Positions 1-64,000 of a stretch of 64,000 bases of DNA are shown here, piece by piece. The DNA lies in contig OZ038388.1 in the NCBI GenBank assembly GCA_964036045.1, positions 31,021,759-31,085,758 on the forward strand, written 5' to 3'. The notes beneath the pieces were generated by a model, which was given only the letters and a program-made list of their open reading frames with translations, was not told where the DNA came from and made no database searches. Position numbers and translations under genes: made by a program. This DNA comes from Eutreptiella sp. 'Long Island Sound 2002'. Taxonomy: Eukaryota; Euglenozoa; Euglenophyceae; Eutreptiales; Eutreptiaceae. Numbering within the stretch: the stretch's first letter is position 1; each line of letters starts with the position of its first letter.

Positions 1-351
1 CATCCCCCCTTTTTTTGGGTCGAAAACCATGAATCTTTTGGTTTTTTTCGATTTTGAGCCGAAAAAGTGTTTCCGGGTCCCGACTCCATGGGGTTTGTAT
101 GGGGCGGAGTGGGACGAGCGCTTGTGCAGTTTATGCACTTTCCGGCCATTTTTGCTATGTTGGCGGTTTTGTGACCTCGGTGACCCCGTGGTACCCACTC
201 TGAGGGGTGTGAGTGGGGATGTTGTGACAGTATATGCCTACTAGGATACAAAAGGACGCTTTTTGCAGTGTCTAGCCTTGCTGAGGGCCGGTCAATGCCC
301 GTGCCTGCGACGCGAAATGGCTGTTTCCACCAATAATGGCCTAGTGAATGG
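1..351. other. No gene recognised
   Basis: Short open frames only, none with protein-like composition or a recognisable motif. The stretch leads into the repeat array that starts near 352. Confidence 0.5.
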
Positions 352-1225
352 GCCGGTACACAACCTGCTTCTGTAGTTTTTTACCCTGGGCAGCTCAAAA
401 ATCGAAGTTTTCGAAACTTATTTTTTTGATATCGTGACCACACAATATGACCATCCAAGGTATGTAAAGCACGTTTTAGGTCGTATTTACGTGTTTTTCA
501 CCCTATTTGGGTATTAGGTCGGGGGGGGGGGGTCTCCCAAGGGATGGGTACACAACCTGCTAATGCAATTTTTCACCCTGGGCAGCTCAAAAATCGAAGT
601 TTTCGAAGCTTATTTTTCTGATACCGTGATCACCTAAAATGACCATCCAAGCTATGTAAAGCATGTTTTAGGCCATATTTATGTGTTTTTCACCCTTTTT
701 GGGTATTAGGTCCAGGGCCATGAAGCAACGGATACTTGGCTACCGAACGCCCCCGTGTCACAGGCGACCGGTCATTGCCACGCAAAGTTCAATCAGTTCC
801 TCGTATTGTGCATTAATCACGACTGGAATGTTCCTTTGTGTACCTGCTTACAGGTCTGCTCTATTAGGTCCAGGGGGGGGGGGTCTCCCAAGGGATGGGT
901 ACACAACCTGCTAATGCAGTTTTTCACCCTGGGCAGCTCAAAAATCGAAGTTTTCGAAGCTTATTTTTCTGGTACCGTGATCACCTAAAATGACCATCCA
1001 AGCTATGTAAAGCATGTTTTAGGCCGTATTTATGTGTTTTTCACCCTTTTTGGGTATTAGGTCCAGGGGGGGGGTCTCCCAAGGGATGGGTACACAACCT
1101 GCTTGTGCAGTTTTTCACCCTGGGCAGCTCAAAAATCGAAGTTTATTTTTCTGATACCGTGATCACCTAAAACGACCATCCAAGCTATGTAAAGCATGTT
1201 TTAGGCCGTATTTATGTCTTTTTTT
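352..1225. repeat. Dispersed ~180-bp repeat, four diverged copies
   Basis: The unit runs: TACACAACCTGCT, then CACCCTGGGCAGCTCAAAAA, then GAAGTTTTCGAA, then a block ending TATGTAAAGCATGTTTTAGG, then TGTTTTTCACCC, then a poly-G run and TCTCCCAAGGGATGGG. Copies start near 354, 548, 900 and 1091. A non-repeat segment (about 718-866) interrupts copies two and three. Each copy is joined to the next by a G homopolymer of 8 to 13 bases. Confidence 0.85.
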
Positions 1226-2228
1226 CCCTATTTTGTGTGTGCATTGCTTGGGGTAGATTCTCTGCAAGGTGGACTTGCCGAAGGCAATAGAATTGCTGTT
1301 GCGTAGGCTGTTTAGTGACACTTGAAAGTTTTTCACATTTCCACATTTTTCGAAACCCTTCTGTTACCCCTAGGATGGGTTTGGGTGATCATTTGGTGAC
1401 AATACGGGTACTTGAGCACCCGTGGGGACCCATGTAGTGGCCACTGGGCCCATCTAGCCCGAGCCATGGGCCCCCCAAAAGCTTCAAAATTTTGCTGTTT
1501 GTAGGTGGTTCAATGGCCTTTGGTGTGTGCACAAACTGCTACCGTGCAAACTTTTAAAATTTGCGAAACCGGCATTTTTGCGATTTTTTTTGGTTTTGCG
1601 ACCAAAAATTTGAAAGGTGGGCGAGAAATTAATTTCTTTTTTGCGATTGTTTTTTTCAATTTGCGTTCACGAACAAAACCAATGCACCCAATGCAAATTT
1701 CCATGCATACAAATGACACACTGTAGGCCCATACATGAACAATTCCCTATGAAGGATTGAATAAAATTAGATCTCCACATTGAGACTCCCTGGTAAACAC
1801 CCAGGACGACAGCGAATGGCCGGCTCCTCCGGAACGACTTGTAGAGCTGCACCCAAAGCTGTTGTGACGAGCTCACGACAAAAATCATAACTGGCTATTC
1901 GCTCAGCAGTTGTAGCATAGCGGTGCACTGCAGTTTCATGTGGGATGACAGAGAAATAATGTTGTAGCGTGAACATGGTAGAAATGGTGCTGTACACAAG
2001 GAAGGAAAGCACACAAAGCAGGGGGGGGGGGGGTTACTTACAACACGAAATACCTCTCATGTGATGTGTGGATTTAATTTAATTTTTGCAATTATTTCAA
2101 ATTTTGCGTTGTATTTTTCGATTGTACGGCTACAATTAATTTTTTTTTGCAATTAATTCGAGATTGCGTGGGACTAACTTTATACGCACGACCTACTCAG
2201 AATTAATTAGGTTTAGCTTTCTTGAAGT
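1226..2228. other. Gene-poor interval with one possible coding fragment
   Basis: No confident gene. On the minus strand, 2012 to 1767 holds an open frame with fairly protein-like composition (it includes HETAVHRYATTAERIASYDF) and no early low complexity. I do not recognise a family. A possible acceptor (TGTACAG) lies just inside its 5' end, so it could be an exon or pseudogene fragment. Homopolymer G of about 12 bases at 2022-2033. Confidence 0.25.
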
Positions 2229-2640
2229 TTGCTCGGTAAGCAGTTTTCCACCCTCTACAAGTCAAAAATGGAAAATTTTGCAAAACATTTTTTTGATATT
2301 GTGACCACTTACAATGATGAAACATGCTATGTAAAGCATGTTTTAGCCCCCTTTTATGTGTTTTTCACCCTATTTGGGTGTTTGGGGGGGGGGGGGGGGG
2401 GGCTCCCAAGGGGTCTAGGGCACAACCTGGTTATGCAGTTTTCCAGCCTCGGCAACTCAAAAATGGAACTTTCCGAAACTGATTTTTTTGATACTTTGAC
2501 CATCCAAAATGATCAAATATCCTATGTAAAACATGTTTTTAGCCCCTCTTTATGTGTTCTTCACCCTATTTGGGTGTGGGGGGGGGGGGGCTCCCAAGGG
2601 GTCTAGGGCACTTCCTGCTTATGCAGTTTTCCCGCCTCAA
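2229..2640. repeat. Second cluster of the ~180-bp repeat
   Basis: Two to three further diverged copies of the family at 352-1225, recognised by TATGTAAAGCATGTTTTAG, TTTTTCACCCTATTTGGGTG, a long G run (about 2383-2402 and 2577-2590) and GGCTCCCAAGGGGTCTAGGG. Here the consensus has drifted to 'ggggtctagggcac' instead of 'gggatgggtacac'. Confidence 0.8.
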
Positions 2641-4799
2641 GAATCGTTGTCCCTCTCACCTCTTCGAGGTGCCTTGCCGAAGGCAATAGCATTTTCACTC
2701 GGTTCTGGTTACCTACTAAAACCTAGTAACACCTAATAGGCCGAGTAAAACTGAAACCTATCAAAACATTTTTTTGAAAAAACTTGACAGGGTTTACTGA
2801 GACCCATCTCTTGGTCCTCACACGAGCGCACATGCCTAGCTAGTTCAGTCGTTCAGTTCTTGCGGTTGCCTCTACGTGCGTTATAGGTGGTCAGGTGGGG
2901 AACTTGGGTGCGCTTTCTGCGTCGCCTGTGTACTTGTGTCTCCCACACCTGTGTATTGAGCTATCAAATGAGGATCAACTCAACAAAGTGAAACAATGCA
3001 GGCATATCCCAGGCCTTACAGAACTAAATACCCCCACACTTTGTCAACAGAAACATCCCGCAGACCCAATTGACTCATTGAATCAATATGCACGTACCAT
3101 CATTCCATGCCCCCCAATGGATGGAATTAGAATTTGGATAGGAGTCCCATCCCCTCCCCCCTCCCCCAAATCCTTGCCCTGCTTTCCATTGACATTTGTT
3201 GCTCTTATTGCCTGGAAGCCCCTTCTCAGAACAGAAATTTTCTTGCAATTAGGCTAAGCGTGCACAGAGCAGTTCAGATGCTGCACGCGGGATGCCACGC
3301 TCAATAGTAAGGGGTGCTCTGAAATGTGGAAGCAAACATCAGTGAAACTGCACTATCAGATTCCAAATCAAGACCAACTGTGTCCTGAATGCACAGTGAT
3401 GTCATAATGGACAAAACAATGCATCCACATCAACATGCCCATCCCTCCCGCAGTCTACACCCATCAGCAAATCCTCCACCCACAGCAGTTGGAAAAAAGA
3501 TTGTGCATTCTGTCGGCGCCAGAATGCTCCTGCTGTCGAAAACGCATGGGTCATTTATGTTGGCGACTCAAATCAGACGCTTGGTTAGCATGCATCCACG
3601 TTGTGTTGCATCGATTGTTTGCACATACATCTCATACACGGGAAAGACATGGAGACAGACAGGGATGGCAGGACAACAAGGACGTTTGTCCACATGTCCT
3701 TATTGGCATAATAATCATGGGTCATGAACATGTTTTGAGTGACGGTCATCACCACAAGGAGTCATTTGATAAACAAGACGTCTGTCTCTCACTCTGTGTG
3801 TGGGTGCGTGGGTGGGTGGGTGGGTGGGTGGGTGCGGTGTGGTGCCCAAAGCAATTTGAAATCGTATTTTTCGGGAAACATACATCACTCTCGGACAGTT
3901 CTGTGTGCACCAGCAATGTTTGGCTTTTGTGTGTGCTTTTTTCCTGGGGAGGGGGTCATCTGAGGAGGGCAGTAGCCTTTTTTTAAGGAGGGAGTCGCTG
4001 TAGCGGTCAAACAGGCTGGCGCTGCAGGACGGAGGAAGACGCTAATATGAACAAGGCAGTGCTCATTGCAAAACGTGATGTGGAAACACGGCAGATGATG
4101 CTCTCTTCTGTGTGCATGTATTCCAAACTCAGGGGAAGCACCATGTTGGGTCAGGGAAGAGCCTGTCAAGAGCTATATCATTGTTGCGCAAGGGGTAGCC
4201 TGCAGTGTGACCCAGGTCACCAAAACCCCTCGGCTATTCCTGTGGAACACGTTGCAAAAGACGGGCCAGCGAAGGGGGAAGTCTGCTTACCGGAGGCTGT
4301 CCTGCGGCAACCCGCTGAGCTGGAGCTGGACCCGCCCTAGAAATCAATCCCCTGATGTGGGGGGCCCCGTGCCCCCTGACATGGCAAGTCATCATGTTCG
4401 GGAGGGCAGCAGTGCGCTGCCCACGCGCTCCCTCACTAAGCAGCGGGGGCAGGAGGGTAGGGACGGGCTGTTTGCATCGCACAAGTCCCGTGGGCGCATG
4501 CCCGTTTCCCCTCATGTTAGGCGTGGCACCAGCCAATTGTCACCCTAATGACTGGTGTGTGGGAGGGTTAGCAGCGGAGGTCGGGAGCACGTAACCCTTG
4601 AAAAAAAATGTGGGGTGATGGGGGAACCGACGAGAGAAGAGTTGAGCCCCTTCGTCGTGAGCCCGCCCGTGATGCGGCGCAGTGGGCACCCCAGCGGCCA
4701 CACAGTAAAGGGGCAACCCAGTGTGGGTGAGCAGAGGCCCACCTGCGGGGGTAAGCTGCAGGCGATGCGCGCGTGTCACGGGACAGATTCCACCCCATC
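2641..4799. other. Intergenic, no gene recognised
   Basis: Short frames on both strands are mutually overlapping and lack recognisable motifs. A short (GGGT)n run sits at about 3808-3833. GC rises from about 4,200 onward, but no splice-supported coding series can be built. Confidence 0.45.
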
Positions 4800-4872
4800 C
4801 TGGATGAGTTAGGCACCAATTGCGAGACCTCTCGCACGCCGAGCAAACGCTCTACTGCTGAGCTGCACGCCC
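4800..4872 (-). tRNA. Decayed tRNA-Ala-like sequence (pseudo-tRNA or SINE head)
   Basis: Read on the minus strand from 4872, it begins GGGCGTGCAGCTCAGCAGTA, a good A-box/D-arm. A seven-base anticodon loop TCGGCGT (GGC in the Ala position) follows, flanked by pairing stems TTTGC/GCGAG. The normal T33 is C, and the T-arm/B-box (GGTTCRANNCC) is absent. It is therefore unlikely to be functional. A relic or the head of a tRNA-derived short repeat is more likely. Confidence 0.3.
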
Positions 4873-6851
4873 TTCCGTTGCCAACTGGTAACATCAGGCG
4901 AGCGTGCTACAGCAGGTTTGCTGTAGCCCTGTAAGCGGGATGCCACGCTCAAAGGCGAAAACTGATCTGGACATGTGCAGAAAGGTTGCCCCCCATTCAG
5001 GTGTCGTACCTGTTCCGCAGTGACAGCAACAAATGCGCAAATTTGTGCATTCGTTTGGTGCGATGGACCCCAGGGGCTGGGTTTGGGGAACCCACGCCAA
5101 CTTGTCCACGCAGCACGGGCTCACGGGCACTCTCCCCAGCAGGTTTGGTGACATGGTTACGGTTAAGAGATCAAAGTCCTGACCGGGGTGAGCCGAAGGT
5201 TCCCAGCACATACGTGGGCTTCCCTGTATCCCAACAGGAAGGCAGCACAGCACAGCACAACACAAAATGACACAACACGACCACAGTGCCTCAGAGGGGG
5301 GCAGAGCGGAGCCTTAGCTGTAGAAAGCTGTGAGGACGGAGCACATTCGACCACGGCGATGACAATGAGCCTTAAAGGGAGATCGTAGCACGGTTGGAGC
5401 ATCTGACTCCTTGCCTGTCATGCTGGCTGCGCCCCCGTTTCGTTGTATTACTTTGGTCCTACACACTGTCGGATGAAATGGCGACACAAACAACATGGCC
5501 AGCAAAATTCTGCACCACTGTGTGGTTGCTGGGCTGTGGAGTGTTTGCCAAATGCCCCACCAATGTATTGTGTGTTGTGACTCGACTCTTGTGCAGGAGC
5601 GTGTGCGTCGGTGGGTCTGAGCGTCCAGTTTTTTCTCCGAAGGTGCATGGCCTTTGCCTCATATTGGTTGATAGACGATGTTGCTCCCTGTATCCCGAGT
5701 GCGGGTACAGATGGGTTTGCGACGCCGGAAGGGGCGTGGGCATATCTGGGGCATCCCAGAAGCGCCTGGGATCAACGGCAAAAAGGCCCATAAATGGGGC
5801 GACGATCCATGAGCATACAAGGGGAAGCCAAAATTTACGCCGGGTACAGCCCCAAACATGTTTCAAGTCCAGACAGACATGTCCGGTTGGCAAGCAAACA
5901 GTGTGGACGGAGCCTGCAGAAGACTGACCACTTGTTTGACGAAGCTGCCTACCAAGAGCTTCAGAGGTGTGTGGGAGGTCCCTCCAATGGAAATGCACGT
6001 TGCGTGGCAGCCAATGTAATCTGTCCAAGGGGATCCCCAGTGCATCCCCAGTGCAGGGAAAAAAAAAACAAGCACGTTCAGCCCAAGGAACTCCTTTTGT
6101 GTCTTCGGGGCATCAGGCTCTTCAAGTTCTCTAGTGCTCGGGTCCAGTGGGACGGGCGGTCCCTTCCCGTCTTTAGTGTTGGCGACCGCACCCCATCGGC
6201 GCCAAATGTGACGTTCTCAACGCAACATTCTGGATCACAACACAACACAACGTCCCACAGCACAGCGTCATCCCGCAGCGGCATCAAACAACAGCACAAC
6301 GCAACGCTGCTGAGGCAGGAGCGGGAGGGATGCCTTGCTGGGGTTTGAGGGGGGAGGACATACAACCATGAGGACTACAGGCAGAGGGTTATGAGGGAGA
6401 GTTCGAGAGGGTCGCAGCATTGGGGGTGTGCGCCGTTGACTTGGTTGGCCAAGGAGCGGGAGCTACACATGACATGACATATGGAAAGCGGGGGAGCAAG
6501 GAAGCCCATAGGCGTCAGAGGCTGCACGCTCCTCAAAGCAGCAACACAACACTGAGCGCCTAAAACGGGGGCGGCTGTTTGGGAATCGAGTACGTACAAC
6601 CAACGGGACCAGAGATGGAGGAAGATCAGTGGGAGAGAGCGGGCCAGGGAAGGGGGCTTAGATGTGGTTGGGAGGCGAATGCAAGGTACAGAGGGTCAAA
6701 TGACATGGAATATGGGGAAATGAGGGCGGGCGGGAGCTTCTACACGGTCAGAGGCTGCGTTTTCCTCGAAACGCCGCAGACCCGTGCTCGCCACAGAGCC
6801 CGCCCCTCCCCCTCCCCCCCCCCCCCCGCCCGGGTCCACGAGCCGTCCCGA
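4873..6851. other. Intergenic 3' flank of the FN3 gene
   Basis: No gene recognised. Contains two short CACAA/ACAAC-rich microsatellite patches (about 5243-5285 and 6225-6310) and a C homopolymer at about 6812-6830. Frames of up to ~190 codons exist on both strands but look compositionally random. The stretch probably includes the 3' UTR of the minus-strand FN3 gene, which ends at 6852. Confidence 0.45.
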
Positions 6852-27114
<20,263 letters not shown>

Positions 27115-27281
27115 CGCCGAATGAGACTTGATTCACTCTACTTATCCGACAATCTTCCCCTTCTTCTTTTCTGTGCACCCAACTACAAAGCTTCCATAAC
27201 ACAAGTAGCGGCTTCTACAAACCTCCGCTAAAAAAAAGTGGACATCCAGAGAATGAGCCGGCTCATCTGAAGAATGCAACG
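27115..27281. promoter_or_regulatory. Candidate 5' flank/promoter of the FN3 gene
   Basis: A 167-bp AT-richer gap directly upstream of the FN3 start codon, between it and a possible divergent small ORF. No firm core-promoter motif is identified. The call rests on position only. Confidence 0.25.
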
Positions 27282-27509
27282 ATGATGCATCATGTACTCT
27301 TGGTCTTCTTGCTATTGGCCACCTCTAACCTTCTCAAGTGGAATGATGAGATGCGACAACGTATGCACACGCTAACGACATTCTTCATCGTGGTTATGTT
27401 TGTCGGCATCTACGTAAGCCCCCGCGCCCAAGCCCGAAGACATGCGAAGTACACGCGAAGTAACTCGGCTAGCATTGAGCTTCTTTTTGGGGATCCCACT
27501 CCATGGTGA
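27282..27509 (+). CDS. Possible small membrane protein, divergent from the FN3 gene
   Basis: 75 codons from ATG, with a hydrophobic N-terminus (HHVLLVFLLLATSNLL) and a second hydrophobic stretch (TTFFIVVMFVGIYV), then a basic tail. No family recognised. It could equally be a chance frame: its size is near the noise level and the opposite strand is also open. Confidence 0.15.
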   Translation: MMHHVLLVFLLLATSNLLKWNDEMRQRMHTLTTFFIVVMFVGIYVSPRAQARRHAKYTRSNSASIELLFGDPTPW

Positions 27510-27546
27510 GCATCGTGTTTCACGCATCAAATTAACAATCAAATAA

Positions 27547-27630
27547 TTATCCCTTTTGAAGCCTCTTTCGTCGTTCATACTGGACTTCGAGCTTCTCAAG
27601 CAAGGCACGACGCAAGAATAGGTGCCTTGT
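27547..27630 (-). CDS. Possible C-terminal exon fragment
   Basis: The minus strand reads LRRALLEKLEVQYERRKRL and then a TAA stop at 27549-27547. The charged, helical composition resembles the end of a coiled-coil protein. No family, start or confirmed acceptor was found, so this may be a last exon, a gene fragment or chance. Confidence 0.15.
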   Translation of the reverse strand, partial: TRHLFLRRALLEKLEVQYERRKRLQKG

Positions 27631-28389
27631 AATGCACTCTTAGGGAGTTGTAAGACGAGTCAGGGGAGGCAAGCGAGGCAAGCAGGTTCACCACTACCTG
27701 ATGCCTGATGGGTGGAGACACGTAATCTGTAATTTGGGTTGTCGTTGGATGAAGAGCAACAACGACAAATGGACCACCCTTTTTGGCTTGGGCTTGCGAA
27801 AATTTGCAAAACCCGGCGTCACCCTTTTGTGTGAGGCATGTAAGGTGAGGAGTTCAGCAGAGGGGTGGTAGCAGGGCGCAGGCAAATTGTCAAAGAAGAG
27901 ACATGTCAATTCCAACCTGTGCATAGTTGCATAACGCAAGGTATAAACATGGTGAGTGTTTTTTACCTGCACACTATGGTTCGACACACAGTGGGTTTCA
28001 ACCTGGGTCCTTGGATTTTTGGGTGCTACGTTTTTATTCTACAAAGTACCAGTTCAAGGGGGGCACCGTGGTACCCCCCATAGAAGAGCCATGGCGCGGT
28101 TATCACATACGAATGGGGTTAATTTTCACCGCGATCACACACTATCGTCATGGACTGCTGGTGCAGCAAGGCGGCGGCTGGAAATGGCTCTATCTCCTGC
28201 AACCACCAGTCACGCACCGGTGCAGTGTGTTCATGGGACACGTGGGGTCCCAGGGGCACAATGGCTGATCGTGGGGCAACAGGCAGGAGGGGGGGGGTAC
28301 TTTTCACGTCCGTGTTGGGCCTGTGGTAACACAACACAGGAGGGGGAGGGGGGTACTTTTCACCACATATGTTGGGGCTATGTTAACAC
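27631..28389. other. Intergenic, no gene recognised
   Basis: Short overlapping frames only. Two related G-rich segments (AGGAGGGGGGGGTACTTTTCAC-like) occur at about 28285 and 28340. Confidence 0.45.
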
Positions 28390-28790
28390 GTCCAATAGGT
28401 GGTGTGTTATGTTCTGTTGTGTTGTGTTGTGTTGTGTTGTGTTATTCCTTGTGTTGTGTTATTCCTTGTGTTGTTTTGGTTTTTTTTGTTGTGTCATTTT
28501 GTGCTATGTTCTTCTTGTCTTGTTTTTTATTTGTGGTGTGATGTGGTGTGTTGTGTTGTATTATGTTGTGTTGTGTTGTGTTGTGTTGTGTTGTGTTGTG
28601 TGGTGTTGTGTTGTGTTGTGTTGTGTTGTGTTGTGTTGTGTTGTGTTGTGTTGTGTTGTGTTGTGTTGTGTCGTGTTGTGTTGTGTTGTGTCGTGTTGTG
28701 TTGCGTTGCGTTGCGTTGCGTTGTGTTATGGTGTGTTGTGTTGTGTTGTGTTGTGTTGTGTTATGTTGTTGTGTTATTCCTTGTTTTGCT
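28390..28790. repeat. (TGTGT)n pentanucleotide microsatellite
   Basis: About 400 bp of GTTGT/TGTGT units, interrupted at 28,445-28,550 by less regular sequence, with CGTTG variants at about 28,703-28,722. It ends in an AGTAGTTCC/AGCTCC-rich stretch (28,800-28,880). Frames rich in Cys/Val or Thr/Gln/Asn across it are products of the repeat. Confidence 0.92.
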
Positions 28791-28880
28791 TTGGTTGTTG
28801 GGAGGTCCTGCCAGTAGCTCCAGTAGCTCAAGCACCAGCTCCAGTAGTTCTAGTAGTTCCAGTAGTCCTAGTAGTTCAAG

Positions 28881-31264
28881 TGTTTCACACGTCAACGCAA
28901 GTGCCAAACATTCCTCTTCAAGTGTCAGCAGCAAACAAAGAAAAGGCAAGTCTCATTACAAGCAGGGTATGCTATTGTTTGGGCACATGACACTTGTAGA
29001 TCCCACACCACAAGCAGGTGAGCATGTCATGTTGCAGTTGAGGCCTCGGTGAAGGTGAGGGGGGTGTTCCTAGCCGCGGCTAGCCGCGGCTGGGTGGGTT
29101 GACCCCCCCCTCCCCCCCCCCCCTTGGCTGGCCACGGCTGGCCAGAAATGGCTGGGGGGAAATTTGGCCAAAATCAAGGAAAATGAAGAAAAAACGGCCA
29201 CACTTGGGGTCCCTAGGGGTGCAAGCCATCCCCTTTTGACTTGTGGCTATGTATGCCAGTGCATTTGGGGCCACTAGGTTGTGTGGCCTCTTTTGAAGTG
29301 CAAAATGACGCCCCCTCCCTCCCATGCTCAATTTAATTCATTAATTTTAACTTCACGTGCAGCCCAAGACACATAATGTGGCATACTTCAACACAAAAAA
29401 ACATTTTTCAACACAAAGTTTTTTTTTCAACACAAAATTTTTGAACACAAAAATTGTTGTGTTGAAAAACATTTTTCAACATGAAATTGTTGTGTTGAAC
29501 AAAAAGTTTTCCGTTGCTGGCCAGGTGGCTGGCTAGCAAGGTGGCTGGGTGGCTAGGTGGCCGGGTGGCTGCCCCCCCCCCCCTACCCCCTCCCCCCCAC
29601 TGACCGGAACACGCCCGAGGCTTGCCAGTATTTTTGCTTGGCCCCTTGAGCACACTTGTCAGGGACCCTATTTGGTAGTGACAAAAAAATTGTATGACCA
29701 AGTGTTGGAGTATTCTGTGGACAATCTGTATGTACGCACCCGTATTTAATTCTCATGCTTTGCGCCGTTTGCATGTAGTATGGCGCACAATTTTCGGGTG
29801 TAGGTTGCCAGAAAAAGCAATCCGGACCCGCGCGTGGTGCAATGCTTTTGACTCCGTGGACTTCGGTTGAGGTTGCATATTGTTGCAATCTAGAGTCGTG
29901 CAAAGTGCATGTTTTTTTAACTATCTGTGCGCAAGATACTACCTGGACCCGTGCACCGTGCACTGTTTTGTACCACCTAAGCTCTTTCTGCAATGTAGGT
30001 CTGTCCAAGTAGCAATCTGTGCGCTCTCTTCCACTCCTAAAGATACACAAATAACACAGCATCACATCACATCACTTGGTGGCAGATTGCACGTCCACCG
30101 GCAGCACGTCGATCTAGTCACTCCACAAACAATCGGGCATGGGCTCGCCTCTAGTGGCACCCTTGTAGGTCTAGGCCATGTTGTGCGCCATAGGGCACAC
30201 TGTGCCCTGTAGGAGGCAGTTGTGGCCTTCAGTGAAAACACACTACAAACACATTGTAGCTGCTTTTCTAAAACTTGATCAAGCGCGTGGGCCTCCTGCA
30301 GAGCCTTCTTCCGCGCCGTGTGCTTATCCGATGCGCTGCTTGAACGAGTGTGTGAACTGTCACGGTGGCTTGGACTACGACTACGATCGCCGCTAGGAGA
30401 ACGACCCTTCTGTGACTTCCCTTTGCTGCGGCTCCTGCTCCTGCTTTTTTCGGACCCCCCCCCCCCTTTGCTCTTGCTCCCGGCCTGCTCCTGCTTTTCT
30501 GGGACCGGCTCTTACTCCTATTCTTGTTTTTTTTTGGACCCGCCCCCCCTTTGTCCATGGTGTCTTGGTTCTTGTCCTTCTTCGGGTTCTTGGGCTTTTG
30601 CTTGGGGTCTGCGGCTGCCTAAACCTAATGACTTGAAATATCTTGCGAAACAACAAAAGGCGTGCGAGGCACATTGTTGCCCTGCCGCATGAACACGGCC
30701 AATGCCTGCCTAGCTAGGTTGCCCAATGGCTCAGGCAATGGGCCCTTTTTGAGGGCTATCAATGACGTCAAAGGAAAACTTGTGGGGCGGGTGCATGCCC
30801 AAAACGCGTAGGACAAAGTCGCGTAGCAGCCAACACCATCAGTTTGCCATGTCAGGCTAAACGGGGAGGTGCCAGCATGAAGGTTCAAGATATTGTGCTC
30901 TTGGCTTTGTGGTCCAACAATGGGATCCGTTGCATTGCAATGGAACCCATTGACACGGACACTTGTAGCTGCACCGCAACGGTCCCCACCACTCCTGCAG
31001 GAGGTTGCTTGCCCACCAAATGGATGTGCTGGGCCTTATCAGATCCCTTGCTGAGTCCACATCAACCCACTCGCCTGCAGCAACTACACCTCCTGAGACC
31101 TTGGCACCCTTGGCAAATCTTGGTGGGTGCTCTTGGTTTCTGCTGGGGCTGCTGAGGCTTGGGGGTTGCAGTTAGAAATTTCTGCTGTCAGTCGAAAATT
31201 TCCGCAGTGAGTCAGAATTTTGTGTCAGGGTGGACAGGACACTGTGGATGGGGGGGGGGGAGTG
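28881..31264. other. Intergenic, low-complexity patches, no gene recognised
   Basis: Contains GGCTAGCCGCGGC near 29,075-29,090, C runs at about 29,104-29,123 and 29,573-29,583, a TTTTTCAACACAAA repeat patch (about 29,390-29,500) and a GGTGGCTGG patch (29,525-29,570). Lys/Arg/Gly-rich frames near 30,270-30,690 are low complexity and unconvincing. Confidence 0.45.
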
Positions 31265-31299
31265 CAGTCAGAATTTTTTGCAGTGAGAATTTTCTCCTG

Positions 31300-31462
31300 G
31301 CGTGTGCATGTGCGCGGTGCATGTTTTTTGCAGTCCTGTGCGCACGATACTAAATAGACTTGTGCACGGTGCATGTTTTTTGTGGTCCCGTGCACAACAT
31401 ACTACATAGACTTGCGTATGTTGCATGTTTTTTTGGCACAATACACTGGATAGACCCACCCG
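31300..31462 (+). repeat. ~52-bp tandem repeat, three copies
   Basis: The unit contains GGTGCATGTTTTTTG, then CCTGTGCGCACGATACTA, then AATAGACTTG. Copies start near 31,316, 31,368 and 31,420 with progressive divergence. Related sequence (GTGCATGTTT, then CTGTGCGCAAGATACTACCT) appears at about 29,907-29,970. Confidence 0.7.
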
Positions 31463-32130
31463 CAACTCAGAGAAACCGGTTCCGTGTCATCCATTTGTCA
31501 TGCATCGTGCTGATGTCAACGCCATGTTACATGCACAAACCAAACAACACACAGTACTACCTAAGTGCAGTATGCGCACGTTGGTCTCTGGCAATTCTTG
31601 TGTGTGCCCTGAAGGCGTCTCCGGCCGCACACTCCATAGACCAAGCTCCTCGTCACAGGGGGGATGTTTGCCTTGCGCGCGCCCTGCGTGCACCTTGCGC
31701 ACGCGCGCGCGCTACTTTTATGATGACTTTCCCAAATTGAGTCCCCAAGTTTACCATTACTGTATGAAGCCCCCGAGTACACCAACAACTGCCCCTTGCC
31801 TACCAAATGAAGCAACAAACCATCCGTGCACAACATTGAATAGACTGCCACAGACTGCTACATCCTCCGGACGGATGGGGTCGTAGTCTGGAACCGGTAG
31901 CCGTGTGGCGAGCAAGTCCATTGATTTGCTCACAATCCTGTGCACTGCAGTCAAAAGAAACTTTGGCACCCATTGACAATGGTAAAAAATTTCACTACTT
32001 TGTTGCTGCTGTTATGCTCCCCATGTTCTGCATTGTGTTGGTTCAAGTTAAAAGATATATTAGTCTCACTAAGGCCAAGGGAAAATATCTCAAAAGATTT
32101 GAAAAAAAGGTGTACGTTGCACACTATTTA
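31463..32130. other. Intergenic, no gene recognised
   Basis: Short frames only, with no motifs or splice-supported series. Confidence 0.4.
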
Positions 32131-32625
32131 GGTAATGAGTAGTACCAAAAAAAACTTTAGAGCAGTAAACATGGGACACATGTATTTTGAAAAGTTTTGA
32201 TCAAAAAAGTTTTAAAAGATTTCAAAAAGCATAGAAAACAAGTTGGATGCAGGGGCGCTGAGTAGTACCAACCAAACTTTTGGGCAGTAAACACGGGACA
32301 TACACATGGTTTTGTTCAAAAAAGGTTTCAAAAGATTTCAAAAAGCATGGAGAACATGTTGGACGCACAGGGGCTCAGGAGTACCAAACAAACTTTAGGG
32401 CACGAAACACAGCACACAAACATTTGCAAAAGTAGTTGTGAAAAAAGTTTGGAAAGATTTCAAAAAGCATGGAAAACATGTGTGATGCATGGGGCTTGAG
32501 TAGTAACAAACAAACCTTAGGGCAGTAAACATGAGACACACATATTTCCAAAAGATTTTATCCAAAAAAGGTTCAAGAGATTTCACAAAATATTGAAAAC
32601 ATGTTGAATGCACGGGGAATGCGTA
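32131..32625 (+). repeat. ~113-bp minisatellite, about four copies
   Basis: Each unit carries AGTAGTACCAAACAAACTTT, then GGGCAGTAAACATGGGACAC, then TTTCAAAAGATTTCAAAAAG, then ATGGAAAACATGTTGGATGC. Copies begin near 32,139, 32,262, 32,377 and 32,500. AT-rich and diverged, without coding capacity. Confidence 0.85.
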
Positions 32626-33054
32626 CCACTAGCTAGTTTGCCCGGTGACTGTAAGACACAAAACAACCGAGCAAAGCACCCGAAATGCAACACGCCCAAC
32701 CATCGTCAGGTGGACTTGCATGACACAAGAAAAAGTGCCACAAGGACCTTTCTGGAAAGAGCGAGTGACAGGCAAATGTGGGGCGTAATGTTCCACAAGT
32801 GTACGTCAAAGCATGGGTGCCCATAGGCGCATATTGGAAAACAAAATGTAGCACAGCAGAGTTCAAATTTCAAGGACATCCGAAGAGGGCAAAGTGAAAT
32901 CACCTTGGAGAAGCAGGGTGTGAAAATTGGACCTAAGCTTATGGTGAAATGGTGAAACTGGTGAAACGGGCGTGGTGGTGGAATTAGAACTCCAAAACCT
33001 GGTCCAAAACGAGAGAGGGAGACATGTACACCCCATGAAATTAAGTCCTCCAGT

Positions 33055-33285
33055 AGCATCAACGATGGATTTAGGTTAAATGTGAAAGTGACAACTGCAA
33101 CAAGGAGGAGTTCGAAGCCAGTGAGCGCTTTTTGTAGTTCATTTAGGGTTGTGTGCTTTGTACACACACACACACACACACAAGGAGTGCTTGGTGGTAG
33201 AATGTGAGTTGGATGGAGTTGACACTCAATGATGGATTTAGGTTAAATGTGAAAGTGACAACTGCAAGAAGGAGGAGTTCGAAGC
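33055..33285 (+). repeat. Duplicated ~60-bp segment with a CA microsatellite between copies
   Basis: AACGATGGATTTAGGTTAAA, then TGTGAAAGTGACAACTGCAA and GGAGGAGTTCGAAGC, occurs at about 33,059 and again at about 33,227. A (CA)n run lies between them at 33,163-33,182. Confidence 0.8.
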
Positions 33286-33731
33286 GAGCGACCTGTTAAT
33301 TGTTTAAGGTCACATGCTATGTGCTCAGGTGTTTTACTTGATGAGCTTGAGTTGAACCAGATATGAAGTCCACGATTGATTCAGCTGGTGTTAGGCCGAC
33401 ATTCTATTTTTTCATTTGCAAATTCATCCCAAGAACGCATGGACACGTGGACAAATTGGTACAAGCAATCTAACCATCATCCAATCTATGTGCAATTTAA
33501 CAAGCAGATTCCAAATCGATCAGTAATCAGCTTGAATTCGACGATCGTGGCTTTAACTCCATGATGGCGGCTTGAAGCTGAGGAGCTGAGTCTGCTAAAA
33601 ACGTTGAATCTGCTTAACCATCCCGGAGAAGAGGGAAGGAAAGCAAAAGGGAGCTTGAAGCAGTGGGGAAATCTAGCCTAGCGCGCGAGCAGCCGCAGGA
33701 TTCCGGAGCGGTGACGGTATGCAGACTGCGG

Positions 33732-33740
33732 CCCTAGCAG
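33732..33740 (+). repeat. Left 9-bp target site duplication CCCTAGCAG
   Basis: Identical to 36343-36351, directly abutting the left inverted-repeat terminus. A 9-bp duplication is the Mutator/MULE hallmark. Confidence 0.85.
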
Positions 33741-34599
33741 GGGGATGGTTAAGCAGATATGACCTCTTAAGCAGATCGGTCAGATCGGCTGAGCAGATCG
33801 GTCAGATACGAGCCGCGCGCTGAGCATCTGGCGCCGCAACTGTGCGCGACCACTGTGAAACTGCTCGCTGCTGCAATTAAAATCAGTGAAATGCTTGATT
33901 TTGTGGGATCTGCAGCAGCATATTAATTCCTTTTACCTGTCGTAGTCGCTCCTTGCAATACTTCAGGTATTGCTTGAACCATGACCTCCAACAGTGTGTA
34001 TTTACTTTATGGAGTAAGATTAGATTGCAGAAAAAGACAAGAACAAAATCAAATGGAAAGTATGTACGTCACATGCAAGCTATTGCAGAATGCTCTATGC
34101 AGTAAAGAACATGCCTTTGTTCCTCCTTCACTATTATTTTTTTACACTCTATGAGATATGATCGGATGGGAAAGAAGGAAAGAATTCAATCAAATGGATA
34201 CTACGTATGTCATTTTGCATAAATGCTATTGTCGAGCGATGTAAGAGGTAAAGATCATGCCTTTGTTCCTTGCCCAACCGTGTGAATATTATCGGATTGG
34301 GAAAAAAGAAAGGAATTTCACCAAATAGAGAGTAAATGTGTCACCTAGCATGAATGCTAATGCAGAGGACTCTAAGGACTAAGGAACATGCCTTTTTTCC
34401 TCTTCCAACAGCGTGTTTCTATAACCTTTCTGGAATATGATCGGATTGCAGAGAAAGACAGAGATTCCGCAAATGGAGAGTATGTATGTCACTTTGTATG
34501 AATGCTATTGCAAAGCGTGGTAAAGAGTAAAGGACATGCTTTTGTTCCTGCTACATCAAAACCATCCATTTCCATTTTTCTTCACGCCCTTTTTCTTGT

Positions 34600-34785
34600 C
34601 TAAAATACATTTTTAATGGAGCGAAGATATGCTTCTTGTTTTTCTAGCACTTCTCTTTCCAGATCTTTGCATTTTTGATTCGCCTCTCTCTCGTCTAGCT
34701 TCTGAACAACATCAAAGAAAGCCTTCCATTTTCTTATGCGTGTGTTTCCGAAAACCAATGCTGTATTTTTTGACAACAACAGCAC
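34600..34785 (-). pseudogene. Gene fragment inside the MULE-like element
   Basis: The minus strand encodes a charged helical C-terminus (RKWKAFFDVVQKLDEREANQ, then KCKDLEREVLEKQEAYLRSI) and a stop at 34,602-34,600. This resembles the coiled-coil tails of SANT/Myb-like or NAM-associated DNA-binding proteins. The upstream sequence in frame does not continue a domain, so it looks like a captured exon (Pack-MULE style) rather than a whole gene. Confidence 0.35.
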
Positions 34786-35149
34786 CGCAAATACACATGT
34801 GTGCCTGTGTGTGGCTCCTCCGCGTGGCCTACCCTATACCACCGGGCTCCGTGTTGTCTCATGGGGGCGGGTGCACCCATGCGTTCACGTGGCCTTAGGT
34901 CCCTTAGAGTTTTTCTCTACGTGGGGGCGCAGGTCGCCTCTACCCTTAACCCAAACGCACGGCCTTCTTCTCCTCAACCCAGACAACAAGATATGTTCTT
35001 ATACTTGAAAATACATTTCATTTGTTATCGGGCACTATGAAAGGTCTTACAGCGAAACCAGTGTGACTCGCTTTTGTGCCTGTGCATGCAGTGCTCCGGT
35101 GGTCTGCTACACCGCTTTTCTTCTGCAACAATTGGGTGTTGAAAAACAT

Positions 35150-35830
35150 TGCTCCTCCCGACTCAATTTTGATTTTCCACAAATGAAATTCAACTCCCTC
35201 CTACTCAATTTCAACTCCCTCCTACTCAAAGTTCACTCCCTCCTGCTCAATTTGATCTCCCTCCGAATGAAAATCAAATCTCTCCTACTCAATTTTGACT
35301 CCTTCTTAGTCAATTTCAACTCCCTCCTTCTCGAGTTTGACTCTACCCAAATGAAAATCAACCCTCTCCTAATCAATTTCAAATTCCACCTACTCAATTA
35401 CATCTCTCTCCAAATGAAAATCAACTCCTTTCTACCCAATTTCAACTCCCTCCTAGTCAATTTCAACTCCCTCTTACTCAGGTTTCACTTCCTCCTGCTC
35501 AGTTTGAACTGTGTCGAAATGAAAATCAACTACCTCGTACCCACCTTTACCTCATTCCAAGTCAGTTGCAACTCGCTCTCAGGCAACTTCAACTCTCTCC
35601 TACTCAATTTCAACTCTACCCAAATGAAAATCAACACTCGCCTACTCAATTTCAACTCCCTCCGACTCAATTTCAACTCGCTCTAAATGAAAATCATCTC
35701 CGTCCTACTCAATTTCAACTCCCTCTTATTCAATTTCAACTCTCTCGTACTCAATTTTCACTTCCTCCATCTCAATTTGAACTCTCTCCAAATGTAAATC
35801 AACTTCCTCAATTTTAATTCCCAACTCAAA
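35150..35830 (+). repeat. 21-bp-unit array CAACTCCCTCCTACTCAATTT inside the MULE-like element
   Basis: About 30 diverged units of CTCCCTCCTACTCAATTTCAA, alternating with ATGAAAATCAACTC variants. The period of 21 (seven codons) keeps a Ser-Leu-Leu-Leu-x-Phe-Asn frame open for 207 codons. The frame is a repeat artefact. Confidence 0.85.
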
Positions 35831-36342
35831 TTTAATTAATGGTTTTCATGTAGCAGGCATGTAACAAAGGCATGTCCTTTACTCTTTAAAACACTTTGCA
35901 ATAGCATTCATACAAAGTGACATACATACTCCCCATTTGCGGAATCTCTGTCTTTCTCTCCAATCCGATCATATTCCAGAAAGGTTATAGAAACAGGCTG
36001 TTGGAAGAGGAACAAAGGCATGTTCCTTAATCCATGCGACTTACATACTCTCCATTTCATTGAGTTTCTTTCTTTTTCTGCAATCTAAGTGTTGGAGGTC
36101 GTGGTTCAAGCATTACCTGAAATATTGCAAGGAGCTACCACGAGAGGTAAAAGAAATTAGTCAGCTGCTGCAGGTCCCACAAAATCAAGCATTTCACTGA
36201 TTGCAGCAGCGAGCAGTTTCACAGTGTCAGTGGCTGCCGGTAGTTGCGGTGCCAGATGCTCAGCGCGCGGCTCGTATCTGACCGATCTGCTCAGCCGATC
36301 TGACCGATCTGCTTAAGAGGTCATATCTGCTTAACCATCCCC

Positions 36343-36351
36343 CCCTAGCAG
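36343..36351 (+). repeat. Right 9-bp target site duplication CCCTAGCAG
   Basis: Perfect match to 33732-33740, immediately outside the right inverted-repeat terminus. Confidence 0.85.
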
Positions 36352-37150
36352 ACTGCGAAAGACTGCGCACGAACAGGCGACACGCGCATTTACGACAACC
36401 GAAAAAACGACTGCAAGTGATCTACTGCAGCTGATCTTCTGCTAAAAGGCGACAAGGATGTTTTGAACCGTTCTGCAGCCCAAATTTATAAAATAATTGC
36501 ATTATTTTATCGCCAGATAAGGGAACGATACCTTACTGGTAACAAGGCTACTGTGGTCACAAAGTGATTTACAGTATAATAACGACGACGAAAAACGAAA
36601 ATGTAAAATGTAAATGTTAAAAAAGAATAATTTGGCCGAAAAATGGATAATGTAAAATGTTATTTTTTAATGGACGGGTGTCTCGGACAATGTAAGTGGA
36701 TGTTTTTCTCAATTTTTGCTTCGGCGCCTTCGGCGCCCCATGTGGACTCCCTCTCACCGTCCGGAAGCAAAAAATTCCAAAACATGAAATTCGCCAATTG
36801 AAATCTGTTGCTGCGCAGAACTGTGCTCAGCGATCGCTCCGATCCCTGCAGGCCGCTGCGCCGATCGCTGCTGAAAAGGGGCGCCGATCGGCGATCGCTG
36901 CTGAAAATGAAAAAAAAAAGTGCATAACAGCCCTACTTCCCGTGCAAGTACCAGGAATTGAACCAATGTCTGCCAAGCCGTACCCCAGTGCGTTGGCCGC
37001 TGGGGTACTCCCTCTCGGCAGGGCACGCGCACATCATCTGTATAATGTTAATGTAAATGTAAAGTAAATAATAATGCTCAGCAGCGCATACTGTAAATGT
37101 AAATTTAAAAAATAATAATGCAGCCGGAATCGGGCGCTGTTACTGTAAAT
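36352..37150. other. Intergenic, no gene recognised
   Basis: AT-rich, with several TGTAAATGTAAA runs (about 36,600-36,650 and 37,040-37,110). Around 36,946-37,015 the minus strand has a B-box-like GGTTCAATTCC and weakly pairing ends (GGGAGTA with TACTTGC), which may be a tRNA-derived repeat but is too irregular to call. Confidence 0.35.
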
Positions 37151-37168
37151 CCCTAACCCTAACCCTAA
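37151..37168 (+). repeat. Interstitial telomere-type tract (CCCTAA)3
   Basis: Three perfect CCCTAA units. A second two-unit tract lies at 38,326-38,337 (CCCTAACCCTAA). The tracts bracket a ~1.15-kb segment with no recognised gene. Confidence 0.8.
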
Positions 37169-38325
37169 TCAAGACTGAACATTGGGACCGAGCTGGTGGG
37201 GTAGGGAACATCAGCTATGACTCATGAGGGACATCAAGAATGATTCACACATTGATGGCTCTTGACAAAGCGAAATCAGCTTGCAAGTGAACCCCATCTC
37301 CACGAGGCCCACTTTCAAGGCTTTTTGGACTTCCGAGGGACCAAAATGCCCCAAAATGGACTTCTGAGGGGCCAAAATGCCCCAAAATGGGCTCAAAATG
37401 GGCTCATTTCACCCGTTGATGCACCCCAAATGGTCTAGGATGAGGTTTGGAAAAATGCGTTTTTGACCCATTTTTGACCCATTTTTGGTCCCAAAACAGC
37501 CCATTTTCAAGGCATTTTGGGATTTTCGGAGGACCAAAATGGGCCACCGGAAGCTCAAAACGGTCCAAAACCCTTGTTTTAGCGTTGCACATGGTCTAGG
37601 ATCATTTTTGAGAAAAGTCACCTTTTTGCCCCTACTGGACCCTGTTGACCCATTTGGGCACCCACCTGTTTGGGCTTGAGCTTGCAGCTTGCTGCAGCCG
37701 AGTGGACCTAGGTATTGGGGTCTAGGCGTCCGTTTGGGCAATTCTGAGGGGTGGAAACCACAAAACGTGGGGGGTTGCGGGTGGAGTAGGTGCCCTCGGA
37801 ATCGCATTTTGAGCCATGTAGCCAAAGATATGGCCTATTCTTGGTTTGTGGCTGTCGGCATTTGGAGCTTTTGGGGGCCTATTTGGGCCGTTTCCGGGAC
37901 ATATCATGGAGTTAGAGGGCCGCAAAGAGCTCGTTGACACGGGGAAGTCAAGCCGCACATGGGGTGTATCCACCGTTTCCCTTCGTTTGGCCGTTTTGAA
38001 TGTGTTCCGGGCCTTTTTCGGCCCAAAAATGGCTGCTTTTGGCCCTAAACTGCAGTTTTTGAAACGGAGGTCCGCCAATTGCGAATCATGTCCCGGCCGC
38101 CACCGTTGAGTTTCTTGCTCAAACTTTGTGTGATTGTACTTCACACCCATAGGTATCATGCACCAAAATTTCACCCCAATCTGTAGCACCACGACGGAGT
38201 TCTGATTTTTACCCATTTCGCGCGTGCTGCTGCTTGCTGCTTGCTGCTTGCTGCTAAACCTGGTAGGTCCACCCTAGATACTAAAAAGGGTTATAAAACC
38301 AAGACTGGTTCCACCAGCTCGGTGA
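37169..38325. other. Intergenic segment between two telomere-type tracts
   Basis: Rich in short repeats of the type CCAAAATGCCCCAAAATGG and TTTTTGACCCATTTTTG at 37,330-37,500. No convincing gene. Confidence 0.4.
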
Positions 38326-38339
38326 CCCTAACCCTAACC

Positions 38340-39360
38340 ACAGTACTGCTGCTTATTTTCAAGTTCCTCCAAGTGAAAATCCACTCCCTCCTACTCATTA
38401 TCAACTCCCTCCTACTCATTTTCAACTCTCCCATGCTCATTTTCAACTCCCTCCAAGCTAAAATCCACTCCCTCCTACTCATTTCCAACTCCTGCCTGCT
38501 CATTTTCAACTTCCATCTACTCATTTTCAACTCCCTCGAAGTGAAAATCCAGTCCCTCCTACTCATTTTCAACTCCCCCCTGCTCATTTTCGACTCCCTC
38601 CAAATGAAAATCCACTCCCTCCTACTCATTTTCAACTCCCTCCTACTCATTTTCAACTCCCCGCTGCTCATTTTCAACTCCCTCCAAGTGAAAATCCACT
38701 CCCTCCTACTCAATTTCAACTCCCTCCTACTCATTTTCAACCCCCTGCTGCTCCTTTTCAACTCCCTCCAAGTGAAAATCCAGTCCCTCTTACTCATTTT
38801 CAACTCCCCCGTGCTCATTTTCAACTTCCTCCAAGTGAAAATCCACTCCCTCCTACTCAGTTTCAATTCCTTGCTGCTCATTTTCAACTCCCCCCTGCTC
38901 ATTTTCAACTCCCTCCAAGTGAAAATCCACTCCCTCCTACTCATTTTCAACTCCCCCCTGCTCATTTTCAACTCCCTCCAAGTGAAAATCCACTCCCTCC
39001 TACTCATTTTCAACTCCCCCCTGCTCATTTTCAACTCCCTCCAAGTGAAAATCCACTCCCTCCTACTCGATTTCAACTCCCTCCTACTCATTTTCAACTC
39101 CCCCCTGCTCATTTTCAACTCCCTCCAAGTGAAAATCCACTCCCTCCTACTCAATTTCAACTCCCTCCTACTCATTTTCAACCCCCTGCTGCTCTTTTTC
39201 AACTCCCTCCAAGCAAAAATACACTCCCTCCTACTCAATTTCAACTCCATCCTACTCATTTTCAACTCCTCCCTGCTCATTTTTAACTCCCTCCTACTCA
39301 TTTTCAACTCCCTCCTGCTCATTTTCAACTCCCTCCAAGTGAAAATCCAATTTCAACGGA
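38340..39360 (+). repeat. 1-kb array of a 21-bp unit CTCCCTCCTACTCATTTTCAA
   Basis: About 48 units, arranged in higher-order blocks of several CTCCCTCCTACTCATTTTCAA units followed by a CTCCAAGTGAAAATCCA variant. Related to the array at 35,150-35,830. The period of 21 keeps both strands open (Leu/Phe/Asn/Ser on plus, Lys-Met-Ser-Arg-Arg-Glu-Leu on minus), giving 400- and 345-codon frames that I do not regard as genes. Confidence 0.92.
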
Positions 39361-39450
39361 CCTCAGACCTCAGCAGTGGCAAACCCAACCTGACACAGGC
39401 ACACCGTGAAGGCATGGAACATAAACTCGGACAGGAAATTTGAAATGTCC

Positions 39451-41651
39451 TTAGTTCTTCGGCACTTGAGCCCGCCACTCCAAAAGCTGCTTACACTGAT
39501 GCAACTCAGCTGGCGAAAGTTGTTCCCCACATGCAGTCCGAGCATACAACTGAGCCAAGTGAGTATCAACCTGCTGAATCATCGAAAGCATATCACTTGC
39601 AACTTGTGTGAGAGCTTGTGTGGATGATGGTGGGTCCTCCTCAGCGGAGCCAACCATATTGTGAATGTGTGCATGCAAATGATCATTATACGCGGCCTGC
39701 TGCGCACTCAGACCCCCAGGAGCCTGATTCACGGTGGTTAGCGCATCTGAAAGCTCAAGGGCAGCATTCAGCTCTTCCTTCAGCGGCGGACCGCTACCCC
39801 TACCCTGACCCCTACCTCTTCCCTTTGTAGCACCCTTTGGACCATTGCCTCGCTTAGCGGCCTTCCTGACAGTTGGCTGCACGGTTCGCTTGGCGGCCAC
39901 CGGCGGGGGAACAGGTCGTGGTGCTTGTGCACCTGCCACATGGACCTGTGTGGAGGAGGCTCGCATGTCTACAAATTGGTTCAGTAGCCTCTCCTCTTCT
40001 TCGAGAAAGGCACCTGCATCCTGTCCCTGGTCGGAAAGATGAGTTGCCACTCGATCCACATTAGTTATATATTGACACGTCCGGGATTGCAGGTTCCCAA
40101 GGGAGCGGACAATCTGCTCGCATTTCGTTCTGGCTGGCAAATCAGCCGACAAGGAGATGTCGGTCAATATAATGTCATCGTCTGTAGCATGGATTGCCAC
40201 GGGTACCTGCACTGTGGGTAGGGGGAGGCGTTGGCTGCTGCATTTGGCACTGACAAGGACCTCCGTTGCAGTGTGAAATTGTTTTAGAATAAAAATTGGA
40301 TTGAACAACCCAAGATGGAAGCCGACTGAAGATGACTGATGATGCAAAACAGCAAAATAGTGACGACATGGATGCCCGACTCGGACAGCAAGTCCACAAC
40401 TACACCAAAACTTCGTATAGGCACCATCCTCAGCCAATGGCTCGAACAGACAAACATAATGTGGACAGTTCATGTAACGCGAAGTGCAGCTGGATTCACT
40501 TCGCTTTACCTCATAAACTATATTTTTGCCTTGGATTTGGTGCACACGATTGGAGATCGCACAGAATCTCGGTAGGTCTACCAACTCCGTCTCAAGTGAA
40601 TCGTGACACTGTCGATCATAGTTCCATAAGGGTGCCGCCCTGTGGGCAACTATATATTGGGCCTCCCTGGACACGTCATACTCATACACGAGGTACGCAG
40701 TTGAAGCATTCATCTGCTCGAGCATTCTATCAAACGCCCAGCTTGTCACGTTGCCTGAAACGAACTTGACATAGAATGGGAAGGCTTGGTTAGCTATTTG
40801 GTGATTGGCATGCCGGTGATTCACCATTTCAGTATTTTCAAGTTTATAGCCCTCCTTGGAGAGCAAGTGCAAAACAGATAAAAAAATGTGGTAGTAACCT
40901 TTTCTTGCAGTTAGGTGGCGCTTTATGCAGCAATTCAAAGACTCAGCCCTCTGTGTGGACTTGCAGCCGAAGGTAAAAACTTCTACCTGCCATGCAACAC
41001 ACCAACGGTCAGGACCATGTAGGGGGGATTCTGACTCCAAGGTAGTCCTTGACAGTTTTCCAGCAGGGGTCCTCCAGAATTTTGCGCCAGAGAATATCAG
41101 CAGCATCCTTATCTGGGCACTCCTGAACCTGTCGGATGGCGCTCTCAAGAGCAGTGAAATCGTGTTGCTCGAGGGAGTTTCGGCAGTTTTCCGTAAGATT
41201 TTTGTAAATGTGAAAAAGGCAGAGGAAGTGAGCAGTTCGGTCCGGGGGGAAAACCCTGGGAACGGACCCCAAGAGGGCGTATGCAGCATCACTGAACAAA
41301 ACCCGGGGTGCACAACCGGTTGCCGTTATCCACTCCTGCCAGAGCCACTCATAATCCTCTGCATTTTCACTGCTTGGCATGCAGCCCTGAGCCAGGAGAA
41401 GGGTTTGGCCATGTTCGTTGATACCGCAAAACAGGGCCAATGCCTCGCCGTACCGATTCGATTTCTACGTGTCATCTTCAAAAATGACTTGTGCATATTT
41501 TCTGGGGTTTTTGACTTGCTCTGGCGTCATAAAAAACCATCTTCGTACAACACCAGTGACTGGGTCAGGGGCTTCATGATTGAAATACCAGGCAGGATCT
41601 GCCTGTTTCAGCAGTTTCAAGTGGTTAATCAAACGTGCAAGATCATTTGGG
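39451..41651 (-). pseudogene. MULE transposase, 3' part (catalytic core, SWIM finger, C-terminus)
   Basis: Starts in frame at NDLARLINHLKLL, just after the inserted LTR element. The core motif VIFEDDT is followed by a TAG (41,467-41,465) exactly where MULE transposases normally have a residue before K-T/S-N-R-Y-G. The frame then continues KSNRYGEALALFCGINEHGQ and VLFSDAAYALL. At a C run (about 41,027-41,034) the frame shifts, and the new frame carries the conserved STQRAESLNCC block and a SWIM zinc finger CSCGLAVRVGHPCRH (CxC...CxH) at about 40,430-40,390. A Lys/Arg/Gly-rich region and a helical tail follow, with a stop at 39,451. The enzyme would cut and join transposon ends using a DDE site. 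Two breaks plus the insertion make this copy inactive as read. Confidence 0.85.
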
Positions 41652-42034
41652 TGCAATAGGTTTGGCATAGAGAGGTACACGAAGCCATAGTAATAATAGC
41701 GCAGGCCCCGGACAGAAACGCGATCGCGCACAGCGCAAGCGCAGTGCCAACACAGAAGTGATGAACAGAGTAAAAGGGGACTGTACAATAAATGTCGTAT
41801 GTTGCAATCTGTTTCATTATTCTGAATACAATGCATTACTGTGTTGTTGTTACTTGCAGTAACAACAAGATGTTCAATTGATTCTGACGGACAAGATTAT
41901 CCAAGTGCTCGTGGGAGATTGGGATTGAAGGATTCTAATTTTATTATGAAAAACAAAATGCCGCTGGGAATAAAAAACTCCGTTTGCAGGATTGAGGAGC
42001 AAAAAAGATAGACGCGAGGTCTGTTAGAACTATA
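41652..42034 (+). repeat. 5' LTR (383 bp)
   Basis: Begins TGCAATAGGTTTGGCATAGA and ends CTGTTAGAACTATA. Contains AATAAA (TACAATAAATGTC). Starts with the canonical TG but ends TA instead of CA. Confidence 0.85.
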
Positions 42035-42068
42035 ATCTTGTTGTTACTGGGCTGCCGAGGATTCTGCT

Positions 42069-42929
42069 ATGAGGAGTGACAAAGAGGACAACGCCCAGCA
42101 GAGTACGGTGGACGACCCAACGACCACGAAGAGGTCACCGCTGAAGGAGACACCGTCCAGCCTGCAGCGACTACGGCAAGCAATAGCAGAAGAGGTTGGA
42201 GAACGATGCATAAGCGCGGCTGTCGGACGTTTGCGTAACATGCAGGTATGCGATCACGGCCCAACGCCACATGTTGCCTCAGAGCGCCGCCAGCGACAGG
42301 TGCAGGAGTTTGAAGGGTTTTGCGCTGACAAAGGAGCCCAGGCCCAGTGCTGCCAATATGACACTGCCCGTCATGAAGAGTGCCATGGTGCTTTGGCTAT
42401 GATCCACGGAGGAGTCCTACGTTGTTTGGTCACGAAGAACATACTGGTGCAGCAGACGACAACGCCCAAACAGCCGCCGTTGGAGAGGTCGCTCGAAGAC
42501 TTGATTCACAAGCAAGCACGGCGGCGCTACTGGTATGAGAAGTTAACAGCGATCAACCACGTGGCGGCGAAGGAGATACAACGCCAGATGGAGCAAGCAC
42601 AAGCAGAAGTCACGCTGCAGCAAAGACGGCAATCGAAGAAATCGGAGGGATTCTACGGGTTCGATGAGGAGAAGGAGGAGGAACAAGAAGCGCCGGACGA
42701 GAGTACAGGAGCTCCAGACATACAGCACGAGGGTACACAAGTCCAGGAAGCGCCGGACGAGCGTACGCGAGCTGACGACACGCCGCACAGAAGTACACCA
42801 GTCCAGGGAGCGCCAGGCGAGAGTACTAACACCAAGGACCTGCCACAATTCTACCCGGTCCACACAGTGCGCCGACGCCATCATCACTCCAAGGGACGAG
42901 GACGGGAACGACAGCCTCCACAGGGTTGA
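42069..42929 (+). CDS. Gag-like or unknown protein of the LTR element
   Basis: 286 codons from ATG, 34 bp downstream of the 5' LTR, the only sizeable plus-strand frame in the element. The N-terminal half is mixed charged with a helical region (LEDLIHKQARRRYWYEKLTA, then AAKEIQRQMEQAQAEVTLQQ). The C-terminal part has about three degenerate ~20-residue repeats built on QEAPDEST/QEAPDERT/QGAPGEST, then a basic tail (RRRHHHSKGRGRERQ). No zinc knuckle, protease or polymerase motif is seen. Position argues for a Gag-type structural protein; sequence alone does not prove it. Confidence 0.5.
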   Translation: MRSDKEDNAQQSTVDDPTTTKRSPLKETPSSLQRLRQAIAEEVGERCISAAVGRLRNMQVCDHGPTPHVASERRQRQVQEFEGFCADKGAQAQCCQYDTARHEECHGALAMIHGGVLRCLVTKNILVQQTTTPKQPPLERSLEDLIHKQARRRYWYEKLTAINHVAAKEIQRQMEQAQAEVTLQQRRQSKKSEGFYGFDEEKEEEQEAPDESTGAPDIQHEGTQVQEAPDERTRADDTPHRSTPVQGAPGESTNTKDLPQFYPVHTVRRRHHHSKGRGRERQPPQG

Positions 42930-44365
42930 CGTGATGACCAGTTCATTGTGCAGCATCAGCCACACCGACCTCCACGCGTTACAAAAAAACTTTATTTCGA
43001 CTTGATCATCACACTGCAGAGGTACGACCACCGCCAGACCACGGATTGTGATTGGGGCGTGAACCCCATGTCTGCCGTGGGACGCGGAATGGTCACGTTG
43101 TAAGCGAGAGCCAGGACCAGACTATGGATTGTGATTGGGTGCCGACCAACACGCATACACGCACAGGGAGGCCAGCCCCCCTTTCTTTACGCCAAGGCCC
43201 TCGCCACGTCTGACGACGCCAGATAGCTGGGGCAGAGGAATGCCTAAATGGGTGAGGAGAGGAGACAGCGTCACCCCTGGGGCTGGAGCTAGGTGGCCTG
43301 CAGAGGGCCCTGCTTTTTGAGCCGCGCTGAAGTGTGCCTAAGGTGCGACGACGGCCCATGGATGGCTGCGCACCGAGACAGCTCCCATCAGGGGAGCCGG
43401 GCCATGGCAGGCAACATCGCAAAGCGGCAAGTCGCGGACTGCAGTGGGGATAGAATTTACCCCAGGGATCCACCAGTACCAGTGACCATGGCCATGACCG
43501 CCACGCGTGTGAGACGGACCAGCAAACAAACATCCGGTGAGACTGGATGCCTGGAAATCTTATGACCGACACCTACCTGTATTGTACACACTCCAGCGAG
43601 CAACAAACCTGGGACTACAACGAGAGGACTCTTGGTCTCTGTGGGGGTTCAACTACGCCAATGAATACACTTGACATGGGGTTCGCCTACCTGGGGCTGC
43701 CTACAACAACGCCAGCACACACGCCCATGTCTGCCTGCTTTGGTCCTGGTTAAGCATTAATGACCTAGAGGGTTATAATTTTGAATCTTTGAAGCCACAC
43801 CTTTTTTCTGCAGCCGCGCCACTGAGCACTGCACGCTCTTCCGGCGTTCACATTGTATTATTATTTTTTTTTCAACCTCCACAGGAACCTCCTATATAAT
43901 TTTTGCATTGTTTCAACATCTATCTGTCCGGGTTCGAGGAGAGAGCATGGCATACAGGCATGGCCTGGGTGTATATACCCGGAACCACAAGGCCAGCAAT
44001 CCAAGCCAAGGCTGTACATGGTACAGTGGGCTGTCAGCAGAACTATGAACGGATGTCCAGAAATTGGTGCAGGATATCCTGAGTTTTGTCTGCAGGGTTG
44101 CCGGGTCGGGTGAGTGTTTTTTTTGTGTGATTTTGTTGACACAGCAACAGTGAAATTGCTGCGGGGTAAGTAGTAGGTACCATGTCTTAGAGTAGAAGTA
44201 TAGAGAGGGGTACCCACGCCCACAAGACAAACCGGGTGGTGAACCCCCAGATGGGGAGAATAATCTGAGTGTCTATGTGCAGGCGAGGTCCATGCAAAAC
44301 CTATATATCTTTTTTTTCAGCACACAACAACACCACCCATTTTTCACTGGGTGGTGATAGTTGTG
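42930..44365. other. Non-coding interior of the LTR element
   Basis: No pol-like frame on either strand. It includes a short duplicated phrase, CCAGACCACGGATTGTGATT/CCAGACTATGGATTGTGATT (about 43,035 and 43,119). This gag-only plus filler structure resembles non-autonomous TR-GAG or LARD-type elements. Confidence 0.5.
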
Positions 44366-44379
44366 GCTTGGGAGGGGAG
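44366..44379 (+). promoter_or_regulatory. Polypurine tract before the 3' LTR
   Basis: GGCTTGGGAGGGGAG-type purine run directly abutting the TG of the right LTR. This is the expected plus-strand primer site, and it fixes the element's orientation as plus. Confidence 0.65.
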
Positions 44380-44762
44380 TGCAATAGGTTTGGCATAGAG
44401 AGGTACACGAAGCCATAGTAATAATAGCGCAGGCCCCCGACAGAAGCGCTATCGCGCACAGCGCAAGCGCAGTGCCAGCACAGAAGTGATGAACAGAGTA
44501 AAAGGAGACTGTGCAATAAATGTCGTATGTTGCAATCTGTTTCATTATTCTGAATACAATGCATTACTGTGTTGTAGTTACTTGCAGTAACAACAAGATG
44601 TTCAATTGATTCTGACGGACAAGATTATCCAAGTGCTCGTGGGAGATTGGGATTGAAGGATTCTAATTTTATTATGAAAAACAAAATGCCGCTGGGAATA
44701 AAAAACTCCGTTTGCAGGATTGAGGAGCAAAAAAGATAGACGCGAGGTCTGTTAGAATTATA
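44380..44762 (+). repeat. 3' LTR (383 bp)
   Basis: Same length as the 5' LTR and about 98 percent identical by eye. Ends TTAGAATTATA before TCGGG. Confidence 0.85.
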
Positions 44763-45690
44763 TCGGGCCCATCTTGCGTTCGATGGACTTGAAAAAATTT
44801 CTGATGTGCTGGGTTGAAAACCCTTTGATTGCTGGGTACGCGTCCTCGCTATATTTCTTCCTCAAATTTACAAGAATTTGCTCCGGCATTTCACGGTGCT
44901 CATACGCCCGCTCAAGGTCGTGCCAGAGCTCATCAGGGAGGGCTGATTTGTCCAGTGGGGCGGCCTCCTCCTCGTCAGGCCACCAATGGTCAGAGTGGTC
45001 CCAATTACACTCGGTTAGCTTGCACAGGCCCGTGCAAGGATCATGGGTTAGCGTTGCACCATATGGACACAAATCAGACTTCGTGAGAGGCCGGGGCTGC
45101 TTTTCTGGGCGTGCTCTACTGGTCTCCTTTAGGGGCCCATGTTGTTTTAGGCGTCCCCAAATGCGACAACCAATACGTGCCCGATTACTCCCCCCTGCAG
45201 ACTTGCTGGTAATGCTATTATGTATTGCCAACTCCCGCCGAATCTTATTCAGGTATGCAACAGCTTCGGTGTGGGACCGGAAGGTGCAGCCCACCTCGTC
45301 TCCAGGTCGGGGGGAGTGCTCGGAGGGACAATGGGCTTCGCGTTTCACGCGTTTGCGGGGGGGGATGTCGGGATGAGGTTTAGGATTAGAACGCGGTGAC
45401 TGGGCGGCACTAAACTCATGCTCAATTAAGGGGGCCGGATCCGTAGATTCCGTGGGTCCCGAGTCAGATGCCGGGGTTGGAGATAAGATGGCAGGGGGGT
45501 TTCTTACGGGGGCAGGTCTGGATGATGCACCATTCAAAGGGCTTCTCAGAGCTTCTGGGCCTAGCACATCACTGCTTGAAACTGCCACTTCCGCGGGTTC
45601 CGTTTTGACGTTGTCCAACATTGATGAAGAAACAGATCTCAAGGTCGCACAAAATGGATCGGCATATACACCCTCAAAGAGCAAGGTCAT
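44763..45690 (-). pseudogene. MULE transposase, 5' part (N-terminal region)
   Basis: Start ATG at 45,690 (MTLLFEGVYADPF). The frame is also open upstream to 45,774. A disordered Ser/Pro-rich stretch carries a basic nuclear-localisation-like motif PPRKRVKRE. A FAR1/MULE N-terminal DNA-binding-like region follows (FRSHTEAVAYLNKIRRELAI, then CPYGATLTHD, then CKLTECNWDHSDH, with Cys and His spaced as a zinc-binding module). It is cut at KMGP by the LTR element. With the 3' part the full transposase would be about 1,040 residues. Confidence 0.75.
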
Positions 45691-46220
45691 CTGGGCGGTG
45701 GTAGGGTGGCCCATGGACGTTGGTTGGTTCCAAGGAAGTCTGCGGTTTGATCCTGCAGCGGGATGCAGTTCCATGCAACACCACCGCGGAGATGGAACAG
45801 GACAAGAACTCGTTCGTTACTGACCCAGGTACCGGTTCCCCGTGAAACTCTACAAATTCGCTGATCATGAACGGGCACACCAGTGATGATCCTCACCAGA
45901 TCTGAGATGGCAGCTTCACTGATATCCTTAGGCAGACACAGAACGAGGGTTCTGTCGAGGAGTGACACGAAAATGGGGACCTCTTTCCTAGCACATCGTC
46001 CCTTGTGGAGTAGTCGACACGGTGAGCATCTTCGCCGCCGTTGGTGGTGTCTACGATGCCTCCGATGGAGAAGGGAGAGAACAACAGCGGCCCAAACGAG
46101 ACCACAAAAGACTATGGTCAGCCCCACAAGGCTCCAGCGGACATCGCAGATTGCGCAGAGCAAAAGCATTAAGATGAACATGTCTACAACGAGAGATGAA
46201 CGTGAGAGGCTAACCCCCAT
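45687..46220 (-). CDS. Ubiquitin-like domain ORF ending in LRGG, upstream of the MULE transposase
   Basis: The core spans 45,980-45,780 (67 residues). It reads PIFVSLLDRTLVLCLP at the first hairpin, then a helix-like ISEAAISDLVRIITGVPV, then DQRICR, and ends VLVLFHLRGG. This matches ubiquitin strand by strand (QIFVKTL, TITLEV, the helix before GIPPDQQR, then LHLVLRLRGG), with a ~9-residue deletion between strands 3 and 5. The I44-type patch residue is Cys. The diglycine is not terminal: 30 residues follow before TGA (45,689-45,687), and that TGA overlaps the transposase ATG as ATGA. The N-terminal extension (two hydrophobic stretches, then poly-Arg/His) is doubtful, and the true start or an intron boundary may lie near 45,990. 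A processed ubiquitin-fusion role is inference. Confidence 0.6.
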   Translation of the reverse strand: MGVSLSRSSLVVDMFILMLLLCAICDVRWSLVGLTIVFCGLVWAAVVLSLLHRRHRRHHQRRRRCSPCRLLHKGRCARKEVPIFVSLLDRTLVLCLPKDISEAAISDLVRIITGVPVHDQRICRVSRGTGTWVSNERVLVLFHLRGGVAWNCIPLQDQTADFLGTNQRPWATLPPPR

Positions 46221-46235
46221 TATTGATTCACAACG

Positions 46236-47440
46236 GTCCTCTGATGCACGAACTTGATAGGCTACCCCCTGACTTTTGAATTACCGGGGGGCTCTGATGC
46301 ACGAACTTGATAGGCTACCTCCTGACTATTGGTTTACCAAGGGCCTCTGATGCACGAACTTGATAGGCTACCCCCTGACTGTTCGTTTACTGGGGGCCTC
46401 TGATGCACGAACTTGATAGGCTACCCCCTGACTATTGATTTACCAGGGCCTCTGATGCACGAACTTGATCGGCTACCCTCTGACTATTGATTTACCACGG
46501 GCCTCTGATGCACGAACTTGATAGGCTACCCCCTGATTATTGATTTATTGGGGGCCTCTGATGCACGAACTTGATAGGCTACCCCCTGATTATTGAGTCA
46601 ACAGGTGCCTCTGATGCACGAACTTGATAGGCTACCCCCTGACTATTGATTTGCCAGCGGCCTCTGATGCACGAACTTGATAGGCTATCCCCTGATTATT
46701 GATTTACCGGGGGCCTCTGATGCACGAACTTGATAGGCTACCCCCTGATTATTGATTTACCAGGGGCCTCTGATGCACGAACTTGATAGGCTACCCCCTG
46801 ACTATTGACTTACCAGGGGCCTCTAATGCACGAACTTGATAGGCTACCCCCTGACTGTTCATTTACCGGGGGCCTCTGATGCACGAACTTGATAGGCCAC
46901 CCCCTGACTATTGATTTACCCAGGGCCTCTGATGCACGAACCTGATAGGCTACCCCGTGACTATTGATTTACCAGGGGCCTCTGATGCACGAACTTGATA
47001 GGCTACCCCCTGATTATTGATTTACCCGGGGCCTCTGATGCACGAACTTGATAGGCTACCCCCTGATTATTGGGTCAACAAGGGCCTCTGATGCACGAAC
47101 TTGATAGGCTACCCCCTGACTATTGCTTTGCCAGCAGCCTCTGATGCACGAACTTGATAGGCTATCCCCTGATTATTGATTTACCGGGGGCCTCTGATGC
47201 ACGAACTTGATAGGCTACCCCCTGACTATCAATTTACCAAGGGCCTCTGATGCACGAACTTGATAGGCTACCCCCTGACCATCGATTTATCAGGGGCCTC
47301 TGATGCATGAACTTCATAGGCTACCCCCTGATTATTGATTTACCAGGGCCTCTGATGCACGAACTTGATAGGCTACCCCCTGACTATTGATTTACCCGGG
47401 GCCTCTGATGCACGAACTTGATAGGCTACCGTCTGACTCA
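46236..47440 (+). repeat. 53-bp satellite, about 23 copies
   Basis: The unit begins CCTCTGATGCACGAACTTGA, then TAGGCTACCCCCTGACTATT, then GATTTACCAGGGG. The first 34 bases are nearly invariant and the last ~19 vary (GATTATTGATTTACC, GACTGTTCGTTTACT, GATTATTGAGTCAACA). A partial inverted match, GGGGGCCT with AGGCTACCCCC, lets each unit fold. The array starts in the 5' flank of the ubiquitin-like/transposase locus. Confidence 0.95.
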
Positions 47441-47479
47441 TGTGTGGCAAGACGTTGCGCTCCCGAGCCTTGAAGGATG

Positions 47480-47765
47480 CGGGGGGATGAGGGGTCCTGG
47501 AGGGGGAGGTGAGGGCTGAGCTGGGGCGGAGGGGAGGGAGGAGAGGGGGGAGGGTTGGGGGGCTTGGGGGGTTGGAGGGGGAATTGGGGGGGGCCCGGGG
47601 TGGGAGGAGGGTGCGGGGGGGGGGGCCGGGGGAGGAGGATGTTGGAAAAGGCTGGAGGGGCGTAGGGGGGAGAGGGGTGGGGGGGCTTGGGGGGGTCGGA
47701 GGGGAGGTTTGGGAGGGCCCGGGGGGGGGAGCGTGGGGGGGAGGTACAGGGGTAAAATGGGGGAA
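47480..47765 (+). repeat. G-rich purine tract with many G-runs
   Basis: About 285 bp of GGGG-type runs (for example GGAGGGGAGGGAGGAGAGGG) with few C or T. Many closely spaced G4 runs make quadruplex formation on the plus strand plausible. The Pro-rich minus-strand frames through it are compositional artefacts. Confidence 0.75.
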
Positions 47766-49041
47766 CACTGGGGCGTCTGATGCACGACGGGCATCAACTC
47801 AATTGGTGATTGAATCATGAATCATTCACAGGCCCACGCAAGGCAGGCAAGGGAACGAAACAAATCAATAGCAGAAAGATTGAGCAAGTAAAGTGTGCGA
47901 ATCCAGTACATCATTTTCAAGGATCCACTAGCATTTGTTCACACTTGGGTTAAACGGGAGAAACATATGGGGAGTCAGAATCAGGCTGATGACGACAACG
48001 CTAACTGACACTTATAAGCACGTGGGGGTAAACCATAAAAACTGGCCGGTAACGTGGAAACAAAACTCGCTGGCTGGGATTCGGCCCAGAGGGTGCCGTA
48101 GCTTGGTTATCGCCCCCCTGTATGGGGACCGTCTGGCACTCGAGGTTCCCGGGGTGTGACCACACAGGATTCGCACATCTATGGCGTCACGTACCGTCCC
48201 CTAGCCTCGGTAGCTGCCTTACCTGCACTAATTGGCCAGCGCCGTTTCCCAGGTCCCTTTTGACCTGTTTTTAAGGTCAGGAACAAGGTTCAGGCCCACT
48301 TACAGCGCGGGTTGGGTCTGTATATTTCTCTTGAACCCATTTGGGTTCAAAATTCGAGTTCCCTTAACCGCACCCACGCAACTAAGAAGCAAACGACGCA
48401 AACGCACTGTAGCTGTGGTGTCTTTGTAGCCTGTATCAGCCATTACTCTCAAGGTTAGACGAACGAAAAGGGTTCGGTCCGGTCAAACCAGTCAAATCAG
48501 ACGAAATGGGGTAGATCTGAATAATACTCTTGAACCTAAAAAATAGCGTGTTGTAACAACACCTGCTGTAACAGAAACCAGTACCTGTACCTGCAATCTG
48601 TCCCACCTGGTGAAACCAGATGGAAAGTAAGCAATGGGATCCGGTCAAGATCAGGTCAAATGAGACGAAATAGGGTGCCCTTTGGCTCCAAAAAATGAAC
48701 AAACACCCCAATAGCGCCAAAGAGAAAGTCACAGGGCTAGACACGCGCGTATCAGGTAGGACGTCAGTAGTAGGTCAAACAGAGTTCACCGCGCAGAGAA
48801 AGGAACAGAATGCAATGGAGCCTGGCCTTTCAATATTATATCTGGGTCCGGGAACCGGTGTCAAGGGTAAAGTTTGCCAAGCAAACAGCAGTCTGCTGAC
48901 CCCCCCGCCGTAGAAGAAAATCGCGGAGCCTGCAATGCGTGGGTTCAAATCTCAGTCTTGGTCCGGCGATGTGCTCTGCCACTACACACGCCATCATCTC
49001 ACTGCCCAAACCACTTCACAATGCAAGCACTAGAAAAACTT
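47766..49041. other. Intergenic, no gene recognised
   Basis: Contains a diverged duplication (CCGGTCAAACCAGTCAAATCAGACGAAATGGGG-type) at about 48,480 and 48,642, each followed by GGTAGATCTG- or GGTGCCCTTT-type sequence. A further fragment of the 53-bp satellite (TCTGATGCACGA) sits at 47,776. Confidence 0.4.
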
Positions 49042-50454
49042 CTAGCGCTTCCAATTAGGGTTGCTGGAACCCTCGCGCGAGCCCCCCCACTGATCCTCCA
49101 ACCCAATGGCGGTCTCATCGGGGAGATAGACCACCCATGCAACTTGGGTGGTTCCCCCCTTTTCGGTTTCCCGCTCCACCTGCCGAAAGTTCCTACCCCC
49201 TGCAAGCCGCTTCTGATTGACGTCCGGGACCCAGAAGGCTTCAAAACTGCTGAGTCGGCCCTTGGAGTCGGGCTGACAGAGGTTGAAAGGGGGGGTGCAC
49301 TGGTCGGAATCGACCAGAGCGAGGGGGAGATAGGGGACGGCCTTTTCTGGTGGCAGGAGCCACTGCGTCGGATTGCCCTTGCTGAGCATCTCCTCCACCT
49401 CAGCCTTCGCCTTCTGAACGGGGACAGACCTCTTCATCTGCCATTTCCCCCCCCAAACAACAAACTGGGACAGAGTTGTCCAACAAAAACTTGGATCCCG
49501 AACGTCAAACTGCTGCCTCAAACCTGCTCCCTGCACCGGCAACGACCCCCTACGAATGAACTCTTTAAAAAAATTTGCCGTTGCAAACGTGCAACGGTAC
49601 GGACCTCCATCGACACGAGCCCTCTTTGCCTTGGGCTCGTCAGGCTCAACGCCGCAATGGGGGCTGACGGTCGAGCTCTTTCCCCAATGCACGATCCGCG
49701 ACTGCAGATCAGGCATCTTAGCCAGCGCCCTGTCCACCACCACCTGACAGATCCGCCTGATCCTTGGCGAATCCAAGCCTCCAGCTTCCCAGACCAGCAG
49801 AAACCAGCTAGACTTCTCCCTCAAATCCTTGCTGCACTCGGCAATGACCGAGATGCAGTGGCCCATCCCTCCCCCAGTCCCTCCACCGCCGTCGACGAGC
49901 TTAATGGGATTACCATCAACCCTGCAAATGACATGCCCATACACCCTGTCCTTCACCCTCTCATACACGGACTTGTCCTGGGTCTTGATGGTTTTTTTGC
50001 CAGGCGGAGCTACCAGGTGCTCCGCCCGCCACTCAGCCCACCCCAGCGTCGCCCCCCACCGGCTGTCGACACCCATAGCCCTCTTTGCCCGGACAAAAAA
50101 TGTCTTCTGGCAGATACCACGCGCTGCAGCTTGGTATTCCGCATCATACTCCCTGAGGTCGATTCCGACCTGCAGCCATTGACCCGTCTGGCCGTACACG
50201 TCCTTCCTATTCTGCACCGAAATCACCTCCCACTTACGACCCACAAACACCATTTCTACGACACCCCCAGGAGCAGCCCCCTCGAACTCGTAACAAAACC
50301 AGAGAGGGTAAACGCCTGCAAGTCGCGACCCAGCCGTGATGAAGTCGCCCCCCAAAGAATTCTGGTCACCCGAGACCGTGGTCAATGGCGTGAAGAACCT
50401 CCCCTTCCGCCAGTTCCTCTTGAAACAACAGGTCTTGCTTTCAACCTGTGTCAA
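49042..50454 (-). CDS. Unrecognised protein ORF (470 codons), possibly an exon or element gene
   Basis: A long minus-strand frame with protein-like composition and no repeats. It is rich in Trp, Gly, Val and basic residues (YPLWFCYEFEG, GRKWEVISVQNRKDVYGQTG, HVICRVDGNPIKLVDGGGGT, SSWFLLVWEAGG). There is no ATG near its 5' end (the first bases read TTG), so it may be an internal exon or a decayed mobile-element gene. The plus-strand frame in the same place (527 codons) is Pro/Leu/Arg-rich and looks like a shadow. No known family identified. Confidence 0.5.
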   Translation of the reverse strand: MTQVESKTCCFKRNWRKGRFFTPLTTVSGDQNSLGGDFITAGSRLAGVYPLWFCYEFEGAAPGGVVEMVFVGRKWEVISVQNRKDVYGQTGQWLQVGIDLREYDAEYQAAARGICQKTFFVRAKRAMGVDSRWGATLGWAEWRAEHLVAPPGKKTIKTQDKSVYERVKDRVYGHVICRVDGNPIKLVDGGGGTGGGMGHCISVIAECSKDLREKSSWFLLVWEAGGLDSPRIRRICQVVVDRALAKMPDLQSRIVHWGKSSTVSPHCGVEPDEPKAKRARVDGGPYRCTFATANFFKEFIRRGSLPVQGAGLRQQFDVRDPSFCWTTLSQFVVWGGKWQMKRSVPVQKAKAEVEEMLSKGNPTQWLLPPEKAVPYLPLALVDSDQCTPPFNLCQPDSKGRLSSFEAFWVPDVNQKRLAGGRNFRQVERETEKGGTTQVAWVVYLPDETAIGLEDQWGGSREGSSNPNWKR

Positions 50455-51354
50455 TGAAGCGGTACCCAGAACCTATGGCCCATGGCCCGGAGGCATGTGA
50501 GCCGTCACACCCGTGCGGAAGCCGTTGACACCGGCTGTCAGCGGGATATCCCTGTTCTCTAATCCGCGGGATCTGGAATCCGATCCTTAACCATTAAATC
50601 AATGTAGAATTACCATAACTTTATTGTCTTAGGCGATTTTCGGTCGGAAATCGGTGAAATACCCGATTTCTACCGCGGTTTCTAATTGTCGTGAAATCGC
50701 GCAGTCGCGCCGCCTGTCGTCGCCTGTTCTCCGGACTGCATTAGATAATTCTGTAGAACGATTCTTCTTGAAGTTAAGACTGAAACAGTCTTCGAGTGAT
50801 CCGCAATTTTTTCCTTGATATAACGGATCGCGTCCCAGATTTTTCCCAGAAAATCTGGGCAGCCGAAGGCGCTTTGAACCCCCAAGTGGAATAACAAGGG
50901 CTACGAGCGTTCAAGCGCCCAAGGACGAATTAACGTGCCTCATAGGCACTGTGTATGAGGTTTTGCCCCCCATAGTCATAGGATGAGGCCAAAGGATCCC
51001 AACTCCATAGGCCCAAAGGGTTATTCATTCGGAGTGTTCTCCAAGAAGTGCGCTTTTTCACGTACTTGGCGTCCAAGTACGTGTAGAAGTATGTTGAGTT
51101 GGCGTTTTCTCCCTCTTTGCTTGCCTCTACATCCAGGGCATATCACTTGTCTCCCCCGGATAGTACATATATGATCTCCATATATATATGGGCAACATAT
51201 TTTGCGTGCATGCTAAAATTCGGCTTTCCGAAAGGAGGTCGATTTTCGACCAAAGCACTTGCATGCGTGTTAAGGGACCAAAGTTACATTAGAATATAGG
51301 CATACTTTGATTCTAGGCCACTAGGTTGGGTGTAGAAGGCGTGGGTAGGGTTGT
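50455..51354. other. Intergenic; possible small coding fragment
   Basis: No confident gene. On the minus strand, 50,897-50,682 encodes a plausible 71-residue fragment (SAFGCPDFLGKIWDAIRYIK, then EKIADHSKTVSVL) of no recognised family. It could be an upstream exon for the 49,042-50,454 ORF, but no splice pair was verified. Confidence 0.3.
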
Positions 51355-53658
51355 ATGCCATATTTGGTGTCATATCGCGTGCCCATTTGGCGGGTGCACC
51401 ATTCCAAGACTAACCCGCCAATGGACCCCATATCGCACGAGGCCCTTCATTGTACTCCCAACCAACACTCGCGGGCCTAACCTTCGTGAAGGGACGCTTG
51501 TGGAGCGCTCCCGAAGCGATGCGTTGCGAGCAAGGTGTTTTTTTTGCAATATTCCATTTTTGCATGTGCCCACTTGGGAGGCAGCGCGCGCGACCTTCCA
51601 AAGCGCCCCAAGTGGAGCACATATGTGGAATCGAAGGTCATTGGTGTCAAGTCATTGTGTTTAAAAGGATTGGTCGATAACTCAATCCAAGCCGAAGGTA
51701 TTATAATATATTTGTGTAGCTTTCAAGGCACTTTTGCGTGTCTCTTCGCCAATTTTGCTGTTTTTTGCCGCTCATGATGTCAAGTGGCGACCGTGTATCT
51801 CAACGTTACGCCCAATTGACATCATGACCCAAGTATGTTATGAGGGTACATACTTCGGTGCCCAACATATCTTGGACCCGGCGAATAACTCCTCTTTGGC
51901 TTGGCATACCGTGGCCGCCATGTTGGCGATTTGGGACTATCCAAAATCATGGGCTCACTTGGCGACCCTGCCATTCCCAAAACCGGAGGGGTTGGGCGAC
52001 GCCCAAAAGATATGTTGGACGCATATGACTTGATACCAATCCTATGGCACACTCCGGTCCCGGTCGGGCATGTGCCTCATTTGCCCCAACCATGAGCAGG
52101 GTTGGGATTAACAAACGTTGTTTGTTAATTTTTTTTGGAAAATTAACGAACAAACGAACGAACGAACGAACGATGAAAATAAACGAACGTCGTTTGTTAA
52201 TTTTTTTCCTTGTTAATGTCCTTTCGGTTTGCTTCTAATGGTTTGCTTGTTTCTATTCTGCCCCATTGGTCCTTTCCACAATATTTTCCAAAATGTTTTT
52301 TCAAAAAAAATTTCCAAAAGTTCCATGAGTGTGCGCATTTTCGGCCATTTTGAGCAATTTTCCACATTTTCGGCCCGCCGTGCACCATGTTCAGCCCCTT
52401 CATGCACGACGGACGCATGGACCAATGGACCATATATGACATGGGTAATATGTAAATTGGTCCCCATGGCTCGCACACCACGTGGGCGAGGCGGAGCAAC
52501 CTTCGTCAAGGTGCTAGCCCAAAGTGAGTGTGGACGATTTTGCCATTTTGGCATTTGTGGACCCAGTTGGGATTGTCACCACGCCAAGTGGCATAGAGAT
52601 CTTTGAGAGTCAAGGTCATGGGAGTCTTGGTTCGACTCCCGGTGGATCGCGTATGGAATGGCAGATCCGATCTCCAGGCCGGCGTGGAGATATACTATTG
52701 GGAGCACCCCCAAATTTTGGCTCATTTTGAGCAGCCAAAATGACCCCCTTTTGGGACCCCAATTTCACCCCCCCGTGTGGTCAATTGGTGGCCCCATATC
52801 TCTATGCCCATGAGGAGCCGGGACCTAATTTCAAGTTGTGCACTCAGATAAAGGTCGTAGGTCCTGCCTCCTATCCTGTGAGCCATTGGCCTTGCTCTGG
52901 CAGGGCGAGCCACGCGTGAGAATGATGCCAATTTTGGTGATTTTGGCATCATGACCCCACTTGACGAACCCGTGGTGCCCTGATGCCGGGACCTCAGAGG
53001 GAACCAGGTTGGGTGAGGGCTCCAGAGAGTTCGTACTCGAAGGGCATAGGGTCAGTTGCCTCGTCCCTACCTCTGGCGGGTCCGGACGAGAGGTCAATTT
53101 TGGAGATTTTTGAGCTAATATCAGTTTGGGCTGAAACAGCCCATTTTCAGCTACCAACTCCTGGGTGATAATGGCGGGGCCATATCTCTGGCTCAGAGAT
53201 TAGTTCGGACCTGCCGTTAAGGGATCATAGGGAGCCACCGTCGGTGGGCCTTGGAGCCCCTTGGTTCCCAGGAACTCGCCTGTGGCTGGGCGGGACACCT
53301 CCCCTATTGGCAGGGTTTCAGGGTCCGGACTGAGCAGGGTATGGGTTGTGTTTGAGCCCCCGCCCCCACCAGCCACTGAGAGGGTCGGACCTGGGATTTG
53401 GATATGAGTTGGGACTGAGTGTCTATTGTCCTGTAATGCCCTTACCCCAGTCCAGTCTTAACCCCATGTGTACATATCCTGATGTGTTGCTGTACATACT
53501 TTTGTTCCCTTGTTTCAGAGTGGCAAGGATCCTGAAACGCTTTGTCGCATGACACGAGCATAATGATGCCCCTGTGAGCGCAGTGCTTTGCCTGCCTGCT
53601 TGCCTGTGTGTGTCACCGCAGCGTCCCGTGGCCAGGCCCCCCACGGGAACGCGTCAAA
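51355..53658 (+). repeat. Left arm of a ~4.55-kb palindrome
   Basis: 2,304 bp, matched in reverse complement by 53,826-55,905. Conserved landmarks include GCGTGCCCATTTGGCGGGT, TTGGACCCGGCGAATAACTC, GTTCCCAGGAACTCGCCTGT and CCCGTGGCCAGGCCCCCCAC. Similarity is highest near the centre and drops outward. Excluding a 226-bp insertion, the arm is about 2,078 bp. No gene is seen inside. Confidence 0.85.
52097..52322 (+). mobile_element. 226-bp insertion in one palindrome arm
   Basis: Absent from the right arm, where CCAACCATGAGTGTGC is continuous in reverse complement. Here CCATGAG appears on both sides (52,090-52,096 and 52,323-52,329), a 7-bp target duplication. The insert contains paired AACAAACGTTGTTTGTTAAT and AACGAACGTCGTTTGTTAAT blocks around an AACG microsatellite, and no ORF. 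It is a small non-autonomous element of unknown class. Confidence 0.65.
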
Positions 53659-53825
53659 AGCGTTTCACCGCCGCGGGGCCACCCGAACCCCGAGCAGCGC
53701 AGCGCAGCAGCTCGCAGCTTGCAGCTCGCAGCGCAGCGCAGCGGCTCGCAGCGCCGCCCGGCAGCAGCGTCGAGTCCGTGAAGGAAGTGCAGGGACCGGA
53801 ACTCCGACATCAACGAGTTCCTTCT
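53659..53825 (+). other. Spacer at the palindrome centre
   Basis: About 167 bp unmatched between the arms, GC-rich, with CGCAGCGCAGCGGCTCGCAG-type short repeats that themselves fold. It ends in GACATCAACGAGTTCC before the right arm. Confidence 0.7.
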
Positions 53826-55905
53826 GACGCGTTCCCGTGGGGGGCCGGCCACGGGACGCTGCGGTGGACACGCGCAAGTGAGCAGGCAGGCAAAGCACTA
53901 CGCTCACAAGGGCATCAATGCGCTCATGTCATGTGACAAAGCGTTTCAGGATCCTTGCCACTCTGCAACAAGGGAACGAAAGTATGTACAGCAACACATC
54001 AGGATATGTACACATGGGGTTAAGACTGGACTGAGGTAAGGGCATCAAGGGACAATAGACACTCAGTCCCAACTCATATCCCAATCCCAGGTCCGACCCT
54101 CTCAGTGGCTGGTGGGGGCGGGGGCTCAAACACAACCCATGCCCTGCTCAGTCCGGACCCTGAAACCCTGCCAATAGGGGAGGTGTCCCGCCCAGCCACA
54201 GGCGAGTTCCTGGGAACCAAGAGGCTCCAAGGCCCACCGACGGTGGCTCCCCATGCTCCCTTAACGGCAGGTCCGAACTAATCTCTGAGCCAGAGATATG
54301 GCCCCGCCATTATCACCCAGGAGTTGGTAGCTGAAAATGGGCTGTTTCAGCCCAAACTGGAATTAGCTCAAAAATCTCCAAAATTGACCTCTCGTCCGGA
54401 CCCGCCAGAGGTAGGGACGAGGCAACTGACCCTATGCCCTTCGAGTACGAACTCTCTGGAGCCCTCACCCAACCTGGTTCCCTCTGAGGTCCCGGCATCA
54501 GGGCAACACGGATGAGTCAAGTGGGGTCATGATGCCAAAATCACCAAAATTGGCGTCATTCCCACGCGAGGCTCGCACGGCCAAGGTAAGGCCAATGGCT
54601 CACAGGATAGGAGGCAGGACCTACGACCTATATCTGAGTGTACAACCTGAAATTAGGTCCGGGCTCCCCATGGGCTTAGAGAAATGGGGCCGCCAATTGA
54701 CCACACGGAAGGGGGAAATTGGGGTCCCAAAATGGGGTCATTTTGGATGCTCGAAATGAGCCAAAATTCGGGGTGCTCCCAATAGTATATCTCCACGCCG
54801 GCTTGCAGATCGGATCCGCCATTCCATACGCGATCCACCGGGAGTCCAACGGAGACTCCCATGCCCTTGGCTCACAAAGATCTCCATGCCACACGGCGCT
54901 GGTGACGATCCCAACTGGGTCCACAAATGCCAAAATTGCAAAATTGCCCACACTCACTTTGGGCTAGCGCCTTAACGCCTTAACGCTTCGCCCACGTGGT
55001 GTGTGGACCATGGGGACCATTACCCATAACACCCATGTCATATATGGTCCATTGGTCCATGCGTCCGGCGTGCACGAGGGTTAGAACATAGTGCACGGCG
55101 GGCAGCAAAAGTGGAAAATTGCTCAAAATGGCCAAAAATGCGCACACTCATGGTTGGGGCAAATAAGGCACATGCCCGACTTGGACCGGAGTGTGCCATA
55201 GGATTGGTATCAAGTCATGTGTGTCCAACATATCTTTTGGGCGTCGCCCAACTCCTCCGGTTTTGGGAATGGCAGGGTCGCCAAGTGAGCCCATGATTTG
55301 GGATAGTCTCAAATCGCCAACATGGCGGCCACGGTATGCCAAGCCCAAGAGGAGTTATTCGCCGGGTCCAGGATATGTTGGGCACCGAAGTATGTACCCT
55401 CATATCATACTTTGGGTCATGATGTCAATTGAGCGTAACGTTGAGATACACGGTCGCCACTTGACATCATGACGGGCCAAAAACGGCAAAATTGGCACAA
55501 AGACACACAAAAGTGCATTGAAAGGTGCACAATTATATTATAATATCTTCGGCTTGGATCGTGCAACTAACTAATCCTTCTAAACACAATGACTTGACAC
55601 CAATGACCTTCGATCCCACATATGTGCTCCACTTGGGGCGCCTTGAAAGGTTACAAGCGCTACTTCCCAAGTGGGCACATGAAAATATGGAAAATTGCTA
55701 AACACACACCTTGCTCCCAACGCATCGCTTCGGGATCGCCACACAAGCTTCCCTTCACGAAGGTTAGGCTTGCAATTGATCGTAGGGAGTATGGAGAAGG
55801 GGCTTGCACAATATGAGGTCCATTGGTGGGTCCATCGCTCTTATCCAAACCCGCCAAATGGGCACGCAATACAACACATGGCACATACCACATATTGCCC
55901 CAAAA
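53826..55905 (-). repeat. Right arm of the palindrome
   Basis: 2,080 bp, the reverse complement of the left arm without its 226-bp insertion. Mismatches and small indels are spread along it (for example TTGTTTCAGAGTGG on the left against TTGTTGCAGAGTGG on the right), so the arms are not kept identical. Confidence 0.85.
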
Positions 55906-56679
55906 GGCAGCTCCCCCCACGATATGTCATGCCCCTCCAAGGGCATAACTTTGTGTCAATCGCTCATAGGAACTCAAGGAGAGTTCCTATGCAACACCAA
56001 CACTTGCGCGCTACACTCGAAAGTTATCTTAACGCACGCAATGTCATGGCCAAAGAGTTATAACGCAAACTCTACCCTCTTGACCATGATCCATTACACT
56101 AGCGCGCACGTGTGGAAACGCAAGGCATATGAAGCTTCCTAAATTACATCGGGAGTATTGTGAATACATCCCACGTTTCCTTATTGTCAATCCTCGCAAG
56201 CAACACGAGATATGACCTTCACAAGTGGCCTCACGAATCAACCTTGTTTTGCCCATATCTTTAAGACAAATGGAGGGCAGGATAAAAGGAAGGTTGATTC
56301 ATGCATAGGGAAGCACGTAGGTCCACTCGAAAGAGGTCAAATCAAGTGCGGGGATGTCGAAGTTGAAAATCCGATTTCGACATCCTGAAAAATTCGGATT
56401 AAGGTTGCGAGTGTAAGATGTGAAAATTGCGGAGGCATCCATGCAGTTCCTGACGACTTTGGAGCCTTCGTGACGGATTGCGTTAAATTTTCCATTAATT
56501 ACAGTTAAACTGGCGGTTACGGTAAAGTCGCGATCCAACCGCCAGCAGTCAAAACAGTGAGTATCAGAACGGAAGCGTAAAACTTGACGGAAACAATATG
56601 AAAATAAAACCCTGTTGATTCCTGATATTCTGATACACAAATCTCCGCTGGCGGTGCATCGGTTGCCGATGCGGGGCTT
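55906..56679. other. Intergenic, no gene recognised
   Basis: Weak residual inverted similarity to sequence left of 51,355 may extend to about 56,050. Otherwise short frames only. Confidence 0.35.
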
Positions 56680-56730
56680 TAAGGCACGGAACACGCTCCC
56701 GCCGGGCTCGCACCGGGCGTCAACGGGCGC

Positions 56731-56805
56731 CTTCCGTACATGGGGTTAGTGGACCGGAGACCGGTCTTCCCTTCCGTACTTGGGGTTAGTGGACCGGAGA
56801 CCGGT
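56731..56805 (+). repeat. 40-bp direct duplication
   Basis: CTTCCGTACATGGGGTTAGT then GGACCGGAGACCGGT at 56,731 repeats at 56,771 with one change (ACTTGG for ACATGG). Confidence 0.8.
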
Positions 56806-56935
56806 TGCATGCCGTAACCTAGCCATGGGGTTCTGGGTACCGCTTCACCCCCCTCCTTAGAGCAAACCCTGGGGGGGCTCGATAACACCCAAGCATGGCA
56901 GCGGGTACCCAGGACCATCCCCTGAAGGGGGGGGG

Positions 56936-58202
56936 TGTCACATCCTCACTTCAGGCTGACTCAGGGTAGGCTCTCAAATAACACAGTAAGATAGGTATGA
57001 TGCTGTAAAAGCACGTAGCACATGTATAGTATCAAGTATCAAGTCCCGGGTCCTGGCGGCGATTGTTCGGCATCCAAAGGACCCGTTAACCCATACCAGG
57101 CGCACCGGGTGCCGGCTGCTACGGTCACCACCACAGTGGCAGTGGCATACACGGCCAACATAGGCGACACACGACGACCGAGGTGGTCCCAGAGGTCGAG
57201 AGCGACCACAAAGATCCATCAGGCTACCCCAAGCTTCCCAAGGCCCGCCGACTGGGGAGAGTCCCCACGGGTCCTTCCTCGGGCGCACCATGTCCATATC
57301 CATACGACGCGAGTCCAGAGTGATACAGCCGAACTCCTTAAGGGATCTTAAGGGAGCTCCTCCTGAAGGGATCGGGCATCAAGGCCGTCTTTTCCCTCGC
57401 CCTATTACCACGAAGGCCATACATGAGGGAGTCCTCATGCAGTGTGGGCGGAGGCGTCGACTCCTCAAACCACCAGTTTCCCAGGCAGACTGACCGAGGT
57501 CAGGAGCACCGGAGGCCGCCATCCGATTGCAAGTGCGCCTGCGAATCGGTAGGCTCACACTGGGACTGACAGTGGCGGACCGCTGGGAGTGTAGTCAGGC
57601 AACTGGGCTTCCCGCCTGGCGCCATCAGGATCTCCACATCACAGCGAATAGGGCAACACGGTATCACAGGCACTCAAACAGAAGAATATGTAATTCAGTA
57701 CTGGTCCAGGCTGGACCCTGTGTATAAACATGTAGACGGCGACTCAGGGCGCCCCTGTAACTCGTTTCGCATCCCCACAGGGGGGAAAAGACAGTTCATC
57801 CGTCGGTGATGGGCTGACAATCGTAACATACAGATGCACATATCCTGGAGGCCAGAAAAACAAGCAATAATCTGGGTAAATAGGCGTGTAAACACGCTCT
57901 GGACAGAGCGCCAAACCACGCCACGGTCAGGATAAGGCAATGCAGGAGGGTGGACAGGAAAACGCCTGAGTTCAGGCCACATATAGTCAGCTGACACACG
58001 TCGACTGGTCTGAAATCCGCAAGTGCCATGGAGCCAGACCACACACCAAAAATTCGCAATGCCGATGACAGCGGCATCCGTTGCGCAACGTCATATGGGC
58101 TTCAAGGCCCCAAGAGCTCGAAAATATGAAGGTCAGTCGCCCTACCTGGTTTCCCAAGGATTCAGCAGGAGGGGAGTGACGAATAGAAGAAGAGAGGGGC
58201 CA
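56936..58202 (-). repeat. Probable 3' LTR of the Ty3/Gypsy element
   Basis: On the plus strand it runs from TGTCACATCCTCACTTCAGG to AGAGGGGCCA, i.e. TG to CA in the element's own orientation, about 1,267 bp. On the minus strand a polypurine tract CGAGAGGAGGA (58,213-58,203) lies directly before its start and ~135 bp after the pol stop. The matching 5' LTR would be beyond 64,000, so the boundaries cannot be confirmed here. Confidence 0.5.
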
Positions 58203-58213
58203 TCCTCCTCTCG
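58203..58213 (-). promoter_or_regulatory. Polypurine tract of the Ty3/Gypsy element
   Basis: Minus-strand CGAGAGGAGGA immediately followed by TGGCCCC. Position and composition fit the plus-strand DNA primer. Confidence 0.5.
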
Positions 58214-58346
58214 ATTCAGCAGGGGGGGGGTATATGGCCACTCTGATGGCAGGTCACCGAAAGATGGAAGAGAGCAAGCAAGTAAGGGACGATCCGTCGA
58301 CCTCACAAGCGCTGAAAACACATCAGGGGAGAGCTCAGGGCGCTGA

Positions 58347-61300
58347 TCAGGCACCTCTGGCTGCAATCGCCCGGGTGAGTGCTGCCAAGTCTGAAACGTG
58401 GATCTTGGTCTTGTGCTTGCGGATGTACTCCATGAAGGGAGTATTGACCCGCGGCACAAATGAGGAGACGGGTTCCCAGGTGTCGTGGGACGGCCCATAG
58501 CCTCGCCAACGAACCTTGAACTCCAGACCTCCGGGTGCCGAGGCTTTCGGACGCTGAGCCAGGATCTTCTCGACAGTATAGTCGTCCTGCTCAGCATAGT
58601 CATCATCCGAGTCAGCCTCATGTGCGGCATAGCTCAGGGACACATCTTGGCCACGGAGGTCGGGTTCCCGCACACGGAGTTGACTCTCGTGGCGCTCCCG
58701 GAACTGTCCGTGACCCACCTTGATGCGGTAGGTGTCCTCACCAATCCTGCGGACCACCTCGCCGGGTGTGAACCAGGTCTTGGTGCGGTGGGTGCCCATG
58801 GGGCGGGGTCTGATCACCCACACCGGGTCTCCCACCCTGAACTTCTGCGCTGTCGAGCTCGGGGCGGACTTCTGACGCTCAGCATGCTCCTTCTCGAGCT
58901 GCTGGCAGATGTCCCGCGCCGTTTGCTCTTGCCGCGCGAAGAACTCCTTGGCATCCATAGCCATGCCATCACCAGACAAGGGAAGTCCCCTACCCAGGGG
59001 GTCCCTGCCAAACAGAATCTGGTGAGGGGACAAACCGCCCGGAGTGGGGGTGTCATGATGGGCCTTCAGAGCAGGCCACATCTCCTCAAACCAGTTCCGA
59101 CGTGGATTGGTGATGTGGATCTTGCGCAGCTTCTCGAACAGCTGCCGTCCAGCCACTTCAGCACGGCCGTTAGACCGGCTGAGATAGGCGACGCTCTTGG
59201 CATGACGTATTCCCATGAGGGAACACATAGCCTTGAACCAGCCACCAGTAAACTGGGGCCCTCGGTCACTGCAAATGGTGCGGGGGATGTCAAAGACGGT
59301 CAGCCAATGACGAATCATCATGACTGCCACTTCCTTGGCAAGCACCCCCTTTTTGCGTGCCGGAACGGCTACAACGTAGCCGCTGTGGCGGTCCACACAG
59401 AGAACCACACAGTCAAAGGTCTCCTTGCCAATGTGCACTTCGGGCATGGAGAAGACGTCCATGGCCACGCTCTCCATGGGCTGGTCAGGAACCGGGGTCC
59501 ATTGGGGTTCCCCCTTGACGTTCCGGTTATCGGGATTGCAGGCCTGGCAGACCGAACAACCTTTCCTGACCTTCTTGATGGCGGTGTGGAGAACGATGTG
59601 GTCGATCTCGAACCGGCGCTGCATGTCAAGGGCTTGCTTCTTGACCCCTGGGTGCAGCATGTGGTGGTGCCAAGCTTCACAAAGCTCGAGCACCCGGGAT
59701 TCTGGTACTAGCAGCTTACCATTCCGGTAGAGCTTGCCATCTTCCTCGGTCAGCCCCTTTGGCCACTTCTGCCCGTCATCAGGGTCGGTCACAGCCCTAT
59801 ACTCGGCCGCAAAGGCCTCAGACTTGGCGTAGTCGTCGGTCCAGTCGTCCTGGAGGCAAGACTCTGGGAAGAGGTGCTTGTCGGACTCAGCTCCATCAGG
59901 GGCGAGTACTCTGACCGCTCTGCTCACCCTCGACGCGAGAGGGGCATCCGCAGCCATGACGACGAAGCATTTGGCACCCTCCTCCTCCATCAGGCGCTCC
60001 ATTTCGATGATCCTCTTGGCTTCAGCGGTCTCAGCCTCATCGCCATGGGCAGAGATATCTGTCATGCCCTTGCTGGCGGGATAGGCCCACCTACTGAGAC
60101 AGTCCGCCACGGTGTTATCCTTTCCAGGAATATACACAACCGTGAGGTCGAACTTGGCCAAGGTCTCATGCCATCTTGCCCGTCGGGAGGCGGGACCTGA
60201 GGGGGTGTGCACGTGCTCCTTGTGCCATGACTGCAGACTCTGATGGTCGGTGCAGACGGTGACGGGATGGAGGGCTATGTACCCAGCCCATTTGCTGAGA
60301 GCCATGACGATGCCATAGGCCTCCTTTTCACGGGGCGTCCACGTCCGTCTCTGGCCTTCCGCCAGGACTCGGCTCCAGAAGGCCACGGGCACGTGCCTCC
60401 CGTCGTCAAGCACTTGCTCCAACACAGCGCCAATGGCGTAGTCGGAAGCGTCGGTGCGCAGGACGAACCCTCGGTCGGGATCCACGAGGTGCAGACCCAC
60501 TGCGGATAGCAGCGCCTGCTTCATCCCCTCAAAGGCACGGTCGGACTCAGCTGTCCAGACCAGAGCCTTCTTGGACCCCTTCTTGGTCTCCTCTCGGTTG
60601 CCCTTGAGCATGGTCGTCATGGGGGCTGCATACTCGGCATACATCTTGATATACCCCGAGTAGTAGTTGCAGAACCCCAGATACGCCCGTAGCTCAGAGA
60701 CCGTCTTGGGCTTTTCCCAGTGCTCAATCGCAGCCACCTTGCCAGGTATGGGCTTTCGCTGCCCGTTCCCGACTACGTGGCCAGCGAAGACCACCTCGCT
60801 TACCGCAATGGTGGCCTTGTCACTGCTGCCCGTGAGTTTGTGCCGAACCAGAAGGTCCAGCACTCGAGTGACGTCCCTCTCATGTGCCTCCAGGAGCTCC
60901 TCGTAGCTCATACTGGGGTCCCCGGACGCGATGATCACGTCGTCCACGAAGGGGTCCGCACAGTCACGCACCGGCTCAAGCAGGTTCTCCAGCATCCGCT
61001 GAAAGGCCGCATTGCCGTTGGTAACGCCCATGGGCATCACCTTCCACTGGAGAGGTCCAAGTGGGGTGCTCATGGCTGTGCAGGCACGGGACTCCTCGGC
61101 GAGAGGCATCTGATGATAACCATGTTTCAGGTCAATCACCGTGAAGATCCTCCGCCGGTGTTGTTTTTGCAGCATGTCCTCAATGAGGGGCAGCGTATAG
61201 CTGTCGTGCTGCGTTTGGGCGTTCAGGCCGCGGTAGTCGACCACGAGCCGCCATTCACCGGCCACCTTCTTGGGGACGACGAAGCACGGAGAGGCCCATT

Positions 61301-61970
61301 CGGAGTGGCACGGCTCGAGCCAGCCTCTCTCCATGAAGTCACGGAGGATCTTCTCCATGGCCTCTTTCCTCTCGCCCCTCAGGGCAAACTCCCGGTGTCG
61401 ATACACACGGGGGTCCTGCTTCAGTCGTATCTTGGCCTCGCCATACGGTCCACGCACCGGTGGGGGAAACACAGGCTTACCGCTGAAGAAGGTATCACCA
61501 TACTTCTGCTTCAGCCTGGCCCTCAATGCCTGAATCTTGGGGCAGTCATCGGACTCCGCCTTGGCTTTTCCGGGCACCTGGACCACGGAGCTTACTTGAG
61601 GGGTAGCGATCCCGCTCGTCTTCGGCTCAGGTGGTCTTCCCAGGTGGCCCAAAGGGCCATCCCTGGTCTTGCCTCGGAATAGATCGCCGTAGGTGGGTGG
61701 GTTCCCGCCAATGGGCTCGTCCTGGCTGGACAAGTGGTCCAGTACCCTCCTTACGAAGGTATCTCCATCATAGGAACCAGAGACGATGGCGTCCACTTCC
61801 CACCAGGCTTTGTCCTGGCCCTTGCCCTCACGCTGGTTTCCCCAGTCGTGAAAGGGCTGATCCATATACCCCTGAACCAGATCCCACTCCTCTTCAGTGA
61901 GGGGCTCTTCCGATTCCGATTCTTCGATGTCAACAGGGGGAACCGCAAAGCATTGCCTCCAAGGCTCCAC
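58347..61970 (-). CDS. pol: Ty3/Gypsy Pol: reverse transcriptase, RNase H, integrase, chromodomain
   Basis: 1,207 codons. Reverse transcriptase about residues 185-395, with catalytic D280 (FTVIDLKHGYHQ) and FVDD at 341-344 in place of YxDD. RNase H about 500-620, with D507 and D575 (CTDHQ). Integrase has an HHCC finger (HHHMLHPG, then CSVCQAC) and a DDE core D838 (SVAMDVF), D902 (SDRGPQF), E938, spaced D-x35-E. The chromodomain is at about 1131-1175 (FKVRWRGYGPSHDTWEP) and would direct integration to marked chromatin. The frame begins without ATG (GTG at 61,970-61,968) and overlaps the protease frame over 61,751-61,970. It is therefore probably reached by a minus-one frameshift. All catalytic residues are intact. 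Confidence 0.92.
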   Translation of the reverse strand: MEPWRQCFAVPPVDIEESESEEPLTEEEWDLVQGYMDQPFHDWGNQREGKGQDKAWWEVDAIVSGSYDGDTFVRRVLDHLSSQDEPIGGNPPTYGDLFRGKTRDGPLGHLGRPPEPKTSGIATPQVSSVVQVPGKAKAESDDCPKIQALRARLKQKYGDTFFSGKPVFPPPVRGPYGEAKIRLKQDPRVYRHREFALRGERKEAMEKILRDFMERGWLEPCHSEWASPCFVVPKKVAGEWRLVVDYRGLNAQTQHDSYTLPLIEDMLQKQHRRRIFTVIDLKHGYHQMPLAEESRACTAMSTPLGPLQWKVMPMGVTNGNAAFQRMLENLLEPVRDCADPFVDDVIIASGDPSMSYEELLEAHERDVTRVLDLLVRHKLTGSSDKATIAVSEVVFAGHVVGNGQRKPIPGKVAAIEHWEKPKTVSELRAYLGFCNYYSGYIKMYAEYAAPMTTMLKGNREETKKGSKKALVWTAESDRAFEGMKQALLSAVGLHLVDPDRGFVLRTDASDYAIGAVLEQVLDDGRHVPVAFWSRVLAEGQRRTWTPREKEAYGIVMALSKWAGYIALHPVTVCTDHQSLQSWHKEHVHTPSGPASRRARWHETLAKFDLTVVYIPGKDNTVADCLSRWAYPASKGMTDISAHGDEAETAEAKRIIEMERLMEEEGAKCFVVMAADAPLASRVSRAVRVLAPDGAESDKHLFPESCLQDDWTDDYAKSEAFAAEYRAVTDPDDGQKWPKGLTEEDGKLYRNGKLLVPESRVLELCEAWHHHMLHPGVKKQALDMQRRFEIDHIVLHTAIKKVRKGCSVCQACNPDNRNVKGEPQWTPVPDQPMESVAMDVFSMPEVHIGKETFDCVVLCVDRHSGYVVAVPARKKGVLAKEVAVMMIRHWLTVFDIPRTICSDRGPQFTGGWFKAMCSLMGIRHAKSVAYLSRSNGRAEVAGRQLFEKLRKIHITNPRRNWFEEMWPALKAHHDTPTPGGLSPHQILFGRDPLGRGLPLSGDGMAMDAKEFFARQEQTARDICQQLEKEHAERQKSAPSSTAQKFRVGDPVWVIRPRPMGTHRTKTWFTPGEVVRRIGEDTYRIKVGHGQFRERHESQLRVREPDLRGQDVSLSYAAHEADSDDDYAEQDDYTVEKILAQRPKASAPGGLEFKVRWRGYGPSHDTWEPVSSFVPRVNTPFMEYIRKHKTKIHVSDLAALTRAIAARGA

Positions 61971-63259
61971 ACGAAGTCTGTGGTGTCGGCCTGATCAAGG
62001 CCCCCATCCACATAGTGGAATTCCGTTGGCCATCTCTGGGGTGGCATGGGCTGTCCCTTAGCGTCCTGAGAGACACTCTCTCCAGCCGGTAGGACGACCT
62101 TGTTTAAGGTCATGTTGGTCAATGAGGCTACCCAATGTCGGGTACTTTCCTCCTCGGTGCATCCCATAGGAACAACCAGCACTGCCTTGGAGCGGTCCTT
62201 GCGAATCTTCGCTATCGCTCTTGGAATGTCCCAACGGGGGCAATGGATCCACATCAATCCCTGATGCGGACCCCAGTGCTTCTTCCACGCGGAGTCCTGT
62301 GCGCTCCAGTACTTCTCACACACCCGAAGATGGGCGGAGGTTCCTGAAGAGAACGCATCCAGGGCCAGATCCGAAGCTCCCAAGTCCGCGACAACTCGGC
62401 TCGCCACTTCCGGCCTTACGCCGTACTCCTGGTTTGCAGGACCAGTTGGCTCAGTGTCCAGCGCGGCCACTTCGAGCTGATTGCGTTCGGGGTGGATCCA
62501 TTGGCATTCCACATGGTGCTCAGGTGACGAAAGCCACGAGAGTTGGTCGTCCTGGTACAGGGTCATGGAGGCCTGGGCCGGGAGGACGCCGGAGTCCGTG
62601 TCCATCATGAAGTCGTACCCGACGATCATGTCCCAGTCCATCTCGGCCTCGTAGAAGCGACCGTGCAGGAGGATTTCCTTGCCGAGGTCTGGGCGGCTCA
62701 GCTCACGATGGTTCACGAACTGCAGCCCAATGGCTGCTTCCTTCGTGCCTCCTACCATGTACTGGCCGTTCGCCACCTTCAGCCTGACAGGTTTCCGACT
62801 GTCGGTCAGACACTCTGGCGGAAGTAGGCCAGCCTTGACCAAGCTGACTTGAGCTTCCGTGTCGACCAACACGTCGAAAACCTTTTCCACTTCCCCGCAT
62901 AAGGCACGGACCTTAAGATGCAACTGCCGCTCGCGACCGACACGGCGCACGGCGTGCAAACTCAGGATCTCCGGCTGTTCCAGAAGCTCAACAAGCGACT
63001 GGTGCAGGTCGTGGACAATGGGCTCAGGCTGCCCATCTGCAGCATCCAGCTGCGGTCCGGGTGATCCTCCGATGCTCTCGGAAAGATCTTGTAGTACATC
63101 AAACACGTTCTCGGTCGCGAAGGATGGACGGGTGCAAGGGTTCGTGCCTTCACTTGCCCTCACCCCGCCTCCGCGACTGGGTGCCGGACCGGGCCTTCCG
63201 CCCGCGGCAGTCCCTTTGTGCTTATCGACTCCCGACTGGGATGGTTCGGCGCTTCCCAC
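61751..63259 (-). CDS. Ty3/Gypsy protease-region ORF
   Basis: 502 codons, no ATG at its open start (GTG). A retropepsin-like segment sits at about 62,915-62,580 (VFDVLVDTEAQVSLV, then DWDMIVGYDFM). The active-site triad reads DTE where the family has D-T/S-G, which would be expected to impair proteolysis. C-terminal to it are a region with ALDAFSSGTSAHLRVCEKYW and a basic tail where the frame gives way to pol. The frame is the same as Gag, separated from it by one TAG and 17 codons, so a Gag-TAG-protease fusion is the natural reading. Confidence 0.7.
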   Translation of the reverse strand: MGSAEPSQSGVDKHKGTAAGGRPGPAPSRGGGVRASEGTNPCTRPSFATENVFDVLQDLSESIGGSPGPQLDAADGQPEPIVHDLHQSLVELLEQPEILSLHAVRRVGRERQLHLKVRALCGEVEKVFDVLVDTEAQVSLVKAGLLPPECLTDSRKPVRLKVANGQYMVGGTKEAAIGLQFVNHRELSRPDLGKEILLHGRFYEAEMDWDMIVGYDFMMDTDSGVLPAQASMTLYQDDQLSWLSSPEHHVECQWIHPERNQLEVAALDTEPTGPANQEYGVRPEVASRVVADLGASDLALDAFSSGTSAHLRVCEKYWSAQDSAWKKHWGPHQGLMWIHCPRWDIPRAIAKIRKDRSKAVLVVPMGCTEEESTRHWVASLTNMTLNKVVLPAGESVSQDAKGQPMPPQRWPTEFHYVDGGLDQADTTDFVWSLGGNALRFPLLTSKNRNRKSPSLKRSGIWFRGIWISPFTTGETSVRARARTKPGGKWTPSSLVPMMEIPS

Positions 63260-63310
63260 GTCACCATCCTGCGACCGCCCTAGCTGGGGCCCTTGGCTGC
63301 AGGGGCTCCG

Positions 63311-64000
63311 CTAGGGGGCGTCGGTTGTGGAAGAGGGGGTGTTCTCCTCCGCGTGAACCTCGTTGACGCCCTTCTTCTTTCCCCCTTTCTTACCTTTCTT
63401 GTCCTTGTCCATGTTCTGGTCACTCTGGTTGTTCTCCTTGTTGTTGTTGTCCGACCTGGGGACCCAGTTCCGCTTGATCTCCTGGATCTCCTTGGCCAAC
63501 TCGGTCCCCACCGACGACATCAGCTTGGCCAGCTCGTCCTTGTCCACCTCCACTTTGGCTTCCCGGATACCCGCGTTCGCACGCTTCTTCGACCCGTGCG
63601 CGTTCTTGTAAGCCTCCGTGTCGGCCTTGTGGACGGGGCATGTTCGGTGGTCATGGTTGAAGCCTCGCTTCCTCCCATAACACACGAAACAGCCCTGAGG
63701 ATGAGCTCGTATGAACTCCCCAAAGGACAGCGGAGGGTCGCCAATGCGGCGAGGGTCCCTCTTCTCCTGCTTCCTCCAACCCTGCTGCAGGGGCTTCCAG
63801 TTTCCCGGTTTCCTCCCCGCGCTCAGGTTCTTGGCCACGAAGGCACAAACGGCCACCTCGGCGGGCTCATCGTCGTCGTCATCGCCGACGAGAGTCTCAC
63901 CGCCGTCGGCTCCCGCTGGGTCCATGGCAGCTTCCCCGCCAGGTCCCTCGCCAACGTAGTTGACGTCGCGGTCGCCGGGCCTCAACCCGCGGGTGTGGTG
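63311..64000 (-). CDS. gag: Ty3/Gypsy Gag, C-terminal part (runs off the right edge)
   Basis: Open from the window edge to TAG at 63,313-63,311. Contains a zinc-knuckle-like CFVCYGRKRGFNHDHRTC followed by PVH (Cys/His spacing related to, but not exactly, CCHC), then a helical segment (VDKDELAKLMSSVGTELAKE) and a Lys-rich tail (DKKGKKGGKKKG). The knuckle would bind RNA. The true N-terminus is beyond 64,000. Confidence 0.7.
   Translation of the reverse strand, partial: HHTRGLRPGDRDVNYVGEGPGGEAAMDPAGADGGETLVGDDDDDEPAEVAVCAFVAKNLSAGRKPGNWKPLQQGWRKQEKRDPRRIGDPPLSFGEFIRAHPQGCFVCYGRKRGFNHDHRTCPVHKADTEAYKNAHGSKKRANAGIREAKVEVDKDELAKLMSSVGTELAKEIQEIKRNWVPRSDNNNKENNQSDQNMDKDKKGKKGGKKKGVNEVHAEENTPSSTTDAP

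Follow-up and report, generated by a model that had tools for sequence, protein, structure and literature searches.

A minus-strand open reading frame (ORF) with an internal LRGG motif in Eutreptiella sp. 'Long Island Sound 2002' forms the N-terminal part of a MULE transposase that is encoded in one continuous frame. The copy in the window (the whole stretch of 64,000 nucleotides that was analysed) is a broken one, disrupted in several places. The family to which it belongs is young, high in copy number and TIR-bearing, with elements of 17-18 kb, and its transposase carries the LRGG-ending domain at the front. Residues ~80-147 of the transposase probably form a diverged ubiquitin-like domain that ends in (R)LRGG, as judged from sequence comparison. 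That the architecture and the ubiquitin-like reading of this MULE transposase both hold is, in our judgement, an evenly balanced proposition.

The transposase gene of the window

The ORF exists as the earlier note described it: a 177-aa minus-strand frame with a stretch reading VPIFVSLL...VLVLFHLRGG, whose LRGG occupies residues 144-147, and 30 further codons before a TGA stop that overlaps an ATG at positions 45690-45687. The same note had tied this ubiquitin-resembling domain to a MULE transposase, and the physical link is confirmed by intact copies, which encode both in one frame. Residues 2-186 of the intact transposase frame match window positions 46277-45723 in tblastn. Table 1 collects the features of the gene and of the element around it.

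Table 1. Features of the MULE copy in the window (positions are those of the window;., no strand assigned).
Feature	Position	Strand	Basis or remark
Broken N-terminal part of the MULE transposase (leader, putative ubiquitin-like domain, start of linker)	45687-46220	-	Translation; tblastn
Leader, ~79 codons: hydrophobic stretch, then RRHRRHHQRRRR	45984-46220	-	Translation putative; ATG at the edge of the 53-bp repeat array
Putative ubiquitin-like domain, VPIFV...LRGG, 67 residues	45780-45980	-	Sequence comparison
LRGG	45780-45791	-	Present in 23/26 aligned DNA copies and 20/23 protein rows, the window copy in both
Second ORF: linker carrying psi-K-x-E motifs and the NLS-like RKRVKRE, followed by a probable zinc region	44758-45774	-	In frame with the putative ubiquitin-like domain in intact copies
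Insertion of ~3.1 kb that splits the transposase gene	41652-44764	.	Reference positions 1475 and 1473 align with window 44765 and 41651
Remnant of the MULE DDE core, in-frame TAG at 41467-41465	41024-41716	-	Alignment; PF10551 in intact relatives
Remainder of the transposase: STQRAESLN as catalytic-E region (by eye), a SWIM-like CxCx..CxH and a basic C-terminus	39451-41217	-	
53-bp tandem array	46198-47438	.	Also found ahead of the transposase gene in intact elements
SET-like ORF, C-terminal half (residues 388-862 of 862; SET stretch outside)	49042-50472	-	
21-bp-based tandem array	38349-39349	.	Located behind the transposase in intact elements
Exact TIR match (the element's 21 terminal bases)	33709-33729	+	End of this element or of another copy

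Intact transposases and their relatives

The intact transposase (~1,180 aa) is laid out as a hydrophobic and basic leader, the ~67-residue domain ending in LRGG, a linker, a zinc region, a DDE core and a SWIM-like region. The zinc region is a probable assignment; it has no Pfam match in the second ORF of the window, and we take it to be FAR1/WRKY-GCM1-like. The SWIM region scores 9.4 bits with PF04434 against a cut-off of 19.6, and its CxC...CxH pattern was seen by eye. One locus (L002) is open for 1,181 aa, counted from its first Met, and a clean 1,201-codon frame without a stop was counted by hand in 24 of the 54 near-full copies among the matches listed.

The host genome that was searched comprises 2.28 Gb in 2,205 contigs. 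The relative P0021 as a query gave 58 match rows, with 56 candidates scored, and P0018 gave 236 match rows, often several per copy. The earlier note had raised the possibility of copies that lack the ORF; this is not borne out, as all 26 aligned DNA rows keep the domain. We also rejected the explanation of the ORF as a chance open frame because copies of it are found throughout the genome.

Among 5.8 billion proteins searched, 20 relatives (68-92% identity) were recovered, each from a single long 'ena' contig; such 'ena' proteins may or may not be those of this genome. The domain is in frame with the downstream second ORF in relatives such as P0015, P0018 and P0021-P0025. PF10551 lies behind the LRGG domain both in P0021 (803 aa, 205 member sequences; E 1.6e-14, 54.6 bits, cut-off 27.6) and in P0022 (676 aa; E 2.8e-16, 60.2 bits, same cut-off). 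The 23-row protein alignment left out P0007, which is frameshifted in the domain, and the fragments P0019 and P0020. Two wider protein searches, which reach only proteins sharing exact words, returned no relatives from outside the family (5 rows from 5,858 scored candidates and 6 from 8,000, at E<=0.01), and the viral_contigs set had no match.

Translation and selection

Frame 0 stays open through the leader and the domain for 173 codons up to Met174, as do 46 of 20,000 shuffles; in the reference copy, each of the five remaining frames is interrupted by 4-8 stops. This openness is unlikely to have arisen by chance. The leader of the intact copy reaches a Kyte-Doolittle hydrophobicity of 2.5 over 19 residues and then turns very basic; its ATG falls within the final, degenerate repeat of the 53-bp array. 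In a P0018-type copy (L034), the leader ATG is lost and the domain starts with MPIFV.

We counted nonsynonymous (N) and synonymous (S) changes common to at least 4 of the 26 copies. The MULE core (5N:8S, P 0.008) and the linker (6N:8S, P 0.02) show purifying selection, which this count did not detect on the domain (7N:3S, P 0.60) or on the leader (8N:4S, P 0.48). The counts are tiny because the copies are young, and dN/dS among close copies alone has no power. In the DNA-binding region (L009-L038), changes common to at least 4 copies are 11 nonsynonymous and 1 synonymous, a ratio that is not significant (P 0.13) and that possibly reflects fast-evolving DNA recognition.

Identity of the front domain

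The RLRGG that closes the domain matches the tail of ubiquitin and is placed here inside the chain and not at a C-terminus. In end-to-end alignment with ubiquitin, the ORF comes out on top of the 500 window pieces of at least 60 aa, by one point (26 vs 25), and 0 of 5,000 shuffles reach the global score of the window core, a segment whose ends had been chosen by the author of the earlier note. The local BLOSUM62 score of the window core is 28, reached by 303 of 5,000 shuffles, and in the local ranking the ORF is absent from the best 15 of 667 window pieces. The intact genomic copy scores 42, a value that 1 of 2,000 shuffles of the whole ORF attains end to end; locally, 10 of 10,000 shuffles of the domain and 31 of 2,000 of the whole ORF attain it. 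The resemblance to ubiquitin that the earlier note had proposed is modest, and no Pfam match accompanies it. A comparison with the Pfam ubiquitin family (PF00240), one of the checks put forward in the note, gave no match by the domain even at E 10, and it is not among the 150 scored rows listed in a PF00240 scan of the genome. Membership of the Pfam family was therefore rejected, and we name the domain 'ubiquitin-like' rather than a member of the ubiquitin family. Like ubiquitin, PB1 (PF00564) is not matched by the domain in Pfam, and an NCBIfam scan gave weak unrelated rows only.

PDB sequences were searched blind. In phmmer, the 67-residue window core placed a Ubl-eS31 fusion first at a non-significant E of 0.27, and a profile search placed the same fusion first (E 1.6). 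The intact copy matched two sacsin constructs, 5vsx and 5vsz (E 0.31 and 0.31), which we take to be UBL domains, followed by the Ubl-eS31 fusion (E 0.38), in ubiquitin's register. The domain of P0018 had no match in the PDB. In hhalign, the domain aligns with ubiquitin in register (2-45 vs 2-46) with a score of 17.2 and a probability of 4% (0/60 shuffles). NEDD8 alone was beaten by 3/60, and a ubiquitin/NEDD8/Rub1 profile covered 21 columns only and was beaten by 2 of 300 decoys. The fragments of Ubl-eS31 and sacsin reach probabilities of 91 and 88%, values that are biased upwards because the fragments were picked after they had been seen as hits.

The chief rival, which we regard as the less probable reading, is that residues 80-147 are not ubiquitin-like: they would be another small alpha/beta domain (uL23-like in models) or an accidental open leader, and LRGG would be a coincidence. 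Structure prediction was another check that the earlier note suggested. Two AlphaFold models, both poor (mean pLDDT 64.7 and 47.8), show the order strand-strand-helix...strand; their best PDB matches are ribosomal proteins, mostly uL23 and also S24e, and ubiquitin is absent from the best 50 structure matches in each list. In hhalign, E. coli L23 scores above ubiquitin (29.9, probability 73%, 0/150), a value biased upwards since the L23 sequence was picked after the structure matches had been seen, and it ties ubiquitin in BLOSUM62 (41 vs 42, with 14 vs 10 of 10,000 shuffles). T. thermophilus L23, however, shows nothing in hhalign (33/60), and the register with ubiquitin runs from end to end and includes the tail. 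Also at odds with a non-ubiquitin reading are the blind matches of the intact copy, among which UBL domains from two families rank first, and a frame that is open for all 173 codons while the five others are closed.

Complete elements

MULEs are recognized by their TIRs and a target duplication of ~9 bp, with TIRs absent in the non-TIR MULEs. We defined element ends by comparing copies and obtained two complete elements, of 18,233 bp (G000:C10:26562985-26581217) and 17,176 bp (G000:C15:29139112-29156287). Both are flanked by 9-bp target duplications, and in both the TIRs are identical at 66/67 nt. The ORFs all lie on one strand, in the order 819-codon ORF, 862-codon SET-like ORF, 53-bp tandem array and transposase. 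The 862-codon ORF (element position 7393-9981 in complete element B) matches PF00856 (SET) at E 3e-4 with 21.6 of 22.4 bits, just under the cut-off. A SET-like protein suggests that the element may act on host chromatin.

Most of the 150 rows listed in the PF00240 genome scan fall in G000:C15:29319398-29378821, where enormous polyubiquitin arrays lie ~163 kb from complete element C.

A linked ULP1-like protease

The 819-codon ORF (807 aa from the first Met) lies upstream of the transposase on the same strand. The best PDB match of its second half is yeast ULP1 (1euv), with E 0.012 for the domain and 0.049 for a 611-aa stretch. The alignment of the two pairs QSHW/QGHW, VDSL/LDSL and QQPNGYDC/HQPDGWSC, and His, Asp, Gln and Cys fill all four catalytic positions in order; we presume for these residues the catalytic roles of the aligned ULP1 positions. 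The protease is called ULP1-like only, since Pfam Peptidase_C48 (PF02902) is not matched at E<=1 by the 611-aa stretch or at E<=10 by the domain. The ORF also has a weak match to the J-domain (PF00226, E 0.01, under the cut-off), and no clear selective constraint was seen on the protease.

The protease query gave 73 match rows in the genome and 72 loci, the 73rd row being a second piece of one locus. We tested the linkage of these 72 loci with 115 transposase places from the P0021 and P0018 queries; rows of the latter that were duplicates, neighbours or, in at least one case, partial were not taken. A transposase lies within 50 kb of at least 34 of the 72 protease loci, against a chance expectation of ~0.005 per protease, and in all 34 cases it is downstream on the same strand. 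The distance is within 12.5 kb for at least 21, and 13 distances fall at 10.3-11.0 kb. The other 38 proteases have no transposase within 50 kb among the matches listed, and six of these have one within 110 kb; a single pair, at 80 kb, has another arrangement, and none such occurs within 50 kb. Seen from the other side, at least 23 of 56 transposases have a protease within 50 kb upstream among the matches listed. All these counts are lower bounds because they draw on listed matches only and because of the rows not taken.

A candidate precursor and its possible processing

One element thus encodes both a UBL-protease-like enzyme and a transposase with a GG-ending front domain, which suggests self-processing. 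We propose that the transposase may be made as a precursor (leader-UBL-GG-transposase) in which the UBL domain would keep the transposase inactive, or outside the nucleus if the hydrophobic leader is translated. A UBL protease would recognise the domain and cut after GG; most economically this would be the element's own ULP1-like enzyme, and a host deubiquitinase or ULP would be the alternative cutter. The freed transposase would start at VAWN and carry the NLS-like RKRVKRE of the linker. Release by UBL-type proteolysis gains weight from the ULP1-like protease encoded in intact elements. Even so, we hold the putative cleavage step, taken alone, to be doubtful. A shade more doubtful is the full scheme, in which the element carries protease and substrate tag together and the ULP1-like enzyme encoded ~10 kb upstream would cut a possibly membrane-anchored precursor to release an active, nuclear transposase.

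About as likely as a processed precursor, and improbable when taken singly, is an uncut domain that serves as a ubiquitin-like or beta-grasp interaction module, with the ULP1-like enzyme acting on host SUMO or ubiquitin conjugates. PB1 is itself a beta-grasp domain. The linker, moreover, has a cluster of SUMO-consensus-like psi-K-x-E motifs, which could link the protease to SUMO instead: 2 in residues 148-280 are reached by 12 of 20,000 shuffles, and 4 in the whole ORF by 100 of 20,000. The motifs in the linker of L002 (residues 148-280) are VKTE, IKHE and VKRE, one of which overlaps the NLS-like RKRVKRE, and the P0015/P0017/P0018 subfamily has a fourth, VKKE or VKME. An extra module at this place has a parallel in the MUGB genes, where a PB1 exon stands ahead of MuDR/MULE/SWIM domains in the passages available (PMC3435246). 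The passages on the ULP1-bearing MULEs of Arabidopsis, melon, rice and grapevine name no UBL domain, so the protease may have another use (PMC13317346, PMC2836005, PMC2528002). A pure interaction module would not need the (R)LRGG found at the end of the domain in 23 of the 26 copies, a point of little weight since the copies are too young.

If the processed-precursor model is true, the ULP1 proteases of MULEs get a concrete job, at least in this lineage, and the same element holds a candidate for their natural substrate, the GG-ending ubiquitin-like front domain. Transposase activity would then be controlled in a new way, with a ubiquitin-like tag as the means of proteolytic maturation.

Comparison with known systems

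ULP1 domains have been published in MULEs, CACTA and Ginger elements, and the passages available call their precise role in MULEs unknown (PMC13317346, PMC2836005, PMC2528002). In the passages on melon and rice, ULP occurs in either orientation, and in melon also in TIR-MULEs; KI-MULEs, described there as non-TIR, have ULP and mudrA in opposite orientations (PMC2528002). The KAONASHI/VANDAL elements of Arabidopsis and those of melon, rice and grapevine resemble the present family in that one element holds a MULE transposase and a ULP-type cysteine protease, as far as these sources were available (PMC13317346, PMC2836005, PMC2528002). The KAONASHI/VANDAL non-TIR MULEs lack TIRs and carry ULP in the opposite orientation, whereas here TIRs are present and the ULP1-like ORF is on the transposase strand. 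The SET-like protein and the putative ubiquitin-like GG domain on the transposase are new among the ULP1-bearing MULEs compared, as far as the passages go.

The MUGB (MUSTANG) genes of angiosperms likewise have an extra N-terminal domain (PB1) ahead of the DNA-binding, MULE and SWIM regions (PMC3435246, in part). They are domesticated host genes with PB1 on its own short exon, and the passages name no LRGG or protease partner (PMC3435246); here, in contrast, the domain belongs to a young repeat family and to a single frame. Ginger1 transposons also carry a ubiquitin-pathway protease (OTU or ULP1), fused in their case to a Gypsy-integrase-like transposase and with no UBL domain described in the passages available (PMC2836005). 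In Ubl-eS31-type fusion precursors, as here, an N-terminal UBL is in frame with another protein. Ubiquitin and UBL fusion precursors are processed at GG. Unlike those of the Ubl-eS31 type, the cargo here is a transposase, and the domain is about nine residues shorter, too diverged for Pfam and possibly preceded by a hydrophobic leader. In the open-access literature, judged mainly by title, no report of a transposase bearing a ubiquitin-like domain was found.

Disruption of the window copy

Alignment with the intact reference shows that 13 nt net are missing from the window copy near residues 167-171 (split by the aligner as 7+4+2) and that this copy has gained 1 nt. The net 13-nt loss produced the stop of the window ORF and the ATGA overlap, whose ATG encodes, in intact copies, a Met within the chain (AQM-TLLFEG). 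The separate ORF that the earlier note placed just ahead of the transposase is thus an artefact, as relatives and L002 read through in one frame, and the continuous 1,201-codon frame of intact copies speaks against the termination-reinitiation, the -1 frameshifting and the special role of ATGA put forward with it. A separate ubiquitin-like protein ahead of the transposase, made via reinitiation or a -1 shift, is hence extremely improbable: the ATGA overlap in its favour is present in one copy, the window's, which is disrupted in several places, and the one continuous frame of intact copies contradicts it.

The insert that splits the gene has its own plus-strand ORF (42069-42929) and repeated sequence on both sides. 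A protease remnant was looked for in the window and none was found. Beyond the array of the window element lie two TIR-like ends in the same orientation, at 36343-36386 and at the exact TIR match of Table 1, hinting at nested or partial copies.

Other genes in the window

A very long gene on the minus strand (6852-27132) codes, as judged by eye, for a fibronectin-III-like repeat protein with WGLWS-type repeats and a PDZ-like and EF-hand-like end. Within it lies a 5.4-kb array of the hexanucleotide GCACAG (8000-13392), the open frame of which codes for VPVPVT repeats. A Gypsy-type retrotransposon occupies positions 58347-63310 of the minus strand, with reverse transcriptase, RNase H, integrase and chromodomain, and has a long open frame; PF00078, PF17917 and PF00385 are matched, and the integrase falls just under its cut-off.
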